Origin: Bradyrhizobium niftali
Lineage (GTDB): Bacteria; Pseudomonadota; Alphaproteobacteria; Rhizobiales; Xanthobacteraceae
Length of the DNA: 64,000 bases
Assembly (NCBI RefSeq): GCF_004571025.1
Contig: NZ_SPQT01000013.1
Location: 1-64,000 of the forward strand
Reading direction: 5' to 3'
The position numbers and the translations under genes are program-made. The notes beneath the pieces were generated by a model, which worked only from the letters and a program-made list of their open reading frames with translations, had not been told where the DNA came from and made no database searches. The first letter of the stretch is position 1, and the number at the start of each line of letters is the position of its first letter. Below are positions 1 through 64,000 of the stretch, in pieces.

Positions 1-1
1 C

Positions 2-49
2 GGCATAGAAGACGTGGAGGAGATCAAGAACGCAACCGGGCTGAACTGA
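2..49 (+). CDS. C-terminal tail of an unidentified protein (cut by window edge)
   Basis: Fifteen codons are open from the window edge to a TGA stop, reading GIEDVEEIKNATGLN. The same 3' end (from AAG at 26) recurs in the second copy of the adjacent 239-bp repeat. If the repeat is the end of a mobile element, this would be the end of that element's transposase or recombinase. The tail is too short to assign to a family, so that is inference. Confidence 0.35.
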   Translation, partial: GIEDVEEIKNATGLN

Positions 50-506
50 AGCCCAGTGCCCGAAGTCCCGTCGCCGGGACGGTGGATCCGGTGAAGCCGT
101 TACACGCCCAGTGGCCGTCATCTGACGAACCACGCGTATCTAGATAGGCTCACCGCTCCCTCTGACAGCATGATGTGGCGGCCAGGCGTTGACCACGGAC
201 AGAAGCATGAGTTCGGCGGCGTGACGTTCACTCGGGAGGCTTGACATCATCGGGCCCATTACAGAAGAACGCAACCGGGCTGAACTGAAGCCCAGTGCCC
301 GAAGTCCCGTCGCCGGGACGGTGGATCCGGTGAAGCCGTTACACGCCCAGTGGCCGTCATCTGACGAACCACGCGTATCTAGATAGGCTCACCGCTCCCT
401 CTGACAGCATGATGTGGCGGCCAGGCGTTGACCACGGACAGAAGCATGAGTTCGGCGGCGTGACGTTCACTCGGGAGGCTTGACATCATCGGGCCCATTA
501 CAGAAG
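26..506. repeat. 239-bp perfect tandem duplication at the end of an inserted element
   Basis: Bases 26-264 recur without any difference that I can see as 265-503. The trinucleotide AAG stands at each boundary (26-28, 265-267, 504-506), which fits duplication through a 3-bp microhomology. Each unit holds the end of a short reading frame, a GTCCCG-TCGC-CGGGAC hairpin (first copy about 67-82) and a TTGACA box near its right end (241-246 and 480-485). The right end abuts truncated comEC. This stretch contains no complete gene. Confidence 0.85.
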
Positions 507-1891
507 GGCGTGGTCGCAAGCCCCGCGATCAGCGAGGCCAGAAACAGCATCGCGATCTCGCGGCCGCCCCACATCGCAATGCGCGCAGTCGCCGAATGAT
601 CGGGCGACGCGAACAGGTTCGGCATTCCGATCTGCACCAGCGCAACGAGCCCCAGCGTTGCCGCAAACGACATCTGGAAGCTCGGATGCACCAGCGCTTC
701 CGGCGCGACCGCGAGCACGATCAACGCGGCCACCGCCAGCGTGCGGAAGGTGATGGCGCGGCGGTCGACCATGACGGCGATCAGCACCACGGCGGTCATG
801 AAGAACGAGCGTTGCGTTGCGACCTCCGCGCCCGAGAGCAGCAGATAGAACGCGGCGGCAACCAGCGCCGCGGCCGCGGACCATTTCTTGATGGGAAAAC
901 CGACCGCCAGTCCCGGAATCAGAGCGAGCAGCGCGCGGACGGCGAAGAACACGACGCCGGCGACCACCGCCATGTGATAACCGGAGATCGAGAGCACATG
1001 GCCGAGCCCTGAAATGAACATTGCGTCGTTGACGGGCGTGGTGATCGCGTCGCGCCGCCCCGTCAGCAGCGCCGTCGCGATCGCGCGATTGTCACCTTCG
1101 AGTGTTGCCCGGATGCGCGCGTCGATCCCATCGCGCAGGCTCTGCATGAAGGCGGCATAGCGCAGCCGCAAGCCGCCGGCATCGGGCGGCACTGCTGCCG
1201 TGATCGCCCCCATCACGAAGCCGGAGGCGCCGATGCCCTGGAAAAACATGTCGCGCGAGAAATCGTAGCTGCCGGGGCGCACCGGCGAGATCGGCGGCAT
1301 CAGCCGCGCCTTCAACTGCACGAAGCTGCCGACCTCCGGCGCAGTCCCCTTGCGAACCGAGAGGCGCACTCGCTCCAGCTTCACCTCGCTCCGCTGCGCC
1401 TCCATCGCGGTGACACGCAGCACGAAACGGTCGGTGCGCTCGCGGATGTCGCGCGTCTCGACGAAACCCGAGAGCGACACCGAATAGAGCGGTTTTGCGA
1501 GCACGGCATGGCCGATGCGCGCCGTCTTCCAGGTCGCCGTGGCAAAGCCGGCTGCGACCGCCGCGATCAGGATCGCAGGCGCGAACAGCCGGCTCCGCCG
1601 CAACAGAACCGCACCCAGCATCAACGCGATGGCCGTCGCAGCAACGACCCACAGCACCGGCTCGTGATCAGCGGCAAAGTAGAGCGCTATGCCGTTGCCG
1701 AAGGCCACAGGCACCCAGGGCAACAGCCGCCCGGCGCCGGCCTCGGCGCGCATCCATTCGCGCAGTGTCTCGACGAGCGCGGGCCAGGCGCCAATGCCCG
1801 CCGGCACAAAGCCACCAGCCGGAGCAGCCCGGCCGACGGGCCAGGTCCCCGCAATACCTTGGGACCGTACTGGCCGGCCCGGCTCCGCCAT
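467..1891 (-). pseudogene. comEC: ComEC/Rec2 DNA-uptake channel, truncated by insertion
   Basis: ComEC forms the inner-membrane channel for single-stranded DNA during transformation. The frame opens with an N-terminal DUF4131-like part (two hydrophobic segments, then a small beta domain at about 130-200) and continues into the competence domain with the signature LGHVLSISGYHMAVVAG near residues 297-312. Homologues are about 700-800 residues and end in a metallo-beta-lactamase-like domain. Here the native sequence stops after ...GLATTPF, and about 11 foreign residues encoded by the adjoining repeat follow before a stop, giving 474 residues. The rest of the channel and the C-terminal domain are missing, so the product is almost certainly non-functional. 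A remainder of the gene may lie beyond the element outside this window. Confidence 0.85.
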
Positions 1892-1987
1892 TCCCCTGCA
1901 CCTTACGATACGCGACGGAGGCGGAGGCTACCGGAACGTGCAGGGCGGCGAATAGCGGTACAGATCGGGAACGAACTCGAGTGAACC

Positions 1988-2221
1988 CTACTTTTCCTCT
2001 TCCATCGTGACGGCGACATCCGCCTTGGCCGACAGCCGGACCTTGTTGCCCTCGACGCCGGCGACGAGCCCCTTGTCGATGAAATGATGGTGGCCCCTGT
2101 GGCTGCCCTCGCCGCTGTCCTTCTTGGTCAGCTTGATCCGATGGCCCTCGACCTTGTCGACCGTGCCGATGTGGACGCCGTCGGCACCGATGACTTCCAT
2201 ATGCTCTGCAATGTTCTGCAT
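1988..2221 (-). CDS. DUF2171 family small protein
   Basis: A 77-residue protein starting MQNIAEHMEVIGADG. The pattern of a short beta-rich domain (VIGADGVHIGTVDKVEG...IKLTK...HHHFIDKGLV) is that of DUF2171 proteins, which are common in rhizobia and often linked to PRC-barrel-like proteins; their function is unknown. I chose the ATG at 2221 over longer upstream starts because GAGGAG lies six bases before it and homologues begin here. It is probably cytoplasmic, with no signal peptide. It stands alone between comEC and the transporter gene. Confidence 0.8.
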   Translation of the reverse strand: MQNIAEHMEVIGADGVHIGTVDKVEGHRIKLTKKDSGEGSHRGHHHFIDKGLVAGVEGNKVRLSAKADVAVTMEEEK

Positions 2222-2614
2222 GGCGGGCTCCTCGTTGGGGACCCACACAACGCCCGAGAGGTCCTTTCCGTTCATTCGTGACACGACCGCCCGGCGCGAT
2301 GGGCGACCGTTCTGTCTCTGGACGGAGGCAGCCTGGGTTCGGGTCGATTGAGCCGAAAGTCGCATAAGGGGCCGGCCTTGGCAGGATTAAACTGCTCTCC
2401 ACGCCTCCCCCGCACAGACGGGCCAGGTCGTGACAGCTCGCGGTACCGAAGGCCGCCGAAGCTCTTCTCAGGTGGTTCAAGGTTCCCCTGAGACCAGGCG
2501 TTGCGGACGCAACTCGCAATTCTCGCCTGTAGCGTCGCACACCAAACGCACTCCGCGAGCGAACTGGCGCTGAAATGCGCGAGGAGTGGCGTTTGAATTT
2601 GATAGGAGCAGCAC
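2222..2614. other. 393-bp intergenic region, no gene seen
   Basis: This gap separates the reverse-strand DUF2171 gene from the forward-strand transporter gene, so it must hold promoters for both. I see no convincing sigma70 boxes, terminator or small gene in it. A ribosome-binding site (ATAGGAG) lies directly before the transporter start. Confidence 0.5.
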
Positions 2615-3943
2615 ATGGCAGTTCAAGTACCGCACGATTTCCGCCGCGTGATCGTTGCTGCATCGGTGGGAAACGTCATCGAATGGTATGATTTCTATAT
2701 CTTTGGCAGCCTGGCCGCCGTTCTGTCGGTCAAGTTCTTCGAGCAATCCCACCCGGTTGCAGCCCTCCTCAGCACGATCGCTCTGTTCACTGCGGGCTTC
2801 CTGATCCGCCCGCTGGGAGCCTTCCTCTTTGGATGGATGGGTGACAGGGTCGGACGAAAATATACATTCCTCATCACGCTGAGCGGAATGGGACTGGGTA
2901 CGGGGGCAATCGGGTTGATCCCGACCTACCAGTCCATCGGTCTAACGGCGGCGTTCGTTCTGTTCGGCCTGCGCATGATCCAGGGTCTGTGCCTGGGCGG
3001 CGAATATGGCGGCGCCATCACCTATGTCGCGGAGCATGTGCCGGACGACAAGCGCGGCTACTACACCGGCTGGCTGCAGACCTCTCCGACTCTCGGCATC
3101 GTGGTGTCGCTGGCCGTGATCGTCCTGACACGAACCTGGTTCGGCAATCAGGTCTTCGACGAATGGGCCTGGCGCGTTCCGTTCCTGGTGTCTTTCCTGC
3201 TGGTGGCCATCGCGATCTACATTCGGCTCCAGCTCCAGGAGACGCCGATCTTCCAGGAGATCAGGGCCCGCGGCCAAATGACGACGAATCCGTGGAAGGA
3301 GGCCTTCCTCAGCTCCAACATCAAATACATCGGGATCGCGATCGTGGTCCTGATCGGACAGGGCGTGGTCTGGTACAGCGGCCAGTTCTGGGCGCTGTAC
3401 TTCCTGCAGCAGGTCTCCAAGGTGGATGCGGTGACCTCGGCCTACATCGTGGGAGCCGCGCTGCTGATCGCAACACCGAGCCTGATCTTCTTCGGTTGGC
3501 TGTCGGACCAGATCGGCCGCAAGCCGGTGATCCTTGGCGGCATGCTGCTCGCTGCGATCACGTACTATCCGCTCTATCTGTGGCTGGGAACGGTCACGCA
3601 GCCCGGCAGCATCAACTATCCGACCGCGATCTTCATCATCTTCATCCTGGTTTGCTACGTCGGGATGGTCTACGGGCCGGTCGGCGCATTCCTGGCCGAA
3701 TACTTTCCGGCCAGGATCAGGTACACGTCGGTATCGGTGCCGTACCACATCGGCAACGGCTGGGGTGGCGGATTGGTGCCGTTCATCACCTCGGCGGCAT
3801 TCGCCGCGACCGGCAGCATCGGCTACGCACTGATCTACCCGATCGTGGTCCCCGCGGTGTGCTTCGTGCTCGCTGTCTTCCTGATGCCGGAGACGCGCAA
3901 GATCAGCATCTGGCAACCGATCGAGCCCAGAGCCGCATTGTAA
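2615..3943 (+). CDS. MFS transporter, metabolite:H+ symporter (MHS) family
   Basis: A 442-residue integral membrane protein with about twelve hydrophobic segments. The N-terminus carries the MHS hallmark GNVIEWYDFYIFG, and the loop between segments 2 and 3 reads GWMGDRVGRKYTF, the general MFS D-R-x-G-R-[RK] motif; a second copy (GWLSDQIGRKPV) follows segment 8. Members such as ProP, KgtP and ShiA import osmolytes, dicarboxylates or shikimate with protons, so an inner-membrane proton symporter for a small organic compound is likely. The substrate cannot be told from sequence. The ATG follows AGGAG. It is monocistronic and convergent with the SPW-repeat gene. Confidence 0.9.
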   Translation: MAVQVPHDFRRVIVAASVGNVIEWYDFYIFGSLAAVLSVKFFEQSHPVAALLSTIALFTAGFLIRPLGAFLFGWMGDRVGRKYTFLITLSGMGLGTGAIGLIPTYQSIGLTAAFVLFGLRMIQGLCLGGEYGGAITYVAEHVPDDKRGYYTGWLQTSPTLGIVVSLAVIVLTRTWFGNQVFDEWAWRVPFLVSFLLVAIAIYIRLQLQETPIFQEIRARGQMTTNPWKEAFLSSNIKYIGIAIVVLIGQGVVWYSGQFWALYFLQQVSKVDAVTSAYIVGAALLIATPSLIFFGWLSDQIGRKPVILGGMLLAAITYYPLYLWLGTVTQPGSINYPTAIFIIFILVCYVGMVYGPVGAFLAEYFPARIRYTSVSVPYHIGNGWGGGLVPFITSAAFAATGSIGYALIYPIVVPAVCFVLAVFLMPETRKISIWQPIEPRAAL

Positions 3944-4007
3944 CGTAACCACCTCTCCTCCGGCCGCCAGCCGATGGCGGTCGGAGAGAAGCCGGCAACC
4001 TCTCGTC

Positions 4008-4370
4008 TCAGCCGGCGCGGTGAGGCCAGTGATCGTGCCACCAGGTACTGAAGTCGCGATCGGTTATCAATTCCCAAGCAGCGAGCAAGATCACCAATAG
4101 GCCCGACAATACGCTGCTGACCGCGGCCGATACGGGCTCATAGCCAATGGACCAAGGCGCCAGCACCAGAGCCAAGCCCAGCAGCATTTCGCCCCACTCT
4201 TCCAGGTAGGACGGGATGACAAAGGCTTCCACGGCAAACAGCATGACGCCGAGCCCGAGTGCGATGGTGATCCAGACAGCCGCCCCGGATAAGCCGAGGA
4301 CAAAGGACGACAGGACCAGCCACACGCCCACCAACAGGCTACCAGCGTCTTGCCAATGTTGGATGCGCAT
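4008..4370 (-). CDS. SPW-repeat membrane protein
   Basis: A 120-residue protein with four hydrophobic segments. It contains two related halves built around W-Q-D...G-x-W-L-x-x-S and L-x-L-A-P-W, typical of the SPW repeat family (two-TM repeats, function unknown). MRIQHWQDAGSLLVGVW marks the first repeat and GEMLLGLALVLAPWSIGYE the second. The ATG at 4370 has a strong GGGAGGTGAG upstream. The next gene (4605) diverges from it across about 230 bp in which I see no further gene. It is probably an inner-membrane protein; I cannot assign a role. Confidence 0.8.
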   Translation of the reverse strand: MRIQHWQDAGSLLVGVWLVLSSFVLGLSGAAVWITIALGLGVMLFAVEAFVIPSYLEEWGEMLLGLALVLAPWSIGYEPVSAAVSSVLSGLLVILLAAWELITDRDFSTWWHDHWPHRAG

Positions 4371-4604
4371 GATGCTCACCTCCCTTCTCGTATTGATATG
4401 GGGGCGCACCGGTGAAGAAGCATCCCTCCGACCTGCGCTGTGTTGCCGCGACCAGGAGCCGGCGCCCCATCCGGCCGCCCACGCCCGGAAAGGGCCCTTG
4501 CAAGTGCGGCGCACCAGGATGCAGACTATCGGCGCTTGACAGGTGTCAATGTCTGCCGTTCTAGGCCGCCCGGTTCGCGCCCAGAACAAGAGGGAGATGA
4601 CGCC

Positions 4605-4787
4605 ATGCGAGAAATGGAAATCCACGATTATGCGCGGCAGTTGCTGGAAGCCCATGGCCCCAAGGCCATTGCGGAAGCCGCTCAAAACGCCATCGACCTC
4701 GAGCGGAAGGGCGAGCTCGAATTGGCTAAAACCTGGCGGCACATCGAAGACGCGATGAAGCTGATGCGCGGGCCACATCAAAGCTGA
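4605..4787 (+). CDS. Small conserved hypothetical protein (60 aa)
   Basis: A 60-residue, charged, helical protein (MREMEIHDYARQLLEAHGPKA...) without signal peptide or membrane segment. AGGGAG lies about nine bases before the ATG. From memory, similar short proteins ending in a RGPH[QE]S-like tail occur in rhizobia, but no function is known to me. It precedes the glutamine synthetase gene by 126 bp on the same strand and could be cotranscribed with it. Confidence 0.6.
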   Translation: MREMEIHDYARQLLEAHGPKAIAEAAQNAIDLERKGELELAKTWRHIEDAMKLMRGPHQS

Positions 4788-4913
4788 CTGCCGTCGCGCG
4801 AAGCTTGCCTGACTGCGGCGACAACGCCGAACGTGGACCACAGTCCGTCGCGAGCCGCCAGGTTGCGGCCGAACGGCTACGCGATCTCGGGACGCTGACC
4901 TGGGAGCGAAGCC

Positions 4914-6344
4914 ATGGTTGCGAAATGTACGACAGCCGAAGACCTCGTGAAGGCGATCACGGACGAGAAAGTCCAGATGATCGATTTGCGGTTCACCGAC
5001 CTGCCGGGGATGTGGCAACATTTTTCCGTCCCGCCGAGCGCGGTGAACGCCGATGCACTCAATGAGGGCTTTGGATTCGACGGCTCATCGATCCGAGGCT
5101 TCCAGGAGATCCAGGAAAGCGACATGCTGGTTGTCGCCGACCCGACGACGGCATTCGTCGACCCCTATAGTCCGGCCAAAACGCTGGTTCTCATCTGCAA
5201 CATCCGCGACCCCGTGACCGGCCAGTCCTATAGCCGGGATGCCCGCTACATCGCCCAGAAAGCCGAAATCTACCTCAAGGGCAGCGGGCGCGCCGATACG
5301 AGCTATTTCGGCCCGGAAGCGGAGTTCTTCGTCTTCGACGAGGTGCGCTACGCACAGGGCATCAACTACGCCATGCACGCAGTCGACTCCAGCGAAGGCA
5401 GCTGGAACACCGGCTCTGAGGAAGGGCCGAACCTCGGCCACAAACCGCGCCCGAAGGAGGGATACTTTCCCGTTCCCCCGACCGACAGCATGCAGGCGCT
5501 ACGCACCGAAATGGTGCTGACGATGGAATCTCTGGGGATCCAGATCGAGGCCCATCACCATGAAGTCGCAACCGGCGGCCAAAACGAGATCGACATGCGC
5601 TTCACCACCCTCACCCGGATGGCCGACAACCTGATGATCTACAAATACGTGGTGAAGAACACCGCGCATCAGCACGGCAAGACCGCGACATTCATGCCGA
5701 AGCCGCTGTTCGAGGACAACGCTTCGGGCATGCACGTTCACCAATCGCTCTGGAAGGGTGAGACCAATCTGTTCTACGACAAAGGTGACTACGCCGAGTT
5801 GAGCCAGCTCGGCCGCTACTACATCGGCGGGCTATTGAGCCACGCCTGGGCGTTGTGCGGGCTTTGCGCCCCCACCACGAATTCGTATCGGCGTCTGGTG
5901 CCGGGCTATGAAGCGCCGATCAACCTCGTCTACTCCCAGCGCAATCGCTCCGCCTGCTGCCGGATTCCGATGTATTCGCCGAATCCGCGCGCCAAGCGCG
6001 TCGAGTTTCGTTCGCCAGATCCGTCCTGCAATCCCTACCTGGCCTTCGCGGCAATGCTGATGGCCGGCCTCGACGGTATCGACAAGCGGATCGACCCCGG
6101 CGGCCCGATCGACAAGAATCTCTACGACCTCCCGCCTGCGGAGGCGAAGGAGGTGAAGTCCACGCCAGGATCGCTGGACCAGGCGCTCGACGCGCTCGAG
6201 CGCGATCACGCATTCCTGCTACGCGGCGATGTCTTCACCGCCGACGTGATCGAAACCTGGCTCGACTACAAGCGCAAGAAGGAGGTCGACCCGATCCGCC
6301 TGCGACCACATCCTTACGAGTTCCATCTCTACTACGACATCTAG
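4914..6344 (+). CDS. glnA: Type I glutamine synthetase
   Basis: Joins ammonia to glutamate using ATP. The 476-residue length fits the dodecameric GSI class. The beta-grasp N-terminal domain carries [12 protein letters not shown], and the catalytic domain shows [35 protein letters not shown] and [15 protein letters not shown], with a tyrosine near residue 404, matches the adenylylation loop of GlnA, so control by GlnE is possible. The position beside a transporter and small envelope proteins, away from any glnB gene, suggests this may be a paralogue rather than the main glnB-linked copy; this is inference. GGGAGCGAAGCC precedes the ATG. Confidence 0.88.
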
Positions 6345-6390
6345 CGGGCGGCGACCGCGCACCTGGCGGAACGGGCAGAGCCCTCCACTG

Positions 6391-6777
6391 CTAGATCATC
6401 GGGACCCTCGACGAGGCATGGTGATTGACGATCTTCCAGTCGGCGTCCTCGCGCGTGATGACCCAGCTCATCTTGACGGCGAGTTCCGGGCGTTCGCCCG
6501 CGAAATCGAACGACACGATCGCGGCCATGTTGATGACATCAGGACCGGCCTGCGCGGCCTGCACCTCGGAAAACGCAGCACTCGGCTTGCGCCAGCGCGG
6601 CAGGCCGTTGAAGTAATCGGCGACGCCGTCCCGACCCCGATAGAGTTTTGGGTTGGAGCCGAAGAAGAACGCTCTCTTGGCATAGAGCGATGACAACGCC
6701 GCGGCATCCAGCGTCGCGAAGCCGGCGCACCATTTCGCGACGATGGCGGAAACGATGGCGTCGGCTTCACTGCTCAT
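6391..6777 (-). CDS. SnoaL/NTF2-like small protein
   Basis: A 128-residue protein with the pattern of the NTF2/SnoaL-like fold: an N-terminal helix (ADAIVSAIVAKWCAGFATLD), a helix at ALSSLYAKRAFFFG, the conserved YRGRDGVADYF segment, and C-terminal strands ending in WKIVNHHASSRVP. Proteins with this C-terminal pattern are often annotated as DUF4440- or SgcJ-like. No specific activity can be inferred. The ATG at 6777 lies only seven bases downstream of the glnS stop, so it is probably cotranscribed with glnS. Confidence 0.8.
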   Translation of the reverse strand: MSSEADAIVSAIVAKWCAGFATLDAAALSSLYAKRAFFFGSNPKLYRGRDGVADYFNGLPRWRKPSAAFSEVQAAQAGPDVINMAAIVSFDFAGERPELAVKMSWVITREDADWKIVNHHASSRVPMI

Positions 6778-6784
6778 GCGCACC

Positions 6785-8464
6785 TCAACCTTTCGCGACT
6801 TCCTTCGCGAACGTGTCGCGCAGGCCGATGGTGCGCGAGAATACGGGCTTGCCGGGCGTCGAGTCCTTGTCGCGCACGAAATAGCCCTGGCGCTCGAACT
6901 GCATCGGCTCGGTCGCATTGCTCTCCGCGACCGATGCCTCGATCCGCGCATCGCTGAGGATCTCCAGCGACTGCGGATTGAGATCGGCGGCGAAGTTCGA
7001 GGCGTCCGGGCTCGGGTTCGCGAACAGCTGGTTGTAGATGCGAATTTCGGCCGGCTTCGAAGCTGCCGCCGGCAGCCAGTGCATGGTCGCCTTGACCTTG
7101 CGGCCGTCGGGCGCGTTGCCGCCCTTGGTCGCGGGATCGTAGGTGCAGCGCAGCTCCACCACCTCACCGGCATCGTTCTTGATCACGCCGGTGCATTTGA
7201 CGAAATAGGCGTAGCGCAGCCGGACCTCGTTGCCCGGCGACAGGCGGAAGAACTTCTTGGGCGGGTTCTCCATGAAGTCGTCCTGCTCGATATAGAGCTC
7301 GCGGCCGAACGTGATCTTCCGCGTCCCGGCGGAGGGATCGTCGGGATGGTTGATCGCGTCGAGCTCCTCGGTCTGCCCTTCCGGATAGTTCTCGATCACG
7401 ACCTTGAGCGGCTTCAGCACCGCCATGCGCCGCTGCGATGTGCGGTTCAGCTCCTCGCGGATGCAGAATTCGAGCATGCCGACATCGACCACGCTGTTGG
7501 CCTTGGCGACGCCAATACGCTTGACGAATTCACGCAGCGCCGCCGGCGGCACACCGCGACGGCGCATGCCGGCCATGGTCGGCATGCGCGGATCGTCCCA
7601 GCCCGCGACATGGCCCTCGCGCACGAGCTGGGTCAGCACGCGCTTGGACAGCAGCGTGTAGGTCAGGTTCAGCCGCGCGAACTCGTACTGGTGCGGCTTC
7701 GACGGCACCGGCAGCTTTTCGATGAACCAGTCGTAGAGCGGCCGGTGGTCTTCGAACTCCAGCGTGCAGATCGAATGCGTGATGCCTTCGATCGCGTCCG
7801 ACTGGCCGTGGGCGTAGTCGTAGCTCGGATAGATACACCATGCGTTGCCGGTGCGCGGATGATGCGCATGCAGGATGCGGTACAGCACGGGATCGCGCAG
7901 ATTGATGTTGCCCGCTTCCATGTCGATCTTGGCCCGCAGCACCCGCGCGCCGTTGGGGAATTCGCCCGCCTTCATGCGGCGGAACAGGTCGAGGTTCTCG
8001 TCCACGCTGCGGTCGCGGAACGGCGAGTTCTTGCCGGGCTCGGTCAACGTGCCGCGCGAGGTGCGGATCTCCTCCTGCGTCTGGTCGTCGACATAGGCGA
8101 GCCCGTCGCGGATCAGCGTCTCCGCCCATTCGTACAGGCGGTCGAAATAGTCCGAGGCGAAGAACAGGTTCTTGCCCCAATCGAAGCCGAGCCAGCGCAC
8201 GTCGGCCTGGATGGAATCGATATATTCCTGCTCTTCCTTGACCGGATTGGTGTCGTCGAAGCGCAGATGGCAGCGGCCCGGAAACTCCTGGGCGATGCCG
8301 AAATTGAGCGCGATCGACTTGGCGTGGCCGATATGCAGGTAGCCGTTGGGCTCCGGCGGGAACCGGGTCACGATTTCCTTGTATTTGGCCTGGTCGAGGT
8401 CGGCCTGGATGATGTCGCGAATGAAATCGCGCCCAACCTCAGTCGCCACCGGTTCTGTGCTCAT
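6785..8464 (-). CDS. glnS: Glutaminyl-tRNA synthetase
   Basis: Charges tRNA-Gln with glutamine. It is a class I enzyme of 559 residues with the HIGH motif in [14 protein letters not shown], the adjacent RFDDTNP motif, and LLSKR as the KMSKS-like loop, followed by the beta-barrel anticodon-binding domains. I chose the ATG giving [10 protein letters not shown] at 8464; an upstream ATG at 8503 would add 13 residues. Most alphaproteobacteria form Gln-tRNA through GatCAB, so a GlnS gene beside gltX is notable but known in Bradyrhizobium. It is divergent from gltX. Confidence 0.93.
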
Positions 8465-8618
8465 CCGAAAATCCTGTAGGGAAATCAGCGGTCCTTCTGC
8501 CAAATTCGCGTGGCCGAGCCAAGAGCTTAAGCAAGGCCCGGCAGGTCCGCCGTCGGGCTTTAGTTATGCTCTGGTCCTGCTATACACCACCGCTTCCAAT
8601 GCATAGGCCCTGCCAAGA

Positions 8619-10046
8619 ATGACCGATTCCGTCGTCACCCGCTTTGCTCCCTCCCCGACCGGCTTCCTCCACATCGGGGGCGCCCGCACGGCGCTGTTCA
8701 ACTGGCTCTATGCCAAGAAGCATGGCGGCAAGATGCTGCTCCGGATCGAGGACACCGACCGGGAGCGCTCCACCGAGGCCGCGATCGGCGCCATCCTCGA
8801 CGGATTGAAGTGGCTCGAGCTCGGCTGGGATGGCGACGTCATCTACCAGTTCAGCCGCGCCGCCCGCCACCGCGAGGTCGCCGAGCAGCTGCTCGCCGAC
8901 GGCAAGGCCTATCGCTGCTACGCCACCGCCGAGGAGCTCACCGCCATGCGCGAGAAGGCACGCGCGGAGGGCCGCACCCGCCTTTATGACGGCATGTGGC
9001 GGGACCGCGACCCGGCCACGGCCCCAGCCGACGTCAAGCCCACCATCCGCCTCCGCGCGCCGCAGACCGGCGAGACCGTGATCGAGGACCAGGTCCAGGG
9101 CCGCGTGGTCTGGCAGAACGAGAACCTCGACGACCTCGTCCTTTTGCGCGGCGATGGCAACCCGACCTACATGCTCGCAGTGGTGGTCGACGACCACGAC
9201 ATGGGCGTCACCCATGTCATCCGCGGCGACGACCATCTGATCAACGCCGCCCGCCAGAAGCAGATCTATGATGCGATGGGCTGGGCGCTGCCGAGCATGT
9301 CCCACATCCCCCTGATCCACGGCCCGGACGGCTCGAAACTGTCGAAGCGCCACGGTGCGCTCGGCGTCGATGCCTATCGCGCCATGGGATACCTCCCGGC
9401 CGCACTCCGCAACTACCTCGTCCGCCTCGGCTGGAGCCATGGCGACCAGGAGATCTTCTCGACCGAGGAGATGATCGCCGCGTTCGACCTCGCCAGCGTC
9501 GGCCGCGCCGCCGCTCGCTTCGACTTTGCCAAGCTGGAAAACCTCAACGGCCACTACATCCGCCACGCCGACGATCAATCACTCGTGAAGATGTTCGAGG
9601 ACGTGCTGGACCACGTTGTGCCCAGCCGCGACGAGCTTAAGGCCAAGTTAAACGACACCACGCGCGCGCAGCTTCTCAAGGCCATGCCGGCCCTGAAGGA
9701 GCGCGCCAAGACGCTGATCGAGCTGATCGACAGCGCCTATTTCATCTTCGCCGACCGGCCGCTGGAGCTTGATCCCAAGGCGCAGGCGCTGCTGACGCCC
9801 GAGAACCGCAAGCTGATCGGCCAGCTTCATTCCGCGCTGGAGAATGTCGAGACATGGAGCGGCGCCACGACGGAAGCCGCGCTGCGCGCCTTTGCCGAGG
9901 AAAATAGTCTCAAGCTTGGCGCGGTCGCACAACCCTTGCGGGCCGCGCTGACCGGACGGACCACGTCGCCTGGTATATTTGAGGTTTTGGACGTGCTGGG
10001 ACGCCAGGAAAGTTTGGGCCGGCTCAAGGATCAGGCCAAGGACTAG
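8619..10046 (+). CDS. gltX: Glutamyl-tRNA synthetase
   Basis: Charges tRNA-Glu. It is a class I enzyme of 475 residues with the HIGH-type motif [14 protein letters not shown] at residues 9-22, [10 protein letters not shown] after it, and KLSKRHGA as the KMSKS loop in the middle of the protein. A helical anticodon-binding domain fills the C-terminal third. The ATG follows a weak purine-rich stretch. It lies divergent from glnS over about 150 bp and upstream of gltA. It is a bacterial housekeeping enzyme in the cytoplasm. Confidence 0.95.
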
Positions 10047-10214
10047 GCAAGGACTAGGCTAGACGTAAGTCGAGCATGCGCGGCGCCATCTTGCAGCGCA
10101 CACAGCAATAATATACCCATCTCCCCCGTACCTTCTGGAACATCCGGCCTGCCCCCACCATGTCATCGGGGCCTTCCGGGTCCGGCCCGTTTCACCATAC
10201 ATCGGGGACCTACG

Positions 10215-11519
<1,305 letters not shown>

Positions 11520-11544
11520 GGCTTTAGCCAACACGGCTTTCGAG

Positions 11545-11577
11545 ACGGCGCCATCTCACGATGGCGCCGTTTTTGTT
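11545..11577 (+). terminator. Rho-independent terminator of gltA
   Basis: A perfect 11-bp stem (ACGGCGCCATC / GATGGCGCCGT) with a TCAC loop is followed by TTTTGTTT, 25 bp after the gltA stop codon. Confidence 0.9.
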
Positions 11578-11620
11578 TGGCAGGATGCCGAGACCAGCGA
11601 GCAAAGCGCAGGGCGAGCGG

Positions 11621-12325
11621 ATGCGGATCACGAACCCGGTGGATGGATGGTTGCAGGTCGTGGCCTGTTCGACGTTCCCCGATGCAGCCGGCGAGATGGT
11701 GCTTCATCCCAGATGCGACATTGACGGGATCATCACTGCGGAGCGCATCGCAGCGACTGCGGTGCGATACAGCGGGTATGATGTACCCAAACCGAAATGG
11801 CCGCGCCCCGGGACGGTGCTGCCTGTTACCGTGGACCTTGCTGATCCCACGCGGTTCAGGATCGAATGGGATCTGGTGCCGACCGGGCGCGAAGCCGCCG
11901 AAAGGCTCGCTGAGCATCTGCGCGGCGAGCAGCAGGCCGACACGTCTGGCCACCGGCCCTTTCCCCGCGTCTGGCGCGAGGTGGAGCACTCGGGATCGTC
12001 GTCGGCGCTGGTCAACGGCCTGACGCCGCAGCAGATGGAGATTGCGCTTGCCGGCGGCGCCGCAGCCCTCGGCCTGGTCCCGACCACGGCGAAGGTGTTG
12101 ACCGCGCACGAGGTGCAACCAAGCAGCGCTCCGGGCGGGACGTGGGACATCGCCCTCGCGGTGAACGACCCCAACGGCGGAACGGGTTGGGAAGCGGTCA
12201 CGCGCATGTCATTCAGCAGCTCGAGCCGCCGCGAGAACCGAACCGCCGTCGGGAACGAGTTGCCTGTCCTGGTCGACCCGGACAACCGCAAACGGATCAT
12301 CGTCGACGTCGTGCGTCTTGCGTGA
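11621..12325 (+). CDS. Hypothetical protein, no recognised domain
   Basis: A 234-residue protein without signal peptide or membrane segments. I prefer the ATG at 11621 (MRITNPVDGWLQVV), because earlier in-frame ATGs at 11561 and 11585 fall in or beside the gltA terminator. The N-terminal half resembles a small strand-rich domain (MVLHPRCDIDGIITAERIAATAVRYSG), and the C-terminal half has W-D-I-A-L-A-V and V-T-R-M-S-F strands. I do not recognise the family. It lies between the gltA terminator and the ROK operator, apparently as a single-gene unit. Confidence 0.65.
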   Translation: MRITNPVDGWLQVVACSTFPDAAGEMVLHPRCDIDGIITAERIAATAVRYSGYDVPKPKWPRPGTVLPVTVDLADPTRFRIEWDLVPTGREAAERLAEHLRGEQQADTSGHRPFPRVWREVEHSGSSSALVNGLTPQQMEIALAGGAAALGLVPTTAKVLTAHEVQPSSAPGGTWDIALAVNDPNGGTGWEAVTRMSFSSSSRRENRTAVGNELPVLVDPDNRKRIIVDVVRLA

Positions 12326-12455
12326 GCGGTGCGCTGCCGACGGCCAAAGCGGTGACGTCGCTCGTAGATTGCGATCCGATCTTGCTGCCGCGCACAACAA
12401 CAAGTCGATCTATCGCGCACCAAGCGCCTTGACAGGCGAAACGCTCCGCGCGCAA

Positions 12456-12476
12456 ATTCTTACAGTAAGTAAGAAT
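12456..12476. promoter_or_regulatory. Candidate operator of the ROK regulator
   Basis: A perfect 8-bp inverted repeat, ATTCTTAC / GTAAGAAT around AGTAA, reaches into the ATG of the ROK gene. A nested CTTAC-A-GTAAG repeat shares its left arm. The site is AT-rich in a GC-rich context. Placement over the start codon would allow autorepression. The binding protein is inferred, not shown. Confidence 0.5.
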
Positions 12477-13665
12477 GACGATAGGGATGGAAATGCCGGA
12501 GCAGCCGAGAAGTCGGCGGCAGACGCGCGCTGCCATTTTGACTCATCTGCTTCAGTCGGGTGGTTCGTTTCGCCCGCCTCTGGCCAAGGCCGTGCGCTTG
12601 TCGGAAGCGAGCCTGTCGCGCATCCTGTTTGATCTGAAGGCCGAAGGCCTGATCGAGGAGGTGCGCCGCCCTGCCCCTTACGTCGGTGGCCCGACGGGCC
12701 TCGTGTCGCTCGATGGTTCGGTGGCGCTTGCGGCCGTCGAGCTGACCGGCCAGTGGCTCAGCGTCGGCGTTGGGACCTTGTCGGGCGAGCTGCACTATAC
12801 GGAGCGGGTGGCGCTGCCGGAAAAGCCCACAATCGAGTCCGTCGGCCGGGTGTTTCGCGAGGCGCTGACATTGCTGCGTGACTGGACGCGGCGCCGCCGC
12901 ATCACGCTTGCACAGATCGGCGTCTCCATTCCGGGCCTCGGCCGGCTGAGCATATCGACCAATCCGATCACCCCCTGCGACGTCGGGCGCATCAGCGCCA
13001 CGCTCGCCCAGCTGTTTGCCGGCGTACCGGTCGAGTTCACCAATTCGGTCGTCGCCCACGCCACCTTTCACCGCTGCCGCAGGGAGAACTATCCGTTCAG
13101 TGGCGCGCATCTGTTCGTCTTCGTCGGCCAGGGCGTCGCAGGCACCTGGGTGGACGATCCGACCGAGGCCGATGCCCTCCAGCCGGTCGAACTCGGCCAC
13201 ATGGTGTTCGGCACCGACGGACCGCGTTGCCGCTGCGGCCATCACGGCTGCGTCGAAGCCTATACGTCGCTCCCCGCCCTGGCCGAGCTCCTTGGTGTTT
13301 CCGAAGCCGAGTTGCTTCAGCTCGGCAACGAATGGGTGACCGCGATCCCGCTCTCGGCGCGCGTTCGCCAGGAACTGCGCCGGCGACTGTTCCGGCTGGG
13401 GCTTGCGATCGGCAACACGCTGAACGTCAAGCCATGCCGCGGCGTTGCAATCAGCGGCTGGCCGTCGCTGCTTGCGGAGGACGATCGGAAGGCTCTGGTC
13501 GACGGCGTCGACGCCAGCCTGCTCGGCGGCCCTCAGCATGCGCAGGTATCGCTCGCTTTCGTGCCGCCGTCGAACGGCAATGATCCGCGGGCCGCGCTGG
13601 CGTTCGCTGCCTTCTGCCTCGCTTGCCGCGGCGGCATGCCCGCCGCATCGACGGAGGCCGCCTGA
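12475..13665 (+). CDS. ROK-family transcriptional regulator
   Basis: A 396-residue protein with an N-terminal winged helix-turn-helix (ILTHLLQSGGSFRPPLAKAVRLSEASLSRILFDL, split over residues about 20-55) and a C-terminal ROK kinase-like sugar-sensing domain. The zinc motif CRCGHHGCVEAY is complete. The glucokinase-type phosphate motif is degenerate, as expected for a NagC/XylR-type sensor without kinase activity. It leads the binding-protein-dependent sugar importer genes, so it probably controls them in response to a sugar or its phosphate. Confidence 0.88.
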   Translation: MTIGMEMPEQPRSRRQTRAAILTHLLQSGGSFRPPLAKAVRLSEASLSRILFDLKAEGLIEEVRRPAPYVGGPTGLVSLDGSVALAAVELTGQWLSVGVGTLSGELHYTERVALPEKPTIESVGRVFREALTLLRDWTRRRRITLAQIGVSIPGLGRLSISTNPITPCDVGRISATLAQLFAGVPVEFTNSVVAHATFHRCRRENYPFSGAHLFVFVGQGVAGTWVDDPTEADALQPVELGHMVFGTDGPRCRCGHHGCVEAYTSLPALAELLGVSEAELLQLGNEWVTAIPLSARVRQELRRRLFRLGLAIGNTLNVKPCRGVAISGWPSLLAEDDRKALVDGVDASLLGGPQHAQVSLAFVPPSNGNDPRAALAFAAFCLACRGGMPAASTEAA

Positions 13666-13723
13666 AATGCACTGAAGCTGCGCGGCTCTCGCGCGAAAGA
13701 GTTCACACCGGGAGGAACTTGCC

Positions 13724-15010
13724 ATGCCGATCACAACAACAAGGCGCCGTCTGCTCGCTGGGTCTGCTGCCGCGCTCGCACTGCCGGCATTTGCCCGCGC
13801 CCAAGGCGCGGTCAAGCCGCGCCTGACCGCGATCTCGCAATGGTCCGCCGGCAGCGACGGGGCGGCCATCACGGCGCTCGGCAAGAAATTCGAGGAGAAA
13901 GGCGGGGTCTGGCAGCACTCGCCCGTCCCCGGGTTCACCACCGAGATGATGAACAAGCTGCGCGCTCAGATCATTGCCGGCGATCCGCCGGCCTGCTCGC
14001 AGCTCAAGGGCCCCGAGATTGCGGCCTGGTCGAAGATCGCCCCGACCGTCGATCTCGACGCCGTCGTCGCTGCGGCAGGTTACGAGAAGGTTGTCGCGCC
14101 AGACCTCGCGAAATTGCACAAGCCGGGCGGCAAGTGGATCGCGCTGCCGTTGCAGATCTACAGCACCAACATGCTGTTCCTCTCCAAGCGCGCGATGGAC
14201 AAGGCCAAGGCCGACAAGATCCCGGTCACCTGGGCCGACTTCAACGATCTTGCCGAAAAGATGAAATCAGGCGGTGTCACATATCCCGTCGCGAACGGTG
14301 GCACCCGCGCCGACGATGGTCAAAAATTCGAGGCCTCGCTCGCCGGCATCAGTCCTGCTGCATACCGCACAGCCATCATGAATCTCGACAAGAAGGCCCT
14401 GGAGGGTCCCGAGATCAAGGCTGCCTTCGCACAGATGCGCAAGATCACCAACTGGATGGACCCCAATGTCGGCGCCCAACCCTATGCCACCAACTTGAAG
14501 CGCTTCGTCGATGGCGACATGGGCATGATGATCATGGGCGGGTGGGCGCAGGGCGTGTTGCGCAACGCCGGTTTCAAGTTCGACGACTTCGTGATCGCGC
14601 CGGGCCCCAGCGACAATGGCAAGCCGGTGTTCCTGTTGAATGCCGATGCCTTCATCTTCTGGCAGCGCAAGGAGGCGGATCTCCAGGCCGGCCAGATGTT
14701 GATGGCCCAGCTCGTCATGGATCCGGCGATCCAGACCATGTATTCGCAGATCACGGGATCGATCCCCGTGCGCACCGATGTCGATCTGTCCGGTGAGGGC
14801 TGGTCGGATGGTCAACGGCGAACCGCAGCCGCACTCAAGGATGCCGTGGCCAACAATCAGGCCGTCCTGAGCCTCGCGCACAACATGGCACAGGAAAACG
14901 GCCTGACAGCTGCGATGATCGACGTGTTCACCGAATACGCGAAGAACAAGACGATCAAGCCTGAGGAGGCCGTCACCCGCCTCGCCGACGCCGTCGAGGG
15001 CGCGCGTTGA
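13724..15010 (+). CDS. Sugar ABC transporter, periplasmic binding protein
   Basis: A 428-residue solute-binding protein of the MalE/UgpB type (cluster B). The N-terminus (TTRRRLLAGSAAALALPAFARAQGA) is a twin-arginine signal peptide with an AxA cleavage site. The mature part shows the usual hinge features (NKLRAQIIAGDPPACSQLKG, GGWAQGVLRNAGF, QMLMAQLVMDPAIQ). GGAGGAACTTGCC sits ideally before the ATG. It captures the substrate in the periplasm and delivers it to the permeases encoded directly downstream. The substrate is unknown; the context suggests a mono- or oligosaccharide or polyol. Confidence 0.9.
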   Translation: MPITTTRRRLLAGSAAALALPAFARAQGAVKPRLTAISQWSAGSDGAAITALGKKFEEKGGVWQHSPVPGFTTEMMNKLRAQIIAGDPPACSQLKGPEIAAWSKIAPTVDLDAVVAAAGYEKVVAPDLAKLHKPGGKWIALPLQIYSTNMLFLSKRAMDKAKADKIPVTWADFNDLAEKMKSGGVTYPVANGGTRADDGQKFEASLAGISPAAYRTAIMNLDKKALEGPEIKAAFAQMRKITNWMDPNVGAQPYATNLKRFVDGDMGMMIMGGWAQGVLRNAGFKFDDFVIAPGPSDNGKPVFLLNADAFIFWQRKEADLQAGQMLMAQLVMDPAIQTMYSQITGSIPVRTDVDLSGEGWSDGQRRTAAALKDAVANNQAVLSLAHNMAQENGLTAAMIDVFTEYAKNKTIKPEEAVTRLADAVEGAR

Positions 15011-15930
15011 CCCACGCCGCTTCGAGGGCAACGGGCCGGTCGGCGACCTCTGAGATGGTGCGCCGGCTGCCCGAATATCTGGTGATCTGGGTGCCGCTGC
15101 TGTTGTCCGCAGCGCACCTCATTTCGTTTTCGATCTGGACAATCTGGATTTCATTCACGCCCTCCACCCTTATTCCGGTCTCGGGTTGGGTGGGCCTGCG
15201 CAACTACAATGCGGTCCTGGCGTCGCGGAACTGGCAGATCGCTTTCGACAATCTGCTGCTGTTCGGCATCGCTTTCGTGCTGCTCAGTCTGATAACCGGC
15301 CTCCTGCTCGCGATCCTGCTCGATCAGCGCATTCGGGCTGAGAACGCGCTGCGGACCATCTTCCTGTACCCGCTGGCGGTGTCGTTCGTCGTCACCGGCA
15401 CGGTGTGGAGCTGGCTGCTCAATCCCAGCATCGGCATCGAGAAGCTTGTCCATGACCTCGGCTGGACCTCCTTCCACTTCGACTGGCTGGTCAACCGCGA
15501 CATGGCGATCTGGACCATTGTCATCGCGGCGATCTGGCAATCTTCGGGCTTCGCCATGGCCCTCTTCCTAGCCGGCCTTCGGTCGGTCGACGCCGACATC
15601 ATCAGGGCCGCGCAGATCGACGGCGCAGGGCCGATCCGAACCTATTGGCGCGTCATTTTGCCTACGCTCTGGCCGATCACCATCACGGTCGTCGTTGTCC
15701 AGTTGCAGTTCGCGATCTCGGCGTTCGACCTCGTCCGCGCACTCACCAATGGCGGGCCGGGAATCGCGACCCAGCTGCCGGCCCTCGTCGTCTACGATTT
15801 GATGTTCCAGCGTAACCAGCTCGGCCGGGGCGCGGCGGCAGCGGTACTGATGTTGCTCATCCTTCTCGCAGTGCTGCTGCCCTATGCAGCGTGGCGTTAT
15901 GTCCGGCGACGGAAGGCTGCCCATGCGTGA
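15007..15930 (+). CDS. Sugar ABC transporter permease (MalF type)
   Basis: A 307-residue inner-membrane protein with six predicted segments and the EAA-loop sequence AAQIDGAGPIRTYWRVILPTLWP, which contacts the ATPase. A TTG start at 15007 overlaps the stop of the binding-protein gene (TTGA), implying translational coupling. An ATG at 15054 (MVRRLPEYLV) is the alternative and would give a shorter N-terminus closer to typical family lengths. Confidence 0.88.
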   Translation: MTHAASRATGRSATSEMVRRLPEYLVIWVPLLLSAAHLISFSIWTIWISFTPSTLIPVSGWVGLRNYNAVLASRNWQIAFDNLLLFGIAFVLLSLITGLLLAILLDQRIRAENALRTIFLYPLAVSFVVTGTVWSWLLNPSIGIEKLVHDLGWTSFHFDWLVNRDMAIWTIVIAAIWQSSGFAMALFLAGLRSVDADIIRAAQIDGAGPIRTYWRVILPTLWPITITVVVVQLQFAISAFDLVRALTNGGPGIATQLPALVVYDLMFQRNQLGRGAAAAVLMLLILLAVLLPYAAWRYVRRRKAAHA

Positions 15931-16780
15931 CCGAAGCTTCGCCCCAAGCCGGATTCTGATCTATCTCGTCGTGACATTGTTCGCGGCCGCCTATCTCGCG
16001 CCGCTGGTTATCGTCGTGCTGAACTCGCTCCGGACCAATGAGGAGATCGCACAGAGTTCGATGATCGGCTGGCCGCAACACTGGGCCTGGGGCAACTACG
16101 CCCTGGCCTGGAGCGGGTTCTGCCTCGCCGAGACCTGCGCCGGCATCCGGCCCTACATGTTGAACTCAGCGCTCATCACGATCCCTGCGACGATCTTCTC
16201 GACGCTGCTCGGTGCCGTCGCCGGCTATGCCGTGTCGCTCTGGCGTTTTCGCGGCGATAACTGGATCTACGGTATCGTCACCCTCGGCCTCTTCTTGCCT
16301 CAGCAGATGCGCCTGCTGCCCTGGACCATCGTGCTGCGGGACATCGGGCTGATCAACACGCTGTCGGGTCTCGTGCTGATCCACACGATCCAGGGCCTCT
16401 CCTTCACCGTTTTGTTCTGCCGAAACTACTATGTCGCAATTCCCCAAGAACTGATCAGGGCCGCGCGCATCGATGGCGCCGGGTTCTTCCGCATTTTCTG
16501 GCGCATCATCCTGCCACTCTCCTCGCCGATCCTGATCGTCACCGTGATCTGGCAGTTCACCCATATCTGGAACGAGTTCCTCTATGGCGTGACATTCACG
16601 ACCGGCCAGCAACAGCCCGTCACAGCCGCGCTCATCGCACTGTCTGCCCCGGTCGCAGATATCCCCAAGCATGGTGTGCAGAGCGCTGCGGTGATCATCG
16701 CAGCGCTCCCCACTCTGCTGATCTATCTCTTTGGCGGCAGGTATTTCGTACGCGGCCTCACTGCCGGGGCCGTGAAATGA
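15923..16780 (+). CDS. Sugar ABC transporter permease (MalG type)
   Basis: A 285-residue second permease of the importer, with about six membrane segments and the EAA loop AARIDGAGFFRIFWRIILPLSSP. The C-terminus GGRYFVRGLTAGAVK is typical for MalG/UgpE partners. The ATG at 15923 overlaps the upstream permease stop by eight bases; a start further upstream would lengthen the overlap with no family support. It would pair with the MalF-type permease to form the channel. Confidence 0.9.
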   Translation: MRDRSFAPSRILIYLVVTLFAAAYLAPLVIVVLNSLRTNEEIAQSSMIGWPQHWAWGNYALAWSGFCLAETCAGIRPYMLNSALITIPATIFSTLLGAVAGYAVSLWRFRGDNWIYGIVTLGLFLPQQMRLLPWTIVLRDIGLINTLSGLVLIHTIQGLSFTVLFCRNYYVAIPQELIRAARIDGAGFFRIFWRIILPLSSPILIVTVIWQFTHIWNEFLYGVTFTTGQQQPVTAALIALSAPVADIPKHGVQSAAVIIAALPTLLIYLFGGRYFVRGLTAGAVK

Positions 16781-16790
16781 TGGATGTGTC

Positions 16791-17906
16791 ATGGCCGCAC
16801 TGAGCATTCGCGCCCTGTCCAAGCGCTACGCCAATCTGGAGGTGCTGAAGGGCATCGACCTCGATATCGAGAGCGGCGAATTCACCGTGCTGGTCGGGCC
16901 GTCCGGCTGCGGCAAGTCCACGCTGCTCAACATCGTCGCCGGGCTCGATCGCGCGAGCGACGGCACCATCGAGATCGGCGGGCGCGTCGTCAACGACGTC
17001 CCGCCCAAGGACCGCGACATCGCCATGGTGTTCCAGTCCTACGCGCTCTATCCGTCGATGACGGTGCGCCAGAACATCACCTTCGGCATGGAATGCCGAG
17101 GCATAGCCAAGGCGGAGCAGGAGAAAGCGCTGGCGAACGTCGCCAGGCTGCTCCAGATCGAACCGCTGCTCGCCCGCAAGCCGTCGCAACTGTCCGGCGG
17201 CCAGCGCCAGCGCGTGGCGATGGGGCGCGCCCTGGTGCGCGATCCCCTGCTCTTCCTGTTCGACGAGCCGCTCTCCAATCTCGATGCCAAGCTGCGCGTC
17301 GAGATGCGCATGGAGATCAAGCGGCTGCACCAGCGCATTGGGGCCACCATCATCTATGTCACCCACGACCAGATCGAGGCGATGACGATGGCAACCCGCA
17401 TCGCCGTGATGCATCGGGGCGTCGTGCAGCAATTCGCCGACCCTGACACAATCTACCGATACCCGGCCAATCTGTTCGTCGCCCGCTTCATGGGCTCGCC
17501 GCCGATGAACACTATGCCGGCCCGTCTCGAGGCCGACGCTGGCGGACCCGTCGTGGTGATCGGCGCAGGCCGTCCGGACGAGGTCCGTCTCCGCCTGCAG
17601 GGCTACGACGCGGCGGCGTCCTATGTCGGCCGCGAGGTGGTGCTCGGGATCAGGCCCGAATGCATCGCCGAGGGCGACCGCGTGTTCTCCGGAGCCGTGG
17701 GCCCGCCTGTCATCGTCACCGCGCCAGTCGAGCTCGTCGAGCCCACTGGCGCGGAGACCATCGTCCTGCTGCGGCTTGGCGGCGAGCCCGCACAGGCGCG
17801 CATCTCGCCGGACATCCGCCCGACGCCGGGTGCCACCGCCTCCTTTGCCCTCGATACCCGTCGCCTTTGCCTGTTCGACCCCGAGACGGAGCGACTGATC
17901 GCATGA
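16791..17906 (+). CDS. Sugar ABC transporter ATPase (UgpC/MalK type)
   Basis: A 371-residue ATPase. Walker A is GPSGCGKST (residues about 37-45), the signature LSGGQRQR is near 136, and Walker B is LFLFDEPLSNLDAK, followed by the switch histidine in IYVTHDQIEAM. The C-terminal third is an OB-fold (TOBE/MalK-like) domain that can mediate regulation. It energises the two permeases encoded just upstream. Its stop overlaps the start of the SDR gene (ATGA), so the five structural genes form one coupled operon. Confidence 0.93.
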   Translation: MAALSIRALSKRYANLEVLKGIDLDIESGEFTVLVGPSGCGKSTLLNIVAGLDRASDGTIEIGGRVVNDVPPKDRDIAMVFQSYALYPSMTVRQNITFGMECRGIAKAEQEKALANVARLLQIEPLLARKPSQLSGGQRQRVAMGRALVRDPLLFLFDEPLSNLDAKLRVEMRMEIKRLHQRIGATIIYVTHDQIEAMTMATRIAVMHRGVVQQFADPDTIYRYPANLFVARFMGSPPMNTMPARLEADAGGPVVVIGAGRPDEVRLRLQGYDAAASYVGREVVLGIRPECIAEGDRVFSGAVGPPVIVTAPVELVEPTGAETIVLLRLGGEPAQARISPDIRPTPGATASFALDTRRLCLFDPETERLIA

Positions 17907-18670
17907 CCCAGACGAGCTATGCCGGCCTCGCGGACCGCGTGGTGCTGATCACCGGTGGCGCCAGCGGCATCGGTGCCGCCTTCGTGCGCGCCTTCGCAGG
18001 CCAGGGCGCCCGCGTCGCGTTCCTCGATATCGACGAGGCGGCCGGCGGATCGCTGGTGGCGGAGGTGGCGGCCGCATCCGGCACGGCACCACTGTTCGTG
18101 CCCTGCGACCTCCTGGACATCGACGCCTTGCGCGCCGCAATCGCGCAGGTCCACGGATCGCTCGGCGACGCCGCGGTCCTCGTCAACAACGCCGCCAACG
18201 ACCGGCGCCAGGTGCTGGCCGAGGTGACGCCATCCGAGTTCGACTGGATGATCGGCGTCAACCTCAAGCACGTCTTCTTCGCCGCACAAGCAGTCGTGCC
18301 GCAGATGCAGGCGCGCGGCGGCGGCTCGATCATCAACATGTCGTCGATCGCCTGGATGCGCGGCGGGCCGGCGCTGCCGGTCTACGCCGCGGCAAAGGCG
18401 GCGATCGTCGGCTTTACCAACTCACTGGCGCGGCTGGTCGGGCCCGACCGCATCCGCGTCAACGCGATTGCGCCCGGCATGGTGATCACCGAACGCCAGC
18501 GCCGGTTGTGGTATCCCGACGAGCAGACCATCGCCGAGATTCGCACGCGTCAGGCGATTCCCGATGCAGTGACGCCCGACGACATCGCCAACATGGCGCT
18601 GTACCTCGCCTCCGATGAGAGCCAGCGCATCACGCGCCAGTGTTTTCAGGTCGACGGCGGCTTGGGTTAG
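17903..18670 (+). CDS. Short-chain dehydrogenase/reductase
   Basis: A 255-residue classical SDR. It has the nucleotide-binding TGGASGIG, the NNAA motif, catalytic serine in NMSSIAW and the YxxxK pair in VYAAAKAA. An aspartate at the end of strand 2 (AFLDIDEA) favours NAD over NADP. The C-terminal QCFQVDGGLG is the usual end. As the last gene of the importer operon (4-bp overlap), it probably oxidises the imported sugar or polyol, or a derivative of it. Confidence 0.9.
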   Translation: MTQTSYAGLADRVVLITGGASGIGAAFVRAFAGQGARVAFLDIDEAAGGSLVAEVAAASGTAPLFVPCDLLDIDALRAAIAQVHGSLGDAAVLVNNAANDRRQVLAEVTPSEFDWMIGVNLKHVFFAAQAVVPQMQARGGGSIINMSSIAWMRGGPALPVYAAAKAAIVGFTNSLARLVGPDRIRVNAIAPGMVITERQRRLWYPDEQTIAEIRTRQAIPDAVTPDDIANMALYLASDESQRITRQCFQVDGGLG

Positions 18671-18691
18671 AGCGTGATCCGGAAGAGTATC

Positions 18692-18777
18692 GTAGGGTGG
18701 GCAAAGCGCAGCGTGCCCACCATCTCTCCGCCACCGAGAAAGGCACGGTGGGCACGCTTTCGCTTTGCCCACCCTAC
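18692..18777. repeat. Palindromic intergenic repeat (GTAGGGTGGGC type)
   Basis: Outer arms GTAGGGTGGGCAAAGCG and CGCTTTGCCCACCCTAC are perfectly complementary, and inner arms GTGCCCACC / GGTGGGCAC follow, giving a long imperfect hairpin of 86 bp. It sits between the convergent SDR and lpxB genes. Repeats of this sequence are, from memory, dispersed in Bradyrhizobium genomes. Here it may stop transcription from both sides or stabilise 3' ends; that role is inferred. Confidence 0.75.
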
Positions 18778-18788
18778 AAGACCGTCGT

Positions 18789-19964
18789 CTACCGCCGCCC
18801 CTTCCGCATCGTCGCGAGAACGACGTCGGCGGCGAGCACGCTCGGCGACTTGTTGCCGGTCGACATGGTGGCGTCGAGCCGGGCGAAGGCTTCGACTTGC
18901 CGCTTGCGCAGCGGCGTCTCCGTCAGCACTTCGGCCAGCGCGGGCGCCAGTTTCTCCGGCGTGCAGTCCTCCTGCAAGAACTCCGGAATGACGTCCTCAC
19001 CGATCACGAGATTGGCAAGGATCACCGAGGAGACGCGGATCGCGCGGCGCAGGATGAAGGCCTCGATGGCGCCGACGCGATAGGCCGTCACCATCGGAAT
19101 GCCCGACAGCGCCAGCTCCAGCGTGACCGTGCCGGATTTCGCCAGCGCAGCGTGCGCGATCCGGAAGGCGGTGCGCCTCTCGGCCTCGCCGATCACGATC
19201 TGCGGCTTGACCGGCCAGCTTGCGATGGCTTCGCGGACGGTGGCTTCGAGATGCGGCATGGTCGGCAGTATCAGCTCGAACGCGCGCCCCTCCGCCTGCA
19301 ACCGGCCGAGCGCCGCACCGAACACCTCGATATGATGTCGGATCTCGCTACGGCGGCTGCCGGGCAGCACCAGCAGCACCGGCGGTTCGGCGTCGCGGCG
19401 CTTCTGCTCCTCCGCATTCGGCCGCAGCGAGCCCAATTGCTCGATCAGGGGATGGCCGACATAGCTGCATGGCGGCCCGCCGAGCTTGCGGTATTCCTCC
19501 GGCTCGAACGGCAACAGGCCGAGGACATGATCGACATAGCCGAGCATGGTCCGCGCCCGTCCCGGCCGCCAGGCCCAGAGTTGCGGCGACACGTAGTCGA
19601 CGATCGGGATCGCAGGATTGCGCGCCCGCACCCGGCGGGCGACGCGATGGGTGAAATCCGGGCTGTCGATGATGACGAGCGCATCGGGCGCGGCCTCCAG
19701 CACGGCGTCCGCGGTCTCGCGGATCAAGCGCAGGATCTTCGGCAATTGCTGCACCACCGCGGCGAAACCGACGATCGACAGCTCCTCGATCGGAAACAGG
19801 GTCTCGAGCCCCTCGCGCGCCATGGTGCGGCCGCCGACGCCCTCGAACTGCACGCCGTCGCCGAGGCGCTGGCGCAGCACCTTCATCAAGGCGCTGCCGA
19901 GCCGGTCGCCGGATTCCTCCGTGGCGATCAGGAAGATCTTCCGCTTGGGATCGCGCCCCTGCAT
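18789..19964 (-). CDS. lpxB: Lipid-A-disaccharide synthase
   Basis: A glycosyltransferase (GT19) that joins UDP-diacylglucosamine to lipid X on the inner face of the cytoplasmic membrane. The 391-residue protein begins KIFLIATEESGDRLGSALM, the family's N-terminal signature (usually AGExSGD), and shows FVGHPL-like SYVGHPLIEQL and LPGSRRSEI. The ATG at 19964 overlaps the lpxI stop by one base (TGATG), so it is translationally coupled. It is the last gene of the lpx run; a palindromic repeat follows. Confidence 0.95.
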   Translation of the reverse strand: MQGRDPKRKIFLIATEESGDRLGSALMKVLRQRLGDGVQFEGVGGRTMAREGLETLFPIEELSIVGFAAVVQQLPKILRLIRETADAVLEAAPDALVIIDSPDFTHRVARRVRARNPAIPIVDYVSPQLWAWRPGRARTMLGYVDHVLGLLPFEPEEYRKLGGPPCSYVGHPLIEQLGSLRPNAEEQKRRDAEPPVLLVLPGSRRSEIRHHIEVFGAALGRLQAEGRAFELILPTMPHLEATVREAIASWPVKPQIVIGEAERRTAFRIAHAALAKSGTVTLELALSGIPMVTAYRVGAIEAFILRRAIRVSSVILANLVIGEDVIPEFLQEDCTPEKLAPALAEVLTETPLRKRQVEAFARLDATMSTGNKSPSVLAADVVLATMRKGRR

Positions 19965-20833
19965 CACGCCGGCAGGCCGATGATGAAGAGGTACTTTGCG
20001 TCGGCGAGCGCGATCATCGCCTGCGGCTCGGCGGCGATGGTGTTGCCGGCGATCACGGCGATGCCGGCAAGGCCGGCTCTTGCGACACCCTCGATGGTAC
20101 GCGGGCCAATCGTCGGTAGGTCGAAACGCAGATCCTGGCTGCTCTTTGGCGCCTTCACCAGCACGCCGCGGCCCGTCGCCGCGCGAATACGGCCCTCCTC
20201 GCGCAGCCGCGCGACGCGCGCGAGCAGCGCGTCGGTGCCCTCGATATCCTCGACCGCCACCACATGGCCGTCGATCACCACGACAGCCTGGCCGATGTCG
20301 AACGGCCCGAGCGCGGTCAGGACCGCGCGGCCGCGCTCGATGTCGGTCTTGCTGGTGTCACTCGGCCAGGCGCGACTGATGCAGCCCTCGGGCATCAGGA
20401 GGTCGGGCGCAACGTCCTTGATCCCGACCATGCGAAAGCCGCCTTGTTCGAGAATGCGCCCGACGCCGGACAACAGATGATCGTCGCCGCCGCGAAAGGC
20501 GCGGATGACATTGCCGAGCAGCCGCAACGTCGTGAAGTCGAACCGTATCTCCGAGAGCGAAGGCCGCACCAAGGTGCCGATGAAGATCAGGTCGCGGCAG
20601 CCTTCCTCGCGGAACAGCCGCATCGCGCGCCCGAGCTGGCCGACCGAGATCCAGCGGTGGCGGAATTTCTCCACCTGCACCGGATCGCAGGCGCCGCGCA
20701 GCGGAAACAGCACCGGCGCGATGCCGCGCGCGGCGAGCGAGTCGGCGACCGCAAACGGCATGGCGCCGCCGCCTGCGACTACGCCGACCGGCGATGAAAT
20801 CCCTGCCGCCGCCGATGTCATGTCCGCGGCCAT
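19964..20833 (-). CDS. lpxI: UDP-2,3-diacylglucosamine pyrophosphatase LpxI
   Basis: Hydrolyses UDP-2,3-diacylglucosamine to lipid X; LpxI replaces LpxH in alphaproteobacteria. The 289-residue protein contains VGVVAGGGAMPFAVAD, FIGTLVRPS, GGDDHLLSG and the C-terminal segment GIAVIAGNTIAAEPQAMIALAD, which are the conserved LpxI regions. I chose the ATG at 20833 (MAADMTSAAAG); a second ATG 12 bases downstream is possible. It lies seven bases after the lpxA stop codon in the same operon. Confidence 0.93.
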   Translation of the reverse strand: MAADMTSAAAGISSPVGVVAGGGAMPFAVADSLAARGIAPVLFPLRGACDPVQVEKFRHRWISVGQLGRAMRLFREEGCRDLIFIGTLVRPSLSEIRFDFTTLRLLGNVIRAFRGGDDHLLSGVGRILEQGGFRMVGIKDVAPDLLMPEGCISRAWPSDTSKTDIERGRAVLTALGPFDIGQAVVVIDGHVVAVEDIEGTDALLARVARLREEGRIRAATGRGVLVKAPKSSQDLRFDLPTIGPRTIEGVARAGLAGIAVIAGNTIAAEPQAMIALADAKYLFIIGLPA

Positions 20834-20840
20834 CGCAGGT

Positions 20841-21632
20841 TCACTTCGCAATGGCGGGAAGACAGAGCGGACGCTTGCCCTTGCCGATGAAGCCGAGGAT
20901 CTCGGCAATCGCCGGATCCTCGCCGGCGAGCGGCCTGGACGCTTCGAGCCGCTCGGCAAAGGTGCCGGGACCGTGGAAGAGCCTCTGGTAGAACGCACGC
21001 ACGATCGCAAGCCGCTGCTTGGTGAACTTGCGCCGCTTCATGCCGATCAGGTTGAGGCCCTCAAGCACGGCATACTGGCCATTGACCAGCCCGAACGGAA
21101 TGATGTCGTCGCGTACGCCACACACACCGCCCACCATGACCTGCGGCCCGATGCGCGTGAACTGGTGCACCGCGGACAGGCCGCCGATGAAGACGAAGTC
21201 GCCGATCTCGCAGTGACCGCCGAGCGTCGCCGAGGTCGCGAAGATCACGTCATTGCCGACATGGCAGTCATGGCCGACATGGCTGCAATTCATGAAATAG
21301 CCGCGATCGCCGACCGTGGTGATGCCGCCGCCGGCGACGGTGCCGGCATTCATGGTCACGGATTCGCGGATAGTGCAGCCCGAGCCGATCTTGAGCTTCG
21401 TCAGCTCGCCACGGTAGCTGAGCGACTGCGGTGGCGTGCCGAGTGAGGCAAAGGGATAGATGGTGCAATCATCGCCGATGGTGGTCTGCGCCGTGACATG
21501 CACATGTCCGATCAGCTTGCAGTTCGCGCCGATCACGGCATTGGGGCCGATGATGCAGTAGGGGCCGATCTCGGTACCCTCGCCGATCACGGCGCCGTCC
21601 TCGACCCGTGCGGTGGGATCAATCTTGCTCAT
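20841..21632 (-). CDS. lpxA: UDP-N-acetylglucosamine acyltransferase
   Basis: Transfers a 3-hydroxyacyl chain from ACP to UDP-GlcNAc, the first step of lipid A synthesis. The 263-residue chain is a left-handed beta-helix with many hexapeptide repeats (IGPYCI, IGPNAV, IGANCK and so on), followed by a helical C-terminal part (KRRKFTKQRLAIVRAFYQRLF). The active-site histidine is in the MNCSHVGHDCHVG segment. The ATG at 21632 (MSKIDPTARV) is the family start. A 524-bp interval holding an antisense gene separates it from fabZ. Confidence 0.96.
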   Translation of the reverse strand: MSKIDPTARVEDGAVIGEGTEIGPYCIIGPNAVIGANCKLIGHVHVTAQTTIGDDCTIYPFASLGTPPQSLSYRGELTKLKIGSGCTIRESVTMNAGTVAGGGITTVGDRGYFMNCSHVGHDCHVGNDVIFATSATLGGHCEIGDFVFIGGLSAVHQFTRIGPQVMVGGVCGVRDDIIPFGLVNGQYAVLEGLNLIGMKRRKFTKQRLAIVRAFYQRLFHGPGTFAERLEASRPLAGEDPAIAEILGFIGKGKRPLCLPAIAK

Positions 21633-21807
21633 CAAGCAATCTAACTCGTCAAGAAGGTCTGGTTATGTGTTGAAGTCGCTTGGTTTTCCGCTGGTTAGCC
21701 CGACTATGCCCGATCTGTCCAGTGACGTATCATCTCGGCGTGTTTCACGTGCCGGATGCGGCGGCCTTCGCGGCCCATCAACACGTTCATGCGGAGCTTC
21801 AGGTATC

Positions 21808-22131
21808 GTGGTCAGGGCCCTGGCAATGCTGCTCGCACAACTGGCGACCGCACCGCTCGTCTCCGAGACGGTGGAGACCGGCGGACACCGCCCCGTCGAC
21901 CTCGCGACATTCGAATGCCGCGACATTACCCGCAGCACGGTGCTTCAGCGTGTCTGCTACGACCGCGCACAACAGGACCTGATCGTCGCGATCAACGGCG
22001 CATATGACCGTTATTGCGGCGTGGGTCCCGATACGGTCGACGGCCTCCTGGGCGCGCCGTCCATGGGCCAGTTCTTCAACCGGAATATCAGACGCACGAC
22101 ACCGGGCAGCCGCTACGATTGCGGCGCGTGA
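21808..22131 (+). CDS. KTSC-domain protein inside the lpx run
   Basis: A forward-strand gene between lpxA and fabZ, both of which are on the reverse strand. The C-terminal part (residues about 30-107) shows a KTSC-like domain: FECRDI-TRS-VLQRVCYD, a strand pair, YCGV...TVDGLLGAPSMGQFFNRNIR. KTSC domains are small and of unknown function. The start is uncertain: GTG 21808 or ATG 21826 would leave a short hydrophobic leader (ALAMLLAQLATAP) that may be a weak signal peptide. Four cysteines in the mature part could form disulphides if it is exported. Confidence 0.65.
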   Translation: MVRALAMLLAQLATAPLVSETVETGGHRPVDLATFECRDITRSTVLQRVCYDRAQQDLIVAINGAYDRYCGVGPDTVDGLLGAPSMGQFFNRNIRRTTPGSRYDCGA

Positions 22132-22156
22132 GCCCGCCCTGCGGACCGTAAGCCGC

Positions 22157-22618
22157 TCAGTCCGTCAGCATGGCGCCGACGTCGGCTTCCGCGACGACCT
22201 GGCCGTTGACCTTGGCATCGCCGTGAAACCACCACATGGTCTTGCGGCGGCCGAGCGAGCGCATGTGATACTCGATGGTATCGCCGGGCAGCACGGGCTT
22301 GCGGAACTTGCACTTGTCGATGGTGAGGAAATAGACCGCGCGCGGTTTCTCGGTGCCCTCGACCGACTTGATGCCGATCACGCCCGCCGTCTGCGCCATC
22401 GCCTCGATCATCATCACGCCGGGATAGACCGGGCGCTCGGGGAAATGTCCCTGGAAGGCCGGCTCGTTGAAGGTGACGTTCTTGATGCCGATGCCGCTGT
22501 AATCGGCGCGGATGTTGATCACGCGATCGATCAGCAGCATCGGAAAGCGGTGCGGCAGCGTCTGGAGGATCGCGTTGATGTCCACCAGCTCGAACCTAAC
22601 AGGTGATTCCTCCGTCAT
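22157..22618 (-). CDS. fabZ: 3-hydroxyacyl-ACP dehydratase FabZ
   Basis: Dehydrates 3-hydroxyacyl-ACP in fatty acid elongation and balances acyl supply against lipid A synthesis. The 153-residue hot-dog protein has [13 protein letters not shown], the catalytic histidine in [22 protein letters not shown] with its partner glutamate, and FRKPVLPGD. Its start overlaps the lpxD stop by four bases (ATGA). Confidence 0.96.
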
Positions 22619-23682
22619 TCCCGTCCCTCGTCCTTCGGATCGGCCTTGCTGTCGCGTACCAGGCGCTCCACCGCGATGATCTCCTTGAACCACTGCTTGG
22701 TCGGCTTGGCAAAAAAACCACCCCAGCGTCCGTTCGGCGGGATGTCGTCCTTGACGCCGCTCATCGCGGTGACCTGGGCCCCGTCGCCGATCTTGAGGTG
22801 ATTGTTGATGCCAACCTTTGCTCCCAGCGCCACGTTGTCGCCGATGGTCAGACTGCCGGCCAGCCCGATCTGGGCCGCCAGCAGGCAATTCCGGCCGATC
22901 GTCACATTGTGGCCGATCTGGACCTGGTTGTCGATTTTGGTGCCCTCGCCGATCACGGTGTCGCGCAGGGAACCGCGATCGATGGTGGTGCCGGCGCCGA
23001 CCTCCACATTGTTCTGGATCAGCACGCGCCCGGTCTGCGGCACCTTCAGGTGCCCCTCGGGGCCGAAGAAGATGAAGCCGTAGCCGTCCTGGCCGATCGA
23101 GCAGCCCGGGTGGATCAGCACGTTGTTGCCGATCAGGGCACACTGGATGGCGGTACGGGCGCCGACATTGCAGTCCCGGCCGATCTTGACGCCGGGGCCG
23201 ATCACGGCGCCAACACCGACCACCGTGCCGCTGCCGATCTCGACATCCGCACCGATGACCGCAAGCGGGTCCACGACCACACCGTCCTCGAGGCGCGCCG
23301 TGGGATCGATGATGGCGGACGGCGCGATGCCGTCATTGCCGACCCAGGATTGCGGCCTCAGCGCGTCGCCGTGCCATTCCCGCGCGATCCTGACGAAGGC
23401 GCGGAACGGCTGCGCCGCCCGCAGCACGGCGACGTGCGCGGGCACCTGAGCCTCGAAGCGCGGATTGACCAGGCACGCACCCGCTCTGGTCGTCTTGAGC
23501 TGATCGGCATATTTCAGGTTGTCGAAGAACGCCAGATGCATCGGGCCGGCTTCGTCGAGCGAAGCCAGGCCCGTGATGACGTGATCGCCCCTTGTGGGGT
23601 CGACCAGCAGCGCCTTTGTCAGCGTGGCAATATCGGCCAGCGCCGTCGCAGGCGGCTTTGTGAAGAAGGTCGGCTGCGCCAT
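22615..23682 (-). CDS. lpxD: UDP-3-O-acylglucosamine N-acyltransferase
   Basis: Adds the second hydroxyacyl chain in lipid A synthesis. The 355-residue protein has an N-terminal uridine-binding domain ([19 protein letters not shown]...) and a left-handed beta-helix of hexapeptide repeats, with the catalytic histidine in [12 protein letters not shown] and the GQDGYGFI segment. The C-terminal helix ([18 protein letters not shown]) is standard. I chose the ATG at 23682 because the family begins with this sequence. It follows bamA after a 137-bp gap that contains a hairpin. Confidence 0.96.
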
Positions 23683-23769
23683 TCCACCCCGTCGTGGTCC
23701 GGCTTCGGCATGAAGCGGCCAAGCCGCATCATGCCTCATCTCCCGGATTGAGCACGAACTTTTTGGAGA

Positions 23770-23799
23770 CCGGCCCCCAGGGGAAACCCAAGGGGCCGG
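23770..23799. promoter_or_regulatory. Hairpin between bamA and lpxD
   Basis: CCGGCCCC and GGGGCCGG form an 8-bp GC stem around a 14-base loop in the bamA-lpxD gap. No T-run follows on the transcribed (reverse) strand, so it is not a standard terminator. It may protect or process the mRNA within the operon. Confidence 0.35.
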
Positions 23800-23819
23800 A
23801 TCATGCTCTGCTGATCGAA

Positions 23820-26342
23820 TTAGAACGAGGTACCGCCGCCGAACCGGAACTCCTGGGTGCGGTCATACTTGCCCTTGCTGAGCGGCACGGCGTAGTCGAA
23901 GCGCAGCGGACCGAACGGCGACTGCCAGATCAGGCCGACACCGACCGACGAGCGGATCACCTTGCTGTCGTCGTAGACGAGGCCGGTACAGGTTCCGGCA
24001 CTCGACGGATTGACGGTCGACGGAATACAGCCAGGCGCGTTGACTTCGTTGGTCACCGTCCAGCTCGTCGGTCCCCTGTAGTCATACAGGCCGCCGGCAT
24101 CGGCATAGACCGCGCCCTTCAGACCCACTTCCTTCGGCAGGAACCAGAACGGCATCTGCAATTCGAACGAAGCGCCCCAATACTTGGTGCCGCCGAGCGC
24201 GTCCTGCGTACCGAAAGGATTCAGATCGCGCGGGCCGATGCCGTTCGGAGAGAAGCCGCGGACGAGGTTCGGACCCATCTGGAACTGGTCGAGCATCCGC
24301 AGATCTTTGTCGAGCTTGGTCAGAACACCACCCTGGAGATGGACGAGGCCGACGATATCAGACACCAGCGGGGCGTAGTACTTTCCGTCCGCCGCGGTCT
24401 TCAGGTAGGACACGTCGCCGCCGACGCCGGCGAAATCCTGCCGGAAGTCGATGAGCAGGCCGTCGGTGGGGTTCTTGTTGTTGTCGAGCGTGTTGTAGGT
24501 CAGCGTATAGCCGAGCGCCGAGGTCAGGGTCTTGCCGTTGGCAAGCTCCTTGCGCACCGGCAGCGAGGCTTCGCCGTCGTTGTAGCAGCCGAGGCCGTTG
24601 GTCGAGGCAAGGCTGATGCCGTTGGCGGCCGCATAGGCCGGGCTCGGGTTGAAGGCCGCCGAAGTCGGATCGTTGTTACAGTTCGCCAGGTAGGACGGCA
24701 GCGTGATTTCCTGCCGATAGATCGAATAGCGCAGCTGGAGCGACAGATCTTCGCGCAAGGAGAAGCCGAGACGCGGCGAGAAGCCGAGCGTCTTGGTGCC
24801 GTAGGAGATGTAGCTGTTGGACAGCTGCTGCCGCTGATAGAGGTCGAGGCCGAGCGCGACGCGGTAGTCGAGCAGATACGGTTCGACGAACGACAGCGAA
24901 TAGCCGCGCGCGTACTGGCCATAGGTCACCGACGCCTTGGCGAACAGGCCGCGACCAAGCAGGTTGCGTTCGGAGATCGAGACTTCGGCAAGCGCGCCGT
25001 CGGTCGTGGAGTACCCGCCCGAGACCGAGAAGTCGCCGGTCGATTTTTCTTCCATGTCGACGACCAGGATGACGCGGTCGCTGGACGAGCCGGGCTCCGT
25101 CGTGATCTTCACGGTCTTGAAATAGTCGAGGTTCTTCAGGCGCCGCTCGGCACGATCGACCAGCGCGCGGTTGTAGGCATCGCCCTCGGAGATGTCGAAC
25201 TCGCGACGGATCACGTAGTCGCGCGTGCGCGTGTTGCCGCGCAGGTTGATGCGCTCGATATAGGTGCGCGGGCCCTCGTCGATGTTGAACACGACCGAGA
25301 CGGTGTGCGCCTCGAAATTGCGGTCGCCGCCGGGACGGACCACGGCAAAGGCATAGCCGCGGCGCGAGGCCTCGATCTGCATGTCCTCGACCGACTTCTC
25401 GACCGATTCGACGTTGTAGAGCGAGCCGACATTGACGCGCGAAAAGGAGCGCATCGAGCTCGGGTCGAAGTTCGGGATGCTGGAACGGAAGTCGAGCGCA
25501 CCGACGCGGTATTGGGAGCCTTCCTCGATCTTGAAGGTGACGTTGAAGCCCTTCTTCTCCGGATCGTATTCGGTGAGCGCGGCCACGACCTGGACGTCGG
25601 CGAAGCCGTTCTTGAGGTAGAAGCGGCGGATCAGGTCGCGGTCGGCCTCGACGCGGTCGGGATCGTAGATGTCGCCGCTGCCAAGGAAGCTCAGCAGGTT
25701 CGATTCGCGCGTCTTGATGACGTCCCGCAGGCGGTAGGACGAGAACGCAACGTTGCCGACGAAGTCGATCGACTTGACGCCGGTCTTGGCGCCCTCCTCG
25801 ATCGTGAAGATGAGATCGACACGGTTGTTCGGCTGCTCGATGACCTCGGGCGTGACGCGGACGTCGTAGCGGCCGGAGCGGCGGTAGATTTCGGCGATTC
25901 GCAGCGTGTCGGACTGCACCATGGCGCGGGAGAAGGTGCCGCGCGCCTTGGACTGGACTTCAGCGGTGAGCTGCTCGTCCTTGATTTTCTTGTTGCCCTC
26001 GAAGGCGATGCGACCGATCACCGGGTTTTCCACCACGGAGACGACGATCTGGCCACCGGCGCCGCGGTTGATCTTCACGTCCTGGAACAGGCCGGTCTCG
26101 ATCAGCGCCTTGAGGCCGTCGTCGATGGCGCCCTGATCCAGGCGACCGCCCGGACCCGCCTTGAAATAGGAGCGGATCGTCTCCACCTCGACACGGCGAT
26201 TTCCCTCGACGGAAATCGACTGGACGGTCTGCGCAAGCGCAGGCGATGACACAAAAGCCGCCCCAATCGGGGCAACCACCGGCGCGCCGAACATGATCAG
26301 GGTGGCAAGCAAGCCGCCCCGGAGTCGCAGTCCAAACTTCAT
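23820..26342 (-). CDS. bamA: Outer membrane protein assembly factor BamA
   Basis: Central component of the BAM machine that inserts beta-barrel proteins. The 840-residue precursor has a signal peptide ([10 protein letters not shown]...SSPALA), five POTRA domains (starting [17 protein letters not shown], ending before residue about 420) and a C-terminal Omp85 barrel. The barrel carries the lid-lock motif region VRGF ([15 protein letters not shown]) and ends in GGGTSF with the expected terminal phenylalanine. I chose the ATG at 26342 for the signal peptide. The order rseP-bamA-lpxD-fabZ-lpxA is the common proteobacterial envelope operon. Confidence 0.96.
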
Positions 26343-26519
26343 TGCGCAACGCGCCCTTATCATTCCGTGCCAGACCCAACCCCAACGCCGGTCCGGAGAT
26401 TCCCCAAGTTCAGAGCCGCTTGTAGCCAATTTCACCGACGCCGCAAACGGCCGAGCGCGCCGCAATTTCAATTTCATTCCAAGACGTTGCTCAACAGCAA
26501 CGCCTCAAAAAAGCCCCTA

Positions 26520-27671
26520 TCAGGAAGCCGCCATCCGCAGGATGTCGTTGTAGGTCGCAAACACCATCAGCATCAGCACCAAACCAAGCCCGATTCGGAA
26601 CCCCATCTCCTGCGTCCGCTCGGACAGGGGCCGGCCGCGGACCACTTCCGCCGCGTAGAACATAAGGTGACCGCCATCCAGCAGCGGAATCGGGAACAGG
26701 TTCAGCAGGCCAATCGACACCGACAGCACCGCACAGAGGTTGATCACGAACTGGAACCCGGCGCTGGCCGCCTGCCCCGACATCTTCGCGATCCCGAGGA
26801 CGCCGCTGACCTCGTTGGGATTGCCGTTTCCGACAAACAGCGAGCCCAGGAACTTGAAGGTGCTGGTGATGATGAACCAGACCTGCTCGACCCCGATCTT
26901 GAGCGCCTCGCCGACACCGACCGGTGTGGTCGAGGCCTCACCAGCCTGGGACTTGTGCTCGACGCCCAGCACGCCGAGGCGGTGGCTGTTGCCGAACGGA
27001 TCCTTGCGCTCGAGCAGCGCCGGCGTCGCGGTCAGCGACACGATGGCGCCGTCACGCTTCACCTGGAAGGCAAGCGCCGAACCGGCATTCATCGCCACGA
27101 TTCGCTGCATGTCGGCAAAGCTCTCGATCGGCTTGCCGTCGATCTGGACGACGACGTCCCCGATCTTGAAGCCGGCCACAGCCGCCGCGCCATCGGCGAC
27201 GACGCCGTCGACGCGCGCGATCGTGCTCGGCTTGCCGTAATACAGGGCCATGCCGGCGAAGATCAGCGCCCCCAGAATGAAATTGGCGATCGGTCCGGCC
27301 GCGACGATGGCGGCGCGCGGGCCGACCTTCTTGTGGTGGAAGCTGCCGGCGCGCTCCTCGGCCGTCATGGCCGCGAGCGTCTCGGCCGACGGGGTCGAGG
27401 CCTCGCTCTCGTCCCCGAAGAACTTGACGTAACCGCCGAGCGGGATCGCCGAAATCTTCCAGCGGGTGCCATGGCGGTCATTGAAACCGACCAGCTCGGG
27501 CCCGAAGCCGAGCGAGAAGGTTAACACCCGAACGCCAGCCCAGCGCGCGACCAGGAAATGGCCGAGTTCGTGGAAGAACACGACGATGGTCAGGACGAAC
27601 AGGAAGGGAATTGCGTAGCCGAGGAGCCCATGGCTCAACGTATTGAAACTATGGACAAAAAAGTCGATCAT
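26520..27671 (-). CDS. rseP: Site-2 zinc metalloprotease RseP
   Basis: Cleaves membrane-embedded substrates such as anti-sigma factors during envelope stress. The 383-residue protein has HELGH (H34-E35...H38) in the first membrane segment, a PDZ domain in the periplasmic loop (VVADGAAAVAGFKIGDVVVQIDG) and the second zinc-ligand motif LLDGGHLM near the C-terminus. This single-PDZ length is normal in alphaproteobacteria (MmpA/EcfE type). It follows dxr by 44 bp. Confidence 0.95.
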   Translation of the reverse strand: MIDFFVHSFNTLSHGLLGYAIPFLFVLTIVVFFHELGHFLVARWAGVRVLTFSLGFGPELVGFNDRHGTRWKISAIPLGGYVKFFGDESEASTPSAETLAAMTAEERAGSFHHKKVGPRAAIVAAGPIANFILGALIFAGMALYYGKPSTIARVDGVVADGAAAVAGFKIGDVVVQIDGKPIESFADMQRIVAMNAGSALAFQVKRDGAIVSLTATPALLERKDPFGNSHRLGVLGVEHKSQAGEASTTPVGVGEALKIGVEQVWFIITSTFKFLGSLFVGNGNPNEVSGVLGIAKMSGQAASAGFQFVINLCAVLSVSIGLLNLFPIPLLDGGHLMFYAAEVVRGRPLSERTQEMGFRIGLGLVLMLMVFATYNDILRMAAS

Positions 27672-27715
27672 CGAATTCCCTTATCCAGCGCCGCAAGGCC
27701 CTGGCCCCGAACCAT

Positions 27716-28939
27716 CTAGGATGCCTTTAAGGCAATTTGAGGCAATAGGGCGGCAGCTCTATTTCGAGCAACATGGTCAACGGAGATTGCATCGTCGGCG
27801 GACGTCAGGGGCGTCTGGTTACCACCCCGGATCCAGTCTTCCAGCGTCGCCTCGACCAGGCGGGCGATCGCACCGAACCGGATCTTGCCGGCGATGAAGG
27901 CGGCGACCGCGATCTCGTTGGCGGCGTTGTACACCGTGGTCGCCCCCTTCCCGGTCCGGAGCGAATCGTAAGCCAGCCGTAGTCCGGGGAACCGCTCGAA
28001 ATCGGGCGCCTCGAAGGTCAGCTGCCCGATCTTGGCCAGATCGAGCTTGGCCGCCGGTCCCTTGATGCGGTCGGGCCAGCCGAGGCAGTGGGCGATCGGC
28101 GTGCGCATGTCGGGAGAGCCGAGCTGGGCCACGACCGAACGGTCGGAGAACTCGACCATGCCGTGGATGATCGACTGCGGATGAACGAGAACGTCGATCT
28201 CGTCGGGCGAGAGTGCGAACAGATAGGAGGCCTCGATCACCTCGAGCCCCTTGTTCATCATCGAGGCGGAATCGATCGTGATCTTCTGGCCCATGCTCCA
28301 GTTCGGATGCTTCAGCGCCTGGGCGAGTGTCGCCTGCTCGATGTCGACAGGCTTCCAGGTCCGGAACGGACCGCCGGATGCCGTGATGATGACACGGACC
28401 AGTTCGTCGCGATTGCCTGAGCCGAGCGCCTGGAACAGCGCATTGTGCTCGGAATCCGCTGGCAGGATGCAGGCGCCGGCTTTCGCCGCGCGCTGCATGA
28501 AGAAATCGCCGGCGCAGACGAGGCATTCCTTGTTGGCGAGCGCGACATGTGCGCCGCGATCGACCGCGGCGAGCGCCGGCTTCAGTCCGGCGGCGCCGCT
28601 CACGGCGGCCATCACCCAATCGGCCGGGCGCGCACCCGCTTCGATCACCGCGCTTTCGCCGGCGCCGCATTCGGTGCTCGTGCCCGCAAGCGCAGCCTTG
28701 AGCTCGGCGAACTTGGAAGTGTCGGCGATCGCCACGAAGCGCGCCGAAAACTCCTTCGCGAGCTTTGCCAGCGCTTCGACATTGCCGTTCGCCGTCAGTG
28801 CCTCGACGCGGTAGCGTTCGGGAGAGGCGCGCAGCAGATCCATCGTGCTGTCGCCGATCGAGCCGGTGGCACCGAGAACCGTGACGCTGCGGACGGCAGA
28901 CGCCGCAGCCTTGTTATTACGCAATGGGACCGCGCTCAT
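27716..28939 (-). CDS. dxr: 1-deoxy-D-xylulose 5-phosphate reductoisomerase
   Basis: Makes 2-C-methyl-D-erythritol 4-phosphate with NADPH, the committed step of the MEP isoprenoid pathway. The 407-residue protein has the NADPH-binding [29 protein letters not shown], the metal-binding [13 protein letters not shown] and the catalytic-loop region [19 protein letters not shown] and the [12 protein letters not shown] segment are complete. The ATG at 28939 gives the family start, four bases from the cdsA stop. Its product feeds UppS, encoded nearby. Confidence 0.95.
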
Positions 28940-28943
28940 ATCC

Positions 28944-29786
28944 TCACCAAACCACAAGACCGCTTCCGGCGCTATGCACACCATGGCGGAGAAAGCCGAT
29001 AATCCATGCCGCCAGGATGGCGGCGACAAAGCCGTCCAGACGGTCCAGTAGACCGCCATGACCGGGAATTAAGTGACTGGAATCCTTGACACCGAAGCGC
29101 CGCTTCACGGCGGATTCGAAGAGATCGCCGAGTTGCGAGACCACCGACAGGACGGCGCTGACGAGCAGCAGTGGAACCGCCTTCCCGAGCCCGCAAGCCG
29201 CAAAGCCCGCGGCAACCGCAAGGCTGGCGGCAAAGCCGCCGAGGGCGCCGGCCCAGGTCTTCTTCGGGCTCACGCGCGGCCACAGCTTCGGTCCGCCAAT
29301 GCCGCGACCGGCGAAATAGCCGCCGATATCGGTCACCCACACCACGAGCAGCACGAACATCAGCGCGGCAAAGCCGTTCACGAGATCCTGCCGTACCAGG
29401 ATCGAGGCCAGCAGCGCCGCCGATGCATAGGCGAATCCGGAGGCCGCCCAGACGAACTTGCCTCGCGCGATCAGCGTCACGATGGCGCCGCCAACGAGGC
29501 CGGTGACGACGGCGGTCTTGAGCGCGCCGAAGGCGACGCAGAAGCCCATGATGGCGAGGACGATCGTTCCGGACGCGGTCAGTGCAACGGACCCAGCACC
29601 CACCACCATCAGCCATTCCGCGAACAGCCCGATCGACACCAGGGTGACGAGGAGCGCCCACAGCCAGCCGCCGGCATAAGCGAGCGCAATGGCAAGCGGC
29701 GCCAGCACCAGCGCTGCGAGGACCCGCATCACGAGATTGCTCGGGGCAGGCTTCGCGCCAGCCGGTGCGGTTTCGGGTTCGCTCAC
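28944..29786 (-). CDS. cdsA: Phosphatidate cytidylyltransferase
   Basis: Makes CDP-diacylglycerol from phosphatidic acid and CTP for all membrane phospholipids. The 280-residue protein has about eight membrane segments and the CDS signature [20 protein letters not shown]...LDRLDG. A GTG at 29786 overlaps the uppS stop by four bases (GTGA); an ATG at codon 20 is the alternative start. It is an inner-membrane protein. Confidence 0.93.
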
Positions 29787-30541
29787 GAGGCGGTTTTCGC
29801 AACCAGGCCGCCGAAACGGCGCTCGCGCCTGGCAAATTCGGCGATCGCGCCTTCCAGCGCCGCCTTGTCGAAATCGGGCCAGTGGATCGGCACGAACACG
29901 AGCTCGCTATAGGCGGCCTGCCACATCAGGAAGTTGGACAGGCGCTGCTCGCCGCTGGTGCGGATGATGAGATCGGGATCGGGAATGTCGGGCGCATCGA
30001 GATGCGCGCCAAGCGTCTCGGCGTCGATGGTGGCAGGATCGCGCCTGCCCTCCGCGACCTCGCGCGCGAGCTTCTGCGCCGCTTTCGCGATCTCCTGCCG
30101 CGAGCCGTAGTTGAAGGCGACGACGAGCGTCAGGCGCGTGTTGTCGCGCGTCAGTTCCTCGGCCTCGTTGAGCAGCGCGCAGATGTCGCTATCGAGCCCT
30201 TCGCGCTCGCCGATGATGCGGACCTTGACGCCGTCGCGATGCAGGCTCGCGAGATCGTTGCGGATGAAGCGCCTGAGCAGGCCGAACAGATCGCCGATCT
30301 CGCTCGCCGGGCGCGACCAGTTCTCCGAGCTGAAGGAAAAGATGGTGAGATAGCGGATGCCGAGCTCGTGCGAGGCGCGCACCACGCGGCGCAAGGCCTC
30401 CACGCCGCGGCGATGACCTTCAGCCCGCGGCAGACCACGCGCGGCCGCCCAACGCCCGTTGCCATCCATGATGATGGCGACATGCGCAGGCGCGTCGGAC
30501 CGGTCGGGTCCTTCCGTTGCGGGCGCGGCGGCGTTGGACAT
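29783..30541 (-). CDS. uppS: Undecaprenyl diphosphate synthase
   Basis: Extends farnesyl diphosphate to C55 undecaprenyl diphosphate, the lipid carrier for peptidoglycan and surface polysaccharides. The 252-residue cis-prenyltransferase shows [13 protein letters not shown] with the catalytic aspartate, [22 protein letters not shown] and the C-terminal [24 protein letters not shown]. The ATG at 30541 ([11 protein letters not shown]) lies 10 bp after the frr stop, within the operon. Confidence 0.95.
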
Positions 30542-30551
30542 GACGGCAGCC

Positions 30552-31115
30552 TCAGACGGTGAGGATTTCTTTTTCCTTGGCGGCCAGCAGCTGGTCGATC
30601 TCGGCGATCGTGCCGTCGGTCGCCTTCTGCACCTCGTCGGCATGACGCTTCTGATCGTCCTCCGACATCTCGTGATTTTTCTCGAGCTTCTTCAGAACGT
30701 CGAGGCCGTCGCGGCGGACATGACGCGTGGCGACCTTGGCGGCTTCCGCGTATTTGTGCGCGACCTTGACGAGCTCCTTGCGTCGCTCCTCGTTGAGCTC
30801 GGGGATGCGCAGGCGCAGCACCTGGCCTTCGGTCGCGGGCGACAGGCCGAGATTGGAATCGACGATCGCCTTCTCCACCGCCTTGACCATCGACTTGTCC
30901 CAGACCTGCACCGAGATGAGGCGCGGCTCGGGCACGCTGACGGTGGCGAGCTGGTTCAGCGGCATGTGGCTGCCATAGGCCTCGACCTGCACCGGATCGA
31001 GCATCGAGGCGGAGGCGCGGCCGGTGCGCAAGCCGCCGAGCTCGTGCTTGAGGGACTGGACGGCGCCTTGCATGCGGCGCTTCACTTCGTTGAGGTCGAA
31101 ATTACCCGTGGGCAT
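30552..31115 (-). CDS. frr: Ribosome recycling factor
   Basis: Splits post-termination ribosomes together with EF-G. The 187-residue protein has the two-domain pattern: [25 protein letters not shown] near the N-terminus, the beta-rich domain II ([21 protein letters not shown]), and C-terminal helices with [21 protein letters not shown] chose the ATG at 31115 rather than a GTG just upstream. It lies between pyrH and uppS, as in most proteobacteria. Confidence 0.96.
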
Positions 31116-31183
31116 CACGTTTCTCCTTCAAAATCCCGGCGACCTCACCGCGCCCCTCCCTTCAGGGCGCGCCAGATGAGCCG

Positions 31184-31900
31184 TCAGCCGGCGACGATGG
31201 TACCGTGGCCGATGCCACGCAGAATCGCACCGATCGACCCCGGCTCCGCGATCGAGAACACGATGATAGGCAGCGACGTCTCGCGGGCAAGCGCGAAGGC
31301 GGTCGCATCCATCACCTTGTAGCCGCCCTCGATCGCCTGCGAATGCGTCAGCCGGTCGAACCGCGTGGCGGTCGGATCCTTCTTCGGGTCGGCCGAGTAG
31401 ACGCCGTCGACATTGGTCGCCTTCAGGACCGCCTGGGCGCCGATTTCGGCGGCGCGCAGCACCGCGGTCGTATCGGTGGTGAAGAACGGATTGCCGGTTC
31501 CGCCGCCGAGCAGCACGATCCGGCCCTCGGCGAGGTATTTGTGCGCCGCAGTTCGGGTGAACAGCTCGGAAATCTCGGGCATGACGAAGGCCGACAGCGT
31601 GCGCGCCGGCGTGCCCTTGCGCTCGATCGCCGCTTCCAGCGCGAGGCAGTTCATCATGGTGGCGAGCATGCCCATGGTGTCGCCGGTCGGGCGCGAGACG
31701 CCGCGGGAGGACACCTCGACGCCGCGCACGATGTTGCCGCCGCCGATCACGACCGCAACCTCGGTGCCGAGATGGCGGGCGGCGATCAGATCGTCCGCAA
31801 CCCTGTCGACGGTCGGCTGATCGATGCCAAAACCCTGCTGTCCCGCGAGATATTCGCCGGACAGCTTGATCACGACGCGACGATAGACCGGATCAGTCAT
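31184..31900 (-). CDS. pyrH: UMP kinase
   Basis: Phosphorylates UMP to UDP in pyrimidine synthesis; it is the bacterial hexameric type of the amino-acid-kinase fold. The 238-residue chain has [23 protein letters not shown], the [15 protein letters not shown] segment and [20 protein letters not shown]. The ATG at 31900 gives [15 protein letters not shown], the usual start. It lies between tsf and frr. Confidence 0.96.
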
Positions 31901-31958
31901 GAGCACTTTCCTCGTCCGGGCGCCGCTTCCGGCGGCACGCCGGAAGGAACGTTCCGGC

Positions 31959-32882
31959 TTACTTCTTGCCGCTGGCCGCAGCGACCTCGGCTGCGAAGTG
32001 GCTTTCCTGCTTCTCGATTCCCTCACCGAGAGCATAGCGCACAAAGCCGGCAATCTTCACAGCCCCGCCGACCTTGCCTTCGGCTTCCTTCACCGCCTGC
32101 GCCACCGACTTGCCGGTGTCGTGGATGAAGGCCTGCTCGAGCAGGCAGACTTCCTTGTAATAGGTCTTGAGGCCGGACTCGACGATCTTCTCGATCACGT
32201 TCTCGGGCTTGCCCTGCTGGCGATATTTGTCGGCGAGCACGTCCTTCTCGCGCTTGACGACCGCCGGATCGAGGCCGGACGGATCGAGCGCCAGCGGGTT
32301 GGCGGCAGCGACATGCATCGCGATCTGGCGGCCGAGCGCGGCAAGCTCGTCGGCCTTGCCGGGCGATTCCAGCGCCACGATCACGCCCATCTTGCCGGCG
32401 CCGTCGATGACCGCACCGTGGACGTAGTGCGACACCACGCCCTGGCTCACTTCGAGCGAAGCTGCGCGGCGCAGCGTCATGTTCTCGCCGATGGTCGCGA
32501 TCGCGTCATTGATCGCGGTTTCGATGGTGACGTCACCGACCTTGGCGGCCTTGATTTTCTCGACATCGGCGCCGACGTCGAATCCGACCTGCGCGATCAT
32601 CTTGACCAGGCCCTGGAACTGGCCGTTGCGCGCGACGAAGTCGGTCTCGGAGTTGACCTCGACCACGACGCCCTTGGTGCCCTTGGTGAGCGCGCCGATC
32701 AGGCCCTCAGCCGCGACGCGGCCGGACTTCTTGGCGGCCTTCGACAGGCCTTTCTTGCGCAGCCAATCCTGCGCCGCTTCCATGTTGCCGTCGTTCTCGG
32801 TCAGCGCGGCCTTGCAGTCCATCATGCCCGCGCCGGTCGACTCGCGCAGGTCCTTGACCATCGCAGCTGTGATCGTTGCCAT
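31959..32882 (-). CDS. tsf: Elongation factor Ts
   Basis: Nucleotide exchange factor for EF-Tu. The 307-residue protein begins [24 protein letters not shown], with the UBA-like N-terminal domain and the TDFVARN motif ([14 protein letters not shown]) that contacts EF-Tu. Two core subdomains and a C-terminal module follow. It is downstream of rpsB with a 133-bp spacer, the conserved rpsB-tsf arrangement. Confidence 0.97.
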
Positions 32883-33015
32883 CGTTGAATATCCTTTGTG
32901 CCTGCCGGTCTGCCGCGGCGCGGCATCCAATTGCCCCGCCGCGGTCCATCTCAGGGATTCGCGTCAACTGAAATGGTGGCCGGAATCTATCCGGCCAACC
33001 CATCGCTCTTTTTGA

Positions 33016-34011
33016 CTATTCCGCTTCCGCGGTCAGCGCCTTGGCCTTGGCCACCCAGGCATCAGCGCGGCTCGGCAGACCGACCTCTTCACCGATCGTG
33101 TGCGCGGTGTCGTGGTCGAGCTCGGCCAGCTGCCAGAAATGGAAGATGCCGAGGTCGTTGAACTTCTTCTCGATCGCGCCCGACACGCCCGGGAGCTTCT
33201 TGAGGTCGTCGGCGGTGCCGCGGGGACCCGCAAGGCCCTGGAAGCCGCTTGAGGAAGCCGCCGGCAGCTCTTCGGCGAGCGGACGGGCCGAAGCACCGAT
33301 GTCGATGCCCGAATCGCCCTGGGCGCGCGAGATGCCGTCGATCGCCGCACGCGCAATGAGATCGCAGTACAGCGAAATGGCGCGGCCGGCGTCGTCATTG
33401 CCCGGCACCACATAAGTGATGCCCTTCGGGTCCGAATTGGTGTCGACGATCGCGGCAACCGGGATGTTGAGGCGCTGGGCCTCCTGGATCGCGATGTCTT
33501 CCTTGTTGGTGTCGATCACGAAGATCAGGTCGGGCAGACCGCCCATGTCCTTGATGCCGCCGAGCGAGCGGTCGAGCTTGTCGCGCTCGCGCTGAAGCGT
33601 CAGGCGCTCCTTCTTCGTGTACGAATTGGCTTCGCCGCCCGAGAGCACGTCGTCGAGGTGACGCAGGCGCTTGATCGAGGCCGAGATCGTCTTCCAGTTG
33701 GTCAGCGTGCCGCCGAGCCAGCGCGAATTGACGAAATACTGCGCGCAGCGCTTGGCCGCGTCCGCGACGCCGTCCTGCGCCTGGCGCTTGGTGCCGACGA
33801 ACAGGATGCGGCCGCCCTTGGCAACCGTGTCGCTGACCGCCTGGAGGGCATGGTGCAGCATCGGCACGGTCTGGGCGAGATCGACGATGTGGATGTTGTT
33901 GCGGGTGCCGAAAATGAACGGAGCCATTTTCGGATTCCAGCGGTGAGACTGGTGACCAAAGTGCACGCCAGCTTCCAAAAGCTGACGCATGGTGAAATCG
34001 GGTAGCGCCAT
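33016..34011 (-). CDS. rpsB: 30S ribosomal protein S2
   Basis: Structural protein of the small subunit. The 331-residue chain has the S2 core ([55 protein letters not shown]). It carries a C-terminal extension of about 80 residues with a helix-hairpin-helix-like part ([21 protein letters not shown]), which is typical of alphaproteobacteria and makes it longer than the 241-residue E. coli protein. It is the first gene of the long reverse-strand block, with its own promoter region. Confidence 0.97.
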
Positions 34012-34124
34012 CGTTATAATTCTCCGGTTGGTTCCTCCGGAAGCGTGTGAGCAAAACGGAGCGTTGTCGCCCCGGCAGCCACCGGACGGCCTTGTGAGCC
34101 ATGCTTCCGTGTGAGATGGCGCGC
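34012..34124 (-). promoter_or_regulatory. rpsB 5' leader
   Basis: From the proposed promoter the rpsB transcript would have a leader of about 110 bases. It carries two CCGGAG purine boxes upstream of the ATG, the nearer one likely the ribosome-binding site. S2 is known to autoregulate rpsB-tsf through its leader in enterobacteria; whether this leader does so is not shown. Confidence 0.3.
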
Positions 34125-34152
34125 TATATAGCGCGATTTCGGCCAGAAGCAA
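34125..34152 (-). promoter_or_regulatory. Candidate sigma70 promoter of rpsB-tsf
   Basis: On the reverse strand TTGCTT and TATATA are separated by 16 bp. The -10 box lies inside a perfect 16-bp palindrome (CGCGCTATATAGCGCG, 34120-34135). Confidence 0.5.
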
Positions 34153-34244
34153 GGAAATAAGGGCCGTTCGCGGGCGGTTTTCGCCCGCGAGAGGCCCCCT
34201 TCCTTAAAGGCCGCGCCGCGCCCCAGCGCTGGATCAGCACCTGA

Positions 34245-36806
34245 CTAGCACTTGGGCTGGTTCGGCGGGCACTTCTTGGCTGCCGCCGGCGGCGGGGCCG
34301 CGGGACGCGGCGGAGGTGCTGCCGGGCGCGGCGGCGGAGGCGCGACGGCCATCCGCGGTGGGGGCGGCGGTGGCGCCGGCCGGGCTACCGGCGGGGGCGG
34401 CGCAGGCCGGGCCATTGGCGGCGGCGCCGGTCGCGCGGCCGCCACCGGCGGAGCGGGTCGCGGCGGCGGAGGTGCAGCCATCCTTGGCGGCGGCGCGGAC
34501 ACGTGCGGCGGAGGTGGCGGCGTGGGCCGCGCCACGGCCTGGGGTCGCGGGGGCGGTGCGGCTGGCCTGGCAGCCTGCGGCGGGGCCGGCGGGTGAGCCT
34601 GTGGCCTGATCGGCTCGCGCACAGCCGACGGAGGCGGCACGACCGGTTTTCCCGCGGCAGCGGGCGGCGGGCCGGCCGGCTCACGGGTTGCGGACTTGGC
34701 ACGATCGGCAGGCCCGGCCCCGGGCGGGGTCTGCGCGACCGGCGGCTTGGGCGGTTGGCCGGGCACAGCGGCCGGATTTGTCGTGGTGGGCGCAACGGTC
34801 GTCGGAGCGGCGGCCGTTGGCGCACCAGGATGGGGTGGCGGGGTTGTGCCGGGCGCAGCCGTAGTCGGCGCTCCCGGATGAGCCGGCGGCGTTACACCGG
34901 GAGCGGTCGCCGTCGGCAAGGGCCTGCCGCCCGGCAGAGTCCCTGCCCCTGCCGGCGGCGCCGGCGGCCCACCATGGGAGCCCGGAACCGGCAGCGTGTT
35001 GGCGGCAGGCAACTTGGTCTGCGGCGCGGCGTTCGGTGCTGTACCTGGGGCGTTCGGCGCCGCACCTGGCGAGGTACCTGGCAAGGTACTTGGCAAGGTA
35101 CTTGGCAAGGCACCCGGCAGCGCGCTTGGTCGCGCATTTGGTGCGACATTGGCGGGCGTGCCCGGCGGTGTCGCGGGTCTTGCCGTCGGCTGGATCGTCG
35201 CACTCGGCGGCATCGGCGCCTTGCCCTGCTGGATCAGAGCCGCGCGCTGCGCGACTGCCTGCGGCACGGCTGCACCGGCCGGATTGGCCCGGCCGGCAAC
35301 CGCCGGCGCGAGATTGCCCGGTCCGGCTCCTGCTCCCACTCCCGCGGCAGGTGCCGGCGGCCGGTTGATCACGGTGTTGATGACCGTGGTGTTATGGATG
35401 TTGTTGTAGATGATGTTGTTCGGCGGCGGCGCGACATAGACCGGTGGGCTGACGAACACCGGGATCGGCACGAACATTGGCTGCGGCAGCACGAACAGGC
35501 CGACCACGGGCAGCGGCGGCTCGAGCACGACGAAATCCGGCGGCGGCGGCGGCAGATAATAGACCGGCGGCGGCGGCGGCGGCGCGAAGCCAAAATCAGG
35601 ATCGCTGAAGTACAGCACGGGACGGTCGACATAGACCACCTCCTCCGGCGGCGGCGGCGGCACGTCATAGTCGATCATCGCGAAGCTCGGCGGCGGCTCG
35701 GCCGGCGCGGTGAGGATCGCGAGGCGCCGGCGCGCATCGCCTGCATGCGGGCCGCGCGGATAGCGGCGCAGATACGACCAATAGGCCTCCGGCGTGTCGG
35801 TGCGATAAGTCCGCCGCCAGGTGATCGCCTCGCGGCGCGCCGCAACGATCGCCATCACGCGCCTGGACATTGGATCGTTCGGATAGGCCGCGAGAAATTC
35901 CTCATAAGCCGGCAGCGTGTCGCGCTCCAGCGCGGCGGCGTAGGCGTCCTGCACGCCGAGATCGCGGATCGGCTTGTTGCGAATCGCGCCGACCTGGGCG
36001 GCCGAGGCCTCCGGCGGCGGCGCGTCGGGCCCGCGATCGAAGAACGAGAATGGCGCCGATATCTTCTGCTCGTTCCAGGGCACCTGTGCGCCCTTGGAGG
36101 CCTCGTTGACGCGCAGGCGGACGCGATCGAACACCTCAGGCAGCGGCAGGCCGCCGGTGCGGATCATCTCCGCCAGCGACTGCGCATAGATGCCGTAAGG
36201 CCCCGGGTCCTGTGGCGCCACCGTGCCGGGCGCGGCGTTGAAGGCGATCAGCATGTTCGGGTCGGGTTCGACCAGCGCCAGGCCGCTAGCGATCGGCTGG
36301 CCGCCCTCGATGAAGGGCTGCGCCCGCGCCGCGTCGAGCACGACGATGTTGGCCTTGAGTGGAATCGCCGCCAGCTGGCGCGCATAGTCGCTGATGCGCA
36401 GGGCCTCGGTCGGGATGTCGGTGTCGCGGGTGATGTTGGAATCGACCGGGATGAAATAGTTCTCGCCGGCAAGCTGCACGCCATAGCCGGCGAGATAGAC
36501 CATCGCGACGGTGCCCGGGCCGGAGGCCTGCGCCTTCTGGATGAAATCGCGAAAGCTCTTGCGCAGCGTGTCGCCGTCGAGATCGCGCGCGCCGACGACG
36601 TCGAACCCCGCCGCCTGCAGCGTCTGCGCGATCAGGCCGGCATCGTTCGCGGTCGTCGCCAGCGGCGACTTGGCATAGGCGCCGTTGCCGACCACGAGCG
36701 CGATGCGCTTTTCCTGCTGCTGCGCGCGCGCCGGATCGGGCGCGCCCGCGGCAAGGACCGCGATCGGCAGAAGAAGGCAGATGAAGATTCTGAGCGTCCC
36801 ACGCAT
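34245..36806 (-). CDS. Secreted pseudo-caspase with proline-rich tail
   Basis: An 853-residue exported protein: signal peptide (residues 1-28, ends ARAQ), a caspase p20-like domain (about 34-250), a helical linker with TPR-like character (about 300-385) and a tail of about 450 residues dominated by Pro, Ala, Val and Gly. In active orthocaspases the catalytic His lies in a GHG motif and Cys in DACR. Here the corresponding segments read LAGYGVQ (Tyr108) and VLDAARAQ (Ala160), so both catalytic residues are replaced. The fold is otherwise recognisable (RIALVVGNGAY, NYFIPVD). It is probably a non-proteolytic binding or scaffold protein of the periplasm or cell surface; the tail could span peptidoglycan. 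The chain ends in CPPNQPKC, two cysteines that may pair. Confidence 0.85.
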   Translation of the reverse strand: MRGTLRIFICLLLPIAVLAAGAPDPARAQQQEKRIALVVGNGAYAKSPLATTANDAGLIAQTLQAAGFDVVGARDLDGDTLRKSFRDFIQKAQASGPGTVAMVYLAGYGVQLAGENYFIPVDSNITRDTDIPTEALRISDYARQLAAIPLKANIVVLDAARAQPFIEGGQPIASGLALVEPDPNMLIAFNAAPGTVAPQDPGPYGIYAQSLAEMIRTGGLPLPEVFDRVRLRVNEASKGAQVPWNEQKISAPFSFFDRGPDAPPPEASAAQVGAIRNKPIRDLGVQDAYAAALERDTLPAYEEFLAAYPNDPMSRRVMAIVAARREAITWRRTYRTDTPEAYWSYLRRYPRGPHAGDARRRLAILTAPAEPPPSFAMIDYDVPPPPPEEVVYVDRPVLYFSDPDFGFAPPPPPPVYYLPPPPPDFVVLEPPLPVVGLFVLPQPMFVPIPVFVSPPVYVAPPPNNIIYNNIHNTTVINTVINRPPAPAAGVGAGAGPGNLAPAVAGRANPAGAAVPQAVAQRAALIQQGKAPMPPSATIQPTARPATPPGTPANVAPNARPSALPGALPSTLPSTLPGTSPGAAPNAPGTAPNAAPQTKLPAANTLPVPGSHGGPPAPPAGAGTLPGGRPLPTATAPGVTPPAHPGAPTTAAPGTTPPPHPGAPTAAAPTTVAPTTTNPAAVPGQPPKPPVAQTPPGAGPADRAKSATREPAGPPPAAAGKPVVPPPSAVREPIRPQAHPPAPPQAARPAAPPPRPQAVARPTPPPPPHVSAPPPRMAAPPPPRPAPPVAAARPAPPPMARPAPPPPVARPAPPPPPPRMAVAPPPPRPAAPPPRPAAPPPAAAKKCPPNQPKC
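35068..35115. repeat. 12-bp tandem repeat within the pseudo-caspase gene
   Basis: About four copies of a GGCAAGGTACTT-like unit encode the S-T-L-P / G-x-x-P tetrapeptide repeats in the tail. Such units can change copy number by slippage without breaking frame. Confidence 0.6.
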
Positions 36807-36937
36807 GGCTTGCCTAACCGCTTTTGTTGTTGAGGTGCCGCCGCGCATCAGACGCGCGGCCAGCTGAATGGCGCTTGAACGAAAAGCTTGGATTGAGGCG
36901 GTGGCATGGCCACGCCGTCGGCGGCGTCAGCCCCGCG

Positions 36938-37678
36938 TCAGCCTTGCGCAATCAGCTCGACCGTTCCCGTCGTGAGCCGGTAGATGCCGCCGACGACCTT
37001 CAGCTTGCCCTGTTCCACGGCCGCATTGAGGATCGGCGCGGCCGATTTCAGCTTGGCGACGTTGTCGATCACGTTCTGCCGGATCGCATTGTTGAGCACG
37101 TCCCCGCCCTGCTGCATCGCAGCTTTTGCGGCGTGCGCGATCGCATCGACGAGCGAGGGGATGTGGCCGGGCGGCGACGTGTTGTCCTTGATCGCCTTCA
37201 GAGCCGCATCGACCGCGCCGCAGCTGTCATGGCCGAGCACGAGGATCAGCGGCGCATTGAGCACGGCGACCGCATATTCCATGCTGGCGATGGTCTCGGT
37301 ACCGGCAAAGTTTCCGGCCACGCGGCAGACGAACAGATCGCCGCGACCGGTGTCGAAGGCATATTCAGGCGCGATGCGCGAGTCGGCGCAGCTCAGCACG
37401 GCCGCGAACGGGTTCTGGCCGCCGGCCAGCGCCTCGCGCTCATGCTTGAAATCGTGCCGCCGCGACACGCCTTCGACATAACGGACGTTGCCCTCCATCA
37501 GCCGCTTCAACGCTGCGTCTGGCGACAGCACGTTCTGCGGCTTGGGCGGAGCCTTGGTCTCCTTGGCAAGGGCGACGCCGCCCAGGGCAAGCCCGAGCGC
37601 CGAGACCGTCAGATGGATGAGCGATCTCCGCGAAGGGCCGATGTGGACGTCGCGATCACCGCCGCAATTCTCGCACAT
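36938..37678 (-). CDS. Beta-carbonic anhydrase, probably Tat-exported
   Basis: Interconverts CO2 and bicarbonate. The 246-residue protein has zinc ligands Cys97 (SCADSR), His150 and Cys153 (GHDSCGA), with the Asp-Arg pair in CADSR, all as in the family. An N-terminal stretch before residue 40 (PSRRSLIHLTVSALGLALGGVALA) has the S-R-R-x-h-h pattern of a twin-arginine signal. The MCENCGG start before it adds two more cysteines. Export makes it a periplasmic enzyme, unlike the usual cytoplasmic beta forms. Family members with such leaders are known in Gram-negatives. It lies 59 bp downstream of the lipoprotein gene. Confidence 0.88.
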   Translation of the reverse strand: MCENCGGDRDVHIGPSRRSLIHLTVSALGLALGGVALAKETKAPPKPQNVLSPDAALKRLMEGNVRYVEGVSRRHDFKHEREALAGGQNPFAAVLSCADSRIAPEYAFDTGRGDLFVCRVAGNFAGTETIASMEYAVAVLNAPLILVLGHDSCGAVDAALKAIKDNTSPPGHIPSLVDAIAHAAKAAMQQGGDVLNNAIRQNVIDNVAKLKSAAPILNAAVEQGKLKVVGGIYRLTTGTVELIAQG

Positions 37679-37737
37679 GCCTGGCTCCTCCCAATCGAGC
37701 CGCCGTCGTTGATGCAGCGGCCATCGTGCCGCGCATC

Positions 37738-38265
37738 TTACTCGATAGCCTGTAGCTCCGCGAGCTTCGTTCGCGCGGTCGCCTCGTCCAGCGCGACGAG
37801 CTCGGCCGGCCCGGGATTGGCGTCTCCTGCCGTCGCAACGGAGACGACGGCAAGCCCGGCGAGGCCACCGAGAATCGCTCCCCCCGTGGCGGCATCGTGC
37901 CTGGGACTGCTCTTGATGAGGTAAAAGTGCGTCCGGCCGGCTTCCATGACGATGTCGCGCTTGGTGTCGCCGGGAAACATCAGCTCGGTCACCAGCACTT
38001 CGTGACGGCCGGCCGGCCGATCGGCATAGGCATATTTCCCGGCCACGACCTTGCCAAGCGGCGCACCGTCGAGCTTCACCTCGCAGGCGCAAATGGCCAT
38101 GCTGAGCCCATTCCTCTTGTCCTGCAGCAGGACGATGCGCGAATGCCCGGGGCGCGGCGGTCCGACCTTCTTTGACACCGATGCAAAGTCGGTTCCGACC
38201 TGATCGCTCACACACCCCGTCAGCATGGCACCAACGGCCAACAACAACGCGCCCCGTCGCAGCAT
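37738..38265 (-). CDS. Lipoprotein, DUF2846-like
   Basis: A 175-residue lipoprotein. The lipobox is LTGC after MLRRGALLLAVGAM. The mature part shows a beta-rich pattern with RIVLLQDK, VKLDGAPLGKVVAGKYAYAD, PAGRHEVLV and HFYLIK, reminiscent of DUF2846 proteins. A hydrophobic glycine/alanine stretch (GGAILGGLAGLAVVSVATAG) lies near the C-terminus. It is probably anchored in the outer membrane; its function is unknown. I chose the ATG at 38265 for the signal peptide. Confidence 0.75.
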   Translation of the reverse strand: MLRRGALLLAVGAMLTGCVSDQVGTDFASVSKKVGPPRPGHSRIVLLQDKRNGLSMAICACEVKLDGAPLGKVVAGKYAYADRPAGRHEVLVTELMFPGDTKRDIVMEAGRTHFYLIKSSPRHDAATGGAILGGLAGLAVVSVATAGDANPGPAELVALDEATARTKLAELQAIE

Positions 38266-38364
38266 CGCACACCCCATTCCATTCCCCGGGTGCATGCTAG
38301 CCAGAAACAGCGCGAGGTTGCAACACGCTCCGACGACGACGGCACTGATCGCGCAGACCGGCCG

Positions 38365-41300
38365 TCAGAGCTGCTGCACGTCCACGACGCCCGCCACCGC
38401 CTTGATGGCGCCGGCGATCTGCGGCGAGACCTTGAAGCGGCCGGGCAGCTTCATCTCGACCTCGGTCTCGGGGTCGAGCATCATCACCAGCGAGACCTCG
38501 CCGTCGCCATTGGAGCGCGGAGCAATCCCCGGGCTGCCGACCTTTGGCGCGGCGCCGTTCGAGCCAGCCATCTCGGGGCCGGCGAGACGCTTGGCAATCG
38601 ATTCCAGCGGCTTGGTGTCGCGCAGGAAGATGCGCAGGCCCTTCTGCGTCTTGGCGGCGGCATCGTCGAGCGGCTCGGCATGCAGCACGCGGGCGCGCAC
38701 GTCCTCGCCCTGGAGCTCGGCGCCAAGCTGGAGCAGCACGGCGGCGCCCGGCTCGAGCACGTCGCGATATTGCGCAAGCCCTTCCGAGAACAGCACCGCC
38801 TCAAAGTGGCCGGTGGGATCAGAGAGCCCCATGATGCCCATCTTGTTGCCGGTCTTGGTGCGCCGCTCCATGCGCGAGACCACGGTGGCCGCGACCTTGC
38901 CGGCGGTGGCGCCGGTCTTCACCGCGCGCGAGAACTCCGCCCAGCTCTGCACCCGCAGGCGCTTCAGCACGGTGGCATAGTCGTCGAGCGGATGTCCGGA
39001 CAGGAAGAAGCCGATCGCGTCGTATTCGCGGCGCAGCCGCTCGGCCGGCAGCCACGCCTCGATCTGCGGCAGCATGATGGTCGGCGCATCGGCCGCGCTG
39101 CCGAACATGTCGTTCTGGCCGATGGTCGCGGCCTCATGCGCGCGCTGGCAGGCGGCGAGGATCGCGTCGGCGCCGGCGAAGACGCGCGCGCGGTTCGGCT
39201 CCAGCGTGTCGAAGGCGCCGGCGGCGGCGAGACTCTCGATGATGCGCTTGTTGATCGCACGCGGATTGACGCGCGCGGCGAAGTCGGCGAGCGAGGTGAA
39301 GAGACCGTTCCTGGTACGCTCCTCGATGATCTGGTCGATCGCCTGAATGCCGACGCCCTTGAGCGCGGCGAGCGCGTAATAGATGGTCTTTTCTCCGACC
39401 TCGAAGGTCGCGCCGGAGCGATTGATGTTCGGCGGCTCGACCTTGATGCCGAGACGCTGCGCCTCGGAGCGGAATTCGGAGAGCTTGTCGGTGTTGTTGA
39501 GATCGAGCGTCATCGACGCCGCGATGAACTCCACCGGATAATGCGCCTTCATGTAGGCGGTGTGGTAGGACACCAGCGCATAGGCCGCCGCGTGGCTCTT
39601 GTTGAAGCCGTAGTCGGCGAACTTCGCCAGCAGCTCGAAGATGGTCTCGGCCTGCCCCTTCGGCACGCCGTTCTTCACCGCGCCGGCGACGAAGATGTCG
39701 CGCTGCTTGTCCATCTCGGCGCGGATCTTCTTGCCCATGGCGCGGCGCAGCAGGTCGGCGTCGCCGAGCGAATAGCCCGACATCACCTGCGCGATCTGCA
39801 TCACCTGTTCCTGGTAGATGATGACGCCGAAGGTCTCCTTCAGGATCGGCTCCAGCACGGGATGCAGATATTCCGGCTCCTCGTCGCCATGCTTGCGCGA
39901 GCAGTAGGTCGGGATGTTCGCCATCGGGCCGGGGCGATAGAGCGCGACCAGCGCGATGATGTCCTCAAAACGGTCGGGGCGCATGTCGATCAGCGCGCGC
40001 CGCATGCCCTGGCTTTCAACCTGGAACACGCCGACCACGTCGCCGCGCGCCAGCATCTGGTAGCTCTCGGCATCGTCGATCGGCAGCGTCGCGAGATCGA
40101 CATGGATGTCGCGCGGCTTGAGCAGTTTGCACGCGACGTCGAGCACGGTCAGTGTCTTCAGGCCCAGGAAGTCGAATTTGACGAGGCCGGCCGGCTCGAC
40201 CCATTTCATGTTGAACTGGGTCACCGGCATGTCGGATTTGGGATCGCGGTACATCGGCACGAGTTCGCTCAGGGGGCGATCGCCGATCACGATGCCGGCC
40301 GCGTGCGTCGAGGCGTGACGGGTCAGGCCTTCGAGGCGCTGCGCGATGTCGAAGGCGCGCGCCACCACCGGATCCTCGTCGCGGAACGCCTGAAGCTTCG
40401 GCTCGCTCTCGATGGCGGCCGCCAGCGTCACCGGCGCGGCCGGATTCTGCGGCACCAGCTTGGTCAGCTTGTCGACCTGGCCATAGGGCATTTGCAGCAC
40501 GCGACCGACGTCGCGCAGCACGCCGCGCGCCTGCAGCGTACCGAAGGTGATGATCTGCGCGACCTGGTCGCGACCGTAACGCTCCTGGACGTACTTGATC
40601 ACCTCGCCGCGGCGGTCCTGGCAGAAATCGATGTCGAAGTCAGGCATCGAGACGCGCTCGGGATTGAGGAAGCGCTCGAACAGCAGGCCGAACTTGATCG
40701 GGTCGAGATCGGTGATGGTCAGCGCCCAGGCGACCAGCGAGCCTGCACCCGAGCCGCGGCCCGGCCCGACCGGAATCCCTTGCGACTTCGCCCATTTGAT
40801 GAAGTCGGACACGATCAAGAAGTAGCCCGCGTACTTCATCCGCATGATGACGTCGAGCTCGAACGCCAGGCGCTTGTTGTAGTCCTCTTCCGTGGTGCCC
40901 TGCGACAGGCCATGCACGCGCAGGCGGTTGGCGAGCCCCTCCTCCGCCTGGCGCTTCAATTCGGCCGCCTCGACTGCGGCCGCATCGGAGCTGCCGGCGG
41001 CGCCGACGGTGAAGAACGGCAGGATCGGCTTGCGCGTCATCGGGCGGAACGAGCAGCGTTCGGCGATCTCGACCGTCGAGGCCAGCGCCTCCGGAATGTC
41101 GGCGAACAGCACCGCCATCTCGGCGCGGGTCTTGAAGCGGTGATCCGGGGTGAGCTGCACGCGATCGCTCTCGGCGATCAGCCGGCCGCCGGCGATACAC
41201 AAAAGCGCATCGTGCGCCTCGTAATCGTCGGTTGCGGCGAAATACGGCTCGTTGGTCGCAACCAGCGGCAGGCCCTTGGCATAGGCGATGTCGATCAGCC

Positions 41301-41868
41301 CGCTTTCGACGCGCCGCTCCTTGTCGATGTTGTGACGCTGCAGCTCGATGTAGAGCCGGTCCCCGAACAGCGTGGCGAGACGCTCGCAGCGCGCAGCCGC
41401 AAGCTCGGCATGGCCGCCGGCGAGCGCCAGCGAGATCGGCCCGTCAGGGCCGCCGGTGAGCGCGATCAGGCCCTCGGTCTCGCCGTCGAGCCAGTCGAAC
41501 TTGATGAAGGGTGCGTGGCTGTCGGGCGATTCCAGGAACGCGCGCGAATTGAGCCGCATCAGGCTGCGATAGCCGCGCTCCTGCGCCGCCAGCAGCACCA
41601 CGCGCGACGGGCCAATCGCGTTGCGTGCATTGGGATCCTGGTCTGCGAAGTCGATCGCGAGCTCGCAGCCGACGATCGGCTGGATGCCGGAGCCCGCCAT
41701 CTTGTCGGAGAACTCCAGCGCACCGAACAGATTGTCGGTGTCGGTCAGCGCCAGGGCCGGCTGATGATCTTTCTTTGCGAGCTCGGCGAGCTTGGCGATC
41801 TTGATCGAGCCCTTGAGCAGCGAATAGGCCGAGTGAACGTGAAGGTGGACAAATCCGGCGCTCGGCAT
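38365..41868 (-). CDS. dnaE: DNA polymerase III alpha subunit
   Basis: The replicative polymerase. At 1167 residues it is the DnaE1 size. An N-terminal PHP domain starts FVHLHVHSAYSLLKGSIKI. The palm catalytic aspartates are in PDFDIDFCQDRRGEVIKYV, with GPGRGSGAGSLVAWAL before them. HhH and OB-fold domains follow (TGNKMGIMGLSDPTG). The ATG at 41868 has no close competitor. The usual lol neighbours lie about 12 kb upstream, past an accessory block. Confidence 0.97.
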   Translation of the reverse strand: MPSAGFVHLHVHSAYSLLKGSIKIAKLAELAKKDHQPALALTDTDNLFGALEFSDKMAGSGIQPIVGCELAIDFADQDPNARNAIGPSRVVLLAAQERGYRSLMRLNSRAFLESPDSHAPFIKFDWLDGETEGLIALTGGPDGPISLALAGGHAELAAARCERLATLFGDRLYIELQRHNIDKERRVESGLIDIAYAKGLPLVATNEPYFAATDDYEAHDALLCIAGGRLIAESDRVQLTPDHRFKTRAEMAVLFADIPEALASTVEIAERCSFRPMTRKPILPFFTVGAAGSSDAAAVEAAELKRQAEEGLANRLRVHGLSQGTTEEDYNKRLAFELDVIMRMKYAGYFLIVSDFIKWAKSQGIPVGPGRGSGAGSLVAWALTITDLDPIKFGLLFERFLNPERVSMPDFDIDFCQDRRGEVIKYVQERYGRDQVAQIITFGTLQARGVLRDVGRVLQMPYGQVDKLTKLVPQNPAAPVTLAAAIESEPKLQAFRDEDPVVARAFDIAQRLEGLTRHASTHAAGIVIGDRPLSELVPMYRDPKSDMPVTQFNMKWVEPAGLVKFDFLGLKTLTVLDVACKLLKPRDIHVDLATLPIDDAESYQMLARGDVVGVFQVESQGMRRALIDMRPDRFEDIIALVALYRPGPMANIPTYCSRKHGDEEPEYLHPVLEPILKETFGVIIYQEQVMQIAQVMSGYSLGDADLLRRAMGKKIRAEMDKQRDIFVAGAVKNGVPKGQAETIFELLAKFADYGFNKSHAAAYALVSYHTAYMKAHYPVEFIAASMTLDLNNTDKLSEFRSEAQRLGIKVEPPNINRSGATFEVGEKTIYYALAALKGVGIQAIDQIIEERTRNGLFTSLADFAARVNPRAINKRIIESLAAAGAFDTLEPNRARVFAGADAILAACQRAHEAATIGQNDMFGSAADAPTIMLPQIEAWLPAERLRREYDAIGFFLSGHPLDDYATVLKRLRVQSWAEFSRAVKTGATAGKVAATVVSRMERRTKTGNKMGIMGLSDPTGHFEAVLFSEGLAQYRDVLEPGAAVLLQLGAELQGEDVRARVLHAEPLDDAAAKTQKGLRIFLRDTKPLESIAKRLAGPEMAGSNGAAPKVGSPGIAPRSNGDGEVSLVMMLDPETEVEMKLPGRFKVSPQIAGAIKAVAGVVDVQQL

Positions 41869-42104
41869 GGTCGCGTGACGGCCTCTTGCAGATGAGATGG
41901 AGCGGTCGCCGGCCTCAAGGGGATGCCGAGGGGATCATGAGAGCATCCTGCACCTGCGCTCCACCCGTCTTTGCCGACTCGCCGCACCATGGTGGGGCGT
42001 CGCTGCCGCAGAGTCCACGCCGGAGCGGCCGATCGGCCACCTCGTCCCGCTTTTCCCCAAGCGCGCCCAGGAGTTCCCGGGCGCCGGTTTTCCAACCCGC
42101 TACT

Positions 42105-42203
42105 CTAGAGCTGCGGAATCACCTGCGCCCAGATTGCGATCATCCCGACGAACAGCGTGATCGATGCCAGTGCGGCGGCTTCTTCCACGAAAATCCTGAA
42201 CAT
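42105..42203 (-). CDS. Small hydrophobic peptide (32 aa)
   Basis: The frame encodes MFRIFVEEAAALASITLFVG and then MIAIWAQVIPQL. It is one membrane-spanning helix after a short acidic patch (EE). AAGGGAG lies about nine bases before the ATG, a good ribosome-binding site. From memory, peptides of this length and sequence type recur in Bradyrhizobium genomes. It is too short for standard gene calling. Location in the inner membrane is likely; the function is unknown. Confidence 0.65.
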   Translation of the reverse strand: MFRIFVEEAAALASITLFVGMIAIWAQVIPQL

Positions 42204-42316
42204 GGCCTGCTCCCTTGCTGGAACGTATGAAGAACATTGTTCTCATTTCGTTCTCGGGAGTCAAGCCGTCTGAGCCATCCCGCAAAGGAATGGTTAACTC
42301 GTTGACTTCAAACAAC

Positions 42317-42347
42317 AAAAAAAGCCCCGGCCAACGGCCGGGGCTTT
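42317..42347 (-). terminator. Rho-independent terminator of the Omp25-like gene
   Basis: A perfect 12-bp stem AAAGCCCCGGCC / GGCCGGGGCTTT with a 3-base loop. On the reverse strand the stem runs into a T-rich tract. It lies just after the porin stop. Confidence 0.9.
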
Positions 42348-42377
42348 CGACAACCGCTTCTTGCGAAGCGATCGGTA

Positions 42378-43097
42378 TCAGTAGCGGCCGAGCATCGGGC
42401 CACCGAACTTGTAGTTCAGGCGGACGAGACCCATGTCGACGTCCTGACGGATGCGCTCCGTACCGGCGAAGCCAGCGAAGGTCACGTCCTTGTCGGACAG
42501 GAAGATGTGGTTGTACTCGACGCCAACCGACCAGTTCGGCGCGAAGCCGTACTCGAGGCCGGCACCGACCGTGCCACCCCAGCGGGTGTCGCTGGTCGAG
42601 GCGAGCAGTGCGCCCGCCGTGCTGGAGATCTCGTACTTGTCGCTGACCACAGCCGCACCGCCCTTGACGTAGATCAGGACGTTGTTCCAGGCGTAGCCGA
42701 CCTGACCGGTGATCAGACCGAACGCATCGATCTTGGTGCGGTTGCGAGTCGCGAACAGCGCGCTGGTATTGTCGCCCGAGAAGTCGGCCCAGTTGCCCTG
42801 GCCTTCCACGCCGAACACCCACTGGCCGGACTGCCAGCGATAGCCGATCTGGCCACCGACCGTGCCGCCGGTCGCATCGTGCGAACCTTCGCGACCAACG
42901 CCGACGAAATCCCAGGTCGCGTGCGACGAACCGCCGCCGCCGTTGATGCCGATGTAGAAGCCGCTCCAGTCGTAGATCGCGGCGACCATCGCAGGCGCCT
43001 TGGTGTACGGCCGAGCCGCGAGATCAGCAGCCAGCGCCGGTGCAGCCGCGCCCAGCGCGACGAGGCTCACAGCAGCAAGCAACAAATTCTTCTTCAT
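42378..43097 (-). CDS. Outer-membrane beta-barrel protein, Omp25/RopB-like
   Basis: A 239-residue protein with a signal peptide (MKKNLLLAAVSLVALGAAAPALAA) and an eight-stranded barrel pattern. The N-terminal mature segment YDWSGFYIGINGGG, GGTVGGQIGYRWQ, GLEYGFAPNWSVGVEYNHI and the end VRLNYKFGG are hallmarks of the rhizobial Omp25/Omp31 family. These are abundant structural proteins that interact with lipopolysaccharide and peptidoglycan. It is a single-gene unit with its own terminator and a long upstream region. Confidence 0.92.
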   Translation of the reverse strand: MKKNLLLAAVSLVALGAAAPALAADLAARPYTKAPAMVAAIYDWSGFYIGINGGGGSSHATWDFVGVGREGSHDATGGTVGGQIGYRWQSGQWVFGVEGQGNWADFSGDNTSALFATRNRTKIDAFGLITGQVGYAWNNVLIYVKGGAAVVSDKYEISSTAGALLASTSDTRWGGTVGAGLEYGFAPNWSVGVEYNHIFLSDKDVTFAGFAGTERIRQDVDMGLVRLNYKFGGPMLGRY

Positions 43098-43208
43098 TTG
43101 AATCCCGTTCCAGTTTCGTCGTTAGGCCCCCGGGCCGTCGCGTGGTCATAACAGCGATCGACGGAATTGCTGTAACCCCGACGCAACAGTTCGCTCCAAA
43201 GGGCCGCG

Positions 43209-43222
43209 CTTCATTAATGAAG
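43209..43222. promoter_or_regulatory. Perfect palindrome upstream of the Omp25-like gene
   Basis: CTTCATTAATGAAG is a 14-bp perfect palindrome, 112-125 bp before the porin ATG, in a locally AT-rich stretch that also holds ATTAATC boxes. It is a candidate binding site for an unidentified regulator. Confidence 0.4.
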
Positions 43223-43350
43223 ATTAATCAGAGCGCGCTGGAAACCCTTTGAAACAAGAGTTTTCAGCGATTCCAATGTCGACGACACGAGATGCACTGC
43301 TGACGCGCGTAACATCGCCGCGCGCACATTCGCGTGACTGGAGATTCGAG

Positions 43351-43416
43351 ATGCGCGCTTTGTTTACACTCCTCATTGTCGCCACATTTTCGCTCGCAAT
43401 CGCCACATTCGCGTAA
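43351..43416 (+). CDS. Candidate 21-aa hydrophobic peptide
   Basis: The frame encodes MRALFTLLIVATFSLAIATF and a final Ala: a basic start then a continuous hydrophobic helix. CTGGAG lies nine bases upstream of the ATG. Nothing larger lies in this 363-bp interval. A small membrane peptide is plausible, but chance cannot be excluded. Confidence 0.4.
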   Translation: MRALFTLLIVATFSLAIATFA

Positions 43417-43460
43417 GCGCGGCTGCAAGCAATTGCAGCCGGGCACGGGTCTCGAACGAT

Positions 43461-44276
43461 CTAGTGCCAGGGTGGCGCACTGAGCGATGGCGCGATCTCG
43501 ATCGCACCCGCCTCACCGCGCTGCGCGATACCATCACATCGCGACAGAGCAGCGTCGTCCAACACGCGATGTGGTTCGCGCGCGGCGCGCCACGTATCCC
43601 ATGCCGAGGCCTCGATCTTGGCGAGCGCGAGCAGATCGCGCACGAGGTTGACGCGCGCAAAGAACAGGCCGGTCGTCGTTCCGTGGCCAAGCTGCGCAGG
43701 ATCGATGGCGCCGGTCCGGCATAGCTTCCATGCCTCGATCCCGGTGATGAACGCCGTACGAGGCACATCCGCCGGCTCGAAATCGAACTTGAGCAGACTG
43801 CGGTGCAGCTCGTCGAGCTCGGCATCGACCAGGACCCAGCGTTGCTCGTCCCGGGACCAATACTCGCACACCCAATGATCGTGATAGGGATGCCCGGTAA
43901 AATATCTGCCGAAACCGCAGCGTATGCGGGCCGGCACGCGATGATGCCGCAGGACGGCGCACGACATCAGTGAAAAATCCCGGCACGTCGCCAATACCCT
44001 CGACGCGCCCGGTCGGGCGATGGTCAGCGGTCTCGGGTCGATCGCCAGAATCTGCTTCAGGCGCTCGGCCACAGGCAAGGTGGCGCGGCTTTGACCGGTG
44101 AAGGCAGCGACGTCCAATCCCTGCCTCTCGATCCATGCTTCGTGGATCAGGAGGCCCTGCAAGGTGCGACACAACCCTGGAATATCCAGCGGCAGGCCGC
44201 CGATCAGGGCGGCGTCAGTGCCGGGATCGGTGAGCGCGCTAGTCGGGAGTCGCGAATTCAGTCATCGAGACATATC
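43461..44276 (-). pseudogene. Transglutaminase-like protein with frameshifted 5' end
   Basis: The body encodes a transglutaminase-like cysteine domain. The catalytic triad is visible as Cys in ATCRDFSLM, His in YHDHWVCEYW and Asp in VLVDAELDE. Homology-like sequence extends upstream of the first usable start (TTG at 44174) as SALTDPGTDAALIGGLPLDIPG without a start codon. Just upstream, in a second frame, lies MTEFATPD. Removing one base near 44238-44242 would join them as MTEFATPDSALTDPG. Either a single-base insertion has broken the gene or a TTG start makes a shortened protein of 237 residues. Function in this bacterial subfamily is unknown, possibly peptide cleavage or crosslinking. Confidence 0.65.
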
Positions 44277-44389
44277 GGCAAGGGCGAGCGGATCATATCA
44301 GGCCCCTGCCGCCCTGCACACGCTCTCGCCATCGCCACCCGCAAATCGGGACGCTGATATGCGGCCGGCCTTGCATCGCGGCTCCGGTG

Positions 44390-44417
44390 TTGACGCAGAC
44401 TGCTCCGGGTTTAAGTA
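44390..44417 (+). promoter_or_regulatory. Candidate sigma70 promoter of the MFS gene
   Basis: TTGACG and TAAGTA are separated by 16 bp, about 70 bp before the MFS start codon, in the 210-bp interval between the transglutaminase-like and MFS genes. Confidence 0.4.
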
Positions 44418-44487
44418 CGACAGCAAATCTTGCAGGGATGGCGACGTTAGCTGGGCTGGTTCCCTTGACGCCACCAATGCAGGACAC

Positions 44488-45804
44488 ATGTCGATATCGC
44501 CTCAAGCGACCTCGCCCCGCGCGACCACGGCCTCCGCGCCCCCTCACCTCGCCATCGTCCTGTTCTCGCTCGCGATGGGCGGCTTTGCGATCGGAACCAC
44601 CGAATTCGCATCGATGAGCCTGCTGCCGTTCTTCGCCGCCGACCTCGGGATCGACGAGCCGGCTGCGGGACACGCGATCAGTGCCTACGCGCTCGGCGTG
44701 GTGCTGGGCGCACCGCTGATCGCCGTGCTTGGTGCGCGCTTCGCCCGGCGCACGCAGCTCCTGGTCCTGATGGCCGTGTTCGCGCTCGGCAATGCGCTCA
44801 CCGCGCTTGCGCCGGGCTTTGGCTGGATGATCGCGGCCCGTTTTCTCGCAGGGCTGCCGCATGGCGCCTATTTCGGCATCGCCGCGCTGGTCGCAGCCTC
44901 GCTCGTTCCTCAACATCGCCGCTCGCGCGCGATCGGCCAGGTGATGCTCGGCCTGACCGGCGCCACCATCATTGGCGTGCCCTTAGCCAATCTGGTCGGC
45001 CAGACGGTCGGCTGGCGCGCCAGCTTCGGCCTCGTGTCGTTGCTGGCGCTGCTCACCGTCCTGCTTTGCGCCCTGTTCGCGCCGCGCGACCAGGCCGGCA
45101 GGTCGGACCCGCTGCGAGAGCTCGGCGCCCTCCGAAGCGGCCGCGTCTGGATCACGCTGGCGATCGCCGCCATCGGCTTCGGCGGCATGTTCGCCGTCTA
45201 TACTTACCTTGCGACGACATTGATCGAGGTCACCAAGGTCAGCCCCGCGGTGATTCCGATCTTTCTCGCCGTGTTCGGCGTCGGCGCGACGCTCGGCAAT
45301 CTGTTCGTGCCGCGCTTCGCGGACCGCGCCTTGATGCCGACGGCGGGCAGCATCCTGTTGTTTTCAGCGGTCGCGCTGCTGGTCTTCCCGCTTGCGGCCG
45401 GCAATCCCTGGCTGCTCGCGGCAGACGTCTTCGTGATCGGCGCCAGCGTCTCGCTCGGGGCTGTCCTCCAGACGCGCCTCATGGACGTCGCGGGCGACGC
45501 GCAGGCGCTCGCTGCTGCGCTGAACCATTCGGCGTTCAACACCGCCAACGCGCTCGGCCCGTTCCTGGGCGGCCTTGCCATTCGCGAAGGGCTGGGCTGG
45601 ACCTCTACCGGTCCCGTCGGCGCTGCGCTCGCGCTTCTCGGCTTTCTGATCTGGATCGTCGCCTGGCGCGACGCCGGACCCGCGCCGGGCGCGGACACAT
45701 CAAGCGACGCTACCTTGCTGAAGACCACTCCCGCCAGGCCGGCGCCACCGCTGGCGCCGGATGACCGGAGCCGTTCGGATGCCGTCAGGGATCCGGTGGC
45801 TTAA
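44488..45804 (+). CDS. MFS transporter, DHA1/AraJ-like
   Basis: A 438-residue inner-membrane protein with about twelve segments. LAMGGFAIGTTEFASMSLLPFFAADLGI and the following GHAISAYALGVVLGAPL are typical of the DHA1 sugar- and drug-efflux branch (AraJ, YdhP). GARFARRTQLL is motif A and PHGAYFGIAALVAASLVP is motif-B-like. An exporter of small organic compounds is likely, substrate unknown. I chose the ATG at 44488 (MSISPQATSPR); the long in-frame extension upstream overlaps the neighbouring gene and is not credible. Confidence 0.9.
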   Translation: MSISPQATSPRATTASAPPHLAIVLFSLAMGGFAIGTTEFASMSLLPFFAADLGIDEPAAGHAISAYALGVVLGAPLIAVLGARFARRTQLLVLMAVFALGNALTALAPGFGWMIAARFLAGLPHGAYFGIAALVAASLVPQHRRSRAIGQVMLGLTGATIIGVPLANLVGQTVGWRASFGLVSLLALLTVLLCALFAPRDQAGRSDPLRELGALRSGRVWITLAIAAIGFGGMFAVYTYLATTLIEVTKVSPAVIPIFLAVFGVGATLGNLFVPRFADRALMPTAGSILLFSAVALLVFPLAAGNPWLLAADVFVIGASVSLGAVLQTRLMDVAGDAQALAAALNHSAFNTANALGPFLGGLAIREGLGWTSTGPVGAALALLGFLIWIVAWRDAGPAPGADTSSDATLLKTTPARPAPPLAPDDRSRSDAVRDPVA

Positions 45805-46078
45805 CGGCAGCTCGAGCAACTCTTGGGGCCGATTCTACTGGGAGAATAATAACAACAACTTCAGCTCGGCCGCGCAGAAGACCACGGAGATCACGGTGCC
45901 GGTCGCGGTGACCGTGTTCCCCACCGAGATCTATCGCGCGCCGAAGACATGGACGCAGCGCGCATATCCGACGCTCCATTACTTCAACGAGGTCGACAAG
46001 GGCGGCCACTTCGCAGCGTGGGAGCAGCCGCAGCTCTTCGCCACGGAGATGCGGGCGGCCTTCAGATCGCTGCGCTAG
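45791..46078 (+). pseudogene. C-terminal remnant of an epoxide hydrolase
   Basis: About 95 residues match the end of EphA-type epoxide hydrolases: WGRFYWENN, VPVAVTVFPTEIYRAPKTW, the catalytic-histidine segment KGGHFAAWEQPQLF and the end FRSLR. The nucleophile domain (usually about 290 further residues) is absent, and the remnant overlaps the 3' end of the MFS gene. It appears to be the leftover of a deletion or insertion that joined the MFS gene to this spot. Confidence 0.75.
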
Positions 46079-46223
46079 GCCGTTCGATCCGTGAGCCGGG
46101 CGGTGCTGTCGTGGCGCCGCCCGGCGCAATAAACGCGCACATGCACGCCACCGAAAGTTGTATGCGCGCTGATCATCATGTAACGTCAGCGTCTATCTTC
46201 ACCGCGCGTGGCCCAGTCGTTAC

Positions 46224-47495
46224 ATGCTTGCCCGTATTCTGTTTCTCGTGGCCATGCTGCTTCCATGCGCACTGCGTGCCGAGGAAGCGCCTGCCGAAAA
46301 AACCGGATTTGCGCGCAAGCTGACGATCTATCTGGCCAAGGGGGCACCGGACGCGTGCGGACCGGGCTGCGACCGCTGGATCGCCATCGAGGGCGAGATC
46401 GATGGGGATGCAAGCCAACGCATTCGCCGCTTCCTGGCCGGCGTCAACGACACGCAGCGTCCGATCTACCTTCATTCGCCCGGCGGGAACGTGGAGCAGT
46501 CCTACGTCATCGGTCGGCTGCTGCGCAGTCGCAAGGCGGTCGCGCGGGTCGGACGGACGATCGCGACCGCGTGCGCCGCCGGCACACAGGTGGACGCCGC
46601 ATGCCTGAAGACGAAGGCCGCCGGCGGCGAGGTCGAGGCGGAGCTCACGACCTACCATGCGATGTGCAACTCGGCCTGCGGTTACCTGTTTCTCGGGGCG
46701 ACATCACGCGAGGTGGCTCCCGACGCCGCGCTGGCGGTCCATAACTCCAGGCTGGTCCTCGTCTTTCACGGGCATCCAGCTCCGCAGGCGGTTGCGGAAT
46801 ACAGGCAGCGCCGCATCGCGAATGCCGAACGCGACCGCGCCGCATTCATCGCAGCGATGGGGATCAGCCGCGAGCTCGACAATCTCATCCGGACGGTGAA
46901 GTTCGAAAACCTGCATATGCTGACGCGAGCCGAGCTCTATCGTTTCGGAATCGACACGCGAGCGTTTGCCGAAGGGATGTGGAAGCTGGAAAAGGCAACG
47001 CCGCCGTTCATCAGCAAGATTGCGGTGATGAAGAAGGAGAGCGGTTCTTCGTTCCGGACGATGGAGTGGCGCATGTTTTGCGACACCAGGAATCGTGTGC
47101 AACTGATGTTCGCGGGCGAGATCGACGAGGCGAGCGTCGGCAAGAGTACGATCATGATGACCGCGGACGCCGACAAGGACCAGGAAGCCGGAGGCTCTCC
47201 GGTGCGAGCCGCGAAGTACGAGATGTGGAGCGGCAGTATCGACCCTGACATGGTCAAGGCGATCATGGCGTCCCGCTCCCTCCATGTACGGCGGTCCACG
47301 CCGATGCCGGACGAAAAGGTGGACGTCACGAAATTTGACATCGACCTCACGGGCCTGGCGTCGATGCGAACTCAGCTTGCGGCGGCGTGCTCGTCGGTAG
47401 CGGCCAAGCCGAAAGGTCCCTGGCCGGCGAGCCCTGGGCCAGCCATTCCGCTGCCGAACGTCACCGCACCACCCTCGGCCGTGCCCTCGCCGTAA
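46224..47495 (+). CDS. Secreted ClpP/crotonase-like protein (COG3904 type)
   Basis: A 423-residue exported protein with a signal peptide (MLARILFLVAMLLPCALRAEE). Residues 50-180 resemble a ClpP-like serine-protease fold: IAIEGEIDGD, an oxyanion GG in SPGGNVEQSYVIGRLLR (87-89) and a candidate nucleophile Ser150 in CNSACGYLFLGATSREV, with His173 in AVHNS. The C-terminal half (about 240-390) shows no domain I recognise. COG3904-type proteins are annotated as predicted periplasmic proteins without proven activity. There is no clear ribosome-binding site at the ATG. Confidence 0.75.
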   Translation: MLARILFLVAMLLPCALRAEEAPAEKTGFARKLTIYLAKGAPDACGPGCDRWIAIEGEIDGDASQRIRRFLAGVNDTQRPIYLHSPGGNVEQSYVIGRLLRSRKAVARVGRTIATACAAGTQVDAACLKTKAAGGEVEAELTTYHAMCNSACGYLFLGATSREVAPDAALAVHNSRLVLVFHGHPAPQAVAEYRQRRIANAERDRAAFIAAMGISRELDNLIRTVKFENLHMLTRAELYRFGIDTRAFAEGMWKLEKATPPFISKIAVMKKESGSSFRTMEWRMFCDTRNRVQLMFAGEIDEASVGKSTIMMTADADKDQEAGGSPVRAAKYEMWSGSIDPDMVKAIMASRSLHVRRSTPMPDEKVDVTKFDIDLTGLASMRTQLAAACSSVAAKPKGPWPASPGPAIPLPNVTAPPSAVPSP

Positions 47496-47665
47496 GCGCA
47501 GGAGCGCCATTCGAAGGCCCGTGGCATAACGTAGCTTCACTCTGGGGCCGTTGCTGACTTCGCCTGCGCCACCTAAGATCTTGTTGGTACGTACGAGACG
47601 ATCTCAGCTTTGCGCTCCTTTGGAAAGGCAATCGTTCGACAGCGACTGGGATCGACCGGTCACAA

Positions 47666-48259
47666 TCAATACATGCATGCTGATGAAATCAGCACTGTGA
47701 ACATGTCGACGTCGAACTCATTCTCCAAGCTAAGTCCGAACCGCTCTAACCATTTATCCTGAGCCAGGTAGGCCAACTTCTCTCGCGCCTGAGGGCAATC
47801 AAATTTGAGCTTTCCAACATTCTGAAGGTGATGGACCATTTCGTGTACCAGGACCGATTGGTCGGTCGGCGAAGTGCCGCCCCAATCATCAGGAAGCAGG
47901 ATCGTTCTCGTCTCGTTGTCGTAAAGTGCGACAACCTCGCGCCGAGCTAGTTGCCCATCGCTTTCCATGAAGCCTTGCGAAGAAGTACGGTCCCTCGCAC
48001 GCAACCTCGCAAGCTCCATCTTCGATGCAAATTCAACGACGGGACGCTGTTTGATGGCAGGCAGGTCGAAATTCGATGAGAGCCAAGTCACAATGTCATC
48101 CAACAGGGCTTCCGTAAGTTGAGCTGTATCAGAATGCAACGAAACCGAACGCGACTCGGCGGACGCGCTGCGCTCCAAAGCATATCCGCGATGGGCTTTC
48201 GTGGATGTGGCTAACGTTAGGGAGACTATCGCCGCGACCAAGAGGAATTGCTTGAACAT
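47666..48259 (-). CDS. Secreted HExxH putative metalloprotease (DUF6647-like)
   Basis: A 197-residue protein with a signal peptide (MFKQFLLVAAIVSLTLATSTKA) and a zinc-binding HEMVHH at residues 139-144. YDNETRTILLPDDWG precedes it, as in small minigluzincin-like proteins, and a cysteine pair flanks the C-terminal helices (FDCPQAREKLAYLAQDKW, SSACMY). The family, which I recall as DUF6647, is uncharacterised. Codon and base use is visibly AT-richer than in the surrounding genes, which suggests transfer. It has its own AGAGG ribosome-binding site. Confidence 0.75.
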   Translation of the reverse strand: MFKQFLLVAAIVSLTLATSTKAHRGYALERSASAESRSVSLHSDTAQLTEALLDDIVTWLSSNFDLPAIKQRPVVEFASKMELARLRARDRTSSQGFMESDGQLARREVVALYDNETRTILLPDDWGGTSPTDQSVLVHEMVHHLQNVGKLKFDCPQAREKLAYLAQDKWLERFGLSLENEFDVDMFTVLISSACMY

Positions 48260-48430
48260 GATCCTCTCCTCAGAGGCTGTTCGAAAAAGAAACTCTTCAA
48301 AAAATCAGTCGGCAGTTAAACAGCTGGAACATAGCATTCGCCTGGCGACGTCGTTGTGAACCCATTCACACCCAAAGAACTCACAACGCCGCTGTCAGCG
48401 CTCGCCTGCCCGAAACTCGGTTGCTCGTCT

Positions 48431-49174
48431 TCATGGCGGCGGCAGAGCGGCCGCGATTCCGCCGCTGAGGTCAGGCGGCCGCACGAAGAGAAGACGGGAG
48501 GTCGCCGGTATTTCCGCGTCATCCCTGCCGTCCTGGCCGATCAGGATCAATCCCGCTCCGCCATTCGCCACATTGAGAACCACCGGCCCTCCGCTCCACG
48601 TCTTGATTGGCTGCATTCCCACGATGAGGAATTCGCCCATGGGCTGATCAAGATATTGAAGGCGCAATTGCGGACCGACCTCCGCTGCCGCAAGTTCAAA
48701 GCCGAGTTGCCGGGCTCGCGCGTAAATGACGGCCAGAGGCACGCTATCGGCTTTAAAGCCAAGCTCGACCGCGGATACCGCCACAAGCTCTACGTCCATC
48801 TTGCTGGAACTGACGGTGAAGGCCGGTCGAGCGAGAACTTCCGCGGCCAGCCCGCCGATACTGCAACCGACGGAATCCAATGCATCGCGCAACGCAACGG
48901 AGTTGCCAAAGGTACCGACGGCAATCGTCTTCCATGTCGGCACATCGCGGGCGGACCCGATGAGTTTTTGCGGCAAATCAACTGCGCGAACTTTGCCGAG
49001 CTTCAGTTGATTCTGTAAGACGTCGCGCGCCGAGCATTGTCCCCACGCCTTGGGCGTGACCTGAAACAAGGAAGCGGCACAGAGCAATGCAACCATCAAG
49101 CAATGGCTGCCCCACCTCGCGTTCAGATGGTGATGTGGTGCGGCGCGATCCGCTTGGCTTGTCAGAATGCACAT
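48431..49174 (-). CDS. Secreted protein of unknown family
   Basis: A 247-residue protein. From the ATG at 49174 a polar lead precedes a hydrophobic stretch; from the ATG at 49096 it begins MVALLCAASLFQVTPKAWGQC, a good signal peptide, so the shorter start is possible. The mature part holds WKTIAVGTFGN-x-x-ALRDALDSVGC-x-IGGLA, ARPAFTVS, ELGF and GPQLRLQYLDQPMGEFLIVGMQPI. I recall these as conserved in a widespread family of unknown function that usually lacks a signal peptide. No catalytic motif is visible. Confidence 0.65.
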   Translation of the reverse strand: MCILTSQADRAAPHHHLNARWGSHCLMVALLCAASLFQVTPKAWGQCSARDVLQNQLKLGKVRAVDLPQKLIGSARDVPTWKTIAVGTFGNSVALRDALDSVGCSIGGLAAEVLARPAFTVSSSKMDVELVAVSAVELGFKADSVPLAVIYARARQLGFELAAAEVGPQLRLQYLDQPMGEFLIVGMQPIKTWSGGPVVLNVANGGAGLILIGQDGRDDAEIPATSRLLFVRPPDLSGGIAAALPPP

Positions 49175-49745
49175 GTCGAATATCGACTTGTTGCAAAATT
49201 CAACTGAAAAGAACCCGCCTCCGAGTCAATGGGAAGAACGGAGGCCAATGAAAAACATCGTCCGACCGAGCTCAAAAGGGGAGCCGGAGGCGGGGCACTA
49301 TTGGCTCAAGTATTCCAATTTCAAATGAACGGGCGGCGGTCCGTAAGCCCGATCGCTCGTCGCATCAAACCGAAAACGGAATGACGTGCTGAAACGTAGC
49401 ACCACGAGTCCCTCGGTACAATCAGCAACTCCGCCCACCAGCGTGCATAGCGCGCTTCACCACGATCGCGACGTTCGAACAACCACTCTGGCACTCGAAG
49501 TTGCGCTACGTGGGTTCAGCAAATCTCAGGTTCGCCGCGAACACCGCTCCGCGCGAATACTTGCTTGCCAGTGACGGTGCGCCGCCATCCGCCGAGAAAC
49601 GGCAGAGTTGCTTCCGCTTGCGAAGACTGAACCAGGATCGCGCCGCTGAAGACGAACCTTCATCGAGATTGAACAGGAGGTTCGCTTCTCGAACGTTGCT
49701 CGATACATGCCTCATGGACATTTTACACAACTATGGAGGTATCCC
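49175..49745. other. 571-bp region with little coding evidence
   Basis: Apart from a possible 26-residue gene at 49248, this AT-richer stretch holds no frame with convincing codon use, no tRNA and no clear terminator. Short open frames on both strands look random. It may be the decayed remains of a larger gene. Confidence 0.5.
49248..49328 (+). CDS. Candidate 26-aa peptide
   Basis: The frame encodes MKNIVRPSSKGEPEAGHYW and then LKYSNFK. ACGGAGG sits five bases before the ATG, the strongest ribosome-binding site in the interval. There is no membrane helix. Only the binding site supports expression. Confidence 0.35.
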   Translation: MKNIVRPSSKGEPEAGHYWLKYSNFK

Positions 49746-50045
49746 ATGCCGATCGTCCAATTTACTCGCTTCAAAACCGACAAGTCCGAGGAAATGGTCC
49801 AGATCATCAGGCAGGCGAAGAAAATCTTTGAAAAACACGGTGCCGAATTTCTTCGGCTCTCCCGTTTCCACACCGGTCCCTGGGCAGGAGAGTTGCTCGT
49901 TACGACGCGCTACTCCAGCTGGGAAGTTTACGGCAAGGTGCAGGAGGCCGTGTCAAAGGATCCGGAGTTTGCGCAGGTGCAGGCTGACGGAATGAAGATT
50001 GCCGAGCTCCAGGGCCGTAACATCGCCGTTAGCATCGATCTCTAG
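49746..50045 (+). CDS. Small dimeric alpha/beta-barrel-like protein (DUF6854-like)
   Basis: A 99-residue protein with the strand-helix-strand pattern of ABM-type monooxygenase relatives: PIVQFTRFKTD, a helix with QIIRQAKKIFEKHGAE, strands FLRLSRFHTGP and ELLVTTRYSSWEVYGK. These features fit DUF6854 as I remember it. No catalytic activity is established for the family. TGGAGG lies seven bases before the ATG, so I start it at 49746. It is cytoplasmic and probably a single-gene unit. Confidence 0.75.
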   Translation: MPIVQFTRFKTDKSEEMVQIIRQAKKIFEKHGAEFLRLSRFHTGPWAGELLVTTRYSSWEVYGKVQEAVSKDPEFAQVQADGMKIAELQGRNIAVSIDL

Positions 50046-50232
50046 TCGGAGCGCCGCCCCGCAAACCACATTAAGCGCGAAGGCCACTCGACATATGCCG
50101 GTGGCCTTCCCGATCCGGTCACAGCGCTTCCGGCCACGCACCGTAAGCGGCGGCTTGGCGGGTCAAGGCGGGTTCAATCCGCCTTTCCAGCGTTCAATTT
50201 CACCGGCCAAAAGGCATCCGGATTCAACGCGC

Positions 50233-50262
50233 TTGCGATTTAACGACCATTCGGTCTATATA
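50233..50262 (+). promoter_or_regulatory. TetR-gene promoter with internal operator
   Basis: TTGCGA and TATATA are separated by 18 bp, and the inverted repeat GACC-ATTC-GGTC (50245-50256) fills the space between them. The -10 box ends six bases before the ATG, so the transcript may be leaderless. Confidence 0.5.
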
Positions 50263-50268
50263 TTGGCA

Positions 50269-50883
50269 ATGAGCCGCCAAGCCCCAATGCAGTTGCCCCG
50301 CGGTCGCCCCCGCAGTTTCGACGTGGAAGCCGCTGTCGAGCGCGCGATGGATGTGTTCTGGTCGCGCGGCTATCACGGCACGGCGCTCCCCGACCTTCTT
50401 CGTGCGACGAAGCTTTCGCGTGGCAGCCTTTACGCCGCTTTCGGTGACAAGCACTCGCTATTCTTGCGCGCGCTCGATCACTACATTGCCGATGCTCTGA
50501 CCCGGATGGATATCGAGCTCGCCCCCCGCAGGGAGCCGGTCGACGGCCTGCGGACCTTCCTTGCCGGCTATGTCGACCGCACGAGCGGTGCTAATGGCCG
50601 GCGCGGATGCCTGCTCGTGGCCACAGCCATGGAACTGGCCGGCCAGGACGCCGAAGTCGGTCGGCGCGTCGCGAGCTTTTTCAAGGCCATGGAGGCCAGG
50701 CTGGCCGATGCACTTTCGCGTGCGGGGGCGGCGGGCAAGCTGGCCGACGGTGTCGAGCCTTCAAGTTCCGCCCGAATTCTCGTCTGTTTCGTCGAGGGGC
50801 TGCGCGTGGTCGGCAAGACGGCACCGGCACGGATGACGTCGCAAGCCACCGCCGACGCGCTGCTCGACCGGTTCATCAGGTGA
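50269..50883 (+). CDS. TetR-family transcriptional regulator
   Basis: A 204-residue repressor with an N-terminal TetR helix-turn-helix (ERAMDVFWSRGYHGTALPDLL, then ATKLSRGSLYAAFGDKHSLF) and a helical ligand-binding domain (GCLLVATAMELAG). The arrangement resembles NemR/AcrR-like regulators of the TetR_C_6/16 kind. It probably represses itself and the EamA transporter gene 74 bp downstream, because similar palindromes precede both. The ATG at 50269 (MSRQAPMQLPRGRPRSF) lies right after the -10 box. Confidence 0.9.
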   Translation: MSRQAPMQLPRGRPRSFDVEAAVERAMDVFWSRGYHGTALPDLLRATKLSRGSLYAAFGDKHSLFLRALDHYIADALTRMDIELAPRREPVDGLRTFLAGYVDRTSGANGRRGCLLVATAMELAGQDAEVGRRVASFFKAMEARLADALSRAGAAGKLADGVEPSSSARILVCFVEGLRVVGKTAPARMTSQATADALLDRFIR

Positions 50884-50929
50884 ACAACCCATGCCGCGCC
50901 TTCCGCCGTTGTCGCGCGCCAATATTTGA

Positions 50930-50939
50930 ACCGATCGGT
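50930..50939 (+). promoter_or_regulatory. Second TetR-type operator before the EamA gene
   Basis: ACCGATCGGT is a perfect palindrome, extended to AACCGATCGGTCTT, 19 bp before the EamA start. Its half-sites match those in the TetR promoter. Confidence 0.55.
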
Positions 50940-50957
50940 CTTGAAAGGAAGGATGCC

Positions 50958-51818
50958 ATGTCTGCCATCCAGATCGTCTGCGCGGTCATCGTTCCCCTGC
51001 TCTGGGGTTACCAGTTCGTGGCCATCAAAGTGGGCGTGACGGAGTTTCCGCCTCTCTTCTTCCTCGCGCTGCGCTTCCTGGCCATCGCGCTGCTGCTTGT
51101 TCCGTTCGTCAAGAGGCCTGCGCGCCACCAGATCGGCCCCGTCGCAGCCATTTCGATTTTCCTTGGCGGACTGAATTTCGGGCTCTTCTATGTTGGCCTC
51201 GGGCTCGGCTCGGGAAGCCTGTCGGCGATCGCGTATCAGCTCGCCACGCCCTTCACCGTCCTGCTCGCCTGGCCGCTGCTCGCGGAGAGACCGTCTGCCA
51301 CCACGTCCGCCGGTGTGGCGCTTGCATTCGTCGGCGTGGTCGTGCTGGCAGCGGGGCCCGGCTTGTCGGCAAACGCGCTGCCGCTGCTGCTCGTGGTTGG
51401 GGCAGCCTTCGCCTTCGCGGTGTCCAACGTCTTGACGAAACGCTGCGGCCCTTTCGATCCCCTGATGTTGATGGGATGGTCGTCGCTGTTCACGGTGCCG
51501 CAGGTCATGGTGATGTCGCTGCTCCTCGAATATGGGCAACTGGCGAGCCTTGTCACGGCGGATGAACGCGGCTGGCTGGCCCTCGCCTACACCATCTTCA
51601 TCGGAGGAATTGTCGGGTTTGGCCTCTGGTTCTGGCTGATCGCGCGTTGCTCCATGGGCCGCGTCGCCCCCTTCGGCCTGCTACTTCCGGTGTTCGCGTT
51701 GCTTTCGAGCGTGTTGTTCCTTGGCGACCGCATAACCCCGAAGTTGATCGTCGGTGGGCTGCTCGCGATCTCCGGCGTCGCCCTGACACAGATCAGACCG
51801 AGCGTTCGAGCAACCTAA
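50958..51818 (+). CDS. EamA/DMT-family transporter
   Basis: A 286-residue inner-membrane protein with ten hydrophobic segments in two EamA repeats (VIVPLLWGYQFVAIKVGVTEFPP begins the first; LLLVVGAAFAFAVSNVLTKRCG begins the second). EamA proteins, such as YdcZ or RhtA relatives, usually export amino acids or other metabolites. AAGGAAGG precedes the ATG. The stop overlaps the end of the convergent HTH gene by four bases. Control by the adjacent TetR regulator is likely. Confidence 0.88.
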   Translation: MSAIQIVCAVIVPLLWGYQFVAIKVGVTEFPPLFFLALRFLAIALLLVPFVKRPARHQIGPVAAISIFLGGLNFGLFYVGLGLGSGSLSAIAYQLATPFTVLLAWPLLAERPSATTSAGVALAFVGVVVLAAGPGLSANALPLLLVVGAAFAFAVSNVLTKRCGPFDPLMLMGWSSLFTVPQVMVMSLLLEYGQLASLVTADERGWLALAYTIFIGGIVGFGLWFWLIARCSMGRVAPFGLLLPVFALLSSVLFLGDRITPKLIVGGLLAISGVALTQIRPSVRAT

Positions 51819-52630
51819 CTCCCGGAAGCCCACGCACGGCCTCCTGAGCCGCCGCCCCTGACCGGCGTGTAGATCACGAGCTTCAGCGCGGGATCATCGT
51901 TGGCCTGAAAACTGGTGTGCTCGAAATGCAGCACGCCCAGAGTTGGATGAGACATCGTCTTGAGGCCCGAGGCGGTGCTGCGGATCTCGTGGGCTTCCCA
52001 CCATTTGACGAATTCCGAGCTACCTTGCCGCAGCCGCGTCAGCAATTCCGCGAAGGCGGGATCGCCAGCCCAGACGTCGTGGGTGGCGCGAAACATCGCG
52101 ACCATGCGCTTGGCGACCTCCGCCCAGCCCGCGCCGTAAGCCTTGCGCGTCTGCCTGTTGGTCATCATCAGGAGCATCGTGTTGCGATCCTCCTCCGGCA
52201 ACCGGCCGAACGCAAAAACCTGCTCGGCGGCTTCGTTCCAGGCCAGCACGTCCCAGCGCCGTCCGGTGATATAGGCCGGATGCGGCAGGCTCTCGATCAG
52301 CCGCAGGATCGGCGGCGGCACGATCTCGCGCGTGAACGCCCGTCTGTCGCCGTCGCGCGCCAGCGCCTTGAGATGCGCATGCTCGGTCTTGCTGAGCCGC
52401 AGCGCACGGGCAAGCGCATCGACGGTGGTGACCGACGGGCTGACGGTGCGGCCCTGCTCGAGACGGATGTACCAGTCGACACCGATGCCGGCGAGTTGGG
52501 CGACCTCCTCGCGGCGCAGCCCCGCGGTGCGCCGCCGGAGCCCTGCCGGAAGCCCGACGGTCTTCGGCGACAGCTTTTCGCGGCGGGACCGCAGGAAGTC
52601 GCCGAATTCGACGCGGCGTGGGTCGGCCAT
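51815..52630 (-). CDS. XRE-family regulator with MmyB-like ligand domain
   Basis: A 271-residue regulator with an N-terminal Cro/C1-type helix-turn-helix (LRREEVAQLAGIGVDWYIRLEQGR) and a C-terminal PAS-like MmyB ligand-binding domain (PHPAYITGRRWDVLAWNEAAEQVFG-type, then the WWEAHEIR segment). This family often sits beside and controls an oxidoreductase gene, which is exactly the arrangement here: the divergent gene at 52740 is a dehydrogenase-like protein. The ATG is at 52630. Confidence 0.9.
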   Translation of the reverse strand: MADPRRVEFGDFLRSRREKLSPKTVGLPAGLRRRTAGLRREEVAQLAGIGVDWYIRLEQGRTVSPSVTTVDALARALRLSKTEHAHLKALARDGDRRAFTREIVPPPILRLIESLPHPAYITGRRWDVLAWNEAAEQVFAFGRLPEEDRNTMLLMMTNRQTRKAYGAGWAEVAKRMVAMFRATHDVWAGDPAFAELLTRLRQGSSEFVKWWEAHEIRSTASGLKTMSHPTLGVLHFEHTSFQANDDPALKLVIYTPVRGGGSGGRAWASGS

Positions 52631-52663
52631 GATGTCGCTCCCGCGATGGAGGGTCTGGAGAAT

Positions 52664-52689
52664 ACTAGGATAATACCAGGCCTTCTAGT
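52664..52689. promoter_or_regulatory. Candidate operator between HTH and oxidoreductase genes
   Basis: ACTAG and CTAGT form an inverted repeat around 16 bases containing GATAAT, a possible -10 box for the oxidoreductase gene. It lies in the 109-bp divergent interval. Confidence 0.4.
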
Positions 52690-52739
52690 CCCCTCCAAGG
52701 CGGCGCATATGCGTTTCACCCCAATTCGAGGTGAACATC

Positions 52740-53819
52740 ATGAAAGCCGCCGTACTCAAATCCTTCGGAACGCCGCTGGTGATCGAGACTGCTCCGGACC
52801 CGGTGCTCGGCACCGGCGAGGTCATCGTCGACGTCGTCGCCACGCGCGTGCTGTCTTATATGAACGAAGTCTTCAGCGGCGAACGAAACTATGCACTCGA
52901 TTTGCCGATCATCCCGGGCCCGGGCGGCATCGGCCGGGTGCGGGCGATCGGCCCTGATGCAACCAAGCTCAAGATCGGCGACTGGGTGTTCTGCGACCCG
53001 ACGGTGCGCTCGCGCGACGACGCAATTGCGCCCGACATCGCCCTGCAGGGATTAACGGCCGCCGGCGCGGGCGGCATGCTTCTGCAAAAGCATTTTCGCC
53101 ACGGCTCATTTGCTGAGCAGATGCGCGTGCCGACCGAGAATGTGAAGCGGCTCGGCGCGATCACGTCGGAGGAAGCCTCGCAATGGTGCGCGCTGGGGAC
53201 GGCGCTGGTGCCCTATGGCGGCTTCCTCGCCGCCAACCTTCAACCGGGCGAGACCGTGCTGGTGAGTGGCGCCACCGGCAATTTCGGCAGCGCTGCGGTG
53301 TCGGTCGCGCTCGCGATGGGCGCGGCCTGCGTGGTGGCGCCCGGTCGCAACGAAGGGATCCTCGCCGACCTCGTCCGCCGCTTCGGCAGCCGCGTGAAGC
53401 CGGTCAGGCTCACCGGCAACGAGGATGACGACCGCGAAGCGATGAAGCGCGCCGCGCCCGGCCCGATCGATTGCGTGTTCGACATCATGCCGCCCTCGGT
53501 GAGCGCCACCGTGGTGCGCGCCGCGATCATGACGGTGCGCGCTTACGGACGCGTCGTGCTGATGGGCGGCGTCGGCATGGCGGGGGGCGCGGGCCTCGAG
53601 CTGCCCTACCCCTGGATCATGCGCAACTGCATCTCCATCCACGGCGTCTGGATGTATCCGCCGGATGCGGCGAGCCGCCTGATCGCGCTGGTGCGATCAG
53701 GACTCCTCCGGCTTGACGAATACAGGACGACGGCCTTCGACCTCGATCACGTCAATGAGGCGGTGGCACACGCCGCGGCCAATGGCGGGCCGTTCAAATT
53801 GACGGTGATCCGACCGTAA
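52740..53819 (+). CDS. Quinone-oxidoreductase/MDR-type alcohol dehydrogenase
   Basis: A 359-residue medium-chain dehydrogenase/reductase. It has the GroES-like N-terminal domain (MKAAVLKSFGTPLVIETAPDP, PGPGGIGRVRAIG) and a Rossmann domain with VLVSGATGNFGSAAVSVALAMGA. No zinc-ligand cysteine set is visible, so a quinone-reductase-like NADPH enzyme is likely. GAGGTGA lies seven bases before the ATG at 52740; a GTG nine bases earlier is the alternative. It is divergent from the MmyB-type regulator that probably controls it. Confidence 0.88.
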   Translation: MKAAVLKSFGTPLVIETAPDPVLGTGEVIVDVVATRVLSYMNEVFSGERNYALDLPIIPGPGGIGRVRAIGPDATKLKIGDWVFCDPTVRSRDDAIAPDIALQGLTAAGAGGMLLQKHFRHGSFAEQMRVPTENVKRLGAITSEEASQWCALGTALVPYGGFLAANLQPGETVLVSGATGNFGSAAVSVALAMGAACVVAPGRNEGILADLVRRFGSRVKPVRLTGNEDDDREAMKRAAPGPIDCVFDIMPPSVSATVVRAAIMTVRAYGRVVLMGGVGMAGGAGLELPYPWIMRNCISIHGVWMYPPDAASRLIALVRSGLLRLDEYRTTAFDLDHVNEAVAHAAANGGPFKLTVIRP

Positions 53820-53898
53820 AACGCCGCACACCAGGGCGATGCGCCGGCGCAGCCGTTTTGCTTGACCTGTCAAAGGGCTGCAAGGCGTCACCCCGATC

Positions 53899-53920
53899 GT
53901 AGCCGGCCACGGCCGGCTAC
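53899..53920. terminator. Weak terminator-like hairpin before lolD
   Basis: GTAGCCGGCC and GGCCGGCTAC form a near-perfect stem between the oxidoreductase stop and the lolD stop. TTGTTTTCGCAGTTTTTG follows on the forward strand some 15 bp later, so it could end the oxidoreductase transcript. Confidence 0.35.
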
Positions 53921-53949
53921 TGTGCATGGGGTTGTTTTCGCAGTTTTTG

Positions 53950-54654
53950 TTACTCGAGCTCGACCACCTGGCCGTTCGACAGCGACACGCGCCGGTCCAT
54001 ACGGCCGGCCAGCTCCATGTTGTGGGTCGCGATCAGCATGGAGACCTTTGTCGCCTTGACCAGCTGCATCAGGGCCTGGAAGACGTGATCGGCCGTGTGC
54101 GGATCGAGGTTGCCGGTCGGCTCGTCCGCGAACAGCACGCGCGGCGCATTCGCCACCGCGCGCGCGATCGCAACGCGCTGCTGCTCGCCGCCCGACAGCT
54201 CCGCCGGGCGGTGGGTGATGCGGTCGCCGAGGCCGAGATAGCCCAGGATCTCCTTGGCGCGCTTGACGCTCTCGGACTTCTTCAGGCCGCGGATCATCTG
54301 CGGCAGCATGACGTTCTCCAGCGCCGAGAACTCCGGCAGCAGCCGGTGCGACTGGTAGACGAAGCCGATGTCGGTGCGGCGCAGCTGCGTACGCTCGATG
54401 TCGGGCAGTTGCGAGGTCGGCGCGCCATTGACGTAGACTTCGCCGGAATCGGGCGCTTCCAGCAGTCCCGCGATGTGCAGCAACGTCGATTTGCCCGAGC
54501 CCGACGGCGCCACCAGCGCGACCGATTGCCCGGCCCACAGCGCGAGCTTGGCGTTGTCGAGGATCGTCAGCGGCACCTCGCCCTGCAAGTACTGCCGCTT
54601 TATCTCGTGGAGATAAATGACCGGTACATCCTCAGCCCCCTGTTGCTGCTCCAT
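53950..54654 (-). CDS. lolD: Lipoprotein-releasing ABC transporter ATPase
   Basis: ATPase of the LolCDE machine that releases lipoproteins from the inner membrane for transport to the outer membrane. The 234-residue protein has Walker [31 protein letters not shown] (the LolD-type Q-loop region), signature LSGGEQQR and Walker [13 protein letters not shown]. It lies seven bases downstream of lolC in one operon with proS. Confidence 0.95.
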
Positions 54655-54661
54655 CAGCCCC

Positions 54662-55942
54662 TCACTCGTACCGGAGCGCTTCGACGGGATCGAGGCGCGC
54701 AGCGCGCCACGACGGATACAGCGTCGCCAGGAACGACAGCGTCAGCGCCATGATGACGACGGCCGTGGTCTCGCCGACGTCGATCTCGGCGGGCAGTTTC
54801 GACAGGAAATAGAGCTCCGGCGAGAACAGCTCGGTGCTGGTGAGCCAGGACAGGAATTGCCTGATCGATTCGATGTTGAGGCAGATCACGAGGCCGACGA
54901 AGAAGCCGACCAGCGTGCCGACCACGCCGATCGAGGCGCCCGTGATCAGGAAGATGCGCATGATCGAGCCTTGCGAGGCGCCCATGGTGCGCAGGATGGC
55001 GATGTCGCTGCCCTTGTCTTTCACCAGCATGATCAGGCCGGACACGATGTTGAGTGCGGCGACCAGCACGATCATGGTCAGAATCAGGAACATCACGTTG
55101 CGCTCGACCTGGAGCGCGTTGAAGAAAGTCGAGTTGCGCTGCCGCCAGTCGACCAGGAACACCGGGCGGCCCGCCGCTTCCGTCACCGCCTTGCGGAAGG
55201 CGTCGATCTTGTCGGGATTGGTGGTGAACACCTCGATCGAGGTGACGTCGTTGCTGCGGTTGAAATAGGCCTGCGCCTCCGCCAGCGGCATGAACACGAA
55301 GCCGAGATCGTATTCGGACATGCCGATCTCGAACACGGCGACGATCTTGTAAGGCTTGATGCGCGGCGTCGTGCCCATCGGCGTGACCGCGCCCTTCGGC
55401 GCCACCAGCGTGATGCTGTCGCCGGCGTGCAGCGACAACTGGTCGGCGAGGCGCCGGCCGATCGCGACGCCCTGCCCGTCGTCAAAGCCTTCGAGCGAGC
55501 CCTGCTTGATGTTCTTGGCGATCGAGGTGAGGTTGTTGAGGTCGTCGGAGCGGATGCCGCGCACCAGCACGCCCGAGGCGTTCCAGGGCGAGGACGCCAG
55601 CGCCTGGCCATCCACCACGGGCGCTGCAAGCCGGATGCCCTGGACCTGGCTGATGCGGTCGGCGACGTCCTTCCAGTCGGTCAGCGGCGATTCCAGCGGC
55701 TGGACCAGGATGTGGCCGTTCAGCCCCAGGATCTTGTCGAGCAGCTCCTTGCGGAAGCCGTTCATGACGGCCATCACGATGATCAGCGTCGCCACGCCCA
55801 GCATGATGCCAAGGAACGAGAACCCGGCGATGACCGAGATGAATCCCTCCTTGCGGCGCGCCCGCAAATAGCGCCCCGACAGCATCCACTCGAATGGCGC
55901 AAAAGGCGCGGTTTTCACGGTTTCGGTCATGGTCTCATCCAT
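54662..55942 (-). CDS. lolC: Lipoprotein-releasing system permease
   Basis: Membrane subunit of the Lol exporter. The 426-residue protein has one N-terminal membrane segment, a large periplasmic domain (about 60-280) and three C-terminal segments with FtsX-like character ([31 protein letters not shown]). Alphaproteobacteria normally carry one such permease, which acts as a homodimer; lolC and lolE names are both used. I start at the ATG at 55942, with a second ATG ([10 protein letters not shown]) four codons later. It is located between proS and lolD. Confidence 0.93.
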
Positions 55943-56015
55943 CGCTCGATAATCCCATGATTCGGGGTCAATTGTGGCCGGATTGGCGGCCGCGATATCG
56001 GGCGATGAACAATAT

Positions 56016-57335
56016 TCAGCCGACCAGCCGGGCGACCGCGTCCGCAGGCGACATCGTCTCGCGTGAGCCGTCGCTGCGCCGCTTGAGCTCGACCTTGCCG
56101 TCGGCGAGCCCCTTCGGCCCGATCATGATCTGCCAGGGGATTCCGATCAGGTCGGCAGCGGCGAATTTGGCGCCGGCGCGCTGGTCGGTGTCGTCGTAGA
56201 GTACGTCGACGCCCTTGGCCTGGAGCTCCGCGTAAAGCTTCTCGCAGGCCGCATCGACCGCGGGATCGCCCTGCTTGAGGTTCAGCACCACCGCGCGGAA
56301 CGGCGCGACAGCTTCCGGCCATTTGATGCCGGCATCGTCATGGCAGGCCTCGATGATGGCGCCGAGCAGGCGCGAGACGCCGACACCGTAGGAGCCGCCG
56401 TGGATCGGCACGTCGACACCGTCGGGGCCTGCCACCATCGCCTTCATCGGCTCGGAATATTTCGTGCCGAAATAGAATATCTGGCCGACCTCGATGCCGC
56501 GGGTGTTCACGCGCTTGTCAGCGGGCACTTCCTGCTCGAACCGCGCGGCGTCGTGCACGTCCTCGGTCGCAGCATAGACCGACGTCCATTGCTTGATGAT
56601 CGGCGTGAGGTCGCTCTCATAGTCGACGTCCTCGCCGGGCACTGGCAGGTCCAGCACGTCGCGATTGATGAACACGCCGGATTCGCCGGTTTCGGCGAGC
56701 ACGATGAATTCGTGGCTGAGATCGCCGCCGATCGGGCCGGTCTCGGCGCGCATCGGGATTGCCTTCAGCCCCATCCGCGCGAAGGTGCGCAGATAAGCAA
56801 CGAACATCTTGTTGTAGGCGACGCGCGCCGCCGCCTCGTTGAGGTCGAAGGAATACGCATCCTTCATCAGGAATTCGCGGCCGCGCATCACGCCGAAGCG
56901 CGGGCGCTGCTCGTCGCGGAATTTCCATTGGATATGATAGAGATTCAGCGGCAGGTTCTTGTAGGACTTCACATAGGCGCGGAAGATCTCGGTGATCATT
57001 TCCTCGTTGGTCGGCCCGTACAGCAGCTCGCGCTTGTGGCGGTCGGCGATGCGAAGCATCTCCGGGCCGTAGGCGTCGTAGCGGCCGCTCTCGCGCCAGA
57101 GGTCGGCGAGCTGGAGCGTCGGCATCAGCAGTTCCAGCGCACCGGAGCGGTCCTGCTCCTCGCGCACGATCTGCTCGATCTTCTTCAGCACGCGGAAGCC
57201 GAGCGGCAGCCAGGCATAGATGCCGGCCGCCTCCTGCCGGATCATGCCGGCGCGCAGCATCAGCCGGTGCGAGACGATCTCCGCCTCTTTCGGATTTTCC
57301 TTCAGGATGGGCAGAAAGAACCGCGACAACCGCAT
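56016..57335 (-). CDS. proS: Prolyl-tRNA synthetase
   Basis: Class II enzyme charging tRNA-Pro. At 439 residues it lacks the large editing insertion of the E. coli form, as usual in alphaproteobacteria. Visible are motif 1 ([25 protein letters not shown]), motif 2 ([29 protein letters not shown]) and motif 3 ([17 protein letters not shown]). The C-terminal anticodon-binding domain ends in VARLVG. I chose the ATG at 57335 ([15 protein letters not shown]), the family start. It heads the proS-lolC-lolD group. Confidence 0.96.
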
Positions 57336-57487
57336 GGCAACACTCTGGGAATCAGTGAGGGGTTGCAGTGAAACCGGATTGGGAGCGAAAACACAAGACC
57401 GGGAATGAGGAAAAGCCGCTAACACGGCGGAATTCCTTGTCATTTTTCCGTTGCCTTCAGGTTCAGCTTGAACCGCTGCCGTGCCCC

Positions 57488-59044
57488 TTACGGCATCACC
57501 TCGAGCTCGTCCTCGAGCGTGATCTTCTCGAAGTCGGTCACCAGCGCATCGATCCGCACATGCCAGCGGCCGGCAAAGGGCAGCTCGACCTTGCGCACAT
57601 GCCAATAGCCATCCGGCCCGCGCGAGGCGTCCCGCTCCATCGGCTCGATGCCGCGCTCGGGCAGACTCAGGGTCAGCGTCACTTCCTTGGCCGCCAGCGG
57701 CGTCGCTTCACCGGTCATCAGCTGGAGCACGAAGTCATCGACGCCGGCCTTGCCCGGCGAGACCAGGACCTGGAACATCGCCTTGTCGGTGTGGATGTGG
57801 ATCGCCAGAGGCGTCTCCGGAACGATTGTCCGTGGCGGCGGCGTGAAGCGCCAGCCGGCGACGACGGCAAGGATCGCGAGGCCGATCAAGCATTCGAGCA
57901 GGATCGAGCGCTTCAGCGCCGGCGCAACCGCCTCGTCCCGGGCCAGCGCCGGGGTCAGGCGAACGCGATTGAGCGCGGCCAGCGCCAATAGTGCAGCGAC
58001 CAGCGCGAGCTTGATCGAGAGGATGAGGCCGTAACGGGTCTCGACCAGCGCCGTCGGCTTTTCGAGCTGGACGACCGCGAGCGCAAGACCGGTCAATGCC
58101 AGCATCGCGACGACAGGCACCGCGATCCGGGAGAAGCGGTACACGACGGGCAATGCCGCCGCCGGCTTCGAGACGAGTGCAGCGAGCGGGGCCAGCGCCC
58201 CGATCCAGAACGCAACGCCGAGGCCGTGGAGGAAGATCGCCGGCCGTGTCACCATTTCGGGCGGTGCCGTTGCGGCGTGTCCGGTCATGGCCAGCGACAA
58301 GCCGACGCCGACAAACGCAATGGCCGCAAGCGCCCGCGCGTACCACGCACCACGCAGCGCCAGCATCGCCACCAGCATCGCGGTGACGGCGATCAGCACT
58401 GCGGGACCGGCGCTCGTCGCGGACGCAACCTTCCAGGGAGTAACGGTCGCGAGAGCCGCTGGCGGCAGGCCGAGGAGATCGAGGCCCAGGACGCCAAGGG
58501 CGACAACAGCGCTCGGCAGGCCAACCACGAGCGCGACACGCGCCACGGCCGTTCCCGTCATCGACCATGCAATCCAGCGCGCAAAGAACACACCGCCGAC
58601 ACCGACGAACAGCCCGATATAGAGACCGACCCGCACCAGCCAGATCAGCGCGTTCAATCCGCCATCCGTAGTGGCAGGAGGTTGCGTTCCCGTCGGCATG
58701 CCGATCGAGAAGATGACCGATCCCGCGACGGGATGGCCGTCTTGCGAGATCACGCGATAGCTCACAACCGCCGTGCCCTGCGGCAGGTCGGCCGGCAGCG
58801 CGACCGAGATGGTTTCGCCCGATGCGCTGACGCGCGCATCGTCCCGTGCCCTGCCCGCGCCGTCGATCAGCAGAATCGCGCCCGGCGTCACCGCCTCGTT
58901 GAAGCGCAACTCCACCGCCTTCGGTGCGGACGCAAGCATGCTGCCGCTCGCCGGCTCGACCGCGACGAGCGCCGCATGCGCAAAGGCGCCGGTCGCGAAG
59001 CCGACAACAAGAAGCAGCGTCGCGAGCGCGGCGAGAAGGCGCAT
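57488..59044 (-). CDS. pcuE: CopC-CopD-YtkA fusion, copper transport protein
   Basis: A 518-residue inner-membrane protein (YcnJ type). It has a signal peptide ([22 protein letters not shown]) and a CopC domain starting [19 protein letters not shown], with the first mature histidine a likely copper ligand and [13 protein letters not shown] later. A CopD-like region with about eight membrane segments follows, and a C-terminal YtkA-like domain (about residues 415-518, beginning [20 protein letters not shown]). The last domain closely resembles the stand-alone protein at 59583. YcnJ-type proteins import copper, and B. japonicum PcuE is its homologue. It is the last gene of the copper operon. Confidence 0.88.
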
Positions 59045-59562
59045 CAGGGTTTTGGCAACAGCTTCAGGCCAGGTGCCGGCGACTTGCCCTCGTGCGAATG
59101 CCCCGCCCCTTCCGCCGGAATTTCGATCCAGCGGCTGACGCCGGTCTCGCATTCCTGGACGACGGGAAAGTACAAAGTCGTGTTCGGCTTCAGGCTGTCG
59201 GTGAGGAAGCTGCTGATGACGAACTCGTCGTAATTGTGATCCGGCAGCTTGCCGCCGGACCACGCCACCTCCTTGACGCCGGAGGAGAGCTTGTTGCCGT
59301 GATAATCGTACTCATTGGCGTATTTGCCTTCGACCACGTCGACGCTCCAGCCCGCCTTCGGCATCGGCTTCACCGCGATGACGCCTTCCGGGATCTGGAC
59401 GCGGATCTTCACCGTGGGCGAACCCGCGCAGCCATGCGGCACGGCGAAGACGGCCTTATAGTACGAGCCAACCGCCGCCTGCTTGGTCTCCAGCGTGACA
59501 TGCGCCGACGCCGGCGATGCGGCGAGTGCAGCGATCAGGATCAGGCAGGATTTCTTCGACAT
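59044..59562 (-). CDS. pcuD: YcnI-family copper-binding protein (DUF1775)
   Basis: A 172-residue periplasmic protein with a signal peptide (MSKKSCLILIAALAASPASA) whose first mature residue is histidine (HVTLETKQAA), as in YcnI proteins, where this histidine binds copper. Further conserved segments: AVFAVPHGCAGSPTVKIRVQIPEGV, KPMPKAGWSVD, FPVVQECETG. The start could also be the ATG at 59586 that overlaps the preceding stop; the ATG at 59562 gives a better signal peptide. It overlaps the CopC-CopD gene by one base. The name pcuD is assigned from the described operon order and is less certain than pcuC. Confidence 0.85.
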   Translation of the reverse strand: MSKKSCLILIAALAASPASAHVTLETKQAAVGSYYKAVFAVPHGCAGSPTVKIRVQIPEGVIAVKPMPKAGWSVDVVEGKYANEYDYHGNKLSSGVKEVAWSGGKLPDHNYDEFVISSFLTDSLKPNTTLYFPVVQECETGVSRWIEIPAEGAGHSHEGKSPAPGLKLLPKP

Positions 59563-59582
59563 GTTCAGCACCCTCGACAACG

Positions 59583-60014
59583 TCATTTGATCAGGATCGG
59601 CGATTCAATGCTGACATGATCGGCCTCGGAGATCGAAATTCCGAGGCCCAGCATCCAGCGTCCCGGCGTCAATTGCGCGACCTTCACATGCCAGCTGTCC
59701 TCGCCGTCGCGCGAAGCCTCGACCGGTGCGAGCTTCCTGCCAGACTGGTCCACGAGCGTCACCGACACGGCTTTAGCCGTGAGCGGCGCCTCGTCCGTCG
59801 TCTCGAGCTGGATCGCGATCTCGACCGGACCAGCCCGGCCCGGCGAGACCGTGACATTGGCCATCGCCTTCTCGGTATGCAGATGGGTGAAGAAACTGTC
59901 GTCGTCGGTCGCCGCAGCAAGCGGTGTCGCGGCAACCGACAGCAACGCAGCCATCGCGAGCGCAAGGCCCACGAAATATCGAGGCAAGGTCATCGGGGAC
60001 TTGATCCGTTTCAT
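59583..60014 (-). CDS. YtkA-like periplasmic protein
   Basis: A 143-residue exported protein with an uncleaved or weakly cleaved leader (LPRYFVGLALAMAALLSVAATPLAAA) and a single YtkA/FixH-like domain. THLHTEKAMANVTVSPGRAGPVEIAIQLE, AKAVSVTL, DSWHVKVAQLTPGRW align almost one to one with the C-terminal domain of the CopC-CopD fusion in the same operon. The His-rich FFTHLHTEKAM could bind copper. It lies between the PCuAC and YcnI genes, overlapping the former by one base (TGATG). The described five-gene pcu operon does not, as far as I recall, list such a protein. Confidence 0.8.
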   Translation of the reverse strand: MKRIKSPMTLPRYFVGLALAMAALLSVAATPLAAATDDDSFFTHLHTEKAMANVTVSPGRAGPVEIAIQLETTDEAPLTAKAVSVTLVDQSGRKLAPVEASRDGEDSWHVKVAQLTPGRWMLGLGISISEADHVSIESPILIK

Positions 60015-60535
60015 CACATCTTCATTCCCGAATGATCAGGCATTTTCTTCATCATGTGCCCGCCGTCGCCGGGCGCCTGCGCGCCGACGCCCTGGACGTC
60101 CAGGGAAACGGCGACCTTGCCGGCCTTCTCGAACTGAAGCGTCACCGGCACCTTGTCGCCCTGCTTGAACGGACCCTTCAGCTCCTGGAGCATCAAATGA
60201 TAGCCGCCGGGCGCGAACTTCACGGTCTTGCCCGGCTCGATCAACAGCCCCTTGTCGAGCTGACGCATCTTCATCACGCCATTGTCCACCGCCATCTCGT
60301 GGACCTCGGCCTTGCCGGCGATATCGGCGGAAACGCTGACCAGCCTGTCCGCCACTGTGCCCTTGTTCTCGATGGTGAGATAGCCGCCCGCGACCTTGGC
60401 GCCACCAGGCGTCGCCCGGCTCCAGGCCTGCGAGATGACGAGATCGCCGGCCTTGACGTCGTCGGCATGCACCGGGGCTGCAAACATTGCGGCGGAGAGC
60501 GCTGCGAGCGTGAGCATGCGTGACAGCTTATTCAT
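60014..60535 (-). CDS. pcuC: PCuAC-type periplasmic copper chaperone
   Basis: Delivers Cu(I) to the CuA centre of cytochrome oxidase (CoxB, ScoI partners in B. japonicum). The 173-residue protein has a signal peptide (MNKLSRMLTLAALSAAMFAAPVHA). It has the PCuAC copper motif: His79 and Met81 in VHEMAVDNGVMKM with Met90, and HLM at 113-115. A C-terminal His/Met tail (HMMKKMPDHSGMKM) adds possible sites. In B. japonicum, loss of the pcu operon impaired aa3 oxidase, symbiosis and nitrate respiration, and pcuC alone restored these. Confidence 0.92.
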   Translation of the reverse strand: MNKLSRMLTLAALSAAMFAAPVHADDVKAGDLVISQAWSRATPGGAKVAGGYLTIENKGTVADRLVSVSADIAGKAEVHEMAVDNGVMKMRQLDKGLLIEPGKTVKFAPGGYHLMLQELKGPFKQGDKVPVTLQFEKAGKVAVSLDVQGVGAQAPGDGGHMMKKMPDHSGMKM

Positions 60536-60576
60536 GTCGTTTGCCTTTCTTGTCGTCGTGAACATCATCCCGCCCG

Positions 60577-63036
60577 TCAGAACGTGTACTTGCCGGCGAG
60601 AACGAAGGTTCGCCCCGGGAACGGATGGAACAGGAAATACTGCTCGTTGAAGAGATTATCGATGCCGAAGTCGAACGCGAGATTCTTCGTCGCGTTATAG
60701 TGCATCTTCAAGTCCACAACGAAAAAGTTATCGAACGCGCCGTAGACGTGGGAGACACGATCGGTGTTGTCCAGCGTCGAGTACTGCTTGCCGCTGTAGC
60801 GTGCGGCAACGGTATAGGCCCAGTTCTCGTTCGGCCGATAGGTGACGCCCAATTTGGCGCGCCAGTCCGGGACGTAGGGCACGCGCTTGCCGACGACGGT
60901 CGTGGCAAGATTCGTCAGAGGATCGAAACCGGCCCAGCCCGCGTCGGCCAGGATTCGCGAGTCGACATAGGTCACGCTGCCGAACAACTGTAGACCGTTG
61001 ATGAGAACGTTGTCCTTATCGGCGGACAACTCGACACCCTGCAACCGGATCGCATCGACATTGCTGAACGTGGTTGCGCTCTGGGTCGCGTTGATCATGT
61101 TGGTTTGCGCGATGATCGCGTTGTTGGTCCGCTCCCTGAACACGGTCAACCGGACTCGACCATCATTCCAGTGACGCTCGATATTGAGCTCGCCGGTAAA
61201 GTCCTGCTCGGGTTTCAGGAAGGGATTGGCCACCGTGATCGTATTGCCGACGGTCACGTTCTGATAGAGTTCGAGAACTGTCGGGTAGCGATAGGCCTCG
61301 CCGAAATTGACCGTGATGTTCCAATCCTTGTTCGGGTCGTAGGAGAGCGACGCCTTCGGCGAGAAATTCGTCGACGCAAGGCCCGGCTGGTTCTTCGTGA
61401 ACGACGAGGTGATGACACCCGCCCCGCTGGCCAAGGTCACGACGTTCTGACCATCGAGCGATTGCCAGGTCTCCAGCCGCCCGCCCAAGGTCAATTTCAG
61501 ATTGGGCTGGATTTTCCAGGCATCCTGAAGCCAAAGCGCGCCGGTGCGCGTTTCCCCCTGACTGTTCGCGTAAAGCTGCCCCGTGCCGGTCGCGGCCTGA
61601 TACCAGACGGCCGAGCCATAGGTCGGGTTTTCCAGGCGGTACCGGTCGCCGTGGATGCCGAAGCTGATCTCGTGCGCCCCGCCGTAACCGAGCGGACGCC
61701 AGATGCCCTTGGCGTCGGCGTTCTGCCAGTTGGTGCCGTCCATGCGCTGGATCTTGCCGTTCTGCGAGAAGCCGACGCCGGTGGGAGTTACGGTATAGGG
61801 ATTGAGCTGGGCGTCCTCGAGATAGTTGTAGCTCGAGGCCGACAGATCGAAATCGAAAGTGCCTTTGGTGTCGCTCTTGATCGCGACCGCGTTGCTCACA
61901 TGGGTTTGGTCCCAGATATATTTGGCGTTCGCGAAGGTCGTGATGTTGTTGAAGGTCGGCAGCCCGGTCGCCGCCGACCGCAGGTAGGTCTGCGGATCGG
62001 AGACCTGATGGTTGTTCCAGATCCCGAATGAATAAGTCGCCTGCACTTGCGCCGTCACGTCATAGGCGAGGCGGATATTTCCGGAAGTCTGCTGCGAATG
62101 CGCGAGGATGCCCGTGCCGACAACATTGGCGGGAACGCCTTGCTTGTTCAGCGCAGGAAACGTGCCGGTCGTACCGGCCGGGATCGTGCTGCTCGTCGTA
62201 TAGGTCAGCGGCTGCTGAAAACTGTCGAGATAATTGGCGCTGACAAGCCAGGACAGCCTGCCGTCGCGATTGCCCGCGGCCGCACTGGTCTGGCTGGTCA
62301 CGTAGGTGTCCTTGGTGCCGTACTGATTCCACGGCATCACCGAGACCGTTTCCTTGGCGACCGCAAATGGCTTGTCCGGCATCTTGGACGAGATCAGCAA
62401 TACGCCGCCGATCGAGTTGCCGGGATAGGCCGCGGCGAACGGGCCATTGAGGTAGTCGATCCGACCGATCGCTTCAGGCGAGATCAGGTTCCATCTTGGC
62501 GAGGAGTTCGTGTTGTTGTTGCCGATCAGCGCCGAGATGAGGAGGTCGTCGTAATAGATCAGCGTGCGCGCGCTCGAGTTCACGCCCCAGCTTCGCGTCG
62601 CCAGCACCGCCTGGTTGTCGCCGTCGTTGCGTTTCCGTACCAACAGGCTCGGCATGTATTTGACGGCGTCCTCGGGGTCCTTGAGGTTGATGGTCTCATC
62701 CACCTCTTTCGCGGTTATGCTGAATGACCGCTGCGGCAATTGATAGCGCGCCACCGCAACCGGCGGCTCCAGTGATGCGCGGGCACCGCCCGCCCCCTGC
62801 TCGCCCGTGACGGTGGGAGCCGCCCGCTCGCTGGCGGGCTTTGCCGACCGGCTCCTGGCGGCGGCCGTACTCACCGCCGGCTTGCGTGGCTTGGGTTGAA
62901 CTGCGGCGGGCGCGTCGACGGTCACCGGCGGCAGCACTGCACTGCTGTTTTGGGCGAAGGCTCCGCTCGACGACGCAAGCAGCGCGGCCTGAACGGCAAC
63001 GACGCTCACGCCACGGCGGGCATGACGACGTAACAT
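60577..63036 (-). CDS. pcuB: TonB-dependent outer-membrane receptor, probably for copper
   Basis: An 819-residue receptor. A signal peptide (MLRRHARRGVSVV...SGAFA) leads into a Pro/Ala/Lys-rich spacer (residues about 30-90), a plug domain (DPEDAVKYMPSLLVRKRNDGDNQAVLATRSWGVN) and a 22-stranded barrel ending DLKMHYNATKNLAFDFGIDNLFN...GRTFVLAGKYTF. The terminal phenylalanine is standard. Ligand specificity cannot be read from sequence; the copper role follows from the operon. A further ATG at 63081 would lengthen the leader. Confidence 0.9.
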   Translation of the reverse strand: MLRRHARRGVSVVAVQAALLASSSGAFAQNSSAVLPPVTVDAPAAVQPKPRKPAVSTAAARSRSAKPASERAAPTVTGEQGAGGARASLEPPVAVARYQLPQRSFSITAKEVDETINLKDPEDAVKYMPSLLVRKRNDGDNQAVLATRSWGVNSSARTLIYYDDLLISALIGNNNTNSSPRWNLISPEAIGRIDYLNGPFAAAYPGNSIGGVLLISSKMPDKPFAVAKETVSVMPWNQYGTKDTYVTSQTSAAAGNRDGRLSWLVSANYLDSFQQPLTYTTSSTIPAGTTGTFPALNKQGVPANVVGTGILAHSQQTSGNIRLAYDVTAQVQATYSFGIWNNHQVSDPQTYLRSAATGLPTFNNITTFANAKYIWDQTHVSNAVAIKSDTKGTFDFDLSASSYNYLEDAQLNPYTVTPTGVGFSQNGKIQRMDGTNWQNADAKGIWRPLGYGGAHEISFGIHGDRYRLENPTYGSAVWYQAATGTGQLYANSQGETRTGALWLQDAWKIQPNLKLTLGGRLETWQSLDGQNVVTLASGAGVITSSFTKNQPGLASTNFSPKASLSYDPNKDWNITVNFGEAYRYPTVLELYQNVTVGNTITVANPFLKPEQDFTGELNIERHWNDGRVRLTVFRERTNNAIIAQTNMINATQSATTFSNVDAIRLQGVELSADKDNVLINGLQLFGSVTYVDSRILADAGWAGFDPLTNLATTVVGKRVPYVPDWRAKLGVTYRPNENWAYTVAARYSGKQYSTLDNTDRVSHVYGAFDNFFVVDLKMHYNATKNLAFDFGIDNLFNEQYFLFHPFPGRTFVLAGKYTF

Positions 63037-63120
63037 GAGACATTCCTGACGCCGGCTTTCTTCCCGGCTGTTCGACAGCATCAATCGCCAGCGGACGAAC
63101 CGCGGCGACACCGAAGGTCG

Positions 63121-63507
63121 TCAGGAAAAGCTTGGAGGCGCACGCGCCTGGGCACTTCCGCCCTTTTGGACGGAAACAGCGGACGTCTCCGCCACGTGCC
63201 ACGTCACGCGCTCGGCGTGGCGGAAGGGAACGGCCAGCGCAACCTCTGGCGACGAACCGAGCGACGCGTTGGCCTGGGCCAGACAGCAGAGCGCACACGC
63301 AGCGCCATGCGCGGTTGGGGTGCCGGTCTGATCGTTCAGGCCGCCCTGTTCATTCGCACTGTGGCAGATGACGGCGGCAGACAGCGGATCGGCCACAGCC
63401 TGACCGGCCGCCCAACAGGCGGCAATCGGCGCCAGCACCTGCATCACCAGGGCGAGCAGGACCAGGGGTAGGAATTTTTGCAGCCGAGCGCGCATCCACC
63501 GAACCAT
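63121..63507 (-). CDS. pcuA: DUF2946 periplasmic Cys/His-rich protein
   Basis: A 128-residue exported protein at the head of the copper operon. The signal peptide is LQKFLPLVLLALVMQVLAPIAACWAA. The mature part carries CHS and HGAACALCCLAQ, the conserved cysteine/histidine cluster of DUF2946, well suited to bind copper. The name pcuA follows from position as first gene; I cannot confirm it. The start could be 63507 or 63495, neither with a clear ribosome-binding site. Confidence 0.75.
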   Translation of the reverse strand: MVRWMRARLQKFLPLVLLALVMQVLAPIAACWAAGQAVADPLSAAVICHSANEQGGLNDQTGTPTAHGAACALCCLAQANASLGSSPEVALAVPFRHAERVTWHVAETSAVSVQKGGSAQARAPPSFS

Positions 63508-63679
63508 TCGTTCGTGCGCTAACTAAACACCTCGCCGGGACCCGAGTCGAGGTCAGTTCCGCCGCCCGCTTGGTCCAGCGCAAATTTGCCGAAAACTGTG
63601 GTCGGAGCGCCCCATCGGGGGCGGGTCCGGCATTTGAGGCAGCCGACGCGCCTCGCCCATCCACAGATTTCTTATATTT

Positions 63680-63697
63680 GTCATATGCTTACATGAC
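63680..63697. promoter_or_regulatory. Inverted repeat upstream of the copper operon
   Basis: GTCAT and ATGAC flank eight bases (ATGCTTAC) in an AT-rich stretch, about 170-190 bp before the first copper gene. It is a candidate operator; the regulator is unknown. Confidence 0.4.
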
Positions 63698-63769
63698 TAA
63701 GAGCCCGATCGTTTCGTCAGCTGCTCTTATTTTGAACAATCGTTGCTGAAAATGATGACAAGTGAGAAA

Positions 63770-63953
63770 AGTTGATCTAGCATCCCTCTTGCTCAGGCTG
63801 GCCGAGAGGTCGAAGTCTGGTGGTCCAAGTCTCGGGAGGAGCCCCTGGCGCGCAAAACGCAGCGTCGCCCCGTCAATCAAGAGCAAATCTTAGAATCGGG
63901 GATAATAGGGTCGACACAATTTTTGAGCGGGGCTAGGGCCCCGCTCTTTTTTT
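63770..63953 (+). ncRNA. Candidate small RNA divergent from the copper operon
   Basis: The stretch has no plausible protein frame but shows structured elements: TTGCTC (about 63789) can pair with GAGCAA (about 63891), CCGAGA with TCTCGG inside that, and the strand ends in a strong terminator. It also contains TGGCCGAGAGGTCGAAG (63799-63815), which matches the D-arm consensus of tRNA-Ser, without the rest of a tRNA. The 5' end is not defined, and no known RNA family was recognised. Confidence 0.45.
63925..63953 (+). terminator. Strong rho-independent terminator
   Basis: GAGCGGGGC-TAGG-GCCCCGCTC is a perfect 9-bp stem followed by seven T on the forward strand. No gene on that strand precedes it within the window, which points to an untranslated transcript. 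Confidence 0.9.
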
Positions 63954-64000
63954 GTCTGCATGGCGCTTACGCCGATGAATGTCTCCCCCAATCCGGTCGA

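Follow-up and report, generated by a model that had tools for sequence, protein, structure and literature searches.

In the main-text sections of Klemencic et al. (2019; PMC6426788), pseudo-orthocaspases are bacterial proteins with a p20 domain in which one or both catalytic residues are substituted, and rhizobial Tyr-Ala pseudo-orthocaspases with long C-termini are described among them. The same sections confine alphaproteobacterial pseudo-variants to Rhizobiales, Rhodobacterales and Rhodospirillales, and state that pseudo-variants retain the two Asp residues of the pocket. Ser and Tyr are given as the commonest substitutions in the text sections of Asplund-Samuelsson et al. (2012; PMC3501461). 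Among the papers retrieved on pseudo-orthocaspases, judged by titles and abstract openings, the one with functional data concerns SyOC (PMC7889975). In the retrieved portions of rhizobial work on secreted proteins and on CtpA, the word "caspase" occurred in reference lists only, and an excerpted table of the NnrR regulon lists a "caspase family protein" (bll3611). A previous sequence-only reading of this gene had placed its product in a little-studied class, which is fair as regards function; the class itself was catalogued in 2019, according to the sections of PMC6426788.

The gene lies in a 64,000-nucleotide stretch of Bradyrhizobium niftali DNA, which is referred to here as the window, and the open reading frame that had been assigned to its minus strand at 34245-36806 was found there. 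Translation from an upstream ATG at 36848 (-) would give a product of 867 aa. The features of the gene and of its predicted product are as follows:

34245..36806, minus strand: pseudo-caspase gene (open reading frame; 853 aa from the inner ATG)
36720..36806, minus strand: signal-peptide-like N-terminus, residues 1-29 (hydrophobic core and AxA before Gln, read from the sequence)
36051..36710, minus strand: caspase domain, residues 33-252 (PF00656, E=4.3e-37; AlphaFold model resembling MALT1)
36642..36644, minus strand: Asp55, putative S1-pocket acid (Asp in 49/50 dead, 12/12 intact and 2/2 Phe-Ser rows)
36483..36485, minus strand: Tyr108, replacing the catalytic His (alignment with MALT1 and with the genome's own His-Cys paralogues)
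36333..36335, minus strand: Asp158, putative second S1-pocket acid (Asp in 50/50, 12/12 and 2/2 of the same rows)
36327..36329, minus strand: Ala160, replacing the catalytic Cys (Ala in 49/50 clade rows and Gly in 1; Cys in 12/12 intact rows)
35715..35954, minus strand: TPR-like helical module, residues 285-364 (conservation; pLDDT 92; weak YfiO/TPR matches in some relatives)
35358..35696, minus strand: conserved Pro/aromatic segment, about residues 371-483 (conservation, dN/dS)
34272..35357, minus strand: variable Pro/Ala-rich linker, about residues 484-845 (composition; poorly conserved, gappy)
34248..34271, minus strand: cysteine pair CPPNQPKC, residues 846-853 (most complete relatives carry C-x(3-9)-C close to their end)

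An antisense open reading frame (34503-36833, plus strand, 776 aa) is probably a high-GC mirror of the gene rather than a gene. A promoter scan returned zero promoter-like sites on the strand of the pseudo-caspase gene, and a terminator-like site was located past its stop codon (34074-34057), 2 such sites being found against 1.7 expected. The 2-kb step of lowest GC in the window (0.565) is at 48001-50000.

The window protein matched PF00656 with 128.4 bits (cut-off 21.4), its sole Pfam match at E<=1, and NCBIfam returned a caspase match below threshold (23.6 vs 140 bits) and one chance-level match. The AlphaFold model, which covers residues 29-483 and was built from 39 sequences (pLDDT 77.9, pTM 0.83), had MALT1 and then caspases as its nearest solved structures (Foldseek E 4e-12), with a Z of 23.4 and an rmsd of 2.8 A over 205 residues against MALT1. 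The structure prediction proposed by the sequence-only reading therefore returned a caspase fold, and profile score and predicted fold together place the protein in the caspase-fold superfamily. Local motifs revealed the fate of the catalytic residues: in the alignment with MALT1 its His motif falls on LAGYGVQ and its Cys motif on LDAAR, and the genome's own intact paralogues read AGHG and LDACR at these places, which bears out the earlier claim of a His to Tyr and a Cys to Ala replacement; within LDAAR it is the second Ala, residue 160, that occupies the Cys column. A search for alternative catalytic residues returned none, since the translation of residues 31-252 holds zero His and zero Cys, and a displaced dyad is thus impossible within the domain. 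With Tyr108 and Ala160 at the positions of the His-Cys dyad of an active C14 peptidase, the product is predicted not to be one, and on these residues it is a pseudo-orthocaspase under the p20 definition; as to a p10 domain of metacaspase type, which that class lacks, the PF00656 and MALT1 matches were seen to cover the whole caspase domain.

Both substitutions were conserved among homologues. Dyads were counted in 147 fetched loci (identity at least 44%; the copy in the window is among them, and some genes occur in duplicate), a count that leans to its own kind because the loci were found by likeness to the window protein, and comprised YA in 129 loci, HA in 10, and LA, QA, RA and YG in 2 each. 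The Cys column was Ala in 145/147 loci and Gly in 2/147, and the His column was Tyr in 131/147, indicating that Cys to Ala is a nearly fixed loss and that the His column is just mostly Tyr. The aligned caspase body was free of cysteine in 136/140 distinct relatives. Asp55 and Asp158 correspond to the metacaspase S1-pocket acids by our own mapping, and their conservation, which dead, intact and Phe-Ser rows share, would fit a kept pocket but may also reflect a structural role.

Phylogenetic analysis of 64 hand-picked rows, from which both catalytic columns were removed, placed 50/50 rows with Ala or Gly in one clade (100/99), within which the YA, HA, QA, RA, LA and YG forms fall together. The tree program warned of long branches, mostly those of intact and Phe-Ser rows, and the outgroup did not form one side of a branch. 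The intact L001/L004 group neighbours the dead clade (joining branch 98/75, not starred), and the Phe-Ser paralogues L008 and L013 represent a separate loss. Counted on all 64 rows of the tree, the intact ones too, 3 changes are needed in the Cys column and 10 in the His column. These results suggest that the loss of the dyad in rhizobial caspases was one old event, under strong selection.

The extension that follows the domain had been described as a 450-residue proline-rich tail. An extension with a proline-rich part is present, but it is not uniform and consists of a helical module, a Pro/aromatic segment, a linker and a cysteine pair, a division that is new with respect to the sections of earlier work; the main-text sections used here describe neither the module nor the Pro/aromatic segment nor the terminal cysteine pair for the YA type. 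In a full-length alignment of 87 rows (the window protein and loci from L054 on, complete, at least 50% identical and at least 650 aa long, some genes appearing twice under two locus ids), the mean majority frequency was 0.79 for residues 253-400 and the caspase domain alike, 0.66 for residues 401-520, 0.33 for 521-700, 0.44 for 701-830 and 0.59 for the last 23 residues. The module, modelled on its own, showed six helices with a mean pLDDT of 92, and 22/111 of its columns were invariant among 35 sequences. At E<=1, YfiO matched the modules of 5/35 relatives (best E 2.5e-05) and TPR_16 likewise 5/35, and the window protein's own module gave zero TPR profile matches. Against solved folds the best Foldseek E was 0.1 and the best Z 7.2, a value common for helical models according to the tool, with weak likeness to BamD and YbgF. 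Because of this weak resemblance and the lack of a TPR profile match of its own, the module is named TPR-like only. Several fold alignments of the longer model extend to model residue 429-440, where confidence is low to modest (10-residue means of 68 and 49), hinting that part of the Pro/aromatic segment may pack on the caspase domain.

Residues 484-853 are 33% Pro and 24% Ala. The terminal C-x(3-9)-C was found in 80/89 complete distinct proteins of at least 500 aa (51/140 incomplete or short ones were left out) and was absent from 9/89 (L058, L074, L077, L078, L092, L133, L137, L164 and L167), among which L137 retains one of the two cysteines and L058 and L092 have C-termini unlike the family that may be frame or assembly breaks. 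The window protein has just three cysteines: residue 10, which belongs to the signal-like part, and residues 846 and 853. At the other end, relatives with at least 50% identity and a match starting by residue 20 showed a hydrophobic stretch in 94/94 cases and a loose AxA-like pattern in 92/94, and from this signal-peptide-like start export is predicted, in line with the extracytoplasmic site of action that the sequence-only reading had suggested.

A close family member was detected at E<=1e-100 in 102/117 same-genus genomes, this genome included, and one further genome (G077) holds a split 66% copy in addition to the 102; the wording "close family member" is used because the matches mix the orthologue between dnaE and rpsB with a Bradyrhizobium group of ~68% identity located elsewhere. 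A family search at E<=1e-60 matched 91/248 genomes and 20/47 genera, and a longer profile at E<=1e-50 matched 80/297 genomes of the order and 18/289 of the class, many of these matches spanning the caspase domain only and being other caspases. Among the best 80 of 567 matches, named relatives came from Rhodopseudomonas, Nitrobacter, Afipia, Rhizobium, Mesorhizobium, Labrys, Methylobacterium and Microvirga. The same best 80 of 567 include a 60%-identical copy in a metagenome bin labelled Chloroflexi (L163), perhaps a mis-binned alphaproteobacterial contig.

Genomic context was compared at 35 loci of the Bradyrhizobium-Rhodopseudomonas-Nitrobacter-Afipia lineage (L094-L120, L122, L124, L127, L128, L130, L132, L133 and L135). 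The gene lies between dnaE and rpsB in 28/35 of them; dnaE was seen in 34/35 (not at L119), and in the 7/35 loci without rpsB the contig edge comes before its expected place. At further loci outside these 35, within the few kb available, dnaE was not seen at L057, L084 and L086, nor rpsB at L056 and L060, and neither gene adjoins members of the ~68%-identity group (e.g. L121, L062). Directly upstream of the pseudo-caspase gene in the window is a minus-strand gene (36938-37678), which we take to be beta-carbonic-anhydrase-like; such a gene lies in between at 20/35 loci, all Bradyrhizobium except one Bradyrhizobiaceae bin. At 8 loci outside the dnaE-rpsB lineage, inspected by eye, the neighbours looked unrelated and included no conserved candidate partner, so that an operon partner is unsupported.

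Selection was estimated from 150 random pairs drawn from 37 proteins of at least 75% identity (147 pairs usable for the linker and 123 for the signal-like part). Median dN/dS was 0.115 for the caspase domain, 0.132 for residues 276-372, 0.239 for 373-483, 0.303 for 484-840 and 0.478 for the signal-like part, and these values show strong purifying selection among close relatives. Purifying selection, the dnaE-rpsB synteny and a single clade keeping Ala argue against decay, and a pseudogene or sequencing artefact is ruled out by conservation and dN/dS. The earlier description of a retained non-enzymatic caspase is in accordance with these results, dyad loss being conserved across homologues and the caspase fold predicted. 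Broken copies, through assembly error or real loss, were observed at L081 (frame change near residue 205 of the match) and L112 (319-residue product).

The 9.79-Mb genome contains 23 PF00656 matches, namely 20 intact His-Cys proteins, one Tyr-Ala protein (the window gene) and two Phe-Ser proteins. The Phe-Ser dead caspases L008 and L013 are on contig C76, L008 being without a signal-like start, and on contig C61 three intact caspase genes (L015, L017 and L018) stand in a row within ~5 kb, L017 and L018 with equal profile scores. A hydrophobic N-terminus (12-residue mean of at least 1.8) was found in 15/19 scored intact paralogues. The nearest intact sister was present in 96/117 same-genus genomes (E<=1e-90). 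When counted by hand together with the dead gene (E<=1e-100), 86 of the 117 genomes held both, 16 the dead gene only, 10 the sister only and 5 neither, counts that depend on the thresholds and in which the sister-lacking G109 was placed by elimination; the 16 and 10 genomes with one gene indicate that the two are not strictly tied.

We give roughly even odds to the window protein being a vertically inherited, exported pseudo-orthocaspase that acts by binding, not cutting, as an envelope scaffold. The predicted fold, the loss of both catalytic residues, the single clade, purifying selection and module conservation support this reading, and to these we add, by inference, export, use of the pocket, a partner and a disulfide. 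The dead caspase domain may still recognise Arg- or Lys-containing segments, since it retains both of the acids that we equate with a pocket accepting basic side chains. The TPR-like module and the Pro/aromatic segment may dock a cell-envelope partner, and the long Pro/Ala stretch would be a flexible spacer. The terminal cysteine pair supplies every cysteine of the predicted mature protein and is likely to close a small hairpin by a disulfide, capping or anchoring that spacer. A more specific version is rather doubtful: that the cysteine-purged clade of the rhizobial order is a non-cutting envelope receptor in which basic or Pro-rich segments are held by the old pocket and the TPR-like module together, its disulfide-capped polyproline arm placing it in the periplasm. 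If true, the caspase fold would here serve in signalling or as a scaffold, with no tie to photosynthesis and no dependence on the nearest active sister.

An unlikely alternative is that the protein controls one of the active caspase paralogues, either by pairing with it in a heterodimer or as a substrate decoy, much as c-FLIP(L) does with caspase-8. The 20 intact paralogues, mostly with hydrophobic N-termini among those scored, and the intact state of the group nearest the dead clade favour it; the dead gene occurs without that sister in 16/117 genomes and the sister without it in 10/117, although other intact paralogues could serve as partners. We regard it as similarly improbable that the protein is a piece of envelope architecture whose important parts are the Pro-rich spacer and the cysteine pair, with the caspase domain serving only as a passive structural plug. 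The low complexity of the tail and the weak BamD and YbgF likeness of the module agree with such a role, but the linker is the fastest-evolving part after the signal-like one and the caspase domain the most constrained. That the protein is still an active hydrolase with another nucleophile, e.g. Tyr108, is very unlikely: Tyr is the majority residue (131/147), but several lineages have H, Q, R or L in that column with the protein still conserved, and the domain is without His and Cys.

Least probable of all, and only barely credible, is service to photosynthesis or its regulation, a role proposed for bacterial pseudo-orthocaspases in the sections of PMC6426788, where they are tied to anoxygenic photosynthesis. 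This genome has no match to the reaction-centre family PF00124 at E<=1e-20, and PF00124 was found in 10/117 same-genus genomes. A family member was present in 8/10 genomes with a reaction centre and in 94/107 without one (Fisher p 0.61; G077 scored as lacking it). Among the best 80 of 567 matches, relatives were recorded in Nitrobacter, Afipia, Mesorhizobium, Rhizobium and Microvirga, which are not known as phototrophs. By gene content, a photosynthesis link thus appears absent in this genus, and, taken with the co-occurrence of the nearest sister, neither idea alone explains retention of the gene. As regards anti-phage defence, 0 PADLOC families were matched at E<=1.

The loss of catalysis as one old event under strong selection suggests a lasting non-enzymatic role of the caspase fold in these bacteria, one set apart from photosynthesis, the published hypothesis. 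For the binding scaffold preferred here, the exact surfaces to mutate are the two pocket acids, the helical module and the terminal cysteine pair.

Among known systems, MALT1 paracaspase comes closest of the solved structures in both sequence and fold, although MALT1 is an active His-Cys enzyme; it is cytoplasmic and carries Ig domains. The genome's own His-Cys paralogues L001 and L004 are the nearest tree group and share a faint helical module (24-27% identity), but their dyad is intact, and the local match of L001 stops before the Pro/aromatic segment while that of L004 enters it weakly. SyOC of Synechocystis PCC 6803 is likewise a dead orthocaspase, whose deletion raises H2O2 tolerance according to the parts of PMC7889975 available; it differs in being cyanobacterial and YS-type, and is likened to the window protein by description alone. 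The closest counterparts are the YA/HA pseudo-orthocaspases of PMC6426788, described in its sections as Rhizobiales proteins with Tyr-Ala and a mostly prolonged C-terminus without identifiable domains; in the family analysed here, the C-terminus has four parts, the members form one clade and no photosynthesis link is apparent in the genus. The kind of protein is therefore already known, and what is new against the 2019 description, as far as its sections go (PMC6426788), is the failed photosynthesis test in this genus and a clearer anatomy.
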